Origin: Lachnospiraceae bacterium | GTDB taxonomy: Bacteria > Bacillota > Clostridia > Lachnospirales > Lachnospiraceae | Length of the DNA stretch: 64,000 bases | Direction of reading: 5' to 3' | Assembly (NCBI GenBank): GCA_024684215.1 | Contig: JAIKXH010000009.1 | Span: 1-64,000, forward strand | In this document: positions 1 through 64,000 of the stretch, piece after piece | Layout of the letters: each line of letters begins with the position of its first letter | Position numbering within the stretch: position 1 is the stretch's first letter | The notes under the pieces: model-generated | The model's input: the letters and a program-made list of their open reading frames with translations, nothing else | Told to the model about the DNA's origin: nothing | Database searches by the model: none | Program-made: the position numbers and the translations under genes

Positions 1-81
1 AGTACCTTCTACTACCTCTCCTGTATGAATTGTTTTGAATGAATCTTCCAGCATTTGTTCAAAAGTAAGTTCCTCTGACAT
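1..81 (-). CDS. rpsA: 30S ribosomal protein S1-like protein, N-terminal fragment (runs off window)
   Basis: Reverse complement of 1-81 translates as MSEELTFEQMLEDSFKTIHTGEVVEGT, like the start of S1-domain proteins; directly follows and overlaps ispH, a common clostridial arrangement. Confidence 0.7.
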   Translation of the reverse strand, partial: MSEELTFEQMLEDSFKTIHTGEVVEGT

Positions 82-919
82 TATTTTGAACCTCCTCAAT
101 TAATTTTTGCGGGGTGGAAGCCCCTGCGGTAATACCCACCAAATCAGCCGAAGCGATTTTACTCATATCGAGATCATTTGGTGTTTGAACGTAAAAGGTG
201 TTCTCACAGCAGTTCCTGCATATTTCATACAGTTTTCTTGTATTTGAACTGCCGGCACTTCCTATCACGATCATAGCGTCAGCCTCAGCTGCCAGAGTTT
301 CGGCTGCGCGTTGTCTTTCTTCGGTCGCGTTGCAAATTGTATTCACAACATGAACATTGTACTCTTTTTTTTCAAGAATTTCAACAATCTCTTTAAATTT
401 CTTGCTTTGAAATGTCGTTTGTGACACCATGGTATAACTTTTTCCCGCCTCGGGTACAAATTTTTCGGCGTCAGACACATCTTTGAATATTATGCATTCC
501 CCGTCAAACTGCCCTTTTATGCCTATTACCTCGGGGTGAAGCGGGTCACCGACGATTATTATTGAATCACCATCGGAATTTTTATTCATAACGGTTTTAT
601 GTATCTTTTTTACGAAAGGACATGTGGCATCAACCACCTCAAATCCTTTTTTTGATAAAAGCTCTTGAATCTTTACCGGAACGCCGTGTGCTCTTATAAC
701 TGCCACAGCGTCTTTTTCGGGAATAATACTCTCAAGTTCTTCCTCGCTTTTTATAACTTTTACGCCCTTTTCTTCAAGCTCTCTTACCACTTCTTCGTTA
801 TGGACTATAGGGCCATAAGTATATATGGTTTTTCCGGTTTTTATAAGGTCATATACCGTTCCCACCGCACGCTCTACTCCAAAGCAAAATCCGGCGTGCT
901 TTGAAAGTTTGATTTCCAT
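59..919 (-). CDS. ispH: 4-hydroxy-3-methylbut-2-enyl diphosphate reductase (IspH/LytB)
   Basis: ORF with HAGFCFGVERAV, THGPxVHNxxVV-like YGPIVHNEEVV, DATCPFVKKIH and STPQKLIEEV motifs. Confidence 0.95.
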   Translation of the reverse strand: MEIKLSKHAGFCFGVERAVGTVYDLIKTGKTIYTYGPIVHNEEVVRELEEKGVKVIKSEEELESIIPEKDAVAVIRAHGVPVKIQELLSKKGFEVVDATCPFVKKIHKTVMNKNSDGDSIIIVGDPLHPEVIGIKGQFDGECIIFKDVSDAEKFVPEAGKSYTMVSQTTFQSKKFKEIVEILEKKEYNVHVVNTICNATEERQRAAETLAAEADAMIVIGSAGSSNTRKLYEICRNCCENTFYVQTPNDLDMSKIASADLVGITAGASTPQKLIEEVQNNVRGTYF

Positions 920-998
920 TAATTCTCCTGTCTGCGAAAAAATATAACAATGTCTATATTTAAGTCTTCATTTCCCAAAGTCATTATCAGAAGTAAAT

Positions 999-1655
999 TC
1001 ACTCGCACAAAGAACAGATCTTTTCGACGACCTCATCAATAGTCATATCGGAAGAGTCAACCAAAACAGCGTCCTCTGCTTTAACCAGTGGTGATATTTC
1101 TCTGTGCATATCTTGATAATCACGCTTTTCTATGTCTTCTTTTATCTTGTCAAAATCAGGTTTTTCTCCCTTTTCAATCAGCTCGTCAAACCTGCGTTTT
1201 GCTCTGACCTCACTTGAGGCGGTCAGATAAATCTTGGGCTTTGCCCCGGGCAAAACAACCGATCCTATATCTCTTCCGTCCATGATGCAGTCATTTTCTT
1301 TTGCAAGCTGCTGCTGAAGGTTAAATATCTGAGCTCTGACCGCAGGATTAGCACTGGTTTTCGATGCGGTATTGCCTACTTCCTCGGTACGTAAAAATGC
1401 ATTTACATTTTCGCCGTTTAAGAAAACTATCTGTGTTCCGTTATCGTAGCCGATGGTTACATTTGCCCCCTTGCAGTCTCTTGAAACAGCTTCGGAATCA
1501 TTTAAATCCGTGCCTTTTCTTAGGATATAAAGTGCGATTGCTCTGTACATGGCTCCGGTGTCTACATAGATTATGTTTTTCTTTTTTGCAACAAGCTTTG
1601 CTATTGTACTTTTCCCGGCTCCCGCAGGGCCGTCTACTGCTATATTAAGTGCCAT
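999..1655 (-). CDS. cmk: Cytidylate kinase
   Basis: NIAVDGPAGAGKSTIAK P-loop, YVDTGAMYRA and MDGRDIGSVVLP motifs. Confidence 0.96.
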   Translation of the reverse strand: MALNIAVDGPAGAGKSTIAKLVAKKKNIIYVDTGAMYRAIALYILRKGTDLNDSEAVSRDCKGANVTIGYDNGTQIVFLNGENVNAFLRTEEVGNTASKTSANPAVRAQIFNLQQQLAKENDCIMDGRDIGSVVLPGAKPKIYLTASSEVRAKRRFDELIEKGEKPDFDKIKEDIEKRDYQDMHREISPLVKAEDAVLVDSSDMTIDEVVEKICSLCE

Positions 1656-1764
1656 AACTACCTCTTTTTTATACTATTTTTCTTGTATAAATATTTAATA
1701 TTTTTGTATTTATTATTTGTATTTACATTTTGTATTCTGTATTTATTTTAGTTATTTTATATAC

Positions 1765-3018
1765 CTACAAAACACTGCTTCCCGCAGCATGTCCCGTCGA
1801 CCAGGCAATCTGCAAATTAAATCCGCCGGTCAGTGCATCAAGGTCCAATACCTCTCCGGCAAAATATAGTCCCTTTACAAATTTTGATTCCATAGTTCCG
1901 GGATCAATATCCTTTACGCTTATTCCGCCTCGCGTTATTATCGCCTCGTCAAATCCCCTTGTTCCAGCAATGTTTAAAGTAAGGTTTTTAAGCGCATACA
2001 GGAGATTTTTTCTCTCCTCTTTTGTTATATCATGCACCTTTTTTTCACGATCTATTTTGCTTTCATCCGCAATAACGGGTATTAAAGCGGAAGGCAAAAG
2101 CCCTGAAATCGCATTTATAAAAGATTTGTTTATATTCTCTTCAAAATCCCTTAGTATACGCTTATCGAGCTGTTCCTCGGAAAGCGCGGGCTTAAGATCG
2201 ATTATGGCTTTGCAGTCTTTATGCTTCGCGCTGTCGTAATATGCGCTGGCAGATAAAACCAGTGGTCCGCTTATTCCAAAATGCGTAAAAAGCATCTCTC
2301 CAAAGCCGTCGTAAACAGTCTTTTTACCGCAAACAAGCTTTAACGAAACATTCTTCAATGACAATCCCATGCATGATGAAGGCCAGGTTTCCGCAGTTTC
2401 AAAGGGCACCAGCGAAGGATGCGGACTAACCAATGTATGTCCGCACTTTTCCGCAAATCTGTAGCCGTCGCCGGTAGATCCGGTAAGAGGATAGGATACA
2501 CCGCCGGTACATACTATAACTGCATCAGCCTTAAAAAGAGTTACTTTTGAGGCGGTATTGTTTGGGTTTTTCTTTAAAACTTTGACGCCTATCACCTCAC
2601 CGCCGTCTGTCACCACTTCTTTTACGGTTGTATTAAGTTTTATCGTAACACCATTTTTGTTTAAAAGCTTTTCAAACGCTTTTATAATATCCGACGAATG
2701 ATCCGATACCGGAAAAACTCTGTCTCCGCGTTCTGTTTTTAAAGGGCATCCGGCGCCTTCTATCATATCCATGAGCGCCGTATTATCAAAGCTGTAAAAA
2801 GCACTGTACAGAAACTTTTTATTGCTTATAACATTCGAAAGCAAAGTCTCAACATCAGCTGCGTTTGTGACATTGCACCTGCCTTTTCCGGTGATGTAGA
2901 GCTTTTTCCCGAGCTTCTCATTTTTTTCTATAAGTGTCACTTCGTGACCGTTTTCGGCGGCAGATACAGCAGCCATCATTCCGGCAGCACCGCCTCCTAC
3001 AACAATTACATTACTCAT
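1765..3018 (-). CDS. NAD(P)/FAD-dependent oxidoreductase, HI0933/BaiN/YhiN family
   Basis: N-terminal VVGGGAAGMMAA dinucleotide-binding motif, KLYITGKGRCNVTN, C-terminal GLYFAGEVLDLDALTGGFNLQIAWSTG. Confidence 0.92.
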   Translation of the reverse strand: MSNVIVVGGGAAGMMAAVSAAENGHEVTLIEKNEKLGKKLYITGKGRCNVTNAADVETLLSNVISNKKFLYSAFYSFDNTALMDMIEGAGCPLKTERGDRVFPVSDHSSDIIKAFEKLLNKNGVTIKLNTTVKEVVTDGGEVIGVKVLKKNPNNTASKVTLFKADAVIVCTGGVSYPLTGSTGDGYRFAEKCGHTLVSPHPSLVPFETAETWPSSCMGLSLKNVSLKLVCGKKTVYDGFGEMLFTHFGISGPLVLSASAYYDSAKHKDCKAIIDLKPALSEEQLDKRILRDFEENINKSFINAISGLLPSALIPVIADESKIDREKKVHDITKEERKNLLYALKNLTLNIAGTRGFDEAIITRGGISVKDIDPGTMESKFVKGLYFAGEVLDLDALTGGFNLQIAWSTGHAAGSSVL

Positions 3019-3108
3019 TATTATGTCTTTCTGTCAAACCGATTTACCGCACGTTTGCATTCGCATTTCTCATTTAAATCTTGTTATGCGGATTTATCAT
3101 TTTTTTAA

Positions 3109-4047
3109 TCATGATTCATCAGTTTTGTCTTTCTTTTTTCTAAGCGAATAGTTGAGGATAGGTTCCGAATCAATGAAATTGATCTCATCATTTAAGTATA
3201 CCTGGTAGTTGCCCCATACATCCTCAAGCATCTTTAGATCCGCATTTACCGCCTCAGGTTTTTTAAGGCACATTGCTACCACGAGAGCATTGATTATGCT
3301 AAGCGGTGCCACAAGCGAATCGACTATGGAAACCATGTCACTTCTTGCAAACAAGTTGCATGAAGAATAAAGGTTCATGGGCGAATACGCAGAGTCGGTG
3401 ATAGAGATGATTTTTGCTCTCCTGTCACTGGCAAATTCCATTGCCTTTAGTGTTCTCATAGAGTATCTGGGGAAGCTTATTCCGACAAAACAATCCTTTT
3501 CGCTTATTCTTAGCATCTGCTCAAAGGTTTCGGTTGTTGATGTCGTATTTAAGAGTACCACATGGTCTCTTATCATGTTCAGATAAAAGTGTAAAAACGC
3601 CGCAAGCGGCTCATTACTTCTAAGTCCCATGATATAAACATTATCCGCGCTAAGCAGCGTATCTACCGCCGCGTTAAAGGCATCCGCATTAAGATTGTTG
3701 ATTGTATCCTGTATCTTTTCCATATCGGAAGTAAGAACGGATTTAACTATTTCTGACTGCGTGCTTCCGCCGTATCTCTCATCGAGTTTTTGCATTTTGG
3801 AGATTTTTCCCTTAATGCATTCTCCAAGAGCTTTTTGATATTCCGGATATCCGTCAAAGCCCAGAGCCATCGCGAACCTCACAACCGTAGACTCGCTTAC
3901 TCCAATAGCTTCTCCGACTTTTGCAGCAGTTAAAAACACCGCCTCATCATACATATCAAGCACATATTCCGCTATTTTTTTGTGGCTTTTACTCATTCCC
4001 GGCATGCTTTCGCGAATTAATGAAAGCACATCTTTACCTGAATTCAT
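3109..4047 (-). CDS. MurR/RpiR family transcriptional regulator (HTH + SIS domain)
   Basis: N-terminal HTH (VGEAIGVSESTVVRFAMALGFDGYPEYQKAL) and SIS-like domain (VYIMGLRSNEPLAAFLHFYL). Confidence 0.92.
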   Translation of the reverse strand: MNSGKDVLSLIRESMPGMSKSHKKIAEYVLDMYDEAVFLTAAKVGEAIGVSESTVVRFAMALGFDGYPEYQKALGECIKGKISKMQKLDERYGGSTQSEIVKSVLTSDMEKIQDTINNLNADAFNAAVDTLLSADNVYIMGLRSNEPLAAFLHFYLNMIRDHVVLLNTTSTTETFEQMLRISEKDCFVGISFPRYSMRTLKAMEFASDRRAKIISITDSAYSPMNLYSSCNLFARSDMVSIVDSLVAPLSIINALVVAMCLKKPEAVNADLKMLEDVWGNYQVYLNDEINFIDSEPILNYSLRKKKDKTDES

Positions 4048-4065
4048 CTGGTGTTCTCGCTTTCT

Positions 4066-4617
4066 CTATTCTCTGGAAAATGATTCATAGGATTTTTCCA
4101 AAAGTGATGTGGTCTCATCATCCGTCAGATCAAAATCTCCGGATAAAGTCATGCAGGCTGCACCGTGAATAAATATCCACATTTTCATAAACATATGTCC
4201 GGGATTAGAACATCCCATGGTGCGGGCAAGATTGATTTCCTTTACTACATTTCCGTCCTCACCGTTTAAAAGCTCATACATGCTTTTTCCGCCTTCAAAG
4301 CCGCCCAAGAACAAAAGTTTAAAATAGTTCTTTTCTTCTCTTGCAAAAGATATATATGCAAGACCCAGATTGGTAAACGGTACATTACTCTTTTTGGGAA
4401 AAGCCTTGTAATAATCCAGGAAATAAACAATGGTTTTCTCATAAACCGCTTTTTGCAGCTCTTCCATATTTTTGTATACTCTGAAAATAGGCTGTGTAGA
4501 GCAGTTTGCTGCGGCTGCAACCTTTCTTGCGGTAACACTTTCAATGCCGTCGGTTTTAACCATTCCGAACGCAGTATCAAGTATCATATTTATTGTTATT
4601 GATTCTTTTCGTGCCAT
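4066..4617 (-). CDS. TetR/AcrR family transcriptional regulator
   Basis: N-terminal HTH pattern TARKVAAAANCSTQPIFRVYKNMEELQKAVYEK and TetR-like length (183 aa). Confidence 0.85.
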   Translation of the reverse strand: MARKESITINMILDTAFGMVKTDGIESVTARKVAAAANCSTQPIFRVYKNMEELQKAVYEKTIVYFLDYYKAFPKKSNVPFTNLGLAYISFAREEKNYFKLLFLGGFEGGKSMYELLNGEDGNVVKEINLARTMGCSNPGHMFMKMWIFIHGAACMTLSGDFDLTDDETTSLLEKSYESFSRE

Positions 4618-4634
4618 TTTTATTCCTCTCTTAT

Positions 4635-6854
4635 CTATCCTACAGTAAAATATTTGCGAAGCAGATCATCAAGTCCCTTAATATCGATTGGCTTACTTAA
4701 GTAATCATCAAAGCCGGCGTTTAGATATAGCTCCTTTGCCCCCGTTATTGCGTTTGCCGTAAGCGCTACAACTATTGTATCTGCCTCGATAAGGCCTTCC
4801 CTTTTCATATTTGCAAGAGTCTCCATGCCATCCATCTTAGGCATCATATGATCAAGAAAAATCATATTGTATTTCTTTTCCTTAACCATATCTATAGCCT
4901 CCGGGCCGGACAAAGCCAAATCGGCATTTACACCCGCAAGCTTAAGAAATCTTGAGGCAACCTTTAGGTTCATCGTGTTGTCATCGACTATCAGCACTTC
5001 CTTGCCGGTAATATTAATCATCTCGTGCATTTCGACTTTCTTTTTTTCAGCTCCGCTTACCTCATAATCCCCAATGGGTCTTGCATCGGTTATTTCCTGT
5101 TTTATTACAAAGGAAAAACTTGACCCCTCTCCGTACCTGCTTACAACATTTAATTTGCTGTTCATCATATCCAGCAATCCCGTTACAATGGACATTCCGA
5201 GGCCTGTACCCTCAATATTTCTGTTTCGCTTTTCTTCCACTCTTCCAAAAGATTCGAAAAGCTTATCCATATCCTCTTCTTTAATTCCGATACCGGTATC
5301 TTTGACCTCGACTCTTATAAAGATGTCTTTGGAATTTCTCGAAACCTCACGTATGGAAAGGGTAACGCTTCCGATCTCGGTATATTTAACAGCATTTGTA
5401 AGCAGATTTACTATAATCTGAGATACTCTCACATCGTCGCCGTAAAGCTCTCTCGGAAGATTGGAATCAATATCCTTGATAACCGTAAGGTTTTTTGAAG
5501 CAGCCCTTGGCATAACGGAATTAAAGCAATTTCCAATCATATCCAATGTGCTGTATTTAACAGGCACGATTTCCATCTTACCGCTTTCAATCTTTGAAAA
5601 ATCAAGTATGCTGTTTATAAGAAGCAAAAGTGTTTTTCCGGCTCCCTGAATGTTCTCGGAGTATTCGAGGATCTCATCATCCTTAGCTTCTCTTAAAATC
5701 ATTTCATTCATGCCCAGAACGGCATTAATGGGGGTTCTGATCTCATGTGACATTTGAGCCAAAAAGCTGCTTTTTGCTTTCTCTGCGGCGATAGCTCTTT
5801 CTGCGGCTTCCTTCATCTTAAGTGAGTACTGTCTGTCTTTGGTAACATCAACAAGCAGTAAATAATAGCCGCACAACCGCTTCTCATCGTACATATTGTT
5901 TGGGGATATCTCAAAGATTTTATCCTCTGTTTCCAAAATGTACGGTTCGGAAGAAATCTCATTTCTTGAAAAGATATTTAAGCATGTAAGAATTGTCTCA
6001 TATTCATATACTTTGGGATCAAGCAAAGAATCCGCTTTGGCATTTGCAAGCGGTGGGATAGCCAGCTTTGCAGTTTTATTGCATACCAAAAATCTTTTGT
6101 TTCTGTCAAAACAAATAATACCGTCATTGCCCTCTTCAAGAAGGGTTTCGGCAATTCCTGACGTAATATCGTAAAGTTTTATCCTTCTAAACAGTGATAA
6201 GAATGTAATCTCTGCAAACACATAGAAAACAGGCATTATCTCAATATTGATTCCAAGCGATTTACTTATGGCTCTGCTTCCGAAAAATGAAGTAACACTG
6301 ATAACATCGAGAACAATCAGTATGTAAAGAGTTCTAACAGATGTATCCGGTCTAAACAGCATGGCGTATATAAGTACTCCTACGCTGAGAATCATAATTG
6401 TAATCATATAAACGTAAAAAAGAGTATGCAAAGGTCCGTATTCTTTAACTAAAGTTCCGACACCGTCTACAATTTCGAAATCAACGCTCTTGTAAAAATA
6501 TGGATTTTTGCCCATTGTAAGCACGCATCCATACATTAAAAAGCCGATGAATACAATTATTGTTCTCATATAGTTGCGAAGCTTAATATTGCAAAGGGAA
6601 ATAATACCGAAAAGAAGGAACAAATGCAAAAAGCATCCGCCGATGTATGTAAGTTTGTTGGCTATCAGGGCTTCCTGCAAAGTGGTAGCCTTGGCAAGCC
6701 AGGAATAACCCAGATTCACTACAGGAACCAGGGCGAATGTAAACATATATTCAAATGATGCGTTCTTTCGCCATCTCATAATGTATAGAAGCATCATGAA
6801 TCCGGCTATTCCAACAAAAGTATCGTAATATAACGTAATCATATTCTCTACCAC
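4635..6854 (-). CDS. Hybrid sensor histidine kinase/response regulator (N-terminal multi-TM sensor, HisKA, HATPase_c, receiver)
   Basis: Multiple TM segments, SHEIRTPINAVLGMNEMI H-box, VKDTGIGIKEEDMDKLFESF and GTGLGMSIV, then C-terminal REC VLIVDDNTMNLKVA..MIFLDHMMPKMDG. Confidence 0.95.
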   Translation of the reverse strand: MVENMITLYYDTFVGIAGFMMLLYIMRWRKNASFEYMFTFALVPVVNLGYSWLAKATTLQEALIANKLTYIGGCFLHLFLLFGIISLCNIKLRNYMRTIIVFIGFLMYGCVLTMGKNPYFYKSVDFEIVDGVGTLVKEYGPLHTLFYVYMITIMILSVGVLIYAMLFRPDTSVRTLYILIVLDVISVTSFFGSRAISKSLGINIEIMPVFYVFAEITFLSLFRRIKLYDITSGIAETLLEEGNDGIICFDRNKRFLVCNKTAKLAIPPLANAKADSLLDPKVYEYETILTCLNIFSRNEISSEPYILETEDKIFEISPNNMYDEKRLCGYYLLLVDVTKDRQYSLKMKEAAERAIAAEKAKSSFLAQMSHEIRTPINAVLGMNEMILREAKDDEILEYSENIQGAGKTLLLLINSILDFSKIESGKMEIVPVKYSTLDMIGNCFNSVMPRAASKNLTVIKDIDSNLPRELYGDDVRVSQIIVNLLTNAVKYTEIGSVTLSIREVSRNSKDIFIRVEVKDTGIGIKEEDMDKLFESFGRVEEKRNRNIEGTGLGMSIVTGLLDMMNSKLNVVSRYGEGSSFSFVIKQEITDARPIGDYEVSGAEKKKVEMHEMINITGKEVLIVDDNTMNLKVASRFLKLAGVNADLALSGPEAIDMVKEKKYNMIFLDHMMPKMDGMETLANMKREGLIEADTIVVALTANAITGAKELYLNAGFDDYLSKPIDIKGLDDLLRKYFTVG

Positions 6855-6974
6855 TTATCAACAATATCTGTCCCGAGTTTCGGAAAATCTCGAAAAATCT
6901 TCTCGTCAAAAAAACTTCACGATATGTTTATAGTATAACATGTGAAATGTAATTATTCCACTAGAAAAGACAGG

Positions 6975-7005
6975 AAAAAAGGTACCGGATATTAGCCGGT
7001 ACCTT
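6975..7005 (-). terminator. Rho-independent terminator after the decarboxylase operon
   Basis: Minus strand GGTACCGGCTAATATCCGGTACC followed by TTTTTT. Confidence 0.9.
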
Positions 7006-7044
7006 TGGATTTAAAACAATATTATATTAAATTGATATACGTTA

Positions 7045-8472
7045 TTAAACAGGATATGCCTTGTTGGCAGTATCTGCCTGAGTCATATCAACCTTTTCCT
7101 GCTGTGCCTGACGATACTTGAAGAAGTCGGTAGCAACCTGAGGGAAGAGCGCATATGAAAGTACATCCTCATCCTGCTGCTTCCATTCCTTCATCTCGTT
7201 CTCAAGCTTATCCATCTCGTTATCGAGAGTATCTGCAAAACGTCCGGTAAGTCTCTTCTCTCCGGGAATAACCTTATCGATTACTTCCTGGTTCATAGGC
7301 TTAACAGTCTGACCGTACTCACCGCGGAGAACTGCCTTGGTCTCCTTTGTAGCCATCTTGTATCTCTCGCCCATAAGAACATTAAATACAGCCTGTGTAC
7401 CAACGATCTGTGATGAAGGTGTAACAAGAGGGGGCTCACCGAGGTCTTTACGCACACGGGGAATCTCCTCGAGCACTTCACGGTACTTATCTTCTGCGTT
7501 CTGCTCTTTAAGCTGGCTAACCATGTTGGAAAGCATTCCGCCGGGTACCTGATAAAGAAGAGTCTTGATATTAACACCAAGAACCTTGGGTGAGAGAAGT
7601 CCGCTCTTTAAGCACTCATCTCTGTAGGGAGCAAAGTAATCAGCGATTTCTGCAAGGAGATCCTGATCGTAACCGGTGTCATAGGGAGTTCCTCTGAAGG
7701 TCTCTACCATAACCTCGGTAGCGGGCTGTGAGGTACCCATAGCAAGAGGACTCATTGCACAATCGATAACGTCTACACCGGCCTCAACTGCCTTAAGGTA
7801 AGTCATTGAAGCTACACCTGAAGTGTAGTGAGTGTGAAGCTGAATAGGAAGCTTGGTGTTCTCCTTCATAGCCTTGATAAGCTCAGTAGCTCTGTAAGGA
7901 ACAAGAAGTCCGGCCATATCCTTGATACAGATGGAATCTGCACCCATCTCCTCGATCTGCTTAGCCATGTTAGCCCAGTACTCGAGGGTATATGCATCTC
8001 CGAGAGTATAGGAAAGGGCAACCTGTGCATGTCCTCTTCCTTCCTGCTTCTTGATACGGTTTGTTGCATTAACTGCTTCCTGAAGATTGGGCATGTAGTT
8101 AAGGCAATCGAAAATTCTGATGATATCGATACCATTTGCGATTGATTTCTCAACGAAAGCATCTACAACATCATCTGCATAGGGACGATATCCAAGGATA
8201 TTCTGTCCTCTGAAAAGCATCTGAAGCTTTGTGTTCTTAAACTTATCACGAAGCTTTCTAAGTCTGTCCCAAGGATCTTCCTTGAGGAATCTGAGTGATG
8301 CGTCGAAAGTAGCACCACCCCAACACTCTACTGAGTGATATCCAACCTTATCCATCTTCTCTGCAATAGGAAGCATGAACTCGGTAGGCATTCTTGTAGC
8401 GATAAGAGACTGATGTGCATCACGGAGCACGGTCTCGGTTATCTTAATGGGTTTCTTTTCAATTTCTGCCAT
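7045..8472 (-). CDS. oadA: Oxaloacetate decarboxylase alpha / pyruvate carboxylase subunit B-like carboxyltransferase (5S-type)
   Basis: ITETVLRDAHQSLIATRM, CWGGATFDASLRFLKEDPW, GQNILGYRPYADDVV, LHTHYTSG motifs; no C-terminal biotinyl domain (biotin carrier is a separate gene). Confidence 0.93.
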   Translation of the reverse strand: MAEIEKKPIKITETVLRDAHQSLIATRMPTEFMLPIAEKMDKVGYHSVECWGGATFDASLRFLKEDPWDRLRKLRDKFKNTKLQMLFRGQNILGYRPYADDVVDAFVEKSIANGIDIIRIFDCLNYMPNLQEAVNATNRIKKQEGRGHAQVALSYTLGDAYTLEYWANMAKQIEEMGADSICIKDMAGLLVPYRATELIKAMKENTKLPIQLHTHYTSGVASMTYLKAVEAGVDVIDCAMSPLAMGTSQPATEVMVETFRGTPYDTGYDQDLLAEIADYFAPYRDECLKSGLLSPKVLGVNIKTLLYQVPGGMLSNMVSQLKEQNAEDKYREVLEEIPRVRKDLGEPPLVTPSSQIVGTQAVFNVLMGERYKMATKETKAVLRGEYGQTVKPMNQEVIDKVIPGEKRLTGRFADTLDNEMDKLENEMKEWKQQDEDVLSYALFPQVATDFFKYRQAQQEKVDMTQADTANKAYPV

Positions 8473-8514
8473 GATTAATTCCTTTCTAAATTTCCATCAT
8501 TGTATGTCTTTTAT

Positions 8515-8668
8515 CCTAGTAACGGCGCCTAGCATCGATAGGATTCTTCACTCACACGCCTCGCGGCTCATAACGCGTTACGCAGCGGTACTAAGCTCAT
8601 TCTTCGAATTCGCTAAGTGCCGGCGACGCTACATGGTTCGTTCAGAACCTATCGACGCTCTCGCCTGG
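8515..8668 (-). ncRNA. Putative structured RNA element, copy A (homologous to 62379-62540)
   Basis: Intergenic; aligned by eye to copy B with shared blocks (e.g. CGAACCATGTAGCG) and shared paired regions with compensatory changes and a GNRA hairpin. Confidence 0.7.
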
Positions 8669-8678
8669 AAAGTATAAC

Positions 8679-9830
8679 TTAGAAGACCCCAAAAATCGCC
8701 ATGAAGGTTCCGGCTGCAACTGCGGTACCGATAACACCTGCTACATTAGGTCCCATAGCATGCATGAGAAGGAAGTTGGTAGGATCTGCCTCAGCACCGA
8801 CCTTCTGAGATACTCTGGCTGCCATAGGTACAGCAGATACGCCGGCTGAACCGATAAGAGGGTTAACCTTACCCTTTGTGGCAACGCACATAATCTTACC
8901 GAATAAAACTCCGGCAGCGGTACCAAACATGAATGCAACAAGTCCAAGTCCTACAATCTTAAGAGTACTTACGTTAAGGAAAGACTCAGCGCTGGTGGTT
9001 GCACCTACGCTGGTTCCGAGAAGAATAACAACGATATACATCATAGCGTTGGAAGCAGTCTCGGTAAGCTGTCTTACCACGCCCGACTCCTTGAAGAGGT
9101 TACCAAGCATAAGCATACCTACAAGAGGAGCTGTGGTAGGAAGGATAAGACATACCACAATAGTAATCACGATAGGGAAAAGAATCTTTTCAAGCTTTGA
9201 AACAGGACGAAGCTGACCCATTTTAATAGCACGCTCTTTCTTAGTGGTTAAGAGCTTCATAATAGGGGGCTGGATAATCGGAACGAGGGACATATATGAA
9301 TATGCCGCAACGGCGATAGGTCCTAAAAGTGCAGTCTGTCCAAGCTTTCCGGCAAGGAAAATGGATGTAGGTCCGTCGGCGCCACCGATAATAGATACGG
9401 CTGCAGCTGCCTTGTCGTTGAATCCAAGAGCGATTGCTCCGAAGTATGCAGCGAAAATACCAAACTGCGCTGCTGCACCCAAAAGGAAACTCTTGGGGTT
9501 TGCAATAAGAGGACCGAAGTCGGTCTGAGCTCCGACACCAAGGAAAATAAGTGACGGTAATATTGCAAGTTCATCAAGCTTATAGAAATAATAAAGGAGT
9601 CCGCCCTGACCGTTAGCCGCGCTCTCCGCACTGATAATAATGTCCGGATAAATATTAACCAGAAGCATACCGAATGCGATAGGCACTAAAAGGAGCGGCT
9701 CAAACTCGTGGCGTATTGCCAAATAAAGGAAAAAGCAGGCAACCAGAATCATCAAATAGTTTCCCCATGTTAAATTGAAGAATGCTGTCTGATGAAGCAG
9801 ATTGCTCAGCGTATTAGCTACGTAAGCCAT
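8679..9830 (-). CDS. oadB: Na+-translocating decarboxylase beta subunit
   Basis: Polytopic protein with [36 protein letters not shown] and [15 protein letters not shown] motifs typical of OadB/GcdB/MmdB. Confidence 0.95.
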
Positions 9831-9877
9831 TTAATTACCTCCGATAATGCGTATAGTACGCAAAGTTTCACATTCGA

Positions 9878-10252
9878 TTAGTTAAGGGTTGCAAGACAAG
9901 CGCCTGCCTCGATAGCGTCACCGACTGCTACATCAATGCTTGCTACGGTTCCGTCAGCGGGTGCAACAACAGGGATTTCCATCTTCATTGCTTCGATGAT
10001 AACTACTGCATCGCCCTTCTTAACTGCGTCTCCAACCTTCTTCTCGAGCTTGAATACCTTACCTGCGGCACCGGCCTCAACCTTGATAGAACCTGCGCCT
10101 GCAGCTGCCTTAGGTGCTGCTGCGGGAGCTGCCTTGGGTGCAGCCTTGGGAGCTGCGGGAGCCTTTGCTGCTACGGGTGCACCGCTTGCAGCACCCTCTT
10201 CTACTACAACATCATATACGTTTCCGTTCACGGTAATAGTATAGTTTTTCAT
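9878..10252 (-). CDS. Biotin carrier protein (biotinyl-lipoyl domain, decarboxylase gamma subunit type)
   Basis: Ala/Pro-rich linker followed by EAMKMEIPVVAP biotinylation motif. Confidence 0.94.
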   Translation of the reverse strand: MKNYTITVNGNVYDVVVEEGAASGAPVAAKAPAAPKAAPKAAPAAAPKAAAGAGSIKVEAGAAGKVFKLEKKVGDAVKKGDAVVIIEAMKMEIPVVAPADGTVASIDVAVGDAIEAGACLATLN

Positions 10253-10281
10253 TTATAAATCCTCCATAAACAATTAATTGA

Positions 10282-11124
10282 TTATCTTCTTCTGCGAATT
10301 GAACGGACAACGTATCCGTCTGCGCTTCCACTGCCTTCATATGCAGCAATTGCGGCAGCGATAACTGCGACAAGTTCAGTGTCGTCCTCTGCTGTCTCGT
10401 TTGCAATTATCTGATTAACGGCATTGTCAATTCCAACTTCATTTGCTGAAGCGGCATTTTTTGCTGCTTTCTTGTCTGCAGCAGCCTTCTGAACCTTGGG
10501 AATAATACCAAATAAACTGATGAGAAGGCTTATGAGAATAAGAACGATGAATACGGTTCCCATACCCATTAAAGTGTTGAGTCCGGCTTTACTCATCTTC
10601 TGACCGATAGTGTAATTCTCGGTAAGAGAAGCTGATTCAAGCTTCATAAACATATCATTGCTGAAAATAATTTCGGCGGTAGCAGATCCGTTCTCGCACT
10701 CAACAGGAACACTGACTACAATCTGTCTGTCATCAATGTATGACTCAACTTCTCCTGTTACAATAGTGCCCGTTACGGGATCCTTTTTCATATTGCCTAC
10801 AGATTCCGCAGCTGATTTAAAGCTGTTAATTGCATTGTAGAAACCATAACCGTCGGCAGAAAATCCAAAGAACTGCTCAGCTGCCGTAGCAACTTCGTCC
10901 ATAGTGAATTCATCCCAATAGATTTCACCATTCTGAGCTTCGAAGTTCTCAAGAGTACCGTCGGTAAAATATCCCATGCAAGGAAGAATCTGTCCCACAG
11001 CCCTTTGCTCAGCTGCGGTTATCTTTTGTGTCTCATAAGTGGTATGTTCAGCATCTGATTTACCACAAGCCGTTAAGCCAAGAGCACATACGGCAGCCGC
11101 CACAAAGATCATAATCTTCTTCAT
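10282..11124 (-). CDS. OadG-family (delta/gamma small subunit) lipoprotein-like membrane protein
   Basis: Signal peptide with Cys (AAVCALGLTACG), C-terminal TM segment LMGMGTVFIVLILISLLISLFGIIPKV typical of OadG; within decarboxylase operon. Confidence 0.8.
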   Translation of the reverse strand: MKKIMIFVAAAVCALGLTACGKSDAEHTTYETQKITAAEQRAVGQILPCMGYFTDGTLENFEAQNGEIYWDEFTMDEVATAAEQFFGFSADGYGFYNAINSFKSAAESVGNMKKDPVTGTIVTGEVESYIDDRQIVVSVPVECENGSATAEIIFSNDMFMKLESASLTENYTIGQKMSKAGLNTLMGMGTVFIVLILISLLISLFGIIPKVQKAAADKKAAKNAASANEVGIDNAVNQIIANETAEDDTELVAVIAAAIAAYEGSGSADGYVVRSIRRRR

Positions 11125-11140
11125 GTTTCGTCCACCTTTC

Positions 11141-12568
11141 TTAAATTGTTACATGCTTTTTGTCGTAAGGAATCTCTTCCTTGGAAAGGAGCATCTCAAA
11201 TGCGCCGATGACATATTTTCTGGTCTCGGAAGGATCAACGATCTGATCGACATATCCTCTTCTTGCTGCGCTTGATGCCGCAAGAGTAAGCTCCTCGTAT
11301 TCTTTAGCCTTGGCATCGATCACATCACTGCCCTGGCCTTCATACATGATCTTAGCTGCAAGCTTTCCGTCCATGGTTCCGATTTGTGCATTCGGCCATG
11401 CCATGGTGATATCAGCTCCGACAGCTTTTGAATTCATAACATTTGCTGCGGTTCCGAAAGCCTTGCCAACAATAACATTAACCTTGGGAACGGTAGCTCC
11501 GGCAAATGCTGCGGTAAGCTTTGCGGCTGCGCGAGCAATTGTCTTTTCAGAAGCTACGGTAGCCTCGTATCCGGTAACATTTGTAAGTGAAAGAACAGGA
11601 ATTTCAAAAGCATCACAGAACTTAACGAACTCTTCTGCCTTATAGCATCCTGCTGTGGTAAGAACGGTGTCGAACTTCTTGCCCTCAGCATCGCCGTCGG
11701 GAAGGATCTCGCATCTGTTTGCAACAGCACCTACGGTTACACCGTCAAGTCTCATAAATCCGGTAACCATCTCGGGTGCAAAGCAACTCTTGATCTCAAA
11801 GAATTCATTGTCATCGGCAATAACCTTAAGAGCCTCGGCTGTATCGCCTGCAAATCCCTCAAGATTAGGGAAAGTACGATTAAGGTCATCTGTGCACTCA
11901 ACATCGTTTACATCGTAATTGTTTGCGGGAAGGAAATCTACAAGAGCTCTGATCTGGCCAAAAAGCTCATCCTCGCTGTCGCATACATCAACAAGTCCTG
12001 CTTCTGAAGCCTGGAATGCGGCTGAAGCAGTATTGTTCTTGTCTACGGTATTTCCCGCAAGAGCATTGGGAGAGTTAACAAAAAGCTTTGCATCATCCTT
12101 AAGCATAAATGTAAAGTCGGTAAGTGAAGGGAAAAGAGCAAGACCTCCGCCACACTTTCCAACAATAGCCGTAATCTGAGGAATTACGCCCGAAGCAGCT
12201 ACCTGCTTTGCATAAACTTCACCAAATGCGTTAAGAGCATCTGTTGCCTCCTGAAGTCTGAGACCGGCGCAATCGATGATTCCGATAACGGGCGCTCCCA
12301 TTTTAAGTGCAAGATTATAAATGTTCACGATCTTGCGCGCGTGCATTTCGCCGATGGTTCCGCCAAGAACGGATGCATCCTGACTATATACATAGACAAG
12401 ATTCTCATCGATGGTACCGTAACCGGTAACACATCCGTCTGAGGGCAGCTCTGCCGGCTTCATATTAAAATCAGTAGCTCTTGCAGTAACAAGTCCACCG
12501 ATTTCAACGAAACTGTTTTCGTCGAGCAGCTGTTTGATTCTACCGCTCGCTGCTAAAGTAGTGCTCAT
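11141..12568 (-). CDS. mmdA: Acyl-CoA carboxyltransferase subunit (methylmalonyl-CoA decarboxylase alpha / 12S-like)
   Basis: SQDASVLGGTIGEMHARKIVNIYNLALKMGAPVIGIIDCAGLRLQE and MAWPNAQIGTM carboxyl transferase motifs. Confidence 0.88.
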   Translation of the reverse strand: MSTTLAASGRIKQLLDENSFVEIGGLVTARATDFNMKPAELPSDGCVTGYGTIDENLVYVYSQDASVLGGTIGEMHARKIVNIYNLALKMGAPVIGIIDCAGLRLQEATDALNAFGEVYAKQVAASGVIPQITAIVGKCGGGLALFPSLTDFTFMLKDDAKLFVNSPNALAGNTVDKNNTASAAFQASEAGLVDVCDSEDELFGQIRALVDFLPANNYDVNDVECTDDLNRTFPNLEGFAGDTAEALKVIADDNEFFEIKSCFAPEMVTGFMRLDGVTVGAVANRCEILPDGDAEGKKFDTVLTTAGCYKAEEFVKFCDAFEIPVLSLTNVTGYEATVASEKTIARAAAKLTAAFAGATVPKVNVIVGKAFGTAANVMNSKAVGADITMAWPNAQIGTMDGKLAAKIMYEGQGSDVIDAKAKEYEELTLAASSAARRGYVDQIVDPSETRKYVIGAFEMLLSKEEIPYDKKHVTI

Positions 12569-12649
12569 AAGTTAACCTCCGTGATATATATTAGTAAGAG
12601 AAAAGCACAATTTTCCCCATTTTTAATAATCCTCATCATTTTAGCATAA

Positions 12650-12678
12650 AAATAGCGATTCGCATATAGCGAACCGCC
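12650..12678 (-). terminator. Rho-independent terminator downstream of scpB
   Basis: Minus strand GCGGTTCGCTATATGCGAATCGC followed by TATTTTTAT. Confidence 0.75.
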
Positions 12679-12744
12679 TAAAAATAAGTTATAAATTTAT
12701 AAATTTTCGGAATAAACCATAAGAAAAGGTTTTCTTATTGATTA

Positions 12745-13314
12745 TTATATATCAAGTTTAAGCTGTATCTCTTCCTCAGCCTGCTTTTTAAATTCTTCAA
12801 CCTGTACCGGATTTATCTCAGGGAGCTCATCTAAGCTGTGTACTCCGAAGCTTCTCAAAAACTGCTCCGTTGTTCCGAAAAGCAACGGTTTTCCGGGAGC
12901 ATCAAGCCTTCCGAGTTCCTGGATAAGATCATACTCTAAAAGCTTATTGATGGCATGGTCGCAGGAAACGCCCCTTACCTTTTCAATCTCAACTCTTGTA
13001 ACCGGTTGCTTGTATGCTATGATTGACAAAGTTTCAAGCACGGTATCGGTAAGTTGGAATCTGGGAGGATTTTTTGCGATTTTAATAAGAGAATCATATA
13101 TCTCCGGCTTGGTGCAAAGCTGAACGGCGTTTTCAAACCACGTCAGCATAATGCCCCTCTCATCCGACTTGTAATCTTCAGTCATCTCTTCAAGAATTTT
13201 TCTGGTTTCTTTTTTGTCCAGTTCGAGTACATCCGCAAGTCTTCCAATTTCCACGGATTCACCCATGGAAAAAAGCACTCCCTCGAGTATCATTTTAGCT
13301 TTTTTATTATCCAT
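12745..13314 (-). CDS. scpB: Segregation and condensation protein B
   Basis: ILEGVLFSMGESVEIGRLADVL, TLSIIAYKQPVTRVEIEKVRGV, LLFGTTEQFLRSFG motifs. Confidence 0.96.
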   Translation of the reverse strand: MDNKKAKMILEGVLFSMGESVEIGRLADVLELDKKETRKILEEMTEDYKSDERGIMLTWFENAVQLCTKPEIYDSLIKIAKNPPRFQLTDTVLETLSIIAYKQPVTRVEIEKVRGVSCDHAINKLLEYDLIQELGRLDAPGKPLLFGTTEQFLRSFGVHSLDELPEINPVQVEEFKKQAEEEIQLKLDI

Positions 13315-13317
13315 TTT

Positions 13318-14076
13318 TTAACTCTCTATCGATGTAATTATTATATCTTCAAAAATATCATCCTGATGAATGGTGATCTCTCCGTCGTGCATCATCTCCA
13401 GTATGATCAAAAAAGTAACAATTATTTCGGCACGGCTGTTTTGTTTTTCCAAAAGCTTAGTAAAAGAAAAGGTTTTATGTGTCTGGGCAAAGGCTCTTAC
13501 ATAAAGAGTCTTCATATCCATATCGATCTCTTCTTTTTCAATCTTTCCGTACTGGCTTCTTATGGGGTCAATACGGTCTTCCTGGCGCCTTATTATAGTC
13601 TTAAACAGTTCATGAAGCTTTGATAGGTTCATATCTCCGACAAGTTCTTCGTAATCGATTGGCGGTATATATGAACTGACTTCCTTTGGAAGATTCCTCT
13701 TTCTGTAAAAAACCGTAGCGGCGTCCACCTGCCTGTCCTTAAGTTCAAAGGACATGTATTTATACATCTTGTATTCCAAAAGTTTTTCAACAAGTTCCGT
13801 TCTGGGGTCAATCTCCTCTCCCTCTTCGTCAACTTCGGGAGGAAGGAGCATTTTACATTTGATGTCTATCAAAGTGGCTGCCATCACAAGGAATTCACTC
13901 ATCACGTTCATGTCCTCGGTATCCATCTTTTTGATGTAATCAAGGTACTGATCCGTGATCTCCACGATAGGAATGTCGTATATGTCTATTTTGTTTTTTT
14001 CAATCAGGTGAAGCAAAAGGTCCAGGGGGCCTTCAAATACTTCAAGTTTAACAGGTATAGCCATAGTATGCCTCAA
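13318..14076 (-). CDS. scpA: Segregation and condensation protein A
   Basis: VFEGPLDLLLHLIEKNKIDIYDIPIVEITDQYL and FLVMAATLIDIKCKMLLP motifs; adjacent to scpB. Confidence 0.96.
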   Translation of the reverse strand: MRHTMAIPVKLEVFEGPLDLLLHLIEKNKIDIYDIPIVEITDQYLDYIKKMDTEDMNVMSEFLVMAATLIDIKCKMLLPPEVDEEGEEIDPRTELVEKLLEYKMYKYMSFELKDRQVDAATVFYRKRNLPKEVSSYIPPIDYEELVGDMNLSKLHELFKTIIRRQEDRIDPIRSQYGKIEKEEIDMDMKTLYVRAFAQTHKTFSFTKLLEKQNSRAEIIVTFLIILEMMHDGEITIHQDDIFEDIIITSIES

Positions 14077-14125
14077 AAATAACGGTATATATGTTTCGCG
14101 ATAGTACTCACATTAATAGCCGCCT

Positions 14126-15034
14126 TTATTTTTCCGAACCATTTTCAAAAGATACAACCACCAGATCTCCCGGGTTAAACATTCTAAAAGGAATGGTATG
14201 AAAACCAAGTCCTCTGGAAACTATCATGGTAGTTTCGCCTTTTTTGTATTCTCCCTGATAGTATTTTGGGAAAAATGTGGCATTCGGCGATAAAATGCCT
14301 TTGTTTATAATCGGTATCCTCACGATTCCGCCATGTACATGGCCGGAAAATACAATATCTGCTCCATAATCCACATAGTCCTCAAAAAAGTCCGGATTAT
14401 GAGCAAGAAGTATATTACAGGTATTTTCATCCGGGGCGCCGAGTTCTTTTAAAAGCTCTCCCTCTTCCATGGGCACGATTCCCATGCGCTTATAATGCTT
14501 TTTGTTTATCTCGGATCCGATAACGGTCACTCCGTAATCTTCTAATGTGACTCTCTCGTTTACCAGCAATTTGATTCCGAATTCTTTTATTGAGCCACAA
14601 AACTCATCATACTGGTCTCCGTATTTGTCCCTGTATAAATCAAGTCGCATCTCATGATTTCCGTTTTCATAATAAACAGGATACTTAGATGCAAGATTTT
14701 TCAAAAAAGAAACAGTCCCCTCAATATTTTCATGAGGATGGCCGTTGATCATATCTCCCGCAATAAGAATGATATCCGGAGAAAGAACATCTATTGCATT
14801 GATCAGCTTTTCATTGTCTTTTCCAAACCTTTTGTTGTGCAGATCAGAGAGCACAACTGCTGTAAAATTTTTCTTTATAGCGGGATGAGTGTATTTATAT
14901 TTGCTTAATGTAAAACGATTGGTATCTAAAACCGCGACCCAAATTAGAAACAATACGAGCACCGCGATTACAGATATGATAATGTCTCGTACCATATGAT
15001 GATTGTCTCTTGCCATAGGAATTATTCCTATCAA
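14126..15034 (-). CDS. Metallophosphoesterase (YkuE-like), membrane anchored
   Basis: N-terminal TM, VVLSDLHNKRFG, IAGDMINGH, NGNHE and SGHVHGG metallophosphatase motifs. Confidence 0.92.
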   Translation of the reverse strand: MIGIIPMARDNHHMVRDIIISVIAVLVLFLIWVAVLDTNRFTLSKYKYTHPAIKKNFTAVVLSDLHNKRFGKDNEKLINAIDVLSPDIILIAGDMINGHPHENIEGTVSFLKNLASKYPVYYENGNHEMRLDLYRDKYGDQYDEFCGSIKEFGIKLLVNERVTLEDYGVTVIGSEINKKHYKRMGIVPMEEGELLKELGAPDENTCNILLAHNPDFFEDYVDYGADIVFSGHVHGGIVRIPIINKGILSPNATFFPKYYQGEYKKGETTMIVSRGLGFHTIPFRMFNPGDLVVVSFENGSEK

Positions 15035-15040
15035 GGAAAA

Positions 15041-15067
15041 AAGCCCCTGACAAATAGCCAGGGGCCT
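15041..15067 (-). terminator. Rho-independent terminator after rpsU
   Basis: Minus strand GCCCCTGGCTATTTGTCAGGGGC followed by TTTTTT. Confidence 0.92.
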
Positions 15068-15075
15068 GATTTACG

Positions 15076-15252
15076 TTAGTTAAACTTACGCTTTCTGGCA
15101 GCTTCAGACTTCTTTTTACGTCTGACGCTGGGCTTCTCGTAATGCTCGCGCTTACGAATTTCCTGCTGGATACCTGCCTTTGCACAGCTTCTCTTGAAGC
15201 GGCGAAGTGCGCTGTCCAGAGATTCATTCTCTTTTACGATAACGCTCGACAT
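15076..15252 (-). CDS. rpsU: 30S ribosomal protein S21
   Basis: [58 protein letters not shown]; start taken at MSSV inside the longer ORF. Confidence 0.97.
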
Positions 15253-15270
15253 GCTTTCTTGACCTCCCTT

Positions 15271-15319
15271 CAGTCCCATGAGACTGACTCAGGTTTTGTG
15301 ACTGTCAATGACCACAGTC
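15271..15319 (-). promoter_or_regulatory. Putative rpsU leader with alternative hairpins
   Basis: Four complementary 5-6 nt arms (GACUGU, ACAGUC, CAGUC, GACUG) between a consensus promoter and the Shine-Dalgarno. Confidence 0.45.
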
Positions 15320-15327
15320 CATTTCGA

Positions 15328-15356
15328 ATTATATCTGTAAATACCTGCCGTGTCAA
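15328..15356 (-). promoter_or_regulatory. Sigma-A-type promoter of rpsU
   Basis: Minus strand TTGACA-N17-TATAAT, exact consensus. Confidence 0.9.
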
Positions 15357-15413
15357 CAATTTTTTTATCCGGCGATGATACGGCCGTTTATTTCAGGAAT
15401 AATACGACTTATT

Positions 15414-16100
15414 TTATCCGGCTATAATCCGGCAAATATCTTCGTAACTTGTTCCAACCTCAATTTGATATGTTCCGGGGTGAATCCTTCTGTCATATCC
15501 GTTTTGTATCATATATTTATTGAAGTCTGTTGCATCTTCTACAAGTCCCTGACCTGCCAAAACCGCAGCTGCCGTCTCGGATGATGCTCCGCGCTCTATA
15601 GTAATGGTAATTAGCGTACCGCTCTCGGTAACGGGTGCGGGCTTTTCAGGCTCGGCAGCTTCTTTTGTTTCTTCTTTTATTTCTTCTTTTGTTTCATCTT
15701 TTGTTTCTGCTTTTGCTTCTTCTGCGTTTTCTGTTTCGCTGTTTACAGTTTCTGCGCTTTCAGCAGTTTTATCATTTTTGGCTTCTGCATTTTCTTTGGC
15801 CTCTGCATTACCTTCAGCTTCTGCATTTTCTTTTGCTTCTGCATTACCCTCGGTTTTTGCTTCTGCTTCTTCTACGGTATCGCCCTCAAATGAGGCATCC
15901 GTATCTTTAGATGTTTGTGCCGCATCCGTCAAGGAAAAACTGTTTGCATCGACCATGCCAAGCTCTGCAGCTCTTTCTTTAATCTGAGCGTCCGTCATTT
16001 CGCCTTTATTATTTTGAAAATCAACGGCTATCAGGATAAGGGCTGTAATTACTATGCCAATTCCCAAACCGCGCATATAAAATCTTAGTTTTGTATTCAT
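15414..16100 (-). CDS. MltG/YceG-like small membrane protein with Glu/Lys/Ala-rich linker
   Basis: N-terminal TM, low-complexity AEAKENAEAEGNAEAKENAEAK linker, C-terminal ITIERGASSETAAAVLAGQGLVEDATDFNKYMIQNGYDRRIHPGTYQIEVGTSYEDICRIIAG resembling the YceG LysM-like region without the catalytic domain. Confidence 0.7.
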   Translation of the reverse strand: MNTKLRFYMRGLGIGIVITALILIAVDFQNNKGEMTDAQIKERAAELGMVDANSFSLTDAAQTSKDTDASFEGDTVEEAEAKTEGNAEAKENAEAEGNAEAKENAEAKNDKTAESAETVNSETENAEEAKAETKDETKEEIKEETKEAAEPEKPAPVTESGTLITITIERGASSETAAAVLAGQGLVEDATDFNKYMIQNGYDRRIHPGTYQIEVGTSYEDICRIIAG

Positions 16101-16112
16101 ATCCGATTATCT

Positions 16113-17015
16113 TTATTTTGCGTGAAGTCCAATTATAAGAGAAACCTCTCCCACTCCCATATCAAGCGCTCTTGCAATCTCTACATCGCTTTTACCAAGC
16201 TTATGGAGAGCTATAACCTGGTCGTGGAGCTGTGCCTGTGGAGTATCCTTGACAAGAGGTATGTTATCACCGCCGACTGCAGCAGTGTTTAAAGCATCGC
16301 CGCCGGAACTGCTTATTGGAGTTCCTACGTTGCCTAGATGACTTTCTTTCTCATATGCTTCATCAGCCTGTTCAAGAGCAAATTCAGCCCACTTTAGGGT
16401 CCTTATCTTAGGCTCCCTTGAAGCTTCTGAAGACGTTTTTTCTGCCGCACTGCTTCCATCATTTAAACCTTCGTAATTAGAAATAACATTTGCAGAAGGG
16501 TCCACTGCCGGAAATGTGTCTGAAGAAAGACTTTTAAAACCTGTTATTGCGGCTTCTGCCTCAATTTTACTCTCGTGAGCAGCCTCTGCCGCAGATGCGG
16601 CTTCCATGGCATTTTCTTTAACTTCCTTTGCCACAATACTGGCCTCGGACACAGTACTCTTCAAATCCTCGTGCTTGTTGTTTAACATATCATACAGAAA
16701 CATTACTTCGTTATGATTTTTATTGATCTCATCAAGCACGGTATCCGAATACTCATTTACCGCCATTATCTTTTCGTTTGAAATTCTCTCTAAGCTTCTT
16801 TCGGTCTTTTCCTGTGCATATTCGATGGACTCGTCTATAACGTTATCGATATGACTTCTTAATTCCTCGATTTCGCCCTTTACCTTAAGCTTTACCTCAT
16901 CCTCTATCATTTCTTTAACTTCTTCGGATGATTCTTTCTTCTTTACGGGTATAACGAAACTGAGAACAAAGATCAAAAGTCCACCTATAAGCAATGCTAT
17001 TTCCAAAGGTGTCAT
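16113..17015 (-). CDS. Membrane-anchored coiled-coil protein with C-terminal HTH-like motif (DUF6115-like), flagellar-cluster associated
   Basis: N-terminal TM, long charged helix, C-terminal VIALHKLGKSDVEIARALDMGVGEVSLIIGLHAK. Confidence 0.6.
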   Translation of the reverse strand: MTPLEIALLIGGLLIFVLSFVIPVKKKESSEEVKEMIEDEVKLKVKGEIEELRSHIDNVIDESIEYAQEKTERSLERISNEKIMAVNEYSDTVLDEINKNHNEVMFLYDMLNNKHEDLKSTVSEASIVAKEVKENAMEAASAAEAAHESKIEAEAAITGFKSLSSDTFPAVDPSANVISNYEGLNDGSSAAEKTSSEASREPKIRTLKWAEFALEQADEAYEKESHLGNVGTPISSSGGDALNTAAVGGDNIPLVKDTPQAQLHDQVIALHKLGKSDVEIARALDMGVGEVSLIIGLHAK

Positions 17016-17032
17016 AATATTTATCCTAACTG

Positions 17033-17356
17033 TTATATTTTTAAGTCAAAACCATGGGAAGGCCCCTTAACAACCATTTTGTCAACGGGCTTTTTCTTGT
17101 CGTTTTGCTTATTTCTGCCCTGTCCGCCATCTCCATAATACTCATTTGAGCCCTTTTCCCTGGCGTCAGGGTCCTTTGAATGCCAGGAACTCTGATTGGT
17201 ATTAACAACATCTTTATTCTGCAATACCTCTTTTTGCTCCCTTGCGACATTCAAATTACTTTGATCGACTTCAGGCTTAACATCTTCATTATGTTTAATG
17301 AATGAATAATCCTGTGCTCTTACGATAGGTGCAATCTCTAATCCTGCCATAAGCAC
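17033..17356 (-). CDS. Hypothetical protein, flagellar-cluster associated
   Basis: 107 aa ORF in a tight gene string, MAGLEIAPIVRAQDYSFIKHNED N-terminus, polar remainder; SD-like AGGAGGTGC upstream. Confidence 0.6.
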   Translation of the reverse strand: MLMAGLEIAPIVRAQDYSFIKHNEDVKPEVDQSNLNVAREQKEVLQNKDVVNTNQSSWHSKDPDAREKGSNEYYGDGGQGRNKQNDKKKPVDKMVVKGPSHGFDLKI

Positions 17357-17368
17357 CTCCTTTTAGGT

Positions 17369-18958
17369 TTACAGAGGCAACATCTTAACATCGCCGTTCA
17401 CCTTTTCAAATCTGCAATATCTGTAGCTGTCCTGAACATTCATCGACACATCGCCGATTACAATGGTAGTACCGGGATAAACTTCTCCGGTCACCCTGAC
17501 CGAAGCTTTCTTGCTCTGAGCAAATACTTCATCGAGTTCCTTTAAAAGAGCACTTTTTTCTTCGAGTTCCTTTTTCTTGGTTTCCAGAAGCGCCACACTC
17601 TTTTTTACATAATCTATCTGATCGGGTGTAAATCTTGCGCCCTTTGCCTTTTTCTCGGTAAAGTTTGCAATAACGGGTTGAGTATTTTTGATAGTCTTAA
17701 CTATCTCAGATACCTCTTTTTGAGTGGCTATATATTGCGCTTTAAGCTGAGGATTAACTCCGACCTCAACTACGGTCGCAGCTCCCATGGTTGCTCCCAA
17801 TGTACGAACCTCGACCATACTCTCGGCTTGAACTCTTCCGCCCGTAATAAATCCTTTTTTACCGGTAACCTTGATATCCGAGCCGGACTGAACATTACTG
17901 TGAAGTATAGACTCGGTATCAACAAATCCGCCTGCCTCAATTGTGGAATTCTCAATAAACTTGGAAATGATATTTCCGCCGGCCTTTAGAACGCCTTTGC
18001 TCATTCCCTTCATACCTCTGGCAATGGTGATATTGCCTCCGGCCTCAAGCAAAGCTCCTTCCACAACTCCGTTAACAATAATATCTCCGGTAGCTTTTAC
18101 CTCAAAATTGGTAGCCACATTTCCGTTAATTTTAACGCTTCCGTCAAAGTCAATATTTCCGGTGCTGTTGTCAACATTTTCAACTTCATAGATATTCGAA
18201 ACAAATACCTGGTCTCCGACAAGCATTACATGTCCGTTAACCTTTGAAGTAATTGACAGTCTGTCCTCAGAGAGCTGAATATTATTTCCGAAGTGAAGGT
18301 GAACGGTCCGTACATCCTTTGGCTTTATAACAGACCCCTGAACAGTCATTCCCGGGTCTCCCTTGTCCTCGGGAATAATACGGGCAAGCAGTTCTCCCTC
18401 TTTACAATGGTTAACCATATTCAAATGGAAATAGTCAACCGTTCCGTCCTCAGCCATTTCAGGGTGGGCGGATATCTTTGTGTTGAAATAATACTCAATC
18501 TCTGCATCCGAGCCGTGGCGAGGCTTCTTTCCTTTTGCCACGGGAACCTGAATACCGTAATATCCGGGACCCGAAAAATGCTTTTTTAAAATCTCTTCCT
18601 GTATTCCGCTTCTAATTTGTCTGAATGACATATCTTTTATGAATTCTTCATATGTCATTCTCTCCCCGGTATCAGAAGCAGGGATAAATTTTGCGACAGC
18701 AATCATATTATCCGGAGACAATGAAAAGATATAGTTTTCATTGATCTTCGGACACTCTCCATCACCTAATTTAATTACTTTTTCCTCTCCCGATTCAGCT
18801 GCGGCTTTCATAGCACTTAAATCATATGTAAGCTGCTGATTATCAAGATAATTGATAAGCTCCTGTGTAGCGATTTTCTCGCCGCCGTCCTTCGCTGCAA
18901 AAAGACGAACCCCGTAACCCCCCGGCACGGTCACAATTTTGTAAAACGCGTTCTGCAA
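17369..18958 (-). CDS. FapA family (DUF342) protein
   Basis: Repetitive beta-helix-like region GSVKINGNVATNFEVKATGDIIVNGVVEGALLEAGGNITIARGMKG typical of DUF342/FapA. Confidence 0.9.
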   Translation of the reverse strand: MQNAFYKIVTVPGGYGVRLFAAKDGGEKIATQELINYLDNQQLTYDLSAMKAAAESGEEKVIKLGDGECPKINENYIFSLSPDNMIAVAKFIPASDTGERMTYEEFIKDMSFRQIRSGIQEEILKKHFSGPGYYGIQVPVAKGKKPRHGSDAEIEYYFNTKISAHPEMAEDGTVDYFHLNMVNHCKEGELLARIIPEDKGDPGMTVQGSVIKPKDVRTVHLHFGNNIQLSEDRLSITSKVNGHVMLVGDQVFVSNIYEVENVDNSTGNIDFDGSVKINGNVATNFEVKATGDIIVNGVVEGALLEAGGNITIARGMKGMSKGVLKAGGNIISKFIENSTIEAGGFVDTESILHSNVQSGSDIKVTGKKGFITGGRVQAESMVEVRTLGATMGAATVVEVGVNPQLKAQYIATQKEVSEIVKTIKNTQPVIANFTEKKAKGARFTPDQIDYVKKSVALLETKKKELEEKSALLKELDEVFAQSKKASVRVTGEVYPGTTIVIGDVSMNVQDSYRYCRFEKVNGDVKMLPL

Positions 18959-19014
18959 GGCTCTCGCCCTCCTTAAAAACAGTACCTGATACGTACCCCT
19001 ATTTATATATATTA

Positions 19015-19785
19015 TCAGGGCATAAGAATACCCATATAAGGCCCCATCTTAGTCCTCATTTTTCCGATAGCTCTTGTGTGGAGCTGAGAAATACGCGACT
19101 CCGAAACCTCCAAAATATTGGCTATTTCCTTTAGTGTCAATTCCTGATAATAGTATAATTCAATAATTCTCTGCTCTTTTTCGGTAAGAAGTGCCATTGC
19201 TTCCCCGAGCATTTTATATAATTCCTGTTTTTCAATATTTTCTTCCGGTGAATCAAAATGAGCGGTGGTTCCACCGTACCCTTGAGAAGAAACGTCACTT
19301 CCCGATTCCATGAATTCATCCAGAGAAACAAGGCCGGTAATCTTCATCTGAGACTGCATATCATAGAACTCATCTTCAGATATTCCAAGCCCCTGGGCTA
19401 TTTCAACATCAGTGGCAGGTCTTCCCTTTTCCTGCTCTATCTGTTTCATAACCGCATCTATTTGTTTTTGTTTTTGACGAATGGTTCTGGGAATCCAGTC
19501 CATTTTTCTGATTTGGTCAAGAATAGAGCCTCTGATTCGGAGGCTTGCATAGGTTTCAAATTTGACTTCCTTCATAAAATCAAATTTGTCTATGGCATCT
19601 ATAAGGCCAAAAATACCATAGCTGCACAGATCCTCATACTCAACATTGTAACCTAAATACATGCTGAGACGGCCTGCTACGAGTTTTACTAACGGTGCAT
19701 ATTCAATAATCAGTTTCTCGCGCAGATCCGGGGACTTTGTTTTAGAGTATTCATCTAAGAGTTTCTTTCTTGCAGCATCATCCAT
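19015..19785 (-). CDS. fliA: FliA/WhiG-type RNA polymerase sigma factor
   Basis: YAPLVKLVAGRLSMYLG, DLCSYGIFGLIDAIDKFD, RIRGSILDQIRKMDWIPRTIRQK, ELTLKEIANILEVSESRISQLHTRA motifs. Confidence 0.95.
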   Translation of the reverse strand: MDDAARKKLLDEYSKTKSPDLREKLIIEYAPLVKLVAGRLSMYLGYNVEYEDLCSYGIFGLIDAIDKFDFMKEVKFETYASLRIRGSILDQIRKMDWIPRTIRQKQKQIDAVMKQIEQEKGRPATDVEIAQGLGISEDEFYDMQSQMKITGLVSLDEFMESGSDVSSQGYGGTTAHFDSPEENIEKQELYKMLGEAMALLTEKEQRIIELYYYQELTLKEIANILEVSESRISQLHTRAIGKMRTKMGPYMGILMP

Positions 19786-19797
19786 TGGATATTATCC

Positions 19798-20088
19798 CTA
19801 CAATTCTTCTTTCTCTTCAACGTTTCCGTCTGTTGCCAGTGCTATACTTTCCAGTTCTTCTCTTGCCTTGCGTTCAGCCTCTTCCTTTTCGAAATTGACC
19901 TTGTCAAAATGTCTTAATACCACAACAATAAGGGTGCCGACAAAATACATTACCGCCATCACCGCAATAAGAGAACCGAGCTTGGCTAAAATGGAAAAAG
20001 ATTGAATAAAAGTAACAACAACCGTAATAAGTCCGCCAAGAAGCATAAGTATTACCGGTAAGTATTTTTTCTTATCTTGCTCTTCCAT
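19798..20088 (-). CDS. Hypothetical membrane protein (flagellar cluster)
   Basis: 96 aa ORF with two predicted TM segments followed by a charged tail; placed between cheD and fliA. Confidence 0.7.
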   Translation of the reverse strand: MEEQDKKKYLPVILMLLGGLITVVVTFIQSFSILAKLGSLIAVMAVMYFVGTLIVVVLRHFDKVNFEKEEAERKAREELESIALATDGNVEEKEEL

Positions 20089-20123
20089 CTGCCAAGCTCC
20101 CTATTCAAAACATATAAAAATAA

Positions 20124-20612
20124 TTAAATCTTTTTCTCGCCCTTGCCGGCTGTCTTTATAACAAAATCACCGGTTTCGGGATCGAATATTACCGTACGAC
20201 CATAGTTAAGTCCGGTATCTTCCGCCAAAATGGGTATACCCAGTTCCTTAAGTTTAGCTTTAACAGCTTGAACATTGCGCTCACCAACCTGCATTGCAGA
20301 ACTCTTACTCTGCATGGAGAACATCATTGCTCCACCCGCGATTTTGGCGACCATACGGCGACGAACTCCCCCCAGGGCTTCCATCTGTTTTACAAGCTCG
20401 GCAATGCCTGTATCCGCAAATTTGGCAATATTTGTCTGACTGTTCTTAATAGCTGTACTGTCCGGCAACATTACATGTGCCAGACCTCCTACTTTATTCG
20501 ATGTATCGCGAATTGCGACACCCACACAAGATCCCAATCCAAGTGTGGTTACAGTATTCGGAGGACAACAAGTTTTAAGGTCAGCCATTCCTACTTTAAT
20601 AACTTCACCCAT
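20124..20612 (-). CDS. cheD: Chemoreceptor glutamine deamidase CheD
   Basis: LGLGSCVGVAIRD, GLAHVMLPDS, KIAGGAMMF and IGERNV-like VGERNVQAVKAKL motifs. Confidence 0.95.
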   Translation of the reverse strand: MGEVIKVGMADLKTCCPPNTVTTLGLGSCVGVAIRDTSNKVGGLAHVMLPDSTAIKNSQTNIAKFADTGIAELVKQMEALGGVRRRMVAKIAGGAMMFSMQSKSSAMQVGERNVQAVKAKLKELGIPILAEDTGLNYGRTVIFDPETGDFVIKTAGKGEKKI

Positions 20613-20627
20613 AGCATTCTCCGAATT

Positions 20628-21248
20628 CTATACACTAATACCTAGAGACGTAAGTATTCTCTCATATGATTCAATATCTGGAACAAGTACAAAGTATCCG
20701 TCAATCTCAACCTCATCAAAGAACTGAGACTGAATAAGAAGGATATTGTCACCGTAAATACCAAATTCGATAGCCGGTACCGACATAATCGCTGCGGCCA
20801 TATCTACCGTAAGAGCCGGCGGCGAAGGGAAAATGGTAAGATTGGTGATTGTCGCAAGAGAGTTAAGATATGCTCCAGTAATAATATTACCGATCTCCTG
20901 CATCGCGGAAAGCTCCATCTCGGAGAATTCCGTTCCGGGCTGTGTCATTCCCGGCATAATTTTGTCAATAAGATGTTTAGCTGAGTTGACTTCCACGAGG
21001 AAAAGCATACTTCCGGTGATGTCTCCCTCTACCCCGAGGAAGACACCAACCATTATCTGCTCATCTCCACCAACGGCCTCACCTACCTGATTAAACTCAA
21101 GCAATTCGACCTTGGGTACTCTCATATCAATCTTGCAGCCAATCATCTGTGAAAGAGCAGTCATTGCGTTTCCGGCGCCGATATTACCAAGTTCTCTTAA
21201 AACGTCATAATACTGTTCGGAAACCTTTTCAAGATTTAAATCTGCCAT
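20628..21248 (-). CDS. cheC: Chemotaxis protein CheC
   Basis: LRELGNIGAGNAMTALSQMIG and MELSAMQEIGNIITGAYLNSLATIT motifs. Confidence 0.94.
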   Translation of the reverse strand: MADLNLEKVSEQYYDVLRELGNIGAGNAMTALSQMIGCKIDMRVPKVELLEFNQVGEAVGGDEQIMVGVFLGVEGDITGSMLFLVEVNSAKHLIDKIMPGMTQPGTEFSEMELSAMQEIGNIITGAYLNSLATITNLTIFPSPPALTVDMAAAIMSVPAIEFGIYGDNILLIQSQFFDEVEIDGYFVLVPDIESYERILTSLGISV

Positions 21249-21266
21249 AACAGTCCTCTCTGATTA

Positions 21267-21764
21267 TTAATTGTCTTCAAGTGATATCATGTTAAGATCA
21301 AGTATTGAAATAAGTTCTCCGTTATTCTTTCCTACTCCGCTGAGGAAATTGGTTCTCTCACTCTTTGAATCATGAGAAACCTTCTCAATTGACTTTTCGG
21401 AAAGAGTAACTACTTCCTTAACCTCATCTACAAGAATACCGATCTGCCCTTCATTCTCAGTCTTGAGAATAATAATTCTTGTAGCCTTATCATAAACATC
21501 TTCATCAAGTCCCATCTTAAGTCTGAGACTAACTACAGGAAGTACCTCACCTCTTAAGTTAATAACGCCTTTAAGATAATCCGCAACCTTGGGAATTCTG
21601 GTGATTCTCTGCATCCTGACAATGTTATTTACATAGCTGATGTCTATACCATACTGCTCGTCTCCAAGGCGAATAACAATGTACTGAAAGGTAACATCAA
21701 CTATTTTGGTCTCATCTCCGTCTTCCGGAAGATTAAGGTTATTATTTTTACTAAGCTGATCCAT
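21267..21764 (-). CDS. cheW: Chemotaxis protein CheW
   Basis: VIRLGDEQYGIDISYVNNIVRMQRITRIPKVADYLKGVINLRGEVLPVVSLRLKMG. Confidence 0.95.
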   Translation of the reverse strand: MDQLSKNNNLNLPEDGDETKIVDVTFQYIVIRLGDEQYGIDISYVNNIVRMQRITRIPKVADYLKGVINLRGEVLPVVSLRLKMGLDEDVYDKATRIIILKTENEGQIGILVDEVKEVVTLSEKSIEKVSHDSKSERTNFLSGVGKNNGELISILDLNMISLEDN

Positions 21765-21781
21765 TTTTTATTCTCCCTTCG

Positions 21782-23887
21782 TTACAGCAATGTATTTGCA
21801 TCAAAGATAAGAGCAACCTCACCATCGCCGAGGATGGTTGCTCCGGTGATAAACTTAACCTGCTTTACATACTTGCCGAGAGGCTTGATAACGATTTCCT
21901 GCTGACCGATGAGTTCATCAATAACAAGTCCGGCCATCTTGTCTCCCTTCTTAACGATAACCACGATAAGAGAATTATCATCGATGGGATGAGACTCTGT
22001 CTCAATTACTTCGTTAAGTCTGATAAGAGGAATAACGGTACCGCGAAGGTTAATAACCTCTTCGTTCTGAACAAGCTTTATGTCGCTCTTTTCGATGGTC
22101 TCGATGGTCTGGATAGAGCCAAGAGAAATAGCATATTTCTCGCCGCCCACTACAACCATGAGAGCCTGGATAATAGCAAGTGTAAGAGGAAGTCTGATAG
22201 TCCATGTTGAACCTACACCAAGCTGGCTCTTTACATCAACTTCGCCGCTCAAGGATTCGATCTTTGACTTAACAACGTCAAGCCCAACACCTCTTCCGGA
22301 AACGTCTGTAACTTTCTTCGCTGTAGAGAATCCGGCATTGAAAAGAAGATTGATTACTTCCTTGTCGCTCATGGAGGCTGCCTGTTCGGGAGTAACTACT
22401 CCGCGCTCGATTCCCTTTGCTCTTACTGCTTCGATATCAATTCCGTTACCGTCATCTCTTACTTCGATGATAACGTTGTTACCATCCTGGTAAGCATCGA
22501 GGTAAATGGAACCTGCTTCGGGCTTTCCTCTCTGAGCACGAATCTCTGCGGACTCGATACCGTGGTCGGCACTGTTACGAAGGAGGTGCATGATAGGATC
22601 GCCGATCTCGTCAACAACGGTACGGTCGAGTTCTGTCTCTTCACCTGTCATGTAGAAGTCAAGCTTCTTGCCGAGGCTCTTCTGGAGGTCTCTGATCATA
22701 CGAGGGAACTTATTGACAGTGCTCTCGATAGGAACCATTCGAACCTTCATAACCGACTCATGAAGGTTTGAAGTAACACTCTCAAGGTACTCGATCTGTT
22801 CATTAAATGTCTGATTGTTTCCGTCTGATGTAGTTGATGCAGCGGAAACAAGTGAGTTTTTAGCGGTAATAAGCTCGGAAACAAGGTTCATAAGACTATC
22901 GAGTTTCTCGATATCCACACGAACGGTTCTGTTAACAACGGGCTTTCCTGCCTTCTTTTCGGGAGCCTTTGCGGGTGCTGCTCCGGCTGCAGGCGTCGCT
23001 GCGGGTACAGCCTTGGGAGCTTCCTGAGCGGGTGCTGCAGGCGCTGCTTCCTCAGGTGCTTCAGCTTCTACGCTGTCTTCTGTGGGATGAAGCTTTGCGA
23101 CATCCATCTCTTCGCCGACCGCACCGGAAATCTCCGATACACTTTCTGCTGCAGCGATTAAATTCTCAAGTGATTCATCGGAAATGACAATGAGAGTAAA
23201 GTCACTTTCAAATTTTTCATCCTCAAGATCCTGAGAATTGGGATTTGATACGATTAAATCGCCCTTTTCCTCAATTGCTTTTACAACAAGAAATGCTCTT
23301 GCAGCCTTAAGCACGCAAGAAGGATCTACAGAAACTTTGATTCCGTATACTTTTCTACCCTGCTTTACGCCCTCAGAAAGAATAGATATCTGGCTTTCGT
23401 CATAAGCGATATCATACCAGGGAGTCTCGGATGAACCCTCTGCCTTTTCTTCCGCAGGTGCTTCTGCAGCCGGTGCGGGAGCGCTTCCGGCAGGTGTCAT
23501 TCCCTTGTTGTTGAGAATATCATTAAGCTGACGGATAAGGGGCTCATTTTCATTTGTACCCTCATCTGCGGTATTCTTAATATTGTCTGTGTATTCCTGA
23601 AGAGCATCCAGGCACTGGAAAAGAACGTCAATCATCTCGGGCTGAACCTTAATGTTGCCGTTTCTAACTTCAGAAAATACATTTTCCATATCATGGGTGA
23701 GGTTTTGCATCCTCTTATATCCCATGGTTCCGGCCATTCCTTTAAGTGAGTGTGCCGCACGGAAAATTTCATTTACGGTATCGGAATTCTCGGGATCCTG
23801 CTCCAAATCGAGGATCTGAGTATTCAGGTTCTGTAAATGCTCGTTCGTCTCATCAAGAAAGATTTCAAGATACTGACTGACATCCAT
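21782..23887 (-). CDS. cheA: Chemotaxis histidine kinase CheA
   Basis: HPt RAAHSLKGMAGTMGY, HLLRNSADHGIESAEIR, SGRGVGLDVVKSKIESL and C-terminal CheW-like domain. Confidence 0.97.
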   Translation of the reverse strand: MDVSQYLEIFLDETNEHLQNLNTQILDLEQDPENSDTVNEIFRAAHSLKGMAGTMGYKRMQNLTHDMENVFSEVRNGNIKVQPEMIDVLFQCLDALQEYTDNIKNTADEGTNENEPLIRQLNDILNNKGMTPAGSAPAPAAEAPAEEKAEGSSETPWYDIAYDESQISILSEGVKQGRKVYGIKVSVDPSCVLKAARAFLVVKAIEEKGDLIVSNPNSQDLEDEKFESDFTLIVISDESLENLIAAAESVSEISGAVGEEMDVAKLHPTEDSVEAEAPEEAAPAAPAQEAPKAVPAATPAAGAAPAKAPEKKAGKPVVNRTVRVDIEKLDSLMNLVSELITAKNSLVSAASTTSDGNNQTFNEQIEYLESVTSNLHESVMKVRMVPIESTVNKFPRMIRDLQKSLGKKLDFYMTGEETELDRTVVDEIGDPIMHLLRNSADHGIESAEIRAQRGKPEAGSIYLDAYQDGNNVIIEVRDDGNGIDIEAVRAKGIERGVVTPEQAASMSDKEVINLLFNAGFSTAKKVTDVSGRGVGLDVVKSKIESLSGEVDVKSQLGVGSTWTIRLPLTLAIIQALMVVVGGEKYAISLGSIQTIETIEKSDIKLVQNEEVINLRGTVIPLIRLNEVIETESHPIDDNSLIVVIVKKGDKMAGLVIDELIGQQEIVIKPLGKYVKQVKFITGATILGDGEVALIFDANTLL

Positions 23888-23925
23888 AATTTCAAACCTC
23901 CGTTTTTACTTCATGCTGAAGAAAT

Positions 23926-25011
23926 TTATTTAGCAATTCCTACTTTAAGTATTACTTCCTGTGCCAAATCATCCAGAGGTGCGCTCTGATCGGATAATCC
24001 GGCGGTATCTACACTTTTAGGCATTCCGTAGATTGTGCAGGTATCCTTGCTCTGGGAGATAACGTGAATCTTCTTTTTCTCCTTGAGATGCTTGATACCT
24101 TCGGTACCGTCCGCTCCCATTCCGGTCATGACAACACAGACAATGTTGTCAAATTTGCTGCCTATAAGCGATTCATACATATAGTTCGCACAAGGCTTAA
24201 CACCTTCTCTTGAGGGTTCGTCGGAAAGATGAATGCTGTATTTACCTGCAGTAGAGGTAACAAGATTCATATGCTTTCCGCCGGGGGCGATATATACAGT
24301 ACCTTTTTCTACCGAGAGGCCTTCATATGCTTCAACCACATTTATCTCACTGAGATTGTTAAGTCTCTCCGCAAGAGAAGCGGTAAATCCGATGGGCATG
24401 TGCTGAACCAAAAGCACGGGTGCATCGAGATTGGCGGGAAGTCTCGGAATAACGGACTGAAGTGCCTTAGGTCCACCGGTGGATGATGCGATCGCAACAA
24501 TTTTGTTTCCGGGAACTCTGTCGGCGGTTTTCTTGATTATTTCAAGGACCTTGCGGCTCTTGTCTTTCTCTTCCTGAATCTTTTCCTTGCTCTGGAATAC
24601 GGGGTAATTACTGACAACTACACCGCTTAAAACTCGTAAAAACTCAGTGGGGAAGACGCCTTCTTTACACTGATATGCGTTATCGGGCTTGTGAATAAAA
24701 TCGAGTGCGCCGAGTTCAAGAGCTTCGAGAGTAGTCTGTGCTCCCTCTCTTGTATCGGTGCTGGCCATCATAACGCGGGCCTTAATCTTATATTTGCGAA
24801 GCTCCTCTAAAAGCTCAAGCCCGTTCATCTTGGGCATGTTGACATCGAGGACCACCGCATCATATTTATTACGGCTGATCAGGTCAAAGGCTTCAAGGCC
24901 GTTAACTGCCTTGTCCGCAACTTCATATCTGTCATCTGACTCGATTATATCACAAAGCACCCTTCTCATAAGTGCAGAGTCATCTACAACCAGTATTTTT
25001 TTCTTATCCAT
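23926..25011 (-). CDS. cheB: Protein-glutamate methylesterase CheB
   Basis: N-terminal REC plus IASSTGGPKALQSVIPRLP, VLLVQHMPIGFTASLAERLN, TGMGADGTEGIKHLKE. Confidence 0.97.
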   Translation of the reverse strand: MDKKKILVVDDSALMRRVLCDIIESDDRYEVADKAVNGLEAFDLISRNKYDAVVLDVNMPKMNGLELLEELRKYKIKARVMMASTDTREGAQTTLEALELGALDFIHKPDNAYQCKEGVFPTEFLRVLSGVVVSNYPVFQSKEKIQEEKDKSRKVLEIIKKTADRVPGNKIVAIASSTGGPKALQSVIPRLPANLDAPVLLVQHMPIGFTASLAERLNNLSEINVVEAYEGLSVEKGTVYIAPGGKHMNLVTSTAGKYSIHLSDEPSREGVKPCANYMYESLIGSKFDNIVCVVMTGMGADGTEGIKHLKEKKKIHVISQSKDTCTIYGMPKSVDTAGLSDQSAPLDDLAQEVILKVGIAK

Positions 25012-25020
25012 AGCATTTAC

Positions 25021-25746
25021 CTAACTCTTTCTGCGAACTTTTCGCTCTTCTTCAAAGATAAACTGAATGATTTCTTCTCTTGTTGCATCATCTATGTTGT
25101 AATACTGAACTCTGTGCTCAAATGTGCCGGAGCGGTTTTCAAGCTCTTTTACTTCAAGTACCTTTCCAACCAGCTCATATTGCTTTCTTTCCGAACCTCT
25201 TACAAGGTTGTAACTGCAGTATATCATGCTGCCCGGTTCATATCTCTGATTGGATAAAAATCTCAGGCCGCCGCCGCTGATATCTACTACAACACTTCGC
25301 TTGATGGGGCGATTGGGCTGTAACCATATCTTTGACTTATTCTGTACTGCGTTTATTTCCTCCTCCTCAAGATTTCTCGCACACATTTCAAGAGCACAGC
25401 TAAATCTGTAATATTCTCTTCTTTGATATTTTCTTAAATTACTTGTAAGTTCAACAGCAAGGAAAAACATCCCCTCGCTCTTATATCTGTCTATAACCCT
25501 GGCAAAACACTGATAAAGCCCTCCCTCGGTATAAACAACAACATTGTACTCCGCGTCTATCGGAAGAAGTATGAGCTTAGTCTTTTCCATCGGCATAAGC
25601 AGTTCAAGGGTATCGTCACTGGTAATGGCAGAAATCTTAGTAAAATATTTTTTGTTGATTTCCGTGCCGTCATCCGCAAGTCTTACCTTACCGCCTACAG
25701 GTGTAAGCTCAATTTTATCGCCCTCTCTGATAAACTTATTGATCAT
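25021..25746 (-). CDS. Flagellar brake protein, YcgR/PilZ domain
   Basis: YQRREYYRFSC and VVDISGGGLRFLSN PilZ motifs (RxxxR and D/NxSxxG). Confidence 0.92.
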   Translation of the reverse strand: MINKFIREGDKIELTPVGGKVRLADDGTEINKKYFTKISAITSDDTLELLMPMEKTKLILLPIDAEYNVVVYTEGGLYQCFARVIDRYKSEGMFFLAVELTSNLRKYQRREYYRFSCALEMCARNLEEEEINAVQNKSKIWLQPNRPIKRSVVVDISGGGLRFLSNQRYEPGSMIYCSYNLVRGSERKQYELVGKVLEVKELENRSGTFEHRVQYYNIDDATREEIIQFIFEEERKVRRKS

Positions 25747-25777
25747 AATGTACTCTTCTCCTTACTTCCCCAATACT

Positions 25778-26647
25778 TTATTTCCTACCCATAATATGCG
25801 AGAAAAATGCTGCCATTCCCCTGTTGGCTCCGCGCAGCTCCTCTTCCTTATCAAGAAGCCTTGCGGCTATTTTCTCATATGCCTGGCTTGATTTTGCGTT
25901 AGGATTCGCGATAGAAACCGGAACCTGCTGCATTACAGCCTTGGTTAATTGCATATCCTGCGGAACACTTCCCAAATAAGACATCGGAAGCTTTAAAAAT
26001 CTTTGAACGACGGCATATAGCTTTCTGTATAAAAGCTGTCCTTCCTCTTCCTTTTCCACCCTGTTTGCAATCATTTTAATCTGTGTATTAGACTGATTGT
26101 ATCTTGGATGTCTGCTTAAAGCCTTAAGCAGTGAATATGAGTCCGTGATACTTGTGGGCTCCGGAGTGGTCATTATAATGATTTCCCCGCTTGCCACCAA
26201 AAATTCCAATACCGCGTCAGATATACCCGCCCCGGTATCTACTATTATAATGTCTGCGATGGTGTCAAGCTCTGCAAGATTTCTGATAATATAATTCAGA
26301 TAATCGACGCTTAAGTTTGACATTCCCGCTATGCCGGAACCACCCGATATAAATCCAACTTCGGCGGGTCCCCATGTGATAATGTCTCTGATATTTTTTC
26401 CCTGATAAATAAGGTCGCAAAGGTTATGCTTCGGAACCGCTCCAAACATAATCTCTATATTTGCAAGTCCGAAGTCGGCATCCAAAATGATAACCCTTTT
26501 GCCCATCTTCTTAAAATGTATCGCAAGGTTAATCGCAGTATTTGATTTTCCTACGCCGCCCTTTCCGCTTGTTACCGTAATAACTCTGGCTAATGGTTTG
26601 GACCGCTCACCCGCTGTTTTTAACCTTAAGCTTTCAGCCTGATCCAT
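25778..26647 (-). CDS. flhG: MinD/ParA-like ATPase FlhG (YlxH)
   Basis: VTSGKGGVGKSNTAINLAIHFKKMGKRVIILDADFGLANIEIMFG; adjacent to flhF. Confidence 0.95.
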   Translation of the reverse strand: MDQAESLRLKTAGERSKPLARVITVTSGKGGVGKSNTAINLAIHFKKMGKRVIILDADFGLANIEIMFGAVPKHNLCDLIYQGKNIRDIITWGPAEVGFISGGSGIAGMSNLSVDYLNYIIRNLAELDTIADIIIVDTGAGISDAVLEFLVASGEIIIMTTPEPTSITDSYSLLKALSRHPRYNQSNTQIKMIANRVEKEEEGQLLYRKLYAVVQRFLKLPMSYLGSVPQDMQLTKAVMQQVPVSIANPNAKSSQAYEKIAARLLDKEEELRGANRGMAAFFSHIMGRK

Positions 26648-26676
26648 AGTACTCCTTTTCCTTCCTCAAAATCCGG

Positions 26677-27984
26677 TTATCTCTTGCCTCCGAGTAACTG
26701 CTTTACGATTTTTTGAGGGTTAAACGATTCGATATCATCGGGAACATTCTGACCGCATGTGATATATGCAATCGGTGATCCCGATTCACATTTCATATTG
26801 TAAAGATTTCCGTACTCTCCGGTCTCGTCAAGCTTTGTAAAAATCAGCTGATATTCGGATATCTCTCTGTAGTTGTCGGCAATCTTTTTCAGATCCTTGT
26901 ATTTTGTGGTTGCGCTTAATACAAGGAAAATCTGAGTCTGCATATCCTTTGAAGCATTTATAAATTCCTTTTGCTTCATGAGGAGCTCTTCGTTTCTGTG
27001 AGAATGTCCCGCAGAGTCGACAAAAATATAGTCGCAGTCATCAAAATCCTCAAAAGCTTTAACAAGCTCATCGGGCTCATAGATAACTCTGAAAGGGACA
27101 CCTAAAATTCCGGCATATGTACGGAGCTGATCCGTAGCAGCAATACGGTATGTGTCGGTGGTTAAAAGAGCAATCTTCTTTTTATCGTTAAGAGAAAAGC
27201 TGCTTGCGATCTTAGCAATGGTTGTTGTTTTACCGACACCGGTGGGGCCTATGAAAAACACAACCTTAGGTCCTTTATCGGAGGGAGTGATCCCTTCGGA
27301 TTTACCGAATTTTAAGATCATCTTCTGATAAATGTTTCCGAGAAGAAAATCCATGCTCATTCCGGGCTTTTTATGGCTCTCCGCCTCAGCAATAATCTCG
27401 CCGGCATATTTCTCGTCCACTTCATTTTCAACCATTGTGTTGTACAAGAGCCTGATAAATCTGTCTACTTCTTTTTCCTGTTCTTCTATCTCCGCCTTTT
27501 TGTCGGTATTCTCGCTTTTCTTAACATCCTCCACTGCCTTTGCAGCTTTATCGGTATTTTCCTTTGAGGATGCGAGCACGGAATTTTCCCGGTTTATCTG
27601 ATTTTCAAGAAGAGTCTGAAGGTTATCCAATTTCTTTTCGAGATTGGAACTGTCGGATGAAACTGCTGCTGAAACAGTCGAAGATGGCTTAACGTCACTG
27701 CTTTGAACCGAAGGCGTATTCTCTTGTGCGGCGGTTTTCAAAACTGCAGTCTTGTTTTTTTCTGCAGCCACCTGAGCCTGCGCGATCTTTCTGATCTGGC
27801 GTATGGGCTCTTCGTCATCTTCCTTGGCTGCGGTGAGCTCTACCTGTTTTTTCTTAAAAATAGAGAAGGCTCCTTTGGGCTTAACGCTTTTTACGTTCAT
27901 GATAACGTACCCTTCGCCAAGCTCTTTCTTTGCTGCCTCAGCGGCTTCGCTTTCAGTTTTTCCGATAAATTTTCTAATAATCAT
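26677..27984 (-). CDS. flhF: Flagellar biosynthesis GTPase FlhF
   Basis: SRP-type GTPase domain FFIGPTGVGKTTTIAKIAS, LLTTDTYRIAATDQLRTYA, VDSAGHSHRN. Confidence 0.95.
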   Translation of the reverse strand: MIIRKFIGKTESEAAEAAKKELGEGYVIMNVKSVKPKGAFSIFKKKQVELTAAKEDDEEPIRQIRKIAQAQVAAEKNKTAVLKTAAQENTPSVQSSDVKPSSTVSAAVSSDSSNLEKKLDNLQTLLENQINRENSVLASSKENTDKAAKAVEDVKKSENTDKKAEIEEQEKEVDRFIRLLYNTMVENEVDEKYAGEIIAEAESHKKPGMSMDFLLGNIYQKMILKFGKSEGITPSDKGPKVVFFIGPTGVGKTTTIAKIASSFSLNDKKKIALLTTDTYRIAATDQLRTYAGILGVPFRVIYEPDELVKAFEDFDDCDYIFVDSAGHSHRNEELLMKQKEFINASKDMQTQIFLVLSATTKYKDLKKIADNYREISEYQLIFTKLDETGEYGNLYNMKCESGSPIAYITCGQNVPDDIESFNPQKIVKQLLGGKR

Positions 27985-27985
27985 T

Positions 27986-30037
27986 TTATGCGGTTACCAT
28001 TCCTACTGATTGAAGTTCTACATTTGACTCTATTTCATTGTATGAAACTACAACTAAGTCTCTGTAATAGTCTTCCGTCATACGCTTAAAGTACATACGA
28101 ACAATCGGAGAAGTAATAACAATCGGTGTCTTTCCGAGATTTTCCAGTTTTTCCACTTCCTTGCCAACAGAGTCCACGATAGCTCTGGACCTTTGAGGGT
28201 CTAAGTTTAAAAACGCCCCGGTCTCGGTCTGCTTTACACTGCCCATAATCTCCTGCTCTATCTTGGGATCAAGAGTAACTACGCTGCTTGTCTCATTGGG
28301 CGGGAAGTATTTGGTGGAGATTGCTCTCTTCAAAGCCTGTCTTACGTATTCGGTAAGGATATCCGTGTCTCTCGTGGTCTGTGCATAATCCGCAAGAGTT
28401 TCGAGTATGGTAAGAAGGTCTCTGATTGAAATTCCCTCTCTTAACAGATTCTGTAATACCTTCTGAATCTCTCCAAGTCCCAAAAGCTTCGGTGTAAGTT
28501 CTTCCACAAGCGAAGGGTTGGTCTCCTTCAAATTGTTTAGGAGGCTCTGAACATCCTGTCTTGTTAATAGCTCATCAATATGCTGGCGGATAATCTCCGT
28601 AAGGTGAGTTGCGATAATCGACGGCGGATCTACAACGGTATATCCGAGACTCTCCGCACGTTCTCTCTGACCTTCGGTTATCCATGTGGCAGGTAAATGG
28701 AAGGACGGCTCAAACGTGGGAATTCCTGTTATTTCTTCCTCAACATATCCCGGATTCATGGCCATATAATGGTCAAAAAGAATCTCCCCTTCGCTTACCT
28801 GTATACCTTTTATTTTAATAATATATTGGTTGGGATTAAGCTGAATATTATCCCTCAAACGGATAATGGGTACAACCGTACCGAGCTCTAACGCTATCTG
28901 GCGTCTGATCATAACAACACGGTCCAAAAGATCTCCGCCCTGATTAACATCCGCTAGTGGAATTATACCATATCCAAACTCCAACTCGATAGGGTCAACC
29001 GCAAGAAGCGAGTTAACATTTTCGGGTTGCCTGATCTCCTCAGCCTCCGCCTCCTCTTCGCTTACCTCCGTCTCGATGGCAGCAATTTTGGCTTTTTTCG
29101 TAAGTCTGAAACCTATAAAGAAAAACAGCGCTGCAATCAAAAGGAACAAAATATCGTTAAGAGGGGTAAAAAGTCCAAGTACAACCATTACTCCTCCGAC
29201 AAGGAACATGGCCTGCGGAGTTCTGAAAAGCTGATTTAAAATTGTAAGTCCGAAATTCTCGGTCTTGCTTCCCTTTGTTACAAGGATACCTGTACTGAGA
29301 GCTGTCATAAGCGAAGGAATCTGAGAAACAAGTCCGTCACCGATGGTTAAAATGGCATATTTGTTAAGGGCTTCCTGAGCTCCGAGTCCGTTAAACAAAA
29401 TTCCCATTGCGACACCGCCGATAATGTTTATAAATGTGATAATAAGGCCCGCAGTGGCATCTCCCTTTACATACTTGGTAGCACCGTCCATGGAGCCGAA
29501 GAAGCTTGCCTCTTCCTGAATCTTATCACGGCGTCTTTTTGCCTCGGCATCATCAATTGCACCGGTGTTTAAGTCCGCGTCAATCGCCATCTGTTTACCG
29601 GGCATAGCGTCCAGGGTAAATCTTGCGGTTACTTCGGATACACGCTCCGAACCTTTGTTGATAACCATAAACTGTACGATTATCAAAATGATAAAGATTA
29701 TAACTCCGACTACAAGGTTTCCTCCGCCTACGAAATTACCAAAGATCTGAACCACATTACCGGCATATCCGTTTAAAAGTATCTGCCTCGTCGACGAAGC
29801 GTTAAGGCCGATTCTGAATACCGTCGTAAAAAGGAGCAGTGTCGGAAAAAATGACATATCAAGAACTTCTGCCGCAAACATTGTTCCGAACATTATTGTC
29901 ATTGAAAGCGCAAAATCAAGCGCCAGCAATATATCCAAAAGAAAAGGCGGAATTGGAATAATGAGCATTATAATTGCAACCACGATATAAATCGCAACCG
30001 CAAAATCTTTGAAGGGTATTTTCTTCAAAAAGTTCAT
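27986..30037 (-). CDS. flhA: Flagellar biosynthesis protein FlhA
   Basis: FPTLLLFTTVFRIGLNASSTRQIL, FTLDAMPGKQMAIDADLNTG motifs. Confidence 0.98.
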   Translation of the reverse strand: MNFLKKIPFKDFAVAIYIVVAIIMLIIPIPPFLLDILLALDFALSMTIMFGTMFAAEVLDMSFFPTLLLFTTVFRIGLNASSTRQILLNGYAGNVVQIFGNFVGGGNLVVGVIIFIILIIVQFMVINKGSERVSEVTARFTLDAMPGKQMAIDADLNTGAIDDAEAKRRRDKIQEEASFFGSMDGATKYVKGDATAGLIITFINIIGGVAMGILFNGLGAQEALNKYAILTIGDGLVSQIPSLMTALSTGILVTKGSKTENFGLTILNQLFRTPQAMFLVGGVMVVLGLFTPLNDILFLLIAALFFFIGFRLTKKAKIAAIETEVSEEEAEAEEIRQPENVNSLLAVDPIELEFGYGIIPLADVNQGGDLLDRVVMIRRQIALELGTVVPIIRLRDNIQLNPNQYIIKIKGIQVSEGEILFDHYMAMNPGYVEEEITGIPTFEPSFHLPATWITEGQRERAESLGYTVVDPPSIIATHLTEIIRQHIDELLTRQDVQSLLNNLKETNPSLVEELTPKLLGLGEIQKVLQNLLREGISIRDLLTILETLADYAQTTRDTDILTEYVRQALKRAISTKYFPPNETSSVVTLDPKIEQEIMGSVKQTETGAFLNLDPQRSRAIVDSVGKEVEKLENLGKTPIVITSPIVRMYFKRMTEDYYRDLVVVSYNEIESNVELQSVGMVTA

Positions 30038-30085
30038 ATTCCGTTCCTCCTTCCCGTAATTTTTTTATTTAGAAATAAATGGGCA

Positions 30086-31195
30086 TCAAACTTTTCCCTG
30101 AAGATGATATACAAAGGCAAGTACTTCAGCTACCGCCTGATAAAGCTCCGGTGGAATAGCCTGACCGATGTCCACATTATGGTAAAGCATACGTGCCAAA
30201 GGCTTGTTCTCAACTATGTGAATCGAGTTTTCCTTTGCAACGTCTTTTATTCTCTGAGCAAGATATCCTTCACCCTTTGTGATAACCATTGGTGCGTCAA
30301 TGATCGAGGGGTCATACCTTACAGCCACCGCATAGTGGGTAGGGTTTGTGATTACAACATCCGCTTTCGGGAGATCCTGCATCATACGTCTTCTGGAAGC
30401 CTCTATCATCCTCTGTTTTATCTTACCTTTAACCTGAGGATCACCTTCCATTTGCTTGTATTCATCCTTAACCTCTTGCTTGGTCATTTTCATATCTTTT
30501 GAAAATTTCCATTTCTGGTAGATGAAATCCGTTCCGGCTATCACTATGTACAACGCGGAGATTCTTATTCCAAGGTCTGTCACGAGCTTACCGATATTGC
30601 CGATAGCCTCCATGAAATCCTGGTCATAAATAGCAAATATCATTCCGATATTTTTGCTGACATAATTGTAAGAAACCAGAGCTATAAGTCCGAGTTTTAA
30701 CAGTGATTTCAAAAGCTCCATCACTGCATTTAAAGAAAATATTCTTTTAAATCCCGAAATAGGATTTAATTTATTTAACTTAGGCGTAAGTGTTTTGGCA
30801 GTAGGCTTCCACTTAACCTGGAATAAATCCGATAAAAAGGCAACCGCAAAGCCGATAAGAAGCATGGGCAAAATGATTATCACTATCTCATAAATCATTT
30901 TGCGGAACATGAGGTTTGTATCATTAACAGGCATCTGACCGTTCCAAAACACAACAACATTTGAGATCTCGCCGTATATGACCGGAAAGGCATTCATAAG
31001 ATTTCCGCCTATATATCCGATCAAAAATTTAAGAACCAAAAACACTGCGAGGAGTCCGAGGCAATTGGCAATTTCTCTGCTTTTTGCCACCTGACCTTCT
31101 TTACGGGCATCACTTAATTTTTTATCTGTAGCGGGTTCTGTTTTTTCTCCGCCCTGACCTTCGGCAAAGAAAGTCAGACTATATTCAAAAATCAT
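30086..31195 (-). CDS. flhB: Flagellar biosynthesis protein FlhB
   Basis: GEKTEPATDKKLSDARKEGQVAKSREI, VVITNPTHYAVAVRYD (NPTH autocleavage motif). Confidence 0.97.
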   Translation of the reverse strand: MIFEYSLTFFAEGQGGEKTEPATDKKLSDARKEGQVAKSREIANCLGLLAVFLVLKFLIGYIGGNLMNAFPVIYGEISNVVVFWNGQMPVNDTNLMFRKMIYEIVIIILPMLLIGFAVAFLSDLFQVKWKPTAKTLTPKLNKLNPISGFKRIFSLNAVMELLKSLLKLGLIALVSYNYVSKNIGMIFAIYDQDFMEAIGNIGKLVTDLGIRISALYIVIAGTDFIYQKWKFSKDMKMTKQEVKDEYKQMEGDPQVKGKIKQRMIEASRRRMMQDLPKADVVITNPTHYAVAVRYDPSIIDAPMVITKGEGYLAQRIKDVAKENSIHIVENKPLARMLYHNVDIGQAIPPELYQAVAEVLAFVYHLQGKV

Positions 31196-31213
31196 AGCAT
31201 GCCTCCAAGCCTA

Positions 31214-31996
31214 CTAAATCATGGATTCCACTATTAGGACCATCATCTTTCTCATCTCATCGTAAATCATTTGTGCTGCAGTGGGGAGCAGTCCTACCGT
31301 AAGAAAAAGCACTCCCAGGCCGACTATTATTTTTATCTGTACTCCAACCGCAAACATATTCATCTGTGGGCTGACCTTGGCCATGATACCGAGTACGGCA
31401 TTTAACATGAGCATGGCTGCAAATACCGGCAGCATTATCCTAAAGCCTATAAGTATGTAATCCGCCATAAATGTCAGAGCGGAATTGACTAATTTTTCAG
31501 AATTAAATATCGCACCGTTAACAGGTATAAGCGTATATGTATCCTTTAATGCTCCAAGAAGGTATATATAAAGTCCGCTCGAGAGCATCATAAGATTAAA
31601 AGAATAATTGTATATACCACCGGTTATCGAAATATTCTGTCTTGAAGCAGGATCAAGTATCTGTACCATTGAAAGTCCGGTCTCCATGTCGGAAATTGTA
31701 CCCGCAAAGTTAAGTATACTTAAACATATATTTGTGGACAGTCCTATAAGGAGTCCCGTAACAGCTTCTTTTATAACAATAAGCGCAAGTTCTACTATCG
31801 AATCCGTGACAATAGCAGGCGCAGGTGTAAGAGTTTGATAAAGCAAATAAGAAATAAAAATGCTGAGCAAAACTCTTACATTTCTCGGAGTATTGGTCAT
31901 GCTGAAAAAAGGAGCTATGTAAATAAACATACTCACTCTCACAAAAATCAGCAAAAAATATTCAAGATCATAAAATGAAAAAGAATAATCAATCAT
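31214..31996 (-). CDS. fliR: Flagellar biosynthesis protein FliR
   Basis: Polytopic protein between fliQ and flhB; IAPFFSMTNTPRNVRVLLSIFISYLLY, EAVTGLLIGLSTNICLSILNFAGTISD. Confidence 0.95.
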   Translation of the reverse strand: MIDYSFSFYDLEYFLLIFVRVSMFIYIAPFFSMTNTPRNVRVLLSIFISYLLYQTLTPAPAIVTDSIVELALIVIKEAVTGLLIGLSTNICLSILNFAGTISDMETGLSMVQILDPASRQNISITGGIYNYSFNLMMLSSGLYIYLLGALKDTYTLIPVNGAIFNSEKLVNSALTFMADYILIGFRIMLPVFAAMLMLNAVLGIMAKVSPQMNMFAVGVQIKIIVGLGVLFLTVGLLPTAAQMIYDEMRKMMVLIVESMI

Positions 31997-32265
31997 TTGT
32001 GCACGTAATAGCTAAAGGTAGTCCAAAGACTAACAGTGTACTCAACAATGGTATTCATCATCCAGCCGCCCAAAATCATAATGGCAAGGAAAATGCCAAT
32101 AAGCTTCGGAACAAATGTGAGCGTTTGTTCCTGTATGGATGTAACTGTCTGAAAAATACTGACTATAAGACCTATTGCCATGGATACAAGCAAAATAGGA
32201 AGAGCCGTTTCAAGTATGATATAGAGTGCCTGTCTTACCATATCCGTAACCGCCTCTGTAGTCAT
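31993..32265 (-). CDS. fliQ: Flagellar biosynthesis protein FliQ
   Basis: 90 aa, two TM; SIFQTVTSIQEQTLTFVPKLIGIFLAIMILGGWM. Confidence 0.95.
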   Translation of the reverse strand: MTTEAVTDMVRQALYIILETALPILLVSMAIGLIVSIFQTVTSIQEQTLTFVPKLIGIFLAIMILGGWMMNTIVEYTVSLWTTFSYYVHK

Positions 32266-32290
32266 ATTTAGCTCCTCCTTTCTTTTGTTT

Positions 32291-32386
32291 CGATATCCTT
32301 TTGATACAATATTTTTGATCCGATAACCTTTGGTTCAATATTTTTTTATCCGATATCCTTTAATCCGATATCTCTTGATTCAAATT
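32291..32386. repeat. Degenerate short tandem repeat (CCGATATCCTTT units)
   Basis: Four imperfect copies: CGATATCCTTTTGATACAATATTTTTGAT / CCGATAACCTTTGGTTCAATATTTTTTTAT / CCGATATCCTTTAAT / CCGATATCTCTTGATTCAAATT. Confidence 0.75.
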
Positions 32387-32443
32387 ATAAATAACTATTT
32401 AAATTCAAAATACAGATAAAAAAGTCTAATTAAACGCCTACTA

Positions 32444-32471
32444 GCCGGGGCTCGCTTTCGCAAATCCCGGC
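32444..32471 (-). promoter_or_regulatory. Strong intercistronic hairpin directly after fliP
   Basis: Minus strand GCCGGGATTTGCGAAAGCGAGCCCCGGC with GAAA tetraloop; no adjacent T tract. Confidence 0.6.
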
Positions 32472-32472
32472 A

Positions 32473-33342
32473 TCAATAAAAGGTTTGTACTACCTGTCCT
32501 ATTATAAGGGCCCATCCGTCTGCAAGCACAAAGAGTAGTATCTTGAACGGCATTGAGATTGTGGTGGGCGGAAGCATCATCATACCCATACTCATAAGAG
32601 TTGACGCTACAACCATGTCAATTATTATGAAGGGTATATAAATCATAAATCCGATCCAAAACGCTGTCCTTAACTCCGATATCATAAAGCTCGGAACAAG
32701 TACTGAGGTCGGAATTGTTTCAAGAGAACCGTCCCATTCAAGGTCAGCTATCTGCATAAACAGTTGCACATCCTTGAGCTGGGTTTGTGGATACATAAAT
32801 TCACGAAGAGGAACCATAGCCAGTTCAATGAATTCTGTTGTTTCAATCTCTCCCGCTTCATATGGTTTGACCGCGGTCTCATTAATCTTGGTGATAGTGG
32901 GTTGCATTATAAAAAATGTAAGTATAAGTGCAAGTCCCAAAAGAATCTGATTGGGTGGAGCGGTCTGCGTATTTAGTGCTGCTCTCGTAAAATGAAGAAC
33001 GATGATTATCCTTGTAAAGGATGTCATCATTATTATGAGAGTAGGTGCAATGGCGATCAGCGTAAGAGTTATGAGAATACGAAGAGCACCGTTTAAAGAA
33101 CCATTGTCACTCTCATACTCAAGAGTAACTCTGTTTAAAGTATTGAGTGTATTTAGGTCCTCGGGGTCATCGTAGGTACCCGCAGGATCGACTGTGGTCG
33201 ATACTTCGTTTTCACCGGTCTGAAGATGATGTTCTTCGGTAGCATAAGAAAAAGATTTCCCATTAAACCACAATATGCCCACCGCAAGCAGCAGGCATAA
33301 TAGCTTTATAATATTTTTTCCAGCTTTGCCGATTGGTTTCAT
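32473..33342 (-). CDS. fliP: Flagellar biosynthesis protein FliP
   Basis: MTSFTRIIIVLHFTRAALNTQTAPPNQILLGLALILTFFIM, VASTLMSMGMMMLPPTTISMPFKILLFVLADGW. Confidence 0.98.
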   Translation of the reverse strand: MKPIGKAGKNIIKLLCLLLAVGILWFNGKSFSYATEEHHLQTGENEVSTTVDPAGTYDDPEDLNTLNTLNRVTLEYESDNGSLNGALRILITLTLIAIAPTLIIMMTSFTRIIIVLHFTRAALNTQTAPPNQILLGLALILTFFIMQPTITKINETAVKPYEAGEIETTEFIELAMVPLREFMYPQTQLKDVQLFMQIADLEWDGSLETIPTSVLVPSFMISELRTAFWIGFMIYIPFIIIDMVVASTLMSMGMMMLPPTTISMPFKILLFVLADGWALIIGQVVQTFY

Positions 33343-33354
33343 AATTACCCGTCC

Positions 33355-33729
33355 TTAAGAATCATCACTGGAATTCTTATCTTTTTTTAATGCTTTTTCA
33401 AACATGCTTTTAAAGGCAGATTTAGAACCGTCAGTCTTAATTTCTTTAAGCTCTGACGGATCAATATCTCCCAAATAGGTAACGCTGTCTTTGGATACGG
33501 CAAGTACTTTGTATGTATTTCCCACACGTACTATCTGCATCCATTTGTTGTTAGCAATATTAGTGGTTTCAATAACCTCTATGTTGCGGCCTGCGTTTTG
33601 ACTCTTTTGGTAATTGGCAAGCCACTTTGTTACAACTGCCGTTATGGCCAAAACGACCACAAAAATTACAAGCACAGTTATAAGCTGCGCATATGCATTT
33701 GCGGCAAGAAGTATCATATTATCCAACAA
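33355..33729 (-). CDS. fliO: Flagellar biosynthetic protein FliO
   Basis: Single TM small protein upstream of fliP with IEVIETTNIANNKWMQIVRVGNTYKVLAVSKDSVTYLGDI. Confidence 0.88.
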   Translation of the reverse strand: MLDNMILLAANAYAQLITVLVIFVVVLAITAVVTKWLANYQKSQNAGRNIEVIETTNIANNKWMQIVRVGNTYKVLAVSKDSVTYLGDIDPSELKEIKTDGSKSAFKSMFEKALKKDKNSSDDS

Positions 33730-34096
33730 CCTTTTTAACAGCCTCTAAAACTCTATCCTGCTGGAAAGGCTTAACGATAAAGTCCTTTGCGCCCGCCTGG
33801 ATAGACTCAATAACCATTGCCTGCTGGCCCATTGCTGAGCACATGATAACCTTCGCTCCGGCATCTGCTGCTTTGATGGCCTTAAGAGCCTGGATTCCAT
33901 CCATCTCGGGCATAGTGATGTCCATAAGTACGAGATCGGGTGTGAGCTCCTTGTACTTTTCTACTGCCTTTGCTCCGTTTTCTGCCTCGCCTGCAACATT
34001 GTATCCATTCTTAGAAAGAATGTCCTTAATCATCATTCTCATAAATGCTGCATCGTCAACAATCAGGATGTTTTTTGCCATTTTTCTTTCCTCCAA
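33719..34096 (-). CDS. cheY: Chemotaxis response regulator CheY
   Basis: Stand-alone REC: NILIVDDAAFMRMMIKDILSKNGY, DLVLMDITMPEMDGIQALK, KPFQQDRVLEAVKK. Confidence 0.95.
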   Translation of the reverse strand: MEERKMAKNILIVDDAAFMRMMIKDILSKNGYNVAGEAENGAKAVEKYKELTPDLVLMDITMPEMDGIQALKAIKAADAGAKVIMCSAMGQQAMVIESIQAGAKDFIVKPFQQDRVLEAVKKVVG

Positions 34097-34119
34097 CTAT
34101 ATCTTTATATTAGGGGTTA

Positions 34120-35436
34120 CTACTTTATTATTTCTGTTACACGTACGCCGAAGCTTTCTTCGATAACTACTACTTCACCGCGTGCAACAAATTTACCGTT
34201 TACAAGTACATCAATTGGCTCACCGGCTATACGGTCAAGCTCTATGATAGTACCGGGTGCAAAATTAAGTATCTCGGAAATTGTCTTTGATGTTCTTCCG
34301 AGTTCTACCGTTACCTCCAAAGGAACATCCATAATAAGTCCGATGTTCTCTCCGCCGGCTATTCCTGAAGCATCTCCGTTAAAGTTCTGGAACTGAACAG
34401 GTTTTACATTTACAGCCTGCTGAGGCATTGCCATGCCGGGCATCATTCCCATTCCGGGCATCATTCCCATCTGAGGCATCATTCCCATCTGAGGCATCAT
34501 TCCCATGCCCTGCATGCCCATCTGGCTCATATCTGCGCCGGGCATCTGCTGCATCTGTGGCATTCCCATTTGAGGAGCCGCTTGAGAAGGCGCTGCCATC
34601 TGCGGAGCGCTCTCCTGTGCCATAGCCTGTAAGCTGTCTGCCGGAGCAGGTTCAGGTTCCGAACTGCCGCCCATCTGATTGTTGATAAATGTATCAACAA
34701 TCTTTTTTGCAAACTCTATGGGATAGAGTTGCATGATGTTGGAATCTACAAGTCCGTCGCCAATCTCCATCTTGAATGAAATCTTTACAAAAGTTCCTCC
34801 AAGGAAAGGAGCTATTTCTGAGCCGTTTTCATACTTGGATAAATCAAGAAGTGATGAATCCGGCGGTGAAATATCAATCATAGTGGAAAGCATAGTTGAG
34901 AGCGATGTTGCTGCCGAACCCATCATCTGGTTCATGGCTTCCGAGATCGCACTTAAATGTATCTCGGACAACTCTCCCTCTATATTTGTTCCGTCTCCAC
35001 CCATCATGAGGTCTGTTATAACCTTTACATCCGATTCCTTTAAAACAAGGATGTTGGTTCCGTCAAGGCCCTTGGTGTATTTGATCTGTATGAAAACGCA
35101 AGGCTTTTCGTAATTGCCAAGCAATTCATTCCAAGTTGCAAGCGTAACTATCGGCGTTGTAATATTAACCTTACGGTTAACAAGGGAATAGAGTGTAGTT
35201 GCCGAAGACCCCATGCTTATATTGGCTACTTCGCCGATTGCATCTTTTTCTACATCGGATAGTTCAAAGCCTTCTGCCGAAGCCGCTCCGCTGCCTACAA
35301 GGAAATCTTCCTTGGGTGGTTCTTCGGCGGCAGGCGTACCGAGGTCAAGTCCGCTGAGATCAGGTGCTTCATCTCCCGACAGATCCATGCCGCTAAGCAG
35401 GGCATTAATCTCGTCCTGGGAAAGCATTCCTTCCAT
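34120..35436 (-). CDS. fliY: Flagellar motor switch phosphatase FliY (FliN-type C-terminus)
   Basis: N-terminal LSQDEINALLSG, CheC-like repeats, Met/Gln/Pro-rich linker, C-terminal SpoA domain LIMDVPLEVTVELGRTSKTISEIL. Confidence 0.94.
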   Translation of the reverse strand: MEGMLSQDEINALLSGMDLSGDEAPDLSGLDLGTPAAEEPPKEDFLVGSGAASAEGFELSDVEKDAIGEVANISMGSSATTLYSLVNRKVNITTPIVTLATWNELLGNYEKPCVFIQIKYTKGLDGTNILVLKESDVKVITDLMMGGDGTNIEGELSEIHLSAISEAMNQMMGSAATSLSTMLSTMIDISPPDSSLLDLSKYENGSEIAPFLGGTFVKISFKMEIGDGLVDSNIMQLYPIEFAKKIVDTFINNQMGGSSEPEPAPADSLQAMAQESAPQMAAPSQAAPQMGMPQMQQMPGADMSQMGMQGMGMMPQMGMMPQMGMMPGMGMMPGMAMPQQAVNVKPVQFQNFNGDASGIAGGENIGLIMDVPLEVTVELGRTSKTISEILNFAPGTIIELDRIAGEPIDVLVNGKFVARGEVVVIEESFGVRVTEIIK

Positions 35437-35439
35437 CTT

Positions 35440-36420
35440 CTATTCCTCCTCTCTTATCACTGAAGTAATCCGTACCGCATAACTGTCATCGTTAGCACCG
35501 GGCAATGCAGTGAATTTTTTAATATTTCCGACATAGATTTCCATGTCGCTATCAACCTTGGTGTCGAGTCTTAAACAGTCGCCGACCTGTAAATTCATGA
35601 AATCATTTACAGATATAACGCTCTTTCCGAGAACCGCTCTTATAGGAATATCTACCCTTCTTATCATGGATTCGATATAATCCTCGAAGTTCTCGTCCCT
35701 GTTCTCCTGCATGGTGGAGAACCAATACTTAGTATTCAGCTTGTCCATTACATCTTCCAAAGTGATGAATGGCAAGCAGATATTCATAAATCCTTCTACA
35801 TCACCGATTTTAAGATTAAGCGTTATGATCGCAATCATTTCATTCGGTGCTATTATCTGTGCGAACTGCGGATTGGTCTCGACCCTTTGAAGTACCGGCG
35901 ATACATCCACAACGTTCTTCCACGGTTCTCTTAGGAGGCTGACCATCATTATCAAAATTCTTTGAACTATGGTCATCTCAATTTCAGAGAAGTCTCTCGC
36001 TTTATCAAGAGCTTGTCCGGCCCCTCCAAGCATTCTGTCAATCATCGCATATGCAATGTTTGTGGCCAGATCCATTATTATATTACCGTTTAGCGGTTCA
36101 AAATTAATTATTCCGAGTATAACCGGGTTTGACAATGCATTCGAGAACTCGTTGAAGGTAACCGTCTCGGAGCTTGCCACCGTAACCTGTACATTTTTAC
36201 GGAGATATACAGGAAGATTGGTAGATATCAGTCGTCCGTAATGCTCGAAGATAATCTCCAGCGTTCTTAAGTGCTCTTTTGAGAACTTTGTGGGACGACC
36301 AAAGTCGTAATTCCTGACCTGTTTTTCTTCTTCCCCCGATATCGAGTCTACATCAAGATCACCACTGGACAGAGCCGCAAGCAGGTTGTCTATTTCATTT
36401 TGCGAAAGGACCTCTCCCAA
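35440..36420 (-). CDS. fliM: Flagellar motor switch protein FliM
   Basis: LSQNEIDNLLAAL, YDFGRPTKFSKEHLRTLEIIFEHYGRLIST, ATNIAYAMIDRMLGG. Confidence 0.97.
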   Translation of the reverse strand: MGEVLSQNEIDNLLAALSSGDLDVDSISGEEEKQVRNYDFGRPTKFSKEHLRTLEIIFEHYGRLISTNLPVYLRKNVQVTVASSETVTFNEFSNALSNPVILGIINFEPLNGNIIMDLATNIAYAMIDRMLGGAGQALDKARDFSEIEMTIVQRILIMMVSLLREPWKNVVDVSPVLQRVETNPQFAQIIAPNEMIAIITLNLKIGDVEGFMNICLPFITLEDVMDKLNTKYWFSTMQENRDENFEDYIESMIRRVDIPIRAVLGKSVISVNDFMNLQVGDCLRLDTKVDSDMEIYVGNIKKFTALPGANDDSYAVRITSVIREEE

Positions 36421-36439
36421 GTGGTCTCACCTCCTAGTG

Positions 36440-36493
36440 ACGTTAGCCGCGTATTTCGCAGTAACGTGAAAATGCAAAGCTTTGTGCATTTTC
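36440..36493 (-). promoter_or_regulatory. Two tandem hairpins between fliL and fliM
   Basis: Minus strand GAAAATGCACAAAGCTTTGCATTTTC then ACGTTACTGCGAAATACGCGGCTAACGT, followed by CACTAGGAGG (SD). Confidence 0.65.
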
Positions 36494-36494
36494 A

Positions 36495-37022
36495 TCATCC
36501 AAACTGAGTATCGCTGATAGCAATAGCGTAAATAAAGTCAGATCCGAACAAATCCTGAATCGCCTTTAAAATCTCAGCTTTAAGGCCTTCCTCATTGGTT
36601 CTGCACTCTTCCTCGGTCTTTGAAGAAATAATCGTTCTGATAGCATCCTTGATAAGAGTCTCATTGGTGGCAACCAAAGGCTGCATCGTCTTATAATCCG
36701 GGTGAGTTTTGTTTATCTGAAGCGATATATGGCAAACCATATAAGGAGTCTTTACTTTTCCGTCAGCGGTAGTAACCGACTGAAGAGCTATAGTCATCTG
36801 ATCCGCAATAGCATAAACTTCGGTATCCGCAAGCGAAATCGGCTCAACAGCACTTTCTTCGGTGCCATCGGTTAATTCAAGATTCATAACCGTCATGATT
36901 GTGGTTACAAGAGCCGAAGTCTTGCTGTTTGTAGTTGTAACACTGATCATCATTATGATTGAAAGGACTATATTTACAAGTACAAGTGCCAAGACCACAA
37001 TCGTAAGCAGGTTCTTTTTCAT
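36495..37022 (-). CDS. fliL: Flagellar basal body-associated protein FliL
   Basis: N-terminal TM, FliL-like LKAEILKAIQDLFGSDFIYAIAIS; position between motB and fliM. Confidence 0.9.
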   Translation of the reverse strand: MKKNLLTIVVLALVLVNIVLSIIMMISVTTTNSKTSALVTTIMTVMNLELTDGTEESAVEPISLADTEVYAIADQMTIALQSVTTADGKVKTPYMVCHISLQINKTHPDYKTMQPLVATNETLIKDAIRTIISSKTEEECRTNEEGLKAEILKAIQDLFGSDFIYAIAISDTQFG

Positions 37023-37069
37023 AATTTTTCCTCGTTGATAAATTATTTAAAACATAAATTCAAAATACA

Positions 37070-37930
37070 TTATTTTGAGCTGTTATAAATTCTGATTTCA
37101 ACTCGTCTGTTTTTAGCTCTGCCTTCCTCGGTTGAGTTGTCCGCGATCGGAACTCTCTCTCCCATTCCGGCATGCTTGATTTTGGTTGCATCGAGCGTAC
37201 TGTGTTCAACCAAATAGTAGAATACCGAAAGAGCACGTGCGCTGGACAGCTCCTCATTATCAGCGTATTTAGCGCTCTTAATGGGGACCGTGTCGGTGTG
37301 TCCGTTGATTTCAACTTCTCCGCCGGCATATCTTTCAAGTATAACGGCAACCTTATCGAGTACATCCTCCGACTCAGCCTTGAGGCTGGCAGATCCCGAA
37401 TCAAAAAGCAGTGCCCCTTTCATGGTAAGGAGAACATATTGTGCCGTAAATGAAACATCTATCTGATCGGACATATTGCTGTCTGCGACAGCTTCGGAAA
37501 TAAGCTCTGCAAGTTGTTCGTTTTCAGCTATTTGCATTTCCTCAACCTGTTCGCTTAAATCTTCATAAGTCTGTTCGGGATTGGTTCCGTCATTCGGAAC
37601 TGCCTGCTGTGATGCATCATATTCCTGAATATTGTCGGACTCGGTCTCCGCATCCTCCGCAGCACCCATGCTGTTAATGTATTCGGCCAGATCATTTAAC
37701 TGACTGACTCCGTTGCTTATGAGTATACCTTCACCAATGGATGTGGCTCCCGCGGTGAAAATACTGAATGAGCTGTTCATTGATGCTATTATTTCATTGA
37801 GCTTTGCCTCGTCAATTGTCGACATTGAGAACAAAAGCACGAAGAAACAAAGGAGCAGGTTCATAAGGTCGGAGAAAGTCGCCATCCATGCCGGTGACCC
37901 GGCTGGTGGATCTTCCTGTTTTTTGCCCAT
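37070..37930 (-). CDS. motB: Flagellar motor protein MotB
   Basis: PAWMATFSDLMNLLLCFFVLLFSMS plug/TM and OmpA-like VEINGHTDTVPI..LSSARALSVFYYL. Confidence 0.96.
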   Translation of the reverse strand: MGKKQEDPPAGSPAWMATFSDLMNLLLCFFVLLFSMSTIDEAKLNEIIASMNSSFSIFTAGATSIGEGILISNGVSQLNDLAEYINSMGAAEDAETESDNIQEYDASQQAVPNDGTNPEQTYEDLSEQVEEMQIAENEQLAELISEAVADSNMSDQIDVSFTAQYVLLTMKGALLFDSGSASLKAESEDVLDKVAVILERYAGGEVEINGHTDTVPIKSAKYADNEELSSARALSVFYYLVEHSTLDATKIKHAGMGERVPIADNSTEEGRAKNRRVEIRIYNSSK

Positions 37931-37932
37931 TC

Positions 37933-38721
37933 TTACTCACCTCCCTCGTCGGACGAAGCGGTTTCACGATCCTTGGGAGCAAGGAATGCTTTGAGCTTCT
38001 CCTCAATGACACGAGGGTTTTCTCCTGCCTGTATAGACAAAAGTCCTTCAATCATAACTTCTTTCTGGACCATTTCTACCGCATTGTCAGCCTTGAGTTT
38101 ATTGGAAGTCGGTGTACAGATCCAGTTAGCAAGAAGTGAACCGTACAGTGTTGTAATAAGTGCAACAGCCATGGAAGGTCCGATGGAGCTTGCATCAGAC
38201 ATGTTGTTAAGCATGTTAACAAGTCCTACAAGGGTACCGATCATACCCCAGGCAGGGCCCATGGCTGCCAAGGTTTCCCAGAAGCCGCACATAGTCTTGT
38301 GTCTGGCCTCGGAGTTGTCCATCTCGGCCTGCATGATATCCCTTACAAGATCGGGGTCGGTACCGTCGACTACAAGAAGGATTCCCTTTTTGAGGAAAGG
38401 CTCATCCATATCGGCAGCTGCCTCCTCAAGTGCAAGAAGTCCGTCTTTACGAGCAACGTTCGATAATTCAATTATTTTTTTGATAATATCGGTTGTATTA
38501 GTGCTGGGGGCCTTAAATATGAGGGTTATACTCTTAAGTCCCGAAATGAAGTCCGCCATCGAGACAGAACAAAGAGTAGCCGCAAGAGCACCTCCGAAAG
38601 TAATGATAGCGGAGGGTAAATCAAGGTAACTGGGGAATCCGGTGATTCCCGCCGCTGATATAATACCGAATATCAGCATGCCCAGACACAGAAAGAATCC
38701 GATTAAGGATGCTATGTCCAC
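37933..38721 (-). CDS. motA: Flagellar motor protein MotA
   Basis: AAMGPAWGMIGTLVGLVNML, GPSMAVALITTLYGSLLANW motifs. Confidence 0.96.
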   Translation of the reverse strand: MDIASLIGFFLCLGMLIFGIISAAGITGFPSYLDLPSAIITFGGALAATLCSVSMADFISGLKSITLIFKAPSTNTTDIIKKIIELSNVARKDGLLALEEAAADMDEPFLKKGILLVVDGTDPDLVRDIMQAEMDNSEARHKTMCGFWETLAAMGPAWGMIGTLVGLVNMLNNMSDASSIGPSMAVALITTLYGSLLANWICTPTSNKLKADNAVEMVQKEVMIEGLLSIQAGENPRVIEEKLKAFLAPKDRETASSDEGGE

Positions 38722-38799
38722 TTAAATAACCTCTTTTTCACGCAAAAATCAACATTATCCCCCTCTTTTTTGTTCAAAAAAAGGAAGAAAATGTTCACT

Positions 38800-38982
38800 C
38801 TATGCATAAATATCCTTTCTGTACGATTTTACTAAATTTTTGATGTCTTGTCTACTTTCTTTTACAATTATTTTTCGCCCCGTTGTGAGCGTTATAACCG
38901 TGTCGGGAGTTTCCTCCGCAAGCTCGATTAAATCAGGGTTTACAAGTATTTTTGTTCCGTTAATTTTAGTGACCTCTATCAC
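38800..38982 (-). CDS. flbD: Flagellar FlbD/SwrD family protein
   Basis: VIEVTKINGTKILVNPDLIELAEETPDTVITLTTGRKIIVKES; GTG start assumed inside the longer ORF ending at 39012. Confidence 0.88.
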   Translation of the reverse strand: MIEVTKINGTKILVNPDLIELAEETPDTVITLTTGRKIIVKESRQDIKNLVKSYRKDIYA

Positions 38983-39086
38983 CTGCTCACGCCCCTTTCT
39001 CTTCTCATACATGTAAATTCACTTCAAAAAATTATCTAAATTTTTCAAAAAATTTATTAAAATAATTTGATATTTTAAATGCCGAA

Positions 39087-39114
39087 AAGGAACGGGTAAA
39101 AAACCCGTTCCTTA
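39087..39114 (-). terminator. Terminator-like hairpin between flgE and flbD
   Basis: Minus strand TAAGGAACGGGTTTTTTACCCGTTCCTTTTC: 10 bp stem and short T run. Confidence 0.65.
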
Positions 39115-39165
39115 GCTATTTGTTTTTAGGTTTCGGATGGTCCTTTAAGCCACCCTATCTAAGTA

Positions 39166-40938
39166 TTATCTCTTGAGGTTTGTAAGTTCTTCAAGAAGTG
39201 TATCCGATACAGTGATTATACGGCTGTTAGCCTGAAAACCACGCTGTGTTGTGATCATTGTGGTGAACTCGCTCGAAAGGTCTACGTTTGACATCTCAAG
39301 TACTCCGGTTGTCATATATCCGCCGCTCGCGGTTATATCAACTCCTATTCCGTCAAACTCTCCGGAGTTCATTGTTGCGGAGTAGAGGTTGTCTCCTTCC
39401 TTGGATAAACCTGAATTGTTGGCAAATGCTGCGGTTGCGATCTGTCCGAGGCACTTAGTCATACCGTTGTCGTAGCTTGCGTAAATCTGTCCGTTCTGGG
39501 TGATTGATACACCGATCATATCACCGAGCATACGTCCCGATCCCACTCCCTTATCATCACCGCTTGTTGCTGACACCGTTGATGTTCCGTTATTGTTAAA
39601 CATTGACATATCGGAGAAGTCAATGCTAATGTCATCAAAACTACTCGTTCCTTCAGATGTGATAATTTTACTGAGATTAAGTGACACACTCTTTCCACTG
39701 TCAATATTTTTAAATGCACCGGTAGAAGCATTAAAACTAAGAAGTGACCCGTTATATGATCTTCCGCTGGAATTTATAACCTTAGCATCAGTAGTACCAT
39801 TTGCAGTGTCCGATTCTGTCATTGCGGAAACAAGACTGGGAGTGCTTCCCTTGGCCTGATTAAGGAGCAAGTCTCCAAAAGTATATACTTTGGTTGAGTC
39901 CGTTGGATCAGTATAATTTAATTTAAGAAAATCATCTGATGACCCTTGGTATCCAAAAGCTTTAGCAACCAAATCTATAACGCCCTGAACTGTAATTGTC
40001 TTATCTACTGAAGTGTCGGAAGAGTCGTAAAGATCTGTTCCGGCTTTAAATGCATCACCATTTACTATTTTGGAAAGATCGTAAGTAACTGCACTTGTTC
40101 CTGTTCCTACTGTAAAATTTTTTCCATCGATAGCGTAGGCGGCTGAGTTTAAGCTGATTTTCTGAGGATCGCTTACAGATGTTCCGTCAGTTCCGAAAAG
40201 TCCGGTCAAACCGCTTATATCCACCTCATTGTTTTCAGAATCCAAGATTTTATCAACTTCAACAGTATATTGACCATCGGTAGTTGTATCTTTGAGAATA
40301 AATCTAACGGTATAGCTGTATCCCAGCTTATCATAAATATTCAGATTAACACTCTTACCTGCATCAGATGTAACATCTGTATCGTTCTGATCGAGGATTC
40401 CGGCAACTTTTGCTCTGTAGGTAGCCTCAGGAGGATATGTCATGTTTGCATCACTCATGATTCTAAGAGGCTGAACAGTGTCCTGTTTAATCTCGTTTGT
40501 AGTTTCATCAAGGAGCCATCCCATTACATTGTAACCGGTAGAGGTCATCGCAAGGTTTCCTGCACCGTCAACGTAGAAAGAACCGTCACGGGTAAAGAAA
40601 TTTGACTGTCCGTTATTTACAACGAAGAAGTTATCTCCGGTGATCATTATATCAAAGGGATTTCCTGTAGATTGAGCCGATCCCTGTCCATCAATATTCA
40701 TTGTGATGGCTCCGGTTTTAACACCGAGACCAATCTGACGCGCGTTGGTACCACCGGTTCCGGTAGTAGCGTTGGGTCCGCTGGCCTGCTGTGTTGTCTG
40801 GCTCATAAGGTCTGAGAAATTTATTGTACTTGATTTGAAAGCGGTGGTGTTGACGTTGGCAATATTGTTACCGATAACGTCCATTCTTGTCTGGTGGGTC
40901 TTAAGACCTGCTACACCAGAATAAAGTGATCTCATCAT
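39166..40938 (-). CDS. flgE: Flagellar hook protein FlgE
   Basis: MMRSLYSGVAGLKTHQTRMDVIGNNIANVNTTAFKSS and C-terminal VDLSSEFTTMITTQRGFQANSRIITVSDTLLEELTNLKR. Confidence 0.96.
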   Translation of the reverse strand: MMRSLYSGVAGLKTHQTRMDVIGNNIANVNTTAFKSSTINFSDLMSQTTQQASGPNATTGTGGTNARQIGLGVKTGAITMNIDGQGSAQSTGNPFDIMITGDNFFVVNNGQSNFFTRDGSFYVDGAGNLAMTSTGYNVMGWLLDETTNEIKQDTVQPLRIMSDANMTYPPEATYRAKVAGILDQNDTDVTSDAGKSVNLNIYDKLGYSYTVRFILKDTTTDGQYTVEVDKILDSENNEVDISGLTGLFGTDGTSVSDPQKISLNSAAYAIDGKNFTVGTGTSAVTYDLSKIVNGDAFKAGTDLYDSSDTSVDKTITVQGVIDLVAKAFGYQGSSDDFLKLNYTDPTDSTKVYTFGDLLLNQAKGSTPSLVSAMTESDTANGTTDAKVINSSGRSYNGSLLSFNASTGAFKNIDSGKSVSLNLSKIITSEGTSSFDDISIDFSDMSMFNNNGTSTVSATSGDDKGVGSGRMLGDMIGVSITQNGQIYASYDNGMTKCLGQIATAAFANNSGLSKEGDNLYSATMNSGEFDGIGVDITASGGYMTTGVLEMSNVDLSSEFTTMITTQRGFQANSRIITVSDTLLEELTNLKR

Positions 40939-41059
40939 AAGGCATTTCCTCCTAAGCATTTGTGGAACTATGAAACAGTTCCGATTTTTGCTTTGGAGTA
41001 GTCATCACTTGGCTTCTTCTGTCTCTCGGAAGCCACGACCCCCATCCAGGTCCGGTCTT

Positions 41060-41461
41060 TTACATGATAACTGCTCCGTTAATATGTGTAAAAACATTTT
41101 CAATTGTTTCTGTGGAATCCATTGCGGTAACTACCGTTTGATTCGGTATGTTTACGATAAAAGCCATATCATCCACAAGTACGAGCGAATCTTTGATTCC
41201 TTTCTCGGCAGCCTTTCTGGCTCCCTCGTTCAACCTGCTAACCTGACCTTGGGTCATCTCGATTCCTCTGTCATTCAATCTAAAGGATGCATGCTTTGAA
41301 AACTTAAGTCCGTTTTCTTCGATGCTCTTTTGCGAGAAAACCTGACCAAAGGTAAGTCCCTCGGCTGTGGTGGTAACCTTCGCTTTTTCATCCTTGGGTG
41401 CGTTAATTACCTGGTTTGCAAGCTGTTCGATAGAAAGGAAGCTGTTCTTTTGTATATCCAT
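41060..41461 (-). CDS. Flagellar operon protein, TIGR02530 type
   Basis: FSKHASFRLNDRGIEMTQGQVSRLNEGARKAAEKGIKDSLVLVDDMAFIVNIPNQTVVTAM; between flgD and flgE. Confidence 0.88.
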   Translation of the reverse strand: MDIQKNSFLSIEQLANQVINAPKDEKAKVTTTAEGLTFGQVFSQKSIEENGLKFSKHASFRLNDRGIEMTQGQVSRLNEGARKAAEKGIKDSLVLVDDMAFIVNIPNQTVVTAMDSTETIENVFTHINGAVIM

Positions 41462-41561
41462 TTTGCCTCTCCTTTCTAAACCCGTGTTCCATCACAATTA
41501 ATATATCGGCTTGGGGGTAAATTTCTTTACCCCGCAAACGGATTTTTTTTTATTTTTTCAC

Positions 41562-42218
41562 TTAATCTTCCGTAAGTGCAGCTGCCCGAAGCTCTGTGAG
41601 TTTTGCCGCATACTGCTTATATTTGGACACGTTGTCGGCCGATACAAATCCTTTTGTATAATCATCCATAGCTTCATAGCTTTCGGTGAGTGCATCTATG
41701 GCAGATCCTTCTCCCGATATGGTGATATTGGCCACAGACGGAAGCTTTGAAAGTGCGGATACAAAGCTCTGTGCTGTCTCATATGCCGACTTATATTCGG
41801 TATCAACAACAGTATCTAAATCATCAAGTGAATAGAGTGATTCATTAATCGACAGATAAGGTTTTCCGTTTTCATAGACAACATAGTCAACCTTACCTTC
41901 TACGTAATCTGTCTCTCCGTCAGAACCGGTGGTTCTCATATATACCTGCTGTCCGACGAGGCTGCTTGCTCTGGACAAATCCATGGATGCAGCCATGCTT
42001 GTAATAGCCTCAACCTGTGAGAACTGTGCATATTGCGCGATATATTCGGTATTTGATGTAGGCTCCATAGGATCCTGATATTTCATCTGTGCGACAAGGA
42101 GCTGGAGGAAAGTATCCTTATCCATGTCCTGTCCGGTTGTTTTTGTGCTGTTTGTAAGGGAAGCCTGTGAAGCCGACTCCACAACCTTGCCATCCTGCAC
42201 TGCTGCTACAAGTGCCAT
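41562..42218 (-). CDS. flgD: Flagellar hook capping protein FlgD
   Basis: MDKDTFLQLLVAQMKYQDPMEPTSNTEYIAQYAQFSQVEA. Confidence 0.94.
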   Translation of the reverse strand: MALVAAVQDGKVVESASQASLTNSTKTTGQDMDKDTFLQLLVAQMKYQDPMEPTSNTEYIAQYAQFSQVEAITSMAASMDLSRASSLVGQQVYMRTTGSDGETDYVEGKVDYVVYENGKPYLSINESLYSLDDLDTVVDTEYKSAYETAQSFVSALSKLPSVANITISGEGSAIDALTESYEAMDDYTKGFVSADNVSKYKQYAAKLTELRAAALTED

Positions 42219-42233
42219 AGGAATTCTCCTTTC

Positions 42234-43796
42234 TTATGCACGGGCATCCATCGTCTGGCCGTTTGCAACCATCATCTCGGCTGTAAGCTTATCATCGTCC
42301 GACATTTCTTCCAGATCTTCCTCTGTAAAATCAGATCCGATGGTTATTCTTCTGGGCCTTTTATCTTCCCTTGAAGCTTCCTGTTCTTCCTGATGTCCCT
42401 GCTGCTCGAGGTTTTGTTCAAATCCGTGCGTCGCAACGGAAACCTCAATTGAATTTACTTTGATTCCCTGCTCCTCAAATCTTTCCTGGAGCTGAATCAT
42501 CTGGTTCTCCAAAGCTGCTCTTACCTGTTCATCGGATGCAATAAAGTTTGCGGAAATATTTCCATCTTTATGAACAAGGTTTATCTGGATATTTCCGAGT
42601 GATGCGGGATGAAGCTGCATCTCAAGGCTCTGCATATCGGGCTTTACCTGCGAACGCATATAATCCATTATCTGATTCGCAATATCCTGAGTAGTAGTCG
42701 TCTGTCCGGCCTCTCTTATCTGAGATGCAAAATCCGCTGTGACATTATCGGCTACAGTATTTATAAACTGTCCTCCCATTGTCATTTGGGGTCCTGCGGA
42801 TTCATTTCTCGAGCCGTCTTTACTTCCCTCAAACTGTCGTCTGCCGCTCTTTAAAAGAGCCTCAGCTCCTAAAGTAGAGCCTTCCCCGGTAGTCATGGTT
42901 TCTAAGTCTGAAGCGATATCCTTATCGCCCTTTGCAACAGCCTTTGATACCTCCGTTTTATTATCGCCTGAGATTCTCTCATCCGCGATATTCACATCGG
43001 TTATTAATCCGTTTTCAGAAACAACCTCTGTCTGCTTAGTAGATGCAGCCGCCAAGGCAGACTCATCTTTTACTCCAGCAAAATCCTGGTTGTTTTCTAT
43101 GGTGCTTACTAACTCTTTAAGCTCTGCAACATTTAAATCAGCCACTCCGCTGCCACTTGCAAGTAAATCCTTTAATGCCTCACTGATATTCTGAAATTGC
43201 TCAAATTGGGTTTCGTTTGTAAGAAGTGAGAGGGAATCCTCTTCACCCATCGCACGAAGAGCAAAAGCAGAAAGTATTTCGGGATTAAGAAGGTCCGTCT
43301 CGCTGATTTCCATATCGGCTAAAATCTCACCGGCCTCCTCGGGAGTAATCTCTAAGATATCACTTACCTTTACAAGAAATGATGCCGCTACCTCGTTAAA
43401 AGTTTCCGTTGCTTCGTAAATCTTTTCCTCGGTTAAGGCTCCTTCTTTTTTAGAGAGTCCCTCTCCCTTAACTTTGTTACCGTTATCAGTTTTTTCTGCT
43501 TTAACGGTATTTGCATCCTGCTTATTTGTATCCGATGTCTTTCCGGCATCAGATCTGTCCTCTCCGGCAATTCGGTCCAAGGATTTTTCTTTGTACGCAG
43601 GATCTTTTTTCGCCATATTCTGATTTGAGATATCCGTCTCGGCTTTTTTTGTATCAAGCCCGGCAGAAAGATAACTGTCAAACCCCGGCGAAGCGCTTTT
43701 AGTGTTTGTGGAAATCTTACCCATCATCATGCTCTGAGAAAGTGCATCGAGCCCTCCGAGGAGACTTCCCACACCCTTAACAGATGTGTTTGCCAT
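42234..43796 (-). CDS. fliK: Flagellar hook-length control protein FliK
   Basis: C-terminal LEMQLHPASLGNIQINLVHKDGNISANFIASDEQVRAALENQMIQLQERFEEQGIKVNSIEVSV. Confidence 0.92.
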   Translation of the reverse strand: MANTSVKGVGSLLGGLDALSQSMMMGKISTNTKSASPGFDSYLSAGLDTKKAETDISNQNMAKKDPAYKEKSLDRIAGEDRSDAGKTSDTNKQDANTVKAEKTDNGNKVKGEGLSKKEGALTEEKIYEATETFNEVAASFLVKVSDILEITPEEAGEILADMEISETDLLNPEILSAFALRAMGEEDSLSLLTNETQFEQFQNISEALKDLLASGSGVADLNVAELKELVSTIENNQDFAGVKDESALAAASTKQTEVVSENGLITDVNIADERISGDNKTEVSKAVAKGDKDIASDLETMTTGEGSTLGAEALLKSGRRQFEGSKDGSRNESAGPQMTMGGQFINTVADNVTADFASQIREAGQTTTTQDIANQIMDYMRSQVKPDMQSLEMQLHPASLGNIQINLVHKDGNISANFIASDEQVRAALENQMIQLQERFEEQGIKVNSIEVSVATHGFEQNLEQQGHQEEQEASREDKRPRRITIGSDFTEEDLEEMSDDDKLTAEMMVANGQTMDARA

Positions 43797-43902
43797 AAGC
43801 GTTCTCCTTTCGATATTTAGTTATTTTAGGACTTCATCTACTTTATCGGAGAAATTATAAAAAAAATTTAGGGCAAATTCAAAAAAATATATTTTTATGA
43901 AC

Positions 43903-43922
43903 CCCGCCATTATTGGTCGGGG
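43903..43922 (-). terminator. Possible terminator/attenuator hairpin overlapping the end of the MotE-like gene
   Basis: Minus strand CCCCGACCAATAATGGCGGGG then TTCATAAAAATATATTTTT; weak T tract. Confidence 0.35.
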
Positions 43923-44791
43923 TCCATAATCTTTGTAAGTTTTGCAGCCACATCGGCCTTCATTACTCCCATGATTTTGCCTCTGTCTTCAGCACTCATG
44001 GCCTGGAGAATTTTAGCAGCAAGTTTAAGTCCATCGGCATCTGTCATACTCTCAAATATTCCCGCAGCCTGCTTGGGTTTCATCGAAGAATAAGCAAGAG
44101 CATATGCCTGTATTTCCTGATCGGCTTCAAGCTGAGCTACAACCTGTTTATACAGATATTCTGCCGTAGTAGGATCCATTTGCTCGTAGTATTTTTTGTA
44201 TTCTTCGGCTCCCGGACCGTTTTCGGCATAGATAACCTCTTCATAGAATTCGTTTCTGATACGCTGGAATTCAACCTGCATCTTTTCGAATTCCTTAAGC
44301 CTCGCGACCTCCGCGGTAAGTGTAGCGATTTGTTCATCTTTTGCAGAATTTGAAGTCTGAAGTGAGTCGAGCTGCATCTCAAGCACAGCAATCTGATTTA
44401 CCGCGTCCTCAAGTGAACTGTATCCGCCGTAACTGTCGGGATCGTTGGTAATGCTGTTTGCTCCTTTGGGAAGTATGGCATTTAAAACCGGGACGTCCTT
44501 CAAAATAGGCGTAAGAACGGTGCTTCCAAATCCGCCGACATCAAGCTTGATAACTACCACTACAACAGCCAGCCATAAAACGACAATAAAAACCGTGGCA
44601 AGAAAAGTAACAAATCCGTTACCGTCCTTGTCTTCTTCCAAAGCCTCCTCCTGCTTTGCAATCTCTTTTGCACGCTTTTTCGCTTCAGCTTTGGATTTGG
44701 CCTGTTCTTTCTTAAGTTGTTTCTTTTCGTTTTCGAGTTTTTTACGCTCTTCTGCCGCCGCTCTTTCTTCGGGCGTCATTTCCTTTGCCAT
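43910..44791 (-). CDS. MotE/FlbB-like protein with MgtE-type N domain
   Basis: Charged coiled coil, one TM, C-terminal YSSMKPKQAAGIFESMTDADGLKLAAKILQAMSAEDRGKIMGVMKADVAAKLTKIM. Confidence 0.85.
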   Translation of the reverse strand: MAKEMTPEERAAAEERKKLENEKKQLKKEQAKSKAEAKKRAKEIAKQEEALEEDKDGNGFVTFLATVFIVVLWLAVVVVVIKLDVGGFGSTVLTPILKDVPVLNAILPKGANSITNDPDSYGGYSSLEDAVNQIAVLEMQLDSLQTSNSAKDEQIATLTAEVARLKEFEKMQVEFQRIRNEFYEEVIYAENGPGAEEYKKYYEQMDPTTAEYLYKQVVAQLEADQEIQAYALAYSSMKPKQAAGIFESMTDADGLKLAAKILQAMSAEDRGKIMGVMKADVAAKLTKIMDPDQ

Positions 44792-44814
44792 CTTAAGATT
44801 CCTTATATGTTAAA

Positions 44815-45267
44815 TCAATTGTTTTTTAACTTCTGTCCGTGGACATAACTGGTAAGTTCATCCACCATTTTGCCTTCGGCACGGTTTTCCTCGGCAACAT
44901 ACTCTGCAAAAGCTTTTTCCCTTAGCTTTTCGTAGGTCTTTCTCTCCATCACGGCCTCGGCCATTTTTTCTCTGGCCTTTTCAAGTTCAATCTCCGCCAG
45001 CCTTATGGCTTCCTTTTGATCCGTAATACGGTTGTCAGTCTGCATTCTTGCAAGGCTGTTGTCATCGATGTCCCTGAAATCAAGCATACCGGATAAAAGC
45101 TTTACAGCCTCATCTTCTAATGCATCCTTTTTTTTATAAAGCTCTTCGAGCTTTTTTTCTTCGTCATCAAGCCTGGCGGAAGCAGCGGAAAAATCCTGTT
45201 TTGCCTGTGTCTCAAGCTTTTGCTTTATATCTAGCACATTCTGCAAACTAAATTTGAATCTCGCCAT
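44815..45267 (-). CDS. fliJ: Flagellar export protein FliJ
   Basis: FKFSLQNVLDIKQKLETQAKQDFSAA coiled coil; immediately downstream of fliI. Confidence 0.93.
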   Translation of the reverse strand: MARFKFSLQNVLDIKQKLETQAKQDFSAASARLDDEEKKLEELYKKKDALEDEAVKLLSGMLDFRDIDDNSLARMQTDNRITDQKEAIRLAEIELEKAREKMAEAVMERKTYEKLREKAFAEYVAEENRAEGKMVDELTSYVHGQKLKNN

Positions 45268-46592
45268 TATTCTTCAAATAATTCCTCGAGCATTTTTACG
45301 CTTTCCTCAAAGGTATATTTCTCGTCGGTCTCCTGACATAAAAATTCATTTACCGCATCAATTTTTGAGATTGCGTAATCAATCTTCGGATTTGATCCGT
45401 TTTTATATGCACCTATATTGATAAGGTCTTCAGCCTCATTGTATGTGGCAAGAACGGTTTTTAATTTTCCGGCAAAGACCTTATGTTCTTTGTCCGCGAT
45501 CATACTCATGCATCTTGAAATACTCTGCAAAACATCTATGGCAGGATAATGGTTTTTATGCCCCAACTTTCTGTCTAACATGATATGTCCGTCCAGAATA
45601 CTTCTTGCCGTATCGGTTATCGGCTCATTAAAATCATCTCCGTCTACAAGGACGGTGTAGAGTCCGGTAATGGAGCCTTTATCATTTCGTCCTGCTCTTT
45701 CAAGGAGCTTAGGCATCTCGGAATAAACACTCGGCGGATATCCTCTTGTAACCGGTGGTTCGCCACTGGCAAGTCCTATTTCTCTTTGAGCCATTGAAAA
45801 ACGCGTAAGCGAATCCATCATAAGCAGTACATCGCGTCCTCTGTCTCTGAAGTATTCAGCAATCGCAGTAGCTGTCATAGCGGCTTTTTTTCTCTCGAGA
45901 GCCGGTCTGTCAGATGTTGCAACAACCACAACACTCCTCTTCATGCCCTCTTCGCCAAGGTCTCTTTCTATAAACTCTCTGACCTCTCTGCCACGCTCTC
46001 CGATAAGAGCAATAACATTAATATCTGCCTTTGTATTTCTGGCAAACATACCCATAAGAGTAGATTTTCCGACACCAGATCCGGCAAATATTCCTATTCG
46101 CTGGCCCTTGCCAATGGTTATAAGTCCGTCAACTGCTTTGACTCCGAGAGGCAGAACCTCATCGATAATCTCTCTTTTAAGCGGATCCGGAGCAAGTGCA
46201 TCCACCGGGTAATATATGCCTTCTTCAACAATACTTCCGTCCGAAGGAATTCCCAAACCGTTTAATGTTTTTCCGAGTAAAGAATCGGAAACGGCAACAC
46301 GAAGCGGATATCCGGTATTTTCAACGATACTTCCGAGTCCTATACCGTCAGTCTGGTCGTAAGGCATGAGAAGAGTTTTTTTATCCCTGAATCCGACCAC
46401 CTCAGCCATTATAGGCTTAAGCATGGTTCCGTCCTCATCCTCGGGCTTTATGATACATAAATCCCCAAGTTTGGCATCGGGTCCGGCCGACTCAATGGTA
46501 AGTCCAACCACATTGACAACTTTTCCTTTTTTCAGGAAATAGTTCATGTCTTTGGCTTTATTATATTTTTTTAAATCTAAGCCACTTGCCAT
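45267..46592 (-). CDS. fliI: Flagellum-specific ATPase FliI
   Basis: GIFAGSGVGKSTLMGMFAR, LIGERGREVREFIERDLG, RDVLLMMDSLTRFSMAQREIGLA. Confidence 0.98.
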   Translation of the reverse strand: MASGLDLKKYNKAKDMNYFLKKGKVVNVVGLTIESAGPDAKLGDLCIIKPEDEDGTMLKPIMAEVVGFRDKKTLLMPYDQTDGIGLGSIVENTGYPLRVAVSDSLLGKTLNGLGIPSDGSIVEEGIYYPVDALAPDPLKREIIDEVLPLGVKAVDGLITIGKGQRIGIFAGSGVGKSTLMGMFARNTKADINVIALIGERGREVREFIERDLGEEGMKRSVVVVATSDRPALERKKAAMTATAIAEYFRDRGRDVLLMMDSLTRFSMAQREIGLASGEPPVTRGYPPSVYSEMPKLLERAGRNDKGSITGLYTVLVDGDDFNEPITDTARSILDGHIMLDRKLGHKNHYPAIDVLQSISRCMSMIADKEHKVFAGKLKTVLATYNEAEDLINIGAYKNGSNPKIDYAISKIDAVNEFLCQETDEKYTFEESVKMLEELFEE

Positions 46593-46605
46593 TATGCACC
46601 GTAAA

Positions 46606-47580
46606 CTATTCGATATTTTTCTCGTAAGAAAGAATCTTTAATTTATTTGATAATTCAGTAAGTTCCGTGTCAACACCACAATCAAAAATTCCGCCGTCGG
46701 TCTCTATAAAGCATTCATTTTTCCCAAGGCTCATATCCTCTATGACCTCAACTATAGAGTCCGGCAAAGTAGCTGCCTCTTCCAATATTTTTTTCTGCAT
46801 ATTTACGAATGCGGCATCATCAGAAGATACATGTATCAGATAACTTTTAGTACTCTCAATCTTTCTCATGGTGTTTTCTATCAAATGCAAGAGTATCTCT
46901 CTGTTATTTGAAAGGTCGATATTAAAAATATGCTGATAAACATCGGTTATTGTGTCGACAAGCTCCGATTCCATCTCTTCAAGCTTTTGTCCGTATAAGC
47001 TCTCAAGCTCTTTTGCTTTAGCGTCAAGCTCGGCTTTTTTTTGTTCATATTCAAGGCTTGCTTTTTCAAATCCTTCGTTATATCCGCGTTCATTGGCTTC
47101 CGCATATATGCCGTCGGCATCCCTGCCGGCCTTTTCGGTCGCTTCGTCGATTATCTGTTTGGCCTTTATCTGAGCATCTTCAATGATTGAAGCAGCTTCT
47201 CTGTTTGCTTTTTCAATAAACTCTGCAGATCCGTTTCTGACACCTGTATGAGCCGCGCTTTGATGCGCTCCCTCACCGGCATCGCCGTAAACGCCTTCAG
47301 GGTTTTCAGAATTCTCATTCCCATCAGGATCGTACAAGGGCTGTCCGTCATCCGCAAAAAGTCCCTCGGTAAAGGAATCGCCTTCCGCTCCTTCGCCAAG
47401 TACTTCACCGTCAGGGTCTATTACTTCAGCATTTAAGCCTGCGACAAAGTTTTCCTGAGCTTTTCTTTGCTCCTCTTCGCGCATCTTTTCGAGCTTTAAC
47501 TCCATAAGCGCGTTCATATCGATGACGCGCTTATCCTTATTGCTGATATTCACATAAGATGTTTTCAAAAGATTAGGCAA
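46606..47580 (-). CDS. fliH: Flagellar assembly protein FliH
   Basis: Long coiled coil with FliH-like C-terminus (VSSDDAAFVNMQKKILEEAATLPDSIVEVIEDMSLGKNECFIETDGGIFDCGVDTELTEL). Confidence 0.9.
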   Translation of the reverse strand: MPNLLKTSYVNISNKDKRVIDMNALMELKLEKMREEEQRKAQENFVAGLNAEVIDPDGEVLGEGAEGDSFTEGLFADDGQPLYDPDGNENSENPEGVYGDAGEGAHQSAAHTGVRNGSAEFIEKANREAASIIEDAQIKAKQIIDEATEKAGRDADGIYAEANERGYNEGFEKASLEYEQKKAELDAKAKELESLYGQKLEEMESELVDTITDVYQHIFNIDLSNNREILLHLIENTMRKIESTKSYLIHVSSDDAAFVNMQKKILEEAATLPDSIVEVIEDMSLGKNECFIETDGGIFDCGVDTELTELSNKLKILSYEKNIE

Positions 47581-48589
47581 TTATCTCGTCGCCTCCGCCT
47601 CTGGAAATAATAATCTCGCCGGCATCCTCCAGCTTTCTTATGATGTTTACTATCTTCTGCTGCGCCTCTTCTACGTCCTTCATACGCACAGGCCCCATGA
47701 ATTCCATATCCTCTCTGATCATGGTTGCAAGACGTTTTGAAAGGTTGTTGAAGATAGCCGTCTGAACCTGTTCATTGGCACCCTTAAGCGCAATACCCAA
47801 GTCGTTGTTGTCGACGTCTCGAAGCACACGCTGAATTGACTTGTCGTCGAGAAGAAGGATATCTTCGAATACAAACATCTTCTTTCTGATCTCGTCAGCA
47901 AGCTCGGGCTCTTCGATTTCGAGGGACTCCATGATATGCTTCTCTGTACCACGGTCAACAGAGTTGAGGATTTCAACAACAGAATCAACACCTCCGATAA
48001 TGGTGTAATCCTGGTTAACAAGTGAAGCAAGCTTGGATTCGAGCACTTTCTCGACCTCCTTTATGATATCGGGGCTGGTTCTGTCCATAACCGCAATACG
48101 CTTTGCAACATCTGCCTGTCTGTCAGGGGCAAGAGCGGCAATAATCTGTCCGGCCTGCTGAGCTGACAGGTACGAAAGGATAAGAGCGATAGTCTGTGGA
48201 TGCTCATCCTGAATAAAGTTAATAAGCTGTGATGCATCGGTCTTACGAACAAACTCAAAGGGCTTAACCTGCAAGGATGCGGTAAGTCTTCCGATAACCT
48301 CCATAGCCTTGTCGCTTCCGAGTGCATTTTCGAGGAGTTCCTTTGCGTAGTTAATACCACCTTCGGCAATATACTGCTGAGCAAGGCAGACCTCGTAAAA
48401 TTCATTTATAACATCCTCTTTTACCTGGGGCGTAACGCTTCTGGTGTTGGCGATCTCAAGAGTAAGCTCTTCAATCTCCTCTTCTTTTAAATGCTTGAAT
48501 ATTCCCGCACTTCGCTCCGGTCCAAGAACTATGAGCAGTATAGCCGCTTTTTGTAATCCTGAAATTGATGAATCAGACCCTCTAGCCAT
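47573..48589 (-). CDS. fliG: Flagellar motor switch protein FliG
   Basis: GLQKAAILLIVLGPERSAGIFKHLKEEEIEELTLEIA, DEHPQTIALILSYL, MFVFEDILLLDDKSIQRVLRDVD. Confidence 0.98.
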   Translation of the reverse strand: MARGSDSSISGLQKAAILLIVLGPERSAGIFKHLKEEEIEELTLEIANTRSVTPQVKEDVINEFYEVCLAQQYIAEGGINYAKELLENALGSDKAMEVIGRLTASLQVKPFEFVRKTDASQLINFIQDEHPQTIALILSYLSAQQAGQIIAALAPDRQADVAKRIAVMDRTSPDIIKEVEKVLESKLASLVNQDYTIIGGVDSVVEILNSVDRGTEKHIMESLEIEEPELADEIRKKMFVFEDILLLDDKSIQRVLRDVDNNDLGIALKGANEQVQTAIFNNLSKRLATMIREDMEFMGPVRMKDVEEAQQKIVNIIRKLEDAGEIIISRGGGDEIIA

Positions 48590-48604
48590 GATTTCTCCTT
48601 TTTA

Positions 48605-50200
48605 TTACCATTCGTCGGTAAGCCAGTTTCTAAGTAGTATCGCCGCAGCCTCGGGATTGTCATCCACGAATTTTTCAACCATCTTTCTGGTCTCGGACTT
48701 AGTCTCAACATCGATATCCTCGATGGTCTCTTCAGGAGTAGACTGCAAAATACTCTCCACAGAAAGCTCTGCCTCCTGGGGCTCTTCTTTCTTTACCGCC
48801 ATGCTCCTCAAAACAACTACCACAAGGAGGATAAGTATAAGCAGGAAAAGGGCAACGCTAAGAACTGTTGTCCAGCTAACCGCAAGACTTTCCTTGTCGT
48901 AGAAAAGAGGCGACTCATAGGCAACAATGGTTATATTTTCCTTAGGAACTCCCGTAGCGGTCGAAACCATACGGTAAAATTCTTCATCCACTTCAAGTTT
49001 TGTATCTTTGGCATTGGCGAGTTTATACTCATCCCATGAAATTCCATCCAGAAGTCCCATAGTCTTTGCGTCGGCCTCAGTAAGTTCCTTAAAGGAAATA
49101 GCCGCTATGGAAAGAGATGATTTGCCGTAGTCAATTGCTCCCGCAGGAATAACTGCATATCTTGAGTGCTCATTGGGGAGATAATCGCTTACAGTCTCCG
49201 CACTCGATGATTCACTGTTGGACGCATCCTGATATACATAGGTCTGACCTTCGCCGTTAGAATCCGTTCCGGGTACTCCTGCCACGCCGTTTGAGGATTC
49301 GGATTCATAAGTCTCCTGATGCGAGAGATAACCTTCGGTTCTGTCTCCGGTAACAGAATACTCCTTTACTGTGTCCTCATAATTTGAATAGTCCATATCA
49401 AGGTGGCTTGTAACTTCGATATTGTTATACTGATTGGTACCGTATAATACCTTTTTAACCTGATTTGAAATATAAGACTCTGCGGTGTTTTGAAGTTCCT
49501 GCATGGAATTTGCAATTCCCGCGGTGGTATAATCATCACCGCCGACAAAAAGCATAGTTCCGTCACCGTCAAGAATCGTTATATTCGAGGTAGTCTCATT
49601 TCCAAGGCATGTCGCAACAGCTTTTGCTATTCCCTGGGCGCTTGAGGAATTAAAACTGCTATCCGTATCAAGCTGAATGTAAGCTGAAGACTCCTGCTGT
49701 TGTGAGAGGAGTGTTCCGACATCATTTGGAACGTGGATCTTTACCTTTACGCCTTTGACACCGTCTATGGTCTTTATCATATTGACTATTCCGGTCTCGT
49801 CATAATACTGGTAGCTTCTCTGTCTGTCCAATGTAGTCGTTGAAAGTGATGAGCTCTGTGCATCGGAGAGTGAGAATGTCTCGGGAACATATCCACTGCT
49901 TGCAATCGCAAGCTCTGCAGAGGAAAGATCCTCATTCTTTACGCTGATAACGAGGGCGTTGGAAGAAATCTGATACTCAATTCCGGCATCCTCCAAAATC
50001 TTAGTTACTTCAGAGGATTCCTTTGTAGTTTCAGAGATACGTATAGTGGTATATTTCGGCTTTGTAACCACTGTTAAAATGACAACAAAGACAACTATCG
50101 CCACAACCGCAAGGAAGATAATAATTGCCCTTTGTCTGTTGGTGAATTTAAGCCACCACTCTTTTATTCTGTTTAATATATTCCGTAACCACTCCGGCAT
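48605..50200 (-). CDS. fliF: Flagellar M-ring protein FliF
   Basis: Two TM, PN..VKVKIHVPN-like secretin/YscJ domain, C-terminal FVDDNPEAAAILLRNWLTDEW. Confidence 0.96.
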   Translation of the reverse strand: MPEWLRNILNRIKEWWLKFTNRQRAIIIFLAVVAIVVFVVILTVVTKPKYTTIRISETTKESSEVTKILEDAGIEYQISSNALVISVKNEDLSSAELAIASSGYVPETFSLSDAQSSSLSTTTLDRQRSYQYYDETGIVNMIKTIDGVKGVKVKIHVPNDVGTLLSQQQESSAYIQLDTDSSFNSSSAQGIAKAVATCLGNETTSNITILDGDGTMLFVGGDDYTTAGIANSMQELQNTAESYISNQVKKVLYGTNQYNNIEVTSHLDMDYSNYEDTVKEYSVTGDRTEGYLSHQETYESESSNGVAGVPGTDSNGEGQTYVYQDASNSESSSAETVSDYLPNEHSRYAVIPAGAIDYGKSSLSIAAISFKELTEADAKTMGLLDGISWDEYKLANAKDTKLEVDEEFYRMVSTATGVPKENITIVAYESPLFYDKESLAVSWTTVLSVALFLLILILLVVVVLRSMAVKKEEPQEAELSVESILQSTPEETIEDIDVETKSETRKMVEKFVDDNPEAAAILLRNWLTDEW

Positions 50201-50309
50201 TGGAATAATCCTCCTTAAACGACTTTACTTGATAAAAGACTAAGTTTTAATCTGTATTGTTTATAGCTCTATATAGATATCTATATATTTATTACGGCTT
50301 TATGGTACT

Positions 50310-50642
50310 TTAAATCTGTATCTGCATAAGTTCCTTGTATGCATCGAGCACTCTGTCCCTGATGGCCACGGTATACTGTAATGCCGTCGAAGCCTTTTCA
50401 AGTGCGATCGTAAGATCGTGGGTGGAATCGCTCTCTCCCAATGCAAAAAGGATCTCCTGGTTTTCGGCATCCGAAAGATAGCTGTTTGTACGGGTAATAT
50501 TATTGATAGCACTGTTTAGTGCCGCCTCAAACATGGTCCCGTCTGCAGCCTGTCCGGTCTGCTGTCCCAATCCCTTTACATTTGTGAGTTTTGTAACATC
50601 ATTTGTAGCGCCCGTCATGGCGCGAACCATTGCTGCGTTCAT
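50310..50642 (-). CDS. fliE: Flagellar hook-basal body complex protein FliE
   Basis: FALGESDSTHDLTIALEKASTALQYTVAIRDRVLDAYKELMQIQI. Confidence 0.93.
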   Translation of the reverse strand: MNAAMVRAMTGATNDVTKLTNVKGLGQQTGQAADGTMFEAALNSAINNITRTNSYLSDAENQEILFALGESDSTHDLTIALEKASTALQYTVAIRDRVLDAYKELMQIQI

Positions 50643-50659
50643 AATTTACCTCGCTAACA

Positions 50660-51142
50660 TTACTGACCGAGCTCTAATCCCTGCTGTGCCATGGATTTGC
50701 TTGCGTTAAAAGCGGTGGCATTTGCCTCATACGAGCGTGATGCATCAATGAGGTTTGTCATCTCTGTAATGATATTGACATTGGGATAAGTAACATAACC
50801 GTTCTCATCTGCGTCGGGATTTGAAGGATCGTATACCATATTCATCTCGGTAACATTGTCCTCCATAACCTTAGCAACTTTAACACCCTTCCCGGCATAG
50901 TTTTTGGAGATGCTGCCCAAAACATGGCTGAATGAATCGCTGTTTCTTACGCCCTTCTCCTCAAAAACAACTACCTTTCTCCTGTAGGGATCACCGTTTT
51001 CGGTGCGTGTAGTATTGGCATTGGCTACATTCTCCGCAATGATATCCATGCGGTATCTTTGTGCGGTAAGTCCCGATGCACTTGTATCAAATGAAGTAAA
51101 CATACTCATGATTATTTCCTCCGTCCGTTTAAAGACAATCAA
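50660..51142 (-). CDS. flgC: Flagellar basal body rod protein FlgC
   Basis: MSMFTSFDTSASGLTAQRYRMDIIAENVANANTTRTENGDPYRRKVVVFEE; likely start at MSMF or MFTS inside the ORF. Confidence 0.96.
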   Translation of the reverse strand: MIVFKRTEEIIMSMFTSFDTSASGLTAQRYRMDIIAENVANANTTRTENGDPYRRKVVVFEEKGVRNSDSFSHVLGSISKNYAGKGVKVAKVMEDNVTEMNMVYDPSNPDADENGYVTYPNVNIITEMTNLIDASRSYEANATAFNASKSMAQQGLELGQ

Positions 51143-51161
51143 AGCATTTCAAAGTAATAAA

Positions 51162-51602
51162 CTACTTTCTCATTGCTGTCTGAAGGTTCTGGAACTCCAT
51201 AGTGATGCTCTTTATAAGTCCCTGATATTTTAACTGGTTTTGAGCCAGATATACGTTTTCGTTTTCAATATCCACATTATTGCCGTCAAGCCTGTAGGAA
51301 AAATTGGATGCATCGGTGTATGTACCCACTCTTAGGTGAGATAAATTGGCGCGGGCCACCTTCGTGTCAGTGTCCACCAAAACATTGTTTCCAAGCTCCC
51401 TTGCGAGTACAGACTCAAAGTCCACATCCTGACGCTTATAATTGGGTGTGTCAACATTGGCGATATTATTGGCTATAGCTTCATTGCGGAGCCATGAGGC
51501 ATCGGCTGCCTTCTCCAAAACGTTAATATAATCAAATGCGTTAGTACCGATCATAGTTCCCTTTCCGTGTATAAAACACTCATTTTTGCCCACTGAACCC
51601 AA
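51162..51602 (-). CDS. flgB: Flagellar basal body rod protein FlgB
   Basis: WLRNEAIANNIANVDTPNYKRQDVDFESVLARELG; likely starts at MIGTNAFDYINVLEKA inside the ORF. Confidence 0.95.
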   Translation of the reverse strand: MGSVGKNECFIHGKGTMIGTNAFDYINVLEKAADASWLRNEAIANNIANVDTPNYKRQDVDFESVLARELGNNVLVDTDTKVARANLSHLRVGTYTDASNFSYRLDGNNVDIENENVYLAQNQLKYQGLIKSITMEFQNLQTAMRK

Positions 51603-51606
51603 TATA

Positions 51607-51654
51607 TGTGTTATACAGTAACACTATAACACAACATTTTGTAAAACACAACAT
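51607..51654 (-). promoter_or_regulatory. Putative promoter and palindromic operator of the flagellar cluster
   Basis: Minus strand TTGTGT-N17-TATAGT; inverted repeat TGTGTTATA-N9-TATAACACA overlapping -10/+1; direct repeat ATGTTGTGTT. Confidence 0.65.
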
Positions 51655-51667
51655 ATGGTATAAGAAC

Positions 51668-51724
51668 AAAAAAGGTTTCCACATAATGCACAAAATCCAT
51701 TCGTGCTTAAGGGAAACCTTTAAA
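51668..51724 (-). terminator. Rho-independent terminator after codY
   Basis: Minus strand AAAGGTTTCC ... GGAAACCTTTTTT with internal GCAC/GTGC pairing. Confidence 0.8.
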
Positions 51725-51794
51725 TCCTTTTAGTATAAAATTAATAATCAGGATAGAAAAAATTGCGCTTTAAAATCGTTTTTTAATTATCCTG

Positions 51795-52577
51795 TCAGCT
51801 CATAGTCCTTCTGAGCTGTTCTATCTCGTCAAATACAACATCATTTAAGACTTTAATGTATGTGCCCTTCATTCCCGAAGACCTTGATTCTATAACTCCG
51901 GCACTCTCAAATTTACGAAGTGCATTTACGATTACAGATCTTGTGATTCCGACCTTGTCGGCAATCTTGCTGGCTACAAGGACACCTTCGGTTCCGCCAA
52001 GCTCATCAAAAATATGAACTATAGCTTCAACCTCCGAATAGGAAAGCGTACTTATTGCAGATTTAACAACGGCAATCTTTCTCGACTCTTCGGCGTTTTC
52101 CTCGTTTACAGAGCGAAGCATCTCAAGTCCCACAACAGTGGTACCGTACTCGCAAAGAATGATATCATCAATATCGTACTGTTTCTCATTCTTGTAAATA
52201 AACAGTGTTCCAAGACGCTCTCCCGCGATCTCTATCGGTGTGATAATAGCCTGAAACTTTGCGGTATCAACCTTTTCGAATCCGAGTGTTGCGAGATTGA
52301 CATTTTCCTTGGTCGAAAGGATACCCAGGAATCTCTCATTTAACATAGGGTCTATAAACTCGCCCACCTTGCCGGGTAAGAGCTCGTTAATAACTTCGAT
52401 TCCGTCGCAAAATCCCACACCTAAAACTTTACCTTTACGGCTTATAACCAATATATCGGATGCAAGTATCTCTTTCATTACATCACATATATCATTAAAA
52501 ACAACTTTACTTGTATTGTTGTTATGAAGAAGCTTTCCAATCTTTCTGGTTTTATCAAGCAATGATACACTACCCAT
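51795..52577 (-). CDS. codY: GTP-sensing pleiotropic transcriptional regulator CodY
   Basis: SLLDKTRKIGKLLH, C-terminal wHTH EGVLVASKIADKVGITRSVIVNALRKFESAGVIESRSSGMKGTYIKVLND. Confidence 0.97.
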   Translation of the reverse strand: MGSVSLLDKTRKIGKLLHNNNTSKVVFNDICDVMKEILASDILVISRKGKVLGVGFCDGIEVINELLPGKVGEFIDPMLNERFLGILSTKENVNLATLGFEKVDTAKFQAIITPIEIAGERLGTLFIYKNEKQYDIDDIILCEYGTTVVGLEMLRSVNEENAEESRKIAVVKSAISTLSYSEVEAIVHIFDELGGTEGVLVASKIADKVGITRSVIVNALRKFESAGVIESRSSGMKGTYIKVLNDVVFDEIEQLRRTMS

Positions 52578-52662
52578 TTGTACCTCCAACTATCAATAAC
52601 AAATCGGTCTATAGTCTACAAGTTGTGTATAGTATATCACGTTTTCTCGCAACATTCAATTG

Positions 52663-52677
52663 AATTATCTGAAAATT
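52663..52677. promoter_or_regulatory. CodY box upstream of codY
   Basis: AATTATCTGAAAATT matches AATTTTCWGAAAATT at 14 of 15 positions. Confidence 0.7.
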
Positions 52678-52795
52678 TAATACAAGTGCCTGAATTATTA
52701 TTCAAATTCTATATAATATACAAGATTTCAAACTGTTTATATCTCATATTACCGACATTATTATCGAATACGCTCGAGCTTGATTAAAAAGGCTC

Positions 52796-54865
52796 TTAAT
52801 CCTCTTTGCTTGCAGTCTTGTATCCGCATTCTTTATTACTGCAGAGTTTATATTTGCCCTTTTCAACCATATAGCTTCCGCATTTAGGGCATTTTTCTTC
52901 AACAGGCTTGTCCCATGAAACGAAATCGCACTCGGGATATCCGATACATCCATAGTATCTGCGTCCCTTTTTGGACATTCTCATTACAATATCCTTACCG
53001 CACTTAGGGCAGGAAACGCCTATTTTTTCAAAGAAAGGCTTTGTAAAGCGGCACTCCGGAAAACCGGGGCATGCCAAAAACTTTCCGTGGGGGCCGTATT
53101 TAATTACCATACGTCTGCCGCACTCTTCGCATATCTCGTCGGAAAGTTCATCTTCTATCTTAACCTTCTCAAGCTCCTTTTCGGCAGCTTTTACGGCATC
53201 GTCCAAATCCGGATAGAAATTCTGAACAATGGTCTTCCACTTAACCTCACCGTTCTCAACTCCGTCGAGAAGTGTCTCCAAATTTGCGGTGAAGTTTTCA
53301 TCAACGATTGTAGGGAATGCGTCAACCATAATATCGTTTACGGCATTTCCAAGCTCGGTTGCAAACAGGTTCTTGCCCTCCTTAGCTACATATCGTCTTG
53401 CAATAATTGTGGTTATTGTAGGTGCATATGTGCTGGGACGTCCGATTCCTTTTTCCTCAAGAGCACGTACCAAAGAAGCCTCTGTATAATGTGCAGGGGG
53501 CTGAGTAAAATGCTGCTTGGGATCGAGCTCCTTTAATTTAAGCTTACTGTCTTTACTGATAGCACCGGTAAGAGCATTTTCGAGTTCCTTATCCTCTTCA
53601 CTGGTGTATACACTCATAAAACCGTCAAAAATGCATCTGCCGGCTGCAACGGTAAAAATATGCTCTCCCGCAGATATTTTGACATTGGTGGTTTCATATT
53701 TGGCAGGTGCCATACGGCTTGCCAAAAATCTCTTCCAAATAAGAGTATACAGTCTCAAAAGGTCTCTTGAGAGCTGGTCCTTAAGCTCTGAAGGTGCTCT
53801 GTTAATATCGGTAGGGCGGATAGCTTCGTGTGCATCCTGAATCTTCTTTGCAGATGATGCCGCAGGCTGCTTGCTGCCCTGGTATTTGTCGGAATAATGC
53901 TCAGCTATAAAATCGTGAGCCATCCTTTCAGCCTCGTCGGAAACTCTGGTGGAATCCGTACGAAGGTATGAGATAAGGCCAACGGTTCCTTCGCCCTTTA
54001 TCTCAACTCCTTCATATAGCTGCTGTGCAAGGCGCATGGTCTTGGAGGTCGAAAAGTTAAGCACTTTACTTGCTTCCTGCTGTAAAGTGGATGTTGTGAA
54101 AGGAAGGGGTGCTTTGCGCACGCGCTCACCAACGGTGATATCCTTTACACTGTATTTTGTCTTTTTAACGGCATCAATTATCTCGTTAACCTGCTTTTCG
54201 CTCTTTAACTCAGCCTTTCCTTTTTCGGTACCGTAATACTTTGCGGTGATAGGCTTTTTTTCTCCGTCAACATTAAAGAGAGCCTCAAGTGACCAGTATT
54301 CTTCCGGAATAAACTCGCCAATCTCCTTTTCTCTGTCACAAATAATGCGGAGAGCGATTGACTGAACTCTTCCGGCTGAAAGTCCGCGCTTAACCTTTGC
54401 CCAAAGCACGGGAGATATACGATATCCGACCATACGGTCAAGGATACGTCTGGTCTGCTGTGCATCGACAAGGTCCATATCTATTTCTCTGGGATTTTTC
54501 AGAGATTCTTTTACTGCGTTTTTGGTGATTTCGTTAAAGGTGATACGATAAGTAGGCTTGTTTTCAAGCTTTAAGATGTGATAAAGATGCCATGAAATGG
54601 CTTCTCCCTCACGGTCAGGGTCGGTTGCAAGATATACTTTATCAGCTTTTTTAACAAGCTTTCTTAAATCGGCAACAAGGTCTCCCTTACCGCGAATGGT
54701 AATATATTTGGGTTCGTAATCGTTCTCGATATCGATTCCGAGTGAACTTTTGGGCAAGTCGCGTACATGTCCCTGACTGGCAGCAACTTCGTAATTGCTT
54801 CCCAGGAACTTCTTAATTGTTTTAACCTTTGCAGGTGACTCAACGATCACAAGATTCTTAGACAT
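52796..54865 (-). CDS. topA: DNA topoisomerase I
   Basis: NLVIVESPAKVKTIKKFLG, DPDREGEAISWHL, GLISYLRTDSTR, EKGIGRPSTYAPTI and C-terminal zinc-finger Cys motifs. Confidence 0.98.
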   Translation of the reverse strand: MSKNLVIVESPAKVKTIKKFLGSNYEVAASQGHVRDLPKSSLGIDIENDYEPKYITIRGKGDLVADLRKLVKKADKVYLATDPDREGEAISWHLYHILKLENKPTYRITFNEITKNAVKESLKNPREIDMDLVDAQQTRRILDRMVGYRISPVLWAKVKRGLSAGRVQSIALRIICDREKEIGEFIPEEYWSLEALFNVDGEKKPITAKYYGTEKGKAELKSEKQVNEIIDAVKKTKYSVKDITVGERVRKAPLPFTTSTLQQEASKVLNFSTSKTMRLAQQLYEGVEIKGEGTVGLISYLRTDSTRVSDEAERMAHDFIAEHYSDKYQGSKQPAASSAKKIQDAHEAIRPTDINRAPSELKDQLSRDLLRLYTLIWKRFLASRMAPAKYETTNVKISAGEHIFTVAAGRCIFDGFMSVYTSEEDKELENALTGAISKDSKLKLKELDPKQHFTQPPAHYTEASLVRALEEKGIGRPSTYAPTITTIIARRYVAKEGKNLFATELGNAVNDIMVDAFPTIVDENFTANLETLLDGVENGEVKWKTIVQNFYPDLDDAVKAAEKELEKVKIEDELSDEICEECGRRMVIKYGPHGKFLACPGFPECRFTKPFFEKIGVSCPKCGKDIVMRMSKKGRRYYGCIGYPECDFVSWDKPVEEKCPKCGSYMVEKGKYKLCSNKECGYKTASKED

Positions 54866-54970
54866 TACAAACGCTCCTTTTAGTTTACCCTCTAATGAAA
54901 AAATCTTGAGGTGCATCCTCAAGACTTCTTTGGGTTGGGCTGTTCAATTTTTTATTCATTGAATTTAGCG

Positions 54971-55042
54971 CAGCTGGTAGGGGAATCGAACCCCTGATTC
55001 CGCCGTGAGAGGGCGGCGTCTTAACCCCTTGACCAACCAGCC
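54971..55042 (-). tRNA. tRNA-Glu (anticodon CTC)
   Basis: Cloverleaf by hand: GGCTGGT acceptor, GTCAAGGGGTTAAGAC D arm, CCGCC-CTCTCAC-GGCGG anticodon arm, AGGGG-TTCGATT-CCCCT T arm, ACCAGCT; CCA not encoded. Confidence 0.94.
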
Positions 55043-55134
55043 ACAGCGCGCTTTATTCACGCGACTTGCTTATATTACTATAAACATAAAAATAATGCAA
55101 GCACTTTTTTAATTTTTTTTTTACTTTTTATTTT

Positions 55135-58100
55135 TTACATAAAATCAAACAGCGAGATCTGATTTGTTTCAGGCAGGTCTTTAAGTATGCCGAGCCGCAC
55201 AAGACAATCTGTAATGGTACCCGATGCGTGTGATCTTTCTCTGAAATCCTGTTTCGATAAGAAAGGACCGCCCTTTGCCGCTTCAACAATAGAATCCGCA
55301 ACCGTTTCACCGAGGCCGTCTATACTGGTAAGCGAAGGCATTATCCTACCTTCATCGGTTACCTGGAACAGTCTGGCTTTTACCTTAAATATATCTATAG
55401 GTTCAAATTCATATCCCCTCGCACACATCTCTTCTACTACCCGGAGGTCGGAAAGCTGACCTTCCTCCTTGGGTGATAGCTTTTCTACATCGGGGACTTT
55501 TGCGTCGGAATCAGCTTTACGCTTTCTGAATTCCGCAAGATATCTCTCCCTCGTTGCTTTACCCATACACATGATCTCATAAGAAAATGCCTTTGCACGT
55601 ATTGAAAAATACGCAGAGTAATACGCCTGAGGTCTGTGAATCTTGCAATATGCGATTCTCCACGCCATCATAACATACGCCGCAGCATGAGCTTTGGGGA
55701 ACATGTACTCGATCTTCTGGCATGACTCAATATACCAGTCAGGTACATTGTGTGCCTTCATATCTTCCTTCCACTCAGGCCATTTGTCGGACTTTCCCTT
55801 AGCTACGATTCCTTTTCGAACCGCCTCCATTATCTTAAATGATTTTTCGGACTCAATTCCCATACTTATAAGGTATGTCATAATATCGTCACGCGTACAG
55901 ATAGCCGTTGAAATGGTGGCTTTTCCCTCTCTTATAAGGTCCTGGGCATTTCCGAGCCATACGGCGGTACCATGCGAGAGTCCGGATATACGAACGAGGT
56001 CAGAGAAAGCCTGTGGCTTTGTCTCCATAAGCATCCCCATAGCAAAGTCGGTACCAAACTCAGGAATTCCGAGAGCTCCCAGCTGAGTTCCGCCAAGGTC
56101 AGCGGGAGTAACTCCGAGCGCATCGGTATTTTGGAAAAGACTCATTACATCTTTTCCGTCAAGCGGAATATCCTTTACGGGGTCAAGTCCAGTAAGGTCC
56201 TGAAGCATCCTTATCATGGTAGGATCATCGTGTCCTAATATATCAAGCTTTAACAGGTTGTGATCGATACTATGGTAATCGAAATGTGTAGTAATAGTAG
56301 GAATAGGTTTATTTGCAGGGTGCTGAACCGGGGTAAAGGAACATATATCCTCTCCCACGGGCAGAACGACTATTCCGCCGGGATGCTGTCCGGTACTGGT
56401 TCGTACGCCCATGCATCCCTGGACAATACGGTTTATCTCGGCGCCTCTTTTTGCGATGCCTCTCTCCTCAAAATATTTTTTAACATATCCGTATGCGGTT
56501 TTATCAGCGAGACCTGAAATGGTCCCCGCACGGAATGTCTGGCCGGAGCCGAATATAACCTCTGTATACTTGTGAGCCTTAGCCTGGTACTCACCCGAAA
56601 AGTTGAGGTCTATATCAGGCTCCTTATCGCCCTTAAATCCAAGGAATGTCTCGAAAGGAATATCAAATCCTTCCTTTATTAAAGGCTCTCCGCATACGGG
56701 ACAATTTCTGTCCGGCATATCAATACCGGCTTTACCGCCGTACTTTTTAACCTCTTCACTGTCAAAATCCACGAAATGGCACTTGGGGCAGATATAATGA
56801 GGGCTTAAAGGATTTACTTCTGTTATTCCTGACATTGTAGCAACAAAAGAGCTTCCAACGGATCCTCTGCTACCAACGAGATATCCGTCTTCGACGGATT
56901 TCCAAACCAGCTTCTGAGCGATGATATACATAACCGCGAAACCATTGGATATAATAGAGTGCAGCTCTCTTTTAAGTCTTTCTTCTACTATCTCAGGCAA
57001 TACAGGGCCATATATCTCGTGGGCTCTGTTGTAGCAAATGTCTGTGAGAGTCTTGTCAGAGTCCGGAATTACGGGCGGACATTTGTCGGGTCTGACCGGC
57101 GAAATGGTCTCACACATATCCGCAATCATATTTGTATTTGTAACGACAACCTCTTTTGCTTTTTCGGGTCCCAAATACTGGAACTCCTCAAGCATTTCTT
57201 CGGTAGTATGAAGATATAAAGGAGGCTGTCTGTCTGCATCATCAAAGCCTTTTCCGGCCATGATTATCCTTCTGTATATCTCATCGGAAGGATCCAAGAA
57301 ATGCACATCACAAGTAGCCACAACGGGCTTGTGGAATATCTCTCCGAGTTCTACTACTCTTTTGTTTATATCTCTTATATCATCCAGCGAGTTGATGTTT
57401 TTGAATCTTTTTTCCATCAAAACTTCGCCGTTATCAAGTTTTTTTCTGTCTGTGGCATCAACCATATAAGCATTGTTGCCGACAGGCTGTATTTCCAGAT
57501 AGTCATAGAAATCAACAAGCCTTGCTATCTGCTGCTCCGTTTTTCCTTCTACCAGAGCCCTGTATAATTCACCTGCCTCGCAAGCACTTCCCACTATAAG
57601 TCCGTCGCGATATTTTTGAACGCGGCTTTTGGGAACGATTGGAAATCTTCCGCTAAAATAATCCAAATGCGATTCACTTATTAAATGATAGAGATGGACT
57701 CTGCCCAAATCATTTTTAGCAAGTATAATGCAGTGATGTGAGCGCATTTTAGATATGGCAGATTTACTTGAACCGGCCTTTTCGTTAATCTCAGAAAGCT
57801 TTGTATAACCTTCGGAAGAAAGCTGATTCATAAGCTTAATAAATATAAGCGCAGTACACTCCGCATCATCAACAGCTCTGTGATGGTGACCAAGGACAAT
57901 GTTAAGAAGCTTTGCAACCGCATCAAGCGTATATTTCGCATGTCCGGGGAGCTGAACTCTTGATAAAAGAAGGGTATCCATATATGTGAACTTTTGAGGG
58001 TATCCGAGTCTTTCGCAGTTTGCTTTAATGTAGTTAACATCAAATTCAGCATTGTGAGCTACAAGGACGCATCCCTCACAAAATTCCAAAAACTTCGGTA

Positions 58101-59997
58101 AAACAACATCGATGGTCTCCGCTCCCGAAACATCGGAATCGGAAATGGATGTAAGCTTTTCTATTTCATAGGGAATAGGCCTCTCGGGATTTACAAACAC
58201 CGAGAAGCGGTCTATTATCTCTCCGTTTTTGACCTTTACCGCACCTATTTCTATTATGCGGTCGTTGACGGGTGAAAAGCCCGTTGTCTCTATATCAAAA
58301 ACTACAAATTCAGAATCAAATCCGCAGTCTTCATCATCCATTACAACCTTCAAAAGGTCGTCTGCCAGATAGCATTCCACACCGTATAAAACCTTGAAAA
58401 AGTCTTGTCTGTCAGGGTTTTTGTCGCCCGCTTCAGCGCGTTTTCCTTTTTCGGCTTTCCATAAATCATCCCAGGCATGTCCCGCATCGGTAAAGCCCTG
58501 AACTACACCATGGTCGGTAATCGCAATAGCCCTGTGTCCCCAATTGTATGCGCGTTTTACAATATCCTTTGGTTCGGAAACGGCATCCATATCACTCATT
58601 TTTGTATGACAATGAAGCTCTACCCTTTTGTGCAGAGCGAGGTCCTCACGAGTCGTTAAAAAGCTTGGAATTTTGGTGATTGAAGTAATGTTGCCAATGG
58701 TTATTTCATGGGAAAATCTGTCATAGGAAGCCATTCCTTTTACTTTGACAAATTCTTTCTCATAAAGGTCTTTTTCAAGCTCACCGATCTTTTCTGACGG
58801 TATAAAAAGCTTTACCGAAATAGAGTCTGTAAAATCGGTTATTTCAAATGTATAAATACAGGTATCAGGTCGATTTTTAAGTATAAGCTGCTCCCTGGAC
58901 ATCACTTGTCCTCTGGCTACAACTTCGCCTATCTCGCCTACGATATCCTCAATTTTTGTACATTCAATTCCCTCTTCGATTTCTCTGCCGTATATAACGT
59001 CGGGATTATCGCACCATTTAAGCTCTCCATAGGTTCTGCCCCTGGAATATCCGCTTTTAAACCCGCCGTTTTTAAATCCGCCGCTCTTAAACGATGAATC
59101 GTCTTTGCCGCTTTTCTGGAATTTAGATACTTTATCGTTGTTATTAGAGCCTGACTTTGAGTCGGCTTTTTCTTCGCTTTTTCCGGAAGGAGAAGTGCTT
59201 TCAGGGCCGGATACAGCCGCATTATTCGACTCGGCTTTACCTGTCTGAGAGCTGCCTGCTTTATCGTTAACCGCAGCCCCGCTTCCAATACCTGCGGCAT
59301 TTTTAGCGCTACCCGCGCCGCTTTCTCCCGCAGCTTCACCGCTCTCTTGTTTTTCCTTTCGCACATCACCGATATAGATAGGATTTTTCTCAGCGCCGAA
59401 TCCGAGCTTCTTTTCGATTTCTTTTACCCTTAAGTTTAATTTGAATTCTGTTTCCTTTTGATAGTCGTTTTCCGGAGCTTCGTAATAATCTATGTTTACC
59501 ACTGCATGCAGCATAAATCTGTTGTTTAAAACATTTATAAGATAGTCGGAAAGCTCCCTTTCCTTTTCCCTGTACAAAAAAACATCCTGAACGTGCAGCT
59601 TAAGGCTATTCTCATCCGCCACATCAATTTTTGCGCTGTGAAAAGCATTGTACAAAGTGAGCGAATGGCTCATAAGCTCAGCTTCAAAGCTGTCTTTATA
59701 TATCTCAAGTACATGCTTTAGATTATAACTGTCGGACAGATCAAACTGCTCTATGATCTTTACGGAAAAATCATCGGGATCCTGGCCGCAAGCCTCGGAA
59801 AACTGGATTCTGATGTCTTCTTCCACTTCAAGAACGGTAGTTTTGGGGATAACATGTGTACTGAGTACGTAAATACGCAGTACATGCCTGTCTTTTGTGG
59901 CAGCTACTTTTTTAACTGTCGTATCGGCAAAATAATCCTTCGCCTTATTTTTTAATTGTAAAGTAGGAAATACCTCAAAAAAACTCTTGTCTACCAC
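55135..59997 (-). CDS. polC: DNA polymerase III alpha subunit, PolC type
   Basis: 1620 aa; PHP (KRVELHCHTKMSDMDAV), DEDD exonuclease (FVVFDIETTGFSPVNDRIIEIGAVK), palm/finger motifs, HHH region. Confidence 0.98.
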   Translation of the reverse strand: MVDKSFFEVFPTLQLKNKAKDYFADTTVKKVAATKDRHVLRIYVLSTHVIPKTTVLEVEEDIRIQFSEACGQDPDDFSVKIIEQFDLSDSYNLKHVLEIYKDSFEAELMSHSLTLYNAFHSAKIDVADENSLKLHVQDVFLYREKERELSDYLINVLNNRFMLHAVVNIDYYEAPENDYQKETEFKLNLRVKEIEKKLGFGAEKNPIYIGDVRKEKQESGEAAGESGAGSAKNAAGIGSGAAVNDKAGSSQTGKAESNNAAVSGPESTSPSGKSEEKADSKSGSNNNDKVSKFQKSGKDDSSFKSGGFKNGGFKSGYSRGRTYGELKWCDNPDVIYGREIEEGIECTKIEDIVGEIGEVVARGQVMSREQLILKNRPDTCIYTFEITDFTDSISVKLFIPSEKIGELEKDLYEKEFVKVKGMASYDRFSHEITIGNITSITKIPSFLTTREDLALHKRVELHCHTKMSDMDAVSEPKDIVKRAYNWGHRAIAITDHGVVQGFTDAGHAWDDLWKAEKGKRAEAGDKNPDRQDFFKVLYGVECYLADDLLKVVMDDEDCGFDSEFVVFDIETTGFSPVNDRIIEIGAVKVKNGEIIDRFSVFVNPERPIPYEIEKLTSISDSDVSGAETIDVVLPKFLEFCEGCVLVAHNAEFDVNYIKANCERLGYPQKFTYMDTLLLSRVQLPGHAKYTLDAVAKLLNIVLGHHHRAVDDAECTALIFIKLMNQLSSEGYTKLSEINEKAGSSKSAISKMRSHHCIILAKNDLGRVHLYHLISESHLDYFSGRFPIVPKSRVQKYRDGLIVGSACEAGELYRALVEGKTEQQIARLVDFYDYLEIQPVGNNAYMVDATDRKKLDNGEVLMEKRFKNINSLDDIRDINKRVVELGEIFHKPVVATCDVHFLDPSDEIYRRIIMAGKGFDDADRQPPLYLHTTEEMLEEFQYLGPEKAKEVVVTNTNMIADMCETISPVRPDKCPPVIPDSDKTLTDICYNRAHEIYGPVLPEIVEERLKRELHSIISNGFAVMYIIAQKLVWKSVEDGYLVGSRGSVGSSFVATMSGITEVNPLSPHYICPKCHFVDFDSEEVKKYGGKAGIDMPDRNCPVCGEPLIKEGFDIPFETFLGFKGDKEPDIDLNFSGEYQAKAHKYTEVIFGSGQTFRAGTISGLADKTAYGYVKKYFEERGIAKRGAEINRIVQGCMGVRTSTGQHPGGIVVLPVGEDICSFTPVQHPANKPIPTITTHFDYHSIDHNLLKLDILGHDDPTMIRMLQDLTGLDPVKDIPLDGKDVMSLFQNTDALGVTPADLGGTQLGALGIPEFGTDFAMGMLMETKPQAFSDLVRISGLSHGTAVWLGNAQDLIREGKATISTAICTRDDIMTYLISMGIESEKSFKIMEAVRKGIVAKGKSDKWPEWKEDMKAHNVPDWYIESCQKIEYMFPKAHAAAYVMMAWRIAYCKIHRPQAYYSAYFSIRAKAFSYEIMCMGKATRERYLAEFRKRKADSDAKVPDVEKLSPKEEGQLSDLRVVEEMCARGYEFEPIDIFKVKARLFQVTDEGRIMPSLTSIDGLGETVADSIVEAAKGGPFLSKQDFRERSHASGTITDCLVRLGILKDLPETNQISLFDFM

Positions 59998-60020
59998 AAC
60001 AAAACCACCTTATTGTTATA

Positions 60021-61088
60021 TCAATTTAATTCGTTCCAATGATCAAGCTCATATTTTAATGTGTTTAAAAGTTCGGATTCCGGCACTTTTTTGATAATCT
60101 CACCTTTTTTGATAAGAATGCCCTCACCGATTCCGCCGGCAACGCCAAGATCGGCCTCTTTCGCTTCTCCGGGGCCGTTTACAACGCAGCCCATTACTGC
60201 AACCTTTATATCAAGAGGATAATCCTCAACCAGCTTTTCAACCTTTCCCGCAAGGTTTATAAGGTCAATCTGCGTTCTACCGCATGTAGGGCAGGAAACA
60301 ACCTCTATGCCGCCTTTTCTGAGTCCCAGCGTTCTGAGGATAAGTTTAGCCGCTTTTATCTCCTCCACCGGGTCTCCTGTAAGTGACACTCTTATAGTGT
60401 CTCCAATTCCCTGATTTAGTATAAGTCCGAGTCCTATAGATGATTTAATGCTTCCGCTCATTACGGTTCCGGCTTCGGTAATTCCCACATGAAGGGGATA
60501 CGGTGTTTTTCCCGCAAGCAATTCGTGCGCTTTTACGCACATCATTACATCGGATGATTTTATACTGATTACAAGATTGTCGTAGTCGAAATCCTCTATT
60601 ATATGCACCTTATCAAGGGCACTTTCAACTATACCTTCAGCCGTTACTCCGCCATATTTCTCAATTAGCGGCTTTTCGAGCGAACCGGAGTTAACACCGA
60701 CTCTGATCGGTATATTTCTCTCCTTTGCCACATCTATCACTGCCTTTATTTTTTCTCTCCCGCCTATATTTCCGGGATTAATTCTGATTTTGTCCGCTCC
60801 GTTTTCCATTGCGGCAATGGCCATGTGATAGTCAAAATGTATGTCCGCAACAAGGGGAATATGAATCTGCTTTTTTATCTCCTTTATAGCCTCGGCAGCC
60901 GCAAGCGTGGGAACAGTGCATCTTATAATCTCACATCCGGCATTTTCAAGGCGCAAAATCTGATCTACAGTAGATTTTACATCCTCTGTCTTTGTATTTG
61001 TCATAGACTGAATCGCAATGGGCTCACCTCCGCCTATCACCCTTCCGCCTATATTGATTTTCTTGGTGTTTTCTCTATATAAAGGCAT
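60021..61088 (-). CDS. ispG: 4-hydroxy-3-methylbut-2-en-1-yl diphosphate synthase (flavodoxin), IspG/GcpE
   Basis: IAIQSMTNTKTEDVKSTVDQI, SCPTCGRTQIDLI, AVMGCVVNGPGEAKEADLGVAGG; SD-supported start MPLYRENTKK. Confidence 0.97.
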   Translation of the reverse strand: MPLYRENTKKINIGGRVIGGGEPIAIQSMTNTKTEDVKSTVDQILRLENAGCEIIRCTVPTLAAAEAIKEIKKQIHIPLVADIHFDYHMAIAAMENGADKIRINPGNIGGREKIKAVIDVAKERNIPIRVGVNSGSLEKPLIEKYGGVTAEGIVESALDKVHIIEDFDYDNLVISIKSSDVMMCVKAHELLAGKTPYPLHVGITEAGTVMSGSIKSSIGLGLILNQGIGDTIRVSLTGDPVEEIKAAKLILRTLGLRKGGIEVVSCPTCGRTQIDLINLAGKVEKLVEDYPLDIKVAVMGCVVNGPGEAKEADLGVAGGIGEGILIKKGEIIKKVPESELLNTLKYELDHWNELN

Positions 61089-61233
61089 CTTCTTCTCCTT
61101 GATATTTCCTTGGTAATACCCCGACAAAAAAATAAAGCACATAAACAATGCTCTAACAGGATTAATTTTACCATATCTAATTTATAAAAAACTCACCAAA
61201 TATATAGTTTTATTTTCTACAATAATTGGTGAA

Positions 61234-61273
61234 AAAAAAGCAATGATACAATTAATGATTAATTAGTATCATT
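61234..61273 (-). terminator. Hairpin with T tract upstream of ispG
   Basis: Minus strand AAGCAATGATAC-N16-GTATCATTGCTT followed by TTTTTT. Confidence 0.7.
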
Positions 61274-61286
61274 GCTTATAAGCAAA

Positions 61287-61314
61287 ATAAAAACTCCGCG
61301 CTAACGGAGTTTTT
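61287..61314. terminator. Terminator-like hairpin (bidirectional)
   Basis: AAAAACTCCG CGCTAA CGGAGTTTTT, A/T tracts on both sides. Confidence 0.7.
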
Positions 61315-61333
61315 ATAAAAAGGAGAGAGATTT

Positions 61334-61402
61334 ATGAGAACCCACTTTCGTGGGTGGTGTAGGTTTTATTACCTCAACCGTTGTATAGATATTAACACCT
61401 AA
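61334..61402 (+). CDS. Candidate 22 aa small ORF
   Basis: AAGGAGAGAGATTT-ATG; MRTHFRGWCRFYYLNRCIDINT stop. Speculative. Confidence 0.2.
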   Translation: MRTHFRGWCRFYYLNRCIDINT

Positions 61403-61514
61403 TTGTGGATACTTTGTGTCCAAATTCAAAAACAAAAATAAAAATTATTAAAAAGAAATAAAGTAAACGTTTAATATGTATTAAAACTCTGCGTTACACA
61501 TTATTAAAACCAAA

Positions 61515-61578
61515 AAAGACCCGGTGCTATGATATATACCCAGAATTCCGGATACATATCAGTCTGCCCCTAGGTCTC
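61515..61578 (-). terminator. Terminator after tpiA
   Basis: Minus strand AGACC ... GGGTCTTTTTT enclosing ATATGTATCC/GGGTATATAT. Confidence 0.7.
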
Positions 61579-61609
61579 TTTGATTATTTACCTTGATATC
61601 ACGCGATTA

Positions 61610-62356
61610 TTATGCGTTAACGATCTTTCCGAAGTCAGCCTTAAGAGATGCGCCTCCGATAAGTCCGCCGTCAATGTTGGGCTTTGAAAGAAGCTCAGCA
61701 GCGTTAGCGGCATTCATTGATCCGCCGTACTGGATGCGAACAGCTTCTGCGGTAGCCTGGTCATAAAGCTTGCAGATAAGCTCACGGATAAATGCACAAA
61801 CTTCCTCAGCCTGATCAGCGGTAGCAGTCTCTCCGGTTCCGATAGCCCAGATAGGCTCGTAAGCGATAACAAGATTCTTAACCTGATCTGCACTTACTCC
61901 CAAAAGGTCCCAGGTAATCTGTCTCTCGATCCACTCTTTGTAAGTTCCTGCCTTACGAAGTGCAAGAGACTCACCACAGCAAAGGATGGGAGTAAGTCCG
62001 GCTGCAAATGCCTTCTTTACCTTTGCATTGATAAGGATATCATTCTCTCCGAAGATATCTCTTCTCTCAGAATGTCCCATGATAACATATTTAACGCCTG
62101 CGTCAACAAGCATGGGTGCTGAGATTTCTCCGGTGAATGCACCCTTGTCCTCGATATAGAAGTTCTCGGCACCGACATTAACATTGGTTCCTTTTACAGC
62201 TTCTACAACGGGTACGATATCGATAGCAGGTACGCAGTAAACTACATCAACTGCATCATTCTTTACTAAATCTTTAAGCTCTGCACAGAGTGCAACTGCC
62301 TCGCTGGGAGTCTTGTTCATCTTCCAGTTGCCGGCAATAATTCTTCTTCTTGCCAT
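61610..62356 (-). CDS. tpiA: Triosephosphate isomerase
   Basis: [65 protein letters not shown]; start at MARRR, preceded by AAGGAG. Confidence 0.98.
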
Positions 62357-62378
62357 GATATTCTCCTTAATTAACTTT

Positions 62379-62540
62379 CCTAGTGACGGTTTCAAGCATC
62401 GATAGTTTCACCGCTCACGCGCCTCTCGGCTCATATCGCTCCAGTAGCGGAACTAAACTCATGCAGCGTTTACACTTGCATTCGTTAAGTACCGACGTCG
62501 CTACATGGTTCGCTTTGGAAACCATCGATGCTCTCACCTG
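62379..62540 (-). ncRNA. Putative structured RNA element, copy B (homologous to 8515-8668)
   Basis: Intergenic between pgk and tpiA; same stem arrangement as copy A with compensatory changes and a GAGA tetraloop hairpin. Confidence 0.7.
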
Positions 62541-62592
62541 TAAATAATAAGCGAATATAATAATCAATCACTTATCATGTCAAAAATAATGA

Positions 62593-63816
62593 TTACTTGT
62601 CATCTGCAGCTACTACACCGGGAAGTTCCTTGCCCTCAAGGAATTCAAGGGAAGCGCCGCCGCCGGTGGAGATGTGGCTCATCTTGTCGCCAAGACCCAT
62701 CTGGTTAACAGCTGCTGCGGAATCACCGCCACCGATGATGGTGGTAGCTGAAGAATCTGCAAGAGCCTTAGCTACAGCGAGGGTACCTGCTGCAAGAGTA
62801 GGGTTCTCGAATACGCCCATAGGTCCGTTCCAAACAACGGTCTTTGCATTAGCTACAGCCTCAGCAAAAAGAGCCTGTGACTTAGGTCCGATGTCGCATC
62901 CCTCACGGTCAGCGGGCATCTTGTCTGAATCTACAATAACTGTATCAACGGGAGCATCGATGGGATTAGGGAACTCAGCGATGGTAACAGCATCAACGGG
63001 AAGAAGAAGCTTCTTTCCAAGCTTTTCAGCCTTAGCCATCATTTCCTTACAATAATCGATCTTCTCGTTGTCAACAAGTGACTTACCGATCTCATAGCCC
63101 TGAGCCTTAAGGAAAGTGTAAGCCATACCACCGCCGATGATGAGGGTATCGCACTTCTCAAGCAGGTTATTGATAACGTTAAGTTTATCAGCAACCTTAG
63201 CGCCGCCGAGGATTGCAACGAAAGGACGAACGGGATTTTCAACGGCATTGCCGAGGAAATCAATCTCCTTCTGCATAAGGTAACCAACAACGTTCTCTCC
63301 ACCCTTCTCGGTGATGAACTTGGTAACGCCTGCAACTGAAGCATGTGCTCTGTGTGAAGAACCGAATGCATCGCAAACATAAAGATCTGCAAGATCAGCG
63401 AGTTCCTTGGAGAACTGCTCTCCGTTCTTGGTCTCTTCTGCGCCACGGAAACGGGTATTCTGAAGAAGAACTACATCGCCTTCCTTCATAGCCTCTACAG
63501 CCTTGGTAGCAGCCTCGCCGGTAACATTGTAATCGGAAACGAATACAACTTCCTTACCAAGCTTCTCAGAAAGTCTTTTTGCAACGGGTGCAAGTGACTC
63601 CTTCTCATTGGGGCCTTCCTTAACCTTACCGAGGTGTGAGCAAAGGATAACCTTTCCTCCGTCATTAATAAGCTTTTTGATAGTAGGAAGAGCAGCTACG
63701 ATTCTGGTCTCGTCAGTAATCTCACCGTTCTTAAGAGGAACGTTAAAATCGCAACGAACAAGTACTCTCTTTCCCTTAGCATTGATATCATCAACTGATT
63801 TTTTGTTAAGTCCCAT
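62593..63816 (-). CDS. pgk: Phosphoglycerate kinase
   Basis: [88 protein letters not shown]. Confidence 0.98.
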
Positions 63817-63899
63817 ATGGATTCTCCTTATTGAAAATATATTTGCTGTAAAGAATCAGCAATCATAGAGTTAGATTTCTTTCGAAATACTAAAGATGA

Positions 63900-63930
63900 A
63901 AAAAGGGCCCGACCCTAAGCGGCCGGGCCC
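63900..63930 (-). terminator. Rho-independent terminator between the upstream gene (probable gapA) and pgk
   Basis: Minus strand GGGCCCGGCCGCTTAGGGTCGGGCCC followed by TTTTTT. Confidence 0.85.
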
Positions 63931-63965
63931 GAAATATCATACTTTCGTAATAAGCCTAAAATATA

Positions 63966-64000
63966 TTATTTAAGAAGGCTTCCGAAATGCTTGATGGTAC
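63966..64000 (-). CDS. gapA: C-terminal end of a CDS, probably glyceraldehyde-3-phosphate dehydrogenase (runs off window)
   Basis: Minus strand reads ..TIKHFGSLLK stop, compatible with a GAPDH C-terminus (RTIKYF-like); position upstream of pgk-tpiA. Confidence 0.45.
   Translation of the reverse strand, partial: TIKHFGSLLK

Follow-up and report, generated by a model that had tools for sequence, protein, structure and literature searches.

What is the sequence that fills the gap between oadB and oadA in this Lachnospiraceae bacterium, and why does a similar sequence separate pgk from tpiA in the same window, i.e., the whole stretch of 64,000 nucleotides analysed here? An earlier note on this DNA regarded the two sequences as homologous copies of a structured intergenic RNA. 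The two minus-strand copies, A and B, are located where that note placed them and align from end to end except at a variable hairpin tip, and the stems and hairpins that it quoted are present in both. The copies also fold alike, with energies of -61.2 kcal/mol for A (z -3.0) and -61.7 kcal/mol for B (z -4.8) when measured against dinucleotide shuffles. The limits of copy A were set by its alignment with copy B, by the ends that it has in common with the orthologous element of genome G157, and by an end motif found at both A and B. The main features, with the names of all four neighbouring genes backed by NCBIfam, are as follows.

8512..8668, minus strand: copy A, whole element, in the oadB-oadA gap; termini CCAGG (8668-8664) and CCGTTACTAGGATA (8525-8512)
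8531..8659, minus strand: covariance-model match of copy A (outer stem P1 plus core); model R1 119.1 bits, E 7.8e-33; model R2 96 bits
62376..62540, minus strand: copy B, whole element, in the gap between the minus-strand genes pgk and tpiA; termini CAGG (62540-62537) and CCGTCACTAGGAAA (62389-62376)
62394..62533, minus strand: covariance-model match of copy B; R1 129.8 bits, E 3.5e-36; R2 104.9 bits
8679-9830, minus strand: oadB, sodium-pump decarboxylase beta subunit
7045-8472, minus strand: oadA, sodium-pump decarboxylase alpha subunit

The idea of a stand-alone intergenic RNA was not supported: the element is a mobile multi-copy repeat that is present or absent at orthologous sites and has no preferred orientation. 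We consider A and B to be non-autonomous, MITE-like mobile repeats of the Lachnospiraceae with a shared, strand-specifically folded core that serves the element, and we assign this reading a probability of approximately 0.7. Many copies, intergenic insertions that are missing in sister genomes, terminal repeats with target duplications in a relative, and a structure under strand-specific selection were all shown.

Distribution of the family

When copy A was used as a DNA query against its own genome, copy B was recovered at E 2.4e-19, together with further copies on contigs C13, C133 and C41. The covariance-model searches that the earlier note had proposed extended the family: R1 found eight copies in this genome, six of them beyond A and B, and matched 67 of 150 sampled Lachnospiraceae genomes, in which a carrier often holds 10-35 copies (maximum 35). 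When 290 genomes were drawn from the class and strict filters applied, matches were obtained in 7 of 10 Lachnospiraceae and in 0 of the 280 others. The contig titles among the matches listed are mostly those of Lachnospiraceae, Butyrivibrio, Agathobacter, Falcatimonas and unclassified Clostridia, with gut or rumen as a frequent source, and the few titles of MAGs from other groups among these matches may be mislabelled. The first alignment, A3, comprised six copies with a hand-made structure; R2 was refined from 45 sequences, with helix P4 revised, and the collection used for family statistics holds at least about 200 copies.

The element is 130-240 bp long, intergenic, multi-copy and without coding capacity. 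Although it occurs in nearly half of the sampled genomes of a family dominant in the gut, it has no match in Rfam, where no family reached the gathering score for the window element or for ten other loci. The element appears to be undescribed: the literature that we searched contained no description of it, although it may be among the thousands of candidate RNAs listed in the supplements of PMC8040213. Carriage by phages or plasmids was rejected, as 2.9 million viral contigs yielded 0 matches to a strict pattern, and the phage or plasmid records yielded 0 to copy A.

Ends, insertion sites and mobility

In a relative, genome G051, copies of approximately 240 bp start with GTTACTTTTCATGGGGTGGGG and end with its complement. 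Many of these copies are flanked by direct repeats of 8-9 bp (GCTTTCTC, TCTCGCAT, GACAGCAA and GAGTTCCG), and the mean best 8-mer match between flanks is 6.5 vs. 4.5 for shuffled partners. The same ends flank a reading frame for an IS66-family transposase of 592 aa in a divergent element (C149:308-2607, locus L273), and they also flank short core-less hairpins, from about 48 bp. In genome G131, the ends are TAGGTAATTGCGAAACTA, and core-less short forms are likewise present. Because core-less hairpins with matching ends occur in both genomes, movement does not strictly depend on the core.

Some features of a MITE are seen in the family at large and others in G051. The element is short, noncoding and present in up to 35 copies per genome, and its presence or absence varies at orthologous oadB-oadA sites, while terminal repeats, target duplication and an autonomous partner with matching ends were all observed in G051. 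The oadB-oadA gap is short and free of the element in genomes G158, G159, G150 and G156, and in G157 it contains a diverged element with the ends of copy A. A clean target duplication was not seen at copies A and B, which have their ends in common. The earlier note had also raised the prospect that the sequence might be just a fragment of a transposon; it does belong to a transposable unit, yet the core shows conservation and no decay.

Further arrangements were observed. In the oadB-oadA gap of G155 (L244), the ends TTACAG...GTGACTAGG enclose approximately 35 bp without a core, which represents either a core-less form or a deletion. The pgk-tpiA gap of sister genomes of the genus (L224, L225, L227 and L228) holds other palindromic repeats, each unlike this family, and this gap is a hot spot for hairpin elements. 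In the genome of the window, the terminal motif CCGTAACTAGGATA also occurs by itself between genes (C118:17991-18004, L308), inside ATATCC-CGTAACTA-GGATAT, and may be the scar of a lost element.

The copies are frequently combined. In genome G047, 26 of the 35 copies lie in 13 units, each a pair of inverted cores with common outer ends and a variable spacer. Among the collected loci, close inverted pairs are divergent in 17 cases and convergent in 0, with two tandem pairs; because several inverted pairs come from one genome, the independent cases number about a dozen. Within one genome, the outer arms vary from copy to copy but remain complementary. On contig C62 of the window genome (L006:1277-1650), one copy is flanked by extra tandem half-arms of its own, the 5′ arm being repeated approximately three times on the left and the 3′ arm twice on the right.

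We searched for a mobilising enzyme in several ways. IS66 was rejected as a general mobiliser (17 of 67 carriers vs. 50 of 150 genomes overall), as was Y1/RAYT (37 of 67 vs. 84 of 150), and the window genome has no match to either IS66 or Y1. Transposase genes between paired cores were also rejected, the ORFs checked there being unrelated and mostly housekeeping proteins. An autonomous element was not found when sought by its ends in G131 and in the window genome, and no nuclease gene was seen beside the copies examined.

Structure of the conserved core

Within the long outer stem P1, the sequence of which varies between subfamilies, lies a conserved core of approximately 95 nt that consists of the stack P2-P6-P4-P3 and a side hairpin, P5, with a GNRA loop. 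The corresponding features in the window are the following.

8636..8641, minus strand: P2, 5′ strand ACGAAC, covarying helix; partner 8550-8555
8550..8555, minus strand: P2, 3′ strand GUGAGU, covarying helix
8623..8626, minus strand: P4, 5′ strand, family consensus ACGY; partner 8580-8583, consensus RCGU; revised helix, from covariation and RNAalifold on a structure-blind alignment
8586..8622, minus strand: P3 arm CGGCACUUAGC-GA-AUUC-GAA-GAAU-GA-GCUUAGUACCG, with U.U, C.A and tandem G.A; the most conserved part of the family
8558..8567, minus strand: P5 hairpin of copy A, GCC-GCGA-GGC, with a GNRA loop
62421..62430, minus strand: P5 hairpin of copy B, GCC-GAGA-GGC, read from the sequence

P2 has the family consensus GCAGAC/GUCUGC; most relatives are Watson-Crick at the positions where copy A carries a tandem G.A, a version also found in copies B and C13. 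P6 consists of two covarying pairs, and P4 is ACGY/RCGU with a YU bulge, its outermost pair being U.U in copy A. P3 (CGGYACUUARY/RYUUAGUACCG) contains a U.U mismatch and one pair that is either C.A or U-A, followed by tandem G.A and a variable tip. One of these helices differs from the second stem described in the earlier note, GUAGCG/CGCUGC. The latter does pair in the three copies A, B and C13; across 43 sequences, however, only 67.8% of its cells are paired, and RNAalifold does not recover it from a structure-blind alignment. It is ACGY/RCGU, lying a few nucleotides closer to the centre, that shows covariation throughout the family. In copy B taken alone, the stem of the note pairs better than ACGY/RCGU.

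Across the family, P5 is a hairpin of two or three pairs with a GNRA loop. This loop, to which the earlier note had drawn attention as specific to one strand, is a GNRA in 190 of the 199 distinct copies, and its N is A, C or G and never U; the tandem G.A in its plain form is present in 172 of the same 199 copies. In addition, one position of P3 is C.A or U-A and almost never C-G or U.G. A tertiary contact is a possible explanation for this restricted position and for the missing U.

Apparent selection on the folded strand

The compensatory changes that had been noticed between A and B recur on a larger scale. In alignment A3, both partners have changed in 20 of 46 pairs, compared with 9.6 in shuffles. 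Over 119 distinct sequences, 92.2% of cells are paired and 41 of 45 pairs have changed on both sides, and a control with slid partners gives 30-48% of cells paired. Covariation was assessed with a simplified version of the R-scape idea (a G-test with average-product correction and null alignments evolved on a FastTree tree) on the 68 sequences left after a 90% filter. At E <= 0.05, 34 pairs are significant, including 31 within the model structure and 3 that extend P1. With a structure-blind MAFFT alignment, 20 significant pairs remain, and RNAalifold on a structure-blind alignment recovers all of the helices except P6. On the assigned strand, G.U exceeds A.C by 60:7 in P2 and by 86:37 in P1; these are table sums and, because the copies are related, neither they nor the loop counts are independent. 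Selection therefore seems to act on one folded strand, and the tree-aware covariation, the retained GNRA loop and the one-strand G.U bias together bear out the selection on the fold that the earlier note had proposed. Judged from sequence, the folded molecule is probably RNA, which is the simplest reading of a strand-specific fold; single-stranded DNA would give the same bias.

The alternative that survives best, although we consider it unlikely, is that the fold acts as a single-stranded or extruded DNA hairpin for a recombinase or transposase, in the style of REP/RAYT, IS200/IS605 or attC, with the GNRA-like loop as a stable DNA mini-hairpin. The element is mobile and palindromic, the strand-specific excess of G.T over A.C fits folded DNA equally well, the one-way inverted pairs recall REPINs, and the absence of U at N of the P5 loop also agrees with this proposal. 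However, Y1 transposase genes do not track the element according to the counts given above and are lacking in the window genome, there is no replication-strand bias (85:83), and the variety of GNRA loops, the tandem G.A and the U.U are typical of RNA. Somewhat more doubtful is the view that the core is an active RNA, catalytic in itself or serving a host or transposon protein as scaffold or guide, and that different mobile elements of the Lachnospiraceae carry it because it helps them to spread or survive, as a mobile module tied to no single transposase.

It is improbable that the covariation arose from DNA template switching within a palindrome and without any selection on a folded molecule. 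Template switching can create and maintain hairpins (PMC8794818), and the outer arms, which differ among the copies of one genome and stay complementary, may owe their complementarity partly to this process; therefore, covariation of P1 alone is no proof of RNA selection, and template switching may well explain part of P1. As an explanation of the core it is unlikely, because core helices with interrupted pairing also covary, unpaired positions and GNRA loops are conserved, and the bias of G.U over A.C lies on one strand. Template switching accounts neither for the core helices nor for the conserved unpaired positions or the G.U bias.

For a MITE-like repeat with a core that serves the element, we propose that a DNA transposase encoded elsewhere would act on the element ends and thereby move the copies. 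If the enzyme is supplied from elsewhere and acts on the ends, different lineages can use different enzymes. Four results weigh against this reading: no promoter signal was found, the window genome has no IS66 or Y1 match, copies A and B show no clean target duplication, and core-less hairpins share the ends in G051 and G131. The core would work as a folded RNA, produced by host read-through or from a weak promoter, and this RNA would be held by a protein or by a tertiary contact of the GNRA loop. Its service would be to the element, in its spread or in the harmlessness of its insertions, and would not be the regulation of a neighbouring gene; a role for the element itself is favoured over a role for the genes beside it. 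The family combines two features that are usually apart, MITE-like mobility and a core that is conserved to the grade of an RNA and reappears between ends unrelated to one another. A role of the core in mobility, if there is one, would illustrate how small gene-less elements manage to persist.

Comparison with known elements

Structured RNAs carried by transposons include HEARO and the omega RNAs, and the present family likewise has a structured, putative RNA inside mobile DNA; it differs in that it has no Rfam match and no nuclease gene beside the copies examined. REP and REPIN sequences with their RAYT are similar in being palindromic extragenic repeats with inverted pairs in a single relative orientation. 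However, the unit here is 130-240 bp with a multi-helix core, whereas a REP is a palindrome of 20-40 bp, and there is no association with Y1 transposases. The ends and target duplications of G051 are of the IS66 type, as in IS66-family elements and their MITEs, but this holds for the G051 subfamily only, the IS itself is without the core, and IS66 is absent from most carriers.

Judged by their description, the bcr repeats of the Bacillus cereus group come closest in kind. Repeats bcr1-bcr18 are intergenic, 100-400 bp long and present in many copies in one bacterial group; bcr1-bcr3 are described as MITE-like, and some of the others as having a conserved RNA structure and being transcribed within mRNAs (PMC6542083, PMC3446304). 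The present family is also intergenic, multi-copy and limited to one bacterial group. The two differ in host family, in the TTTAT repeats to which bcr mobility is tied compared with the 8-9 bp duplications of G051, and in the one core that is common here to subfamilies with unrelated ends.

Orientation and neighbouring genes

Among the copies clear of ORFs, as judged with a simple ORF caller, 44 run in the direction of both neighbours and 50 against both, while 26 lie between convergent genes and 15 between divergent genes. Relative to the strand that carries most of the genes, orientation is even at 56:61, and it is likewise even relative to the G-rich strand, at 85:83; as a control, these two strands agree with each other 108:2 in the same loci. 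A replication- or transcription-strand preference was therefore rejected.

An amplified gene for a trans-acting small RNA with its own promoter would account for a compact and conserved fold, for placement independent of orientation and for divergent pairs, but we consider this highly improbable. The 5′ flank is not enriched in promoters over the 3′ flank (p 0.27; p 0.025 if the arm is included), the element is followed by long T-runs less often than the control, and neither an own promoter nor an intrinsic terminator is supported by the flank analysis. The least probable explanation, with almost no weight, is that oadA and tpiA are controlled by a cis-regulatory RNA such as a leader, attenuator or riboswitch. 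In its favour, both window copies lie just upstream of an operon gene in the sense orientation, but the family is split between 44 sense and 50 antisense copies, the neighbours are unrelated, the gap is empty in sister genomes, and no terminator or alternative fold signature was found. The element is not a regulator of oadA or tpiA. The family is useful for annotating many intergenic gaps, and it warns against taking single copies as gene-specific regulators.

Two minor observations concern the flanks. T-runs of at least six within 50 nt after the element occur in 3.6% of cases vs. 9.9% on the opposite strand of the same flank (approximately 190 copies), and insertions near terminators may be avoided or lost. 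Close to one copy lies an ordinary S10-Clostridia ribosomal protein leader (RF03136, L210:119-201).

Follow-up and report, generated by a model that had tools for sequence, protein, structure and literature searches.

We report a conserved, previously undescribed RNA module that is absent from Rfam and present in about half of the sampled Lachnospiraceae genera. It forms the tip of a long intergenic hairpin, two copies of which lie in the window analysed here, a stretch of 64,000 nucleotides of contig JAIKXH010000009.1 from a Lachnospiraceae bacterium. The hairpin has a defined structure, is dispersed and mobile, is excluded from genes, lies in near-random orientation and turns over at its sites; its mobility is seen in 10-bp target duplications and in near-identical copies in related lineages. 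We consider it likely that the element is a non-autonomous, MITE- or REP-like mobile hairpin repeat of intergenic regions with a conserved RNA module at its tip, and not a private tpiA switch. This is a strongly supported structured, mobile RNA motif in a dominant family of the gut and rumen, and it turns into a testable question why an RNA junction is kept intact on one strand while a freely drifting stem stays paired.

The element is one long hairpin (stem P1) that opens at its tip into a three-way junction of P1, P2 and P3. The copy in the pgk–tpiA gap, copy B, has its sense strand on the minus strand, with pgk upstream. Its parts and surroundings are as follows.

62379–62541, minus strand: copy B, whole element, from the ACAG foot to the CGTCACTAGG foot in the pgk–tpiA gap; boundaries from 36 congeneric copies
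62538–62541, minus strand: 5' foot box ACAG (genus consensus WCAG), from congeneric copies
62517–62537, minus strand: copy-specific 5' arm of P1, pairing with its own 3' arm at −29.6 kcal/mol
62508–62513, minus strand: inner P1, 5' side, GCGAAC; helix 1 in alignment A1, double changes in 6 of 6 pairs
62482–62494, minus strand: P2, 5' strand, CGGTACTTAACGA, including the GA of the tandem G.A; helix 2, GA invariant
62446–62460, minus strand: P2, 3' strand, GAGTTTAGTTCCGCT, including the second GA and the CU bulge; helix 2 in alignment A1
62421–62430, minus strand: P3 mini-hairpin, GCC-GAGA-GGC, with a GNRA loop; helix 3, compensatory changes
62413–62418, minus strand: inner P1, 3' side, GTGAGC; helix 1 in alignment A1
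62389–62410, minus strand: copy-specific 3' arm of P1, partner of 62517–62537
62379–62388, minus strand: 3' foot box CGTCACTAGG (genus consensus CGTNACTARG), from congeneric copies
62554–62583, minus strand: promoter-like TTGACA-18-TATATT just upstream of copy B, 11 of 12 matches, in the host flank
61610–62356, minus strand: tpiA (TIM), Pfam PF00121, E 5e-93
62593–63816, minus strand: pgk (PGK), Pfam PF00162, E 4e-155

The consensus of P1, P2 and P3 is based on an alignment of 56 diverse copies (A1), in which 16 of 22 consensus pairs have changed on both sides. On none of five covariation measures does any of 500 shuffles reach the observed value, and slid controls collapse. Helix 2 (P2) is paired in 98.2% of cells, with double changes in 8 of its 14 pairs; it carries a U.U mismatch, an invariant tandem G.A and a CU bulge, and the two pairs preceding the tandem G.A covary, occurring as AU or GC and as CG or UA in nearly equal numbers. 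Sampling relied in part on an exact pattern, which fixed some P2 columns and left the covarying partners, P1 and P3 free. In P3, a GNRA loop sits atop two or three pairs. Because G.A reads T.C on the opposite strand, these core features are limited to one strand.

The outer arms of P1 vary in sequence among copies, and each 5' arm still complements its own 3' arm. Across 93 copies, the duplex of own arms averages −30.8 kcal/mol compared with −12.2 kcal/mol for swapped arms, and the own partner ranks in the top three for 90 of them. The copies of one genome, G116, have almost identical inner parts and outer arms that are divergent yet paired. Such pairing with the own partner would result from compensatory drift, or equally from template switching that corrects one arm against the other, a process known for quasipalindromes. 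In the genus, the 36 copies with both ends recognised begin with WCAG and end with CGTNACTARG at the stem base, and these feet are not inverted copies of one another.

The covariance model matches copy B at 62392–62530 (96.6 bits, E 2.5e-24), and the transcript strand folds at −66.1 kcal/mol against −52.0 kcal/mol for dinucleotide shuffles (z −3.2). On the minus strand, the CGTCACTAGG box (62388–62379) is followed after 10 nt by AAGGAG (62368–62363) and then by the tpiA ATG at 62356. The first-pass annotation had placed the element after pgk, 22 nt before the tpiA start codon and about 10 nt before the Shine-Dalgarno sequence AAGGAG; all of this is borne out, with the 3' edge of the element at 62379, 10 nt counted, and PGK and TIM identified by Pfam on its flanks. 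Its remark that no poly-U follows the copy likewise agrees with a scan of 62300–62700 for an intrinsic terminator (hairpin plus U-run), in which no terminator-like site was found. Sequestration of the tpiA Shine-Dalgarno sequence by copy B is negligible, with a predicted accessibility of 0.68 compared with 0.73 upon removal of the element. The predicted start of the promoter-like match at 62554–62583 coincides with the 5' foot; promoters are not enriched over shuffles 5' of other copies, so this match is not a conserved part of the element. Copy B would be co-transcribed within the pgk–tpiA mRNA, where it may serve at most as a generic intercistronic hairpin, such as an RNase III or mRNA-stability site, and not as a tpiA-specific sensor. 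An effect on mRNA processing or stability, generic in kind, is possible, and tpiA would respond, if at all, as to any stable hairpin between two cistrons.

The second copy in the window, copy A, lies before oadA in the same orientation as copy B, as the first reading had it and as coordinates and Pfam confirm.

8515–8667, minus strand: copy A, between OAD-beta and oadA; covariance model score 81.8 bits
7045–8472, minus strand: oadA (HMGL-like / PYC_OADA), Pfam
8679–9830: OAD-beta, flanking copy A on the side opposite oadA

Copies A and B are 73% identical (E 1.7e-18). A count of two copies is right for the window, but not for the genome, in which covariance model R1, used for all copy counts, finds 8. 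Elsewhere in the window, at 36432–36500 on the minus strand, a small hairpin (GAAAATGCA...TGCATTTTC) is followed by ACGTTACTG and then CGTCACTAGGAGG ahead of a gene; this is possibly a core-less relative.

To what extent the element is tied to its neighbours was read from 93 model-located copies in nine genomes, with gene calls taken as simple ORFs. None of the 93 lies inside a gene. Copies in tandem gaps are 44 sense versus 29 antisense, a near-random orientation (p = 0.10), and a further 12 are flanked by convergent genes and 4 by divergent ones. In the own genome, copies adjoin unrelated genes, among them rpsJ and ilvC, a leuC-like gene of the aconitase family, a purL-like gene (GATase_5) and one for a MoxR-type ATPase. 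A better-kept fold in sense copies was looked for and not found in the genus, where fold quality is independent of orientation (p = 0.57). Together, the exclusion from genes, the near-random and fold-independent orientation and the varied neighbours argue that the conserved fold is not for regulating the adjacent gene. Given the weak overall sense excess, some benefit in cis is conceivable. Head-to-head pairs of copies about 100–280 nt apart, often between convergent genes and BIME-like in appearance, were also observed (loci L011, L012, L014, L020, L030, L031, L323 and L355).

Within the genus, tpiA was located in 21 of 31 genomes, and the content of the pgk–tpiA gap differs widely. The element is found there in G000, G005 and G006, in differing subfamilies; a second repeat type in G009, G010, G015 and one G021 locus; a third in G016, G018, G023, G026 and G027; a composite in G025; and a mere short spacer in G001 and G002. 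The second type is also structured (GAGCGATTTAAAGTGAG...AACGAAACGGTTGAGCAATATC...ATTTCGRGAGCG...; loci L185, L187, L192 and L205 in G010, G009, G015 and G021, respectively). The third (GTTTGCGCTGCCCGCCTGAGC...GCAGCTCGTGC...AGCGAAGGCACAGGCAAGC; loci L194, L196, L197, L199 and L200 in G026, G018, G016, G027 and G023, respectively) is inverted in G027. At oadA, the gap contains the element in G000, G009, G006 and G003, a composite in G025 and nothing in G004, G005, G008, G010 and G013. G009 and G006 have the same 3' flank at oadA and carry different subfamilies, so the content of the site is exchangeable. At both loci, close relatives show an empty gap, unrelated repeats or other subfamilies of the element.

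Mobility was read from the ends of the copies. Clostridia bacterium B91_16_CH_BP (G675) contains about 125 copies, mostly of 189 nt, and its terminal sequence CAATGTCATTWAGTTAAG occurs 124 times in forward and 132 times in reverse orientation; the terminal inverted repeat matches listed form pairs about 171 apart or are single. Direct repeats of 10 bp (9 or 10 matches) flank 27 of 39 copies examined, compared with 3% of cross-paired flanks, and shifted-offset controls show no target duplication. These ends are terminal repeats of about 18 nt that fit the end consensus of the IS4 subgroup, -AATR--------WTW, for which direct repeats of 10–13 bp are given (PMC2266710 Table 1); in both their ends and their 10-bp duplication length, the G675 copies agree with IS4-family MITEs. 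Flanks in this genome (loci L072, L078, L088 and L133) show the 189-nt element often nested in a second palindromic repeat (GTTACTATTCACGGC / GTAACAGTTCAGCC). A second genome, G160, also has terminal inverted repeats, of another sequence (TAGGTAATTGCGAAACTA), and in 7 of 20 copies there, 8 or more of the 10 target bases are duplicated. Since the ends differ among G675, G160 and the present genus, it is the core that is common, and not the ends. G160 further contains short versions of 69–92 nt (loci L421, L424, L426, L431, L437 and L438) that share the ends of core-bearing elements and lack the core, one of them (L426) with 8 of 10 target bases duplicated. They suggest that elements can move without the core, and a role of the core in transposition becomes less credible.

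Three observations in the present genus count against a mobile repeat: no target duplication is visible among the 36 copies with both ends, no transposase is tied to the copies, and all tpiA and oadA copies seen are in sense orientation. The proteins recurring near copies include no shared transposase and no nuclease, just orthologous housekeeping neighbours. On the other side, the element is short, non-coding and present in many dispersed copies, as MITEs are, and G005 has five near-identical copies with a shared flank. Solo 3' ends (GGCGCCGTCACTAGG) that directly follow genes, together with a core-less mini unit, ACAG-hairpin-CGTGACTAGG (L471:851, L473:983 and L472:945), are probable deletion remnants. 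We envision that transposases acting in trans move the element, that they vary from lineage to lineage and are IS4-like in at least one of these, and that the element is most likely tolerated within intercistronic gaps. The core must be selected for something besides control of a neighbour. As only one strand maintains the fold, irrespective of how host genes are oriented, it most likely serves the element itself, as RNA or as single-stranded DNA; that it is a protein-binding fold would be our guess.

The own genome included, 30 of the 31 genus genomes contain 1–30 copies each by model R1. Family-wide, with no more than 13 candidates scored per genome, matches at E ≤ 0.001 occur in 132 of 250 genomes and 131 of 249 genera, about 109 genomes reaching E < 1e-6. 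Among 399 sampled across the phylum, only one genome outside the family (G638) has strong full-length matches, and two further non-family genomes have weak partial matches alone. Such weak partial matches, spaced about 74–86 nt apart, occur in another family (L300 and L306 in G473, L299 in G498) and are possibly a tandem or CRISPR-like array. Named records are chiefly Lachnospiraceae MAGs and isolates, with a few labelled Selenomonadaceae or Veillonellaceae. An IMG/VR pattern scan and phage and plasmid searches returned no match to the element. Rfam gave nothing at copies A or B at the gathering threshold in a scan of the window, and chance-level matches alone at a relaxed threshold for copy B and 8 loci with copies. 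We found no description of the motif in the literature, where an earlier listing in the supplementary candidate list of PMC8040213 remains conceivable.

That differing structured repeats occupy the pgk–tpiA gap across congeners, as if any hairpin would suffice, and that copies lie strictly in gaps, few of them divergent (12 convergent versus 4), would also fit a generic intercistronic mRNA element, namely a domesticated hairpin retained for processing or stability of the flanking mRNAs, an idea put forward for ERIC and NEMIS. We regard this as possible but on balance unlikely, as orientation is near random, antisense copies fold equally well and the gaps are empty in several congeners.

Rather more doubtful, for this genus, is a Y1 (HUH) transposase that moves the hairpin in the form of single-stranded DNA, comparable to the mobilisation of REPs by RAYTs. 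The fold is strand-specific, the asymmetric conserved feet WCAG and CGTNACTARG lie exactly at the stem base, and Y1 genes occur in 6 of 7 genus genomes with at least 14 copies versus 3 of 24 others, a correlation that may reflect shared ancestry or incomplete genomes. However, neither copies nor foot boxes are found near the 14 Y1 loci examined, and the duplications in other lineages are typical of DDE transposases. We give similarly little credence to a reading in which one and the same functional RNA module, catalytic or protein-binding, is conserved throughout the Lachnospiraceae within mobile hairpins whose ends are unrelated from lineage to lineage. What is inherited over the long term would then be the RNA instead of the transposon ends, and bacteria would have an equivalent of SINE-like or IStron-like partnerships.

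A stand-alone gene for a trans-acting small RNA, multicopy by chance, would explain a core conserved irrespective of neighbours and the 11/12 promoter match immediately before copy B, but it is improbable given that promoters are not enriched upstream of copies, copy B has no terminator and congeners range from 0 to 30 copies. Least probable by far is a cis-regulatory leader, a riboswitch or protein-binding RNA that would tune tpiA and oadA in response to a metabolite or protein of central carbon metabolism: its strong structured core, the sense position of both window copies and of every genus tpiA or oadA copy seen, directly before the Shine-Dalgarno sequence in the window, and a copy before tpiA in a separate record (L125) speak for it, yet the turnover of sites and the diversity of adjacent genes already refute most of it, 29 of 73 copies in tandem gaps are antisense, predicted Shine-Dalgarno accessibility is almost unchanged, and the terminator scan at copy B was negative.

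Of the roles first proposed, a metabolite- or protein-sensing regulator of a central-carbon gene thus finds no support among diverse neighbours, antisense copies and changing sites, and the 93 copies do not take the consistent sense position before one gene class expected of a riboswitch or leader; a mobile, ERIC-like repeat favouring intercistronic gaps is supported by dispersal, gap location and mobility. Most of the outcomes that the first-pass annotation had named as refuting it were observed, namely those on orientation, gene class and sites in close relatives. The element cautions against taking such copies for gene-specific riboswitches.

Among known systems, the enterobacterial ERIC/IRU and the Neisseria NEMIS/Correia repeats are similar in being 100–200 nt long, non-coding, hairpin-forming and dispersed between genes, and effects on mRNA have been reported for them when co-transcribed (PMC2229807). 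Unlike them, the element has a three-way-junction tip common to many genera and a copy-specific stem, and no sequence relation was found. IS4-family MITEs share the terminal repeats and 10-bp target duplications of G675, whereas other lineages and this genus have other ends, no parent IS was found among the terminal-repeat matches listed in G675, and MITEs are not typified by a conserved RNA core. REP/RAYT systems likewise involve strand-specific, intergenic hairpins with a short conserved foot, often in inverted pairs; the element is several times longer, its core is branched, and no Y1 gene flanked by copies was found among the 14 Y1 loci. The foot tetranucleotide known from REPs is GTAG, instead of WCAG and CGTNACTARG. 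HEARO/omega RNAs and other large bacterial RNAs in Rfam are structured, multicopy and associated with mobile DNA, but the element has no Rfam match of useful score and no nuclease gene nearby. IStrons, as outlined in PMC4227781, combine a group I intron with an IS, and the element similarly pairs structured RNA with transposable DNA, though it has no intron or ORF and we claim no catalysis for it. Taken together, the element does not qualify as a member of an Rfam family, a REP or a riboswitch; it resembles ERIC, NEMIS or REP in distribution and an IS4-family MITE in one lineage, and it is set apart by a shared branched RNA core carried on copy-specific stems.
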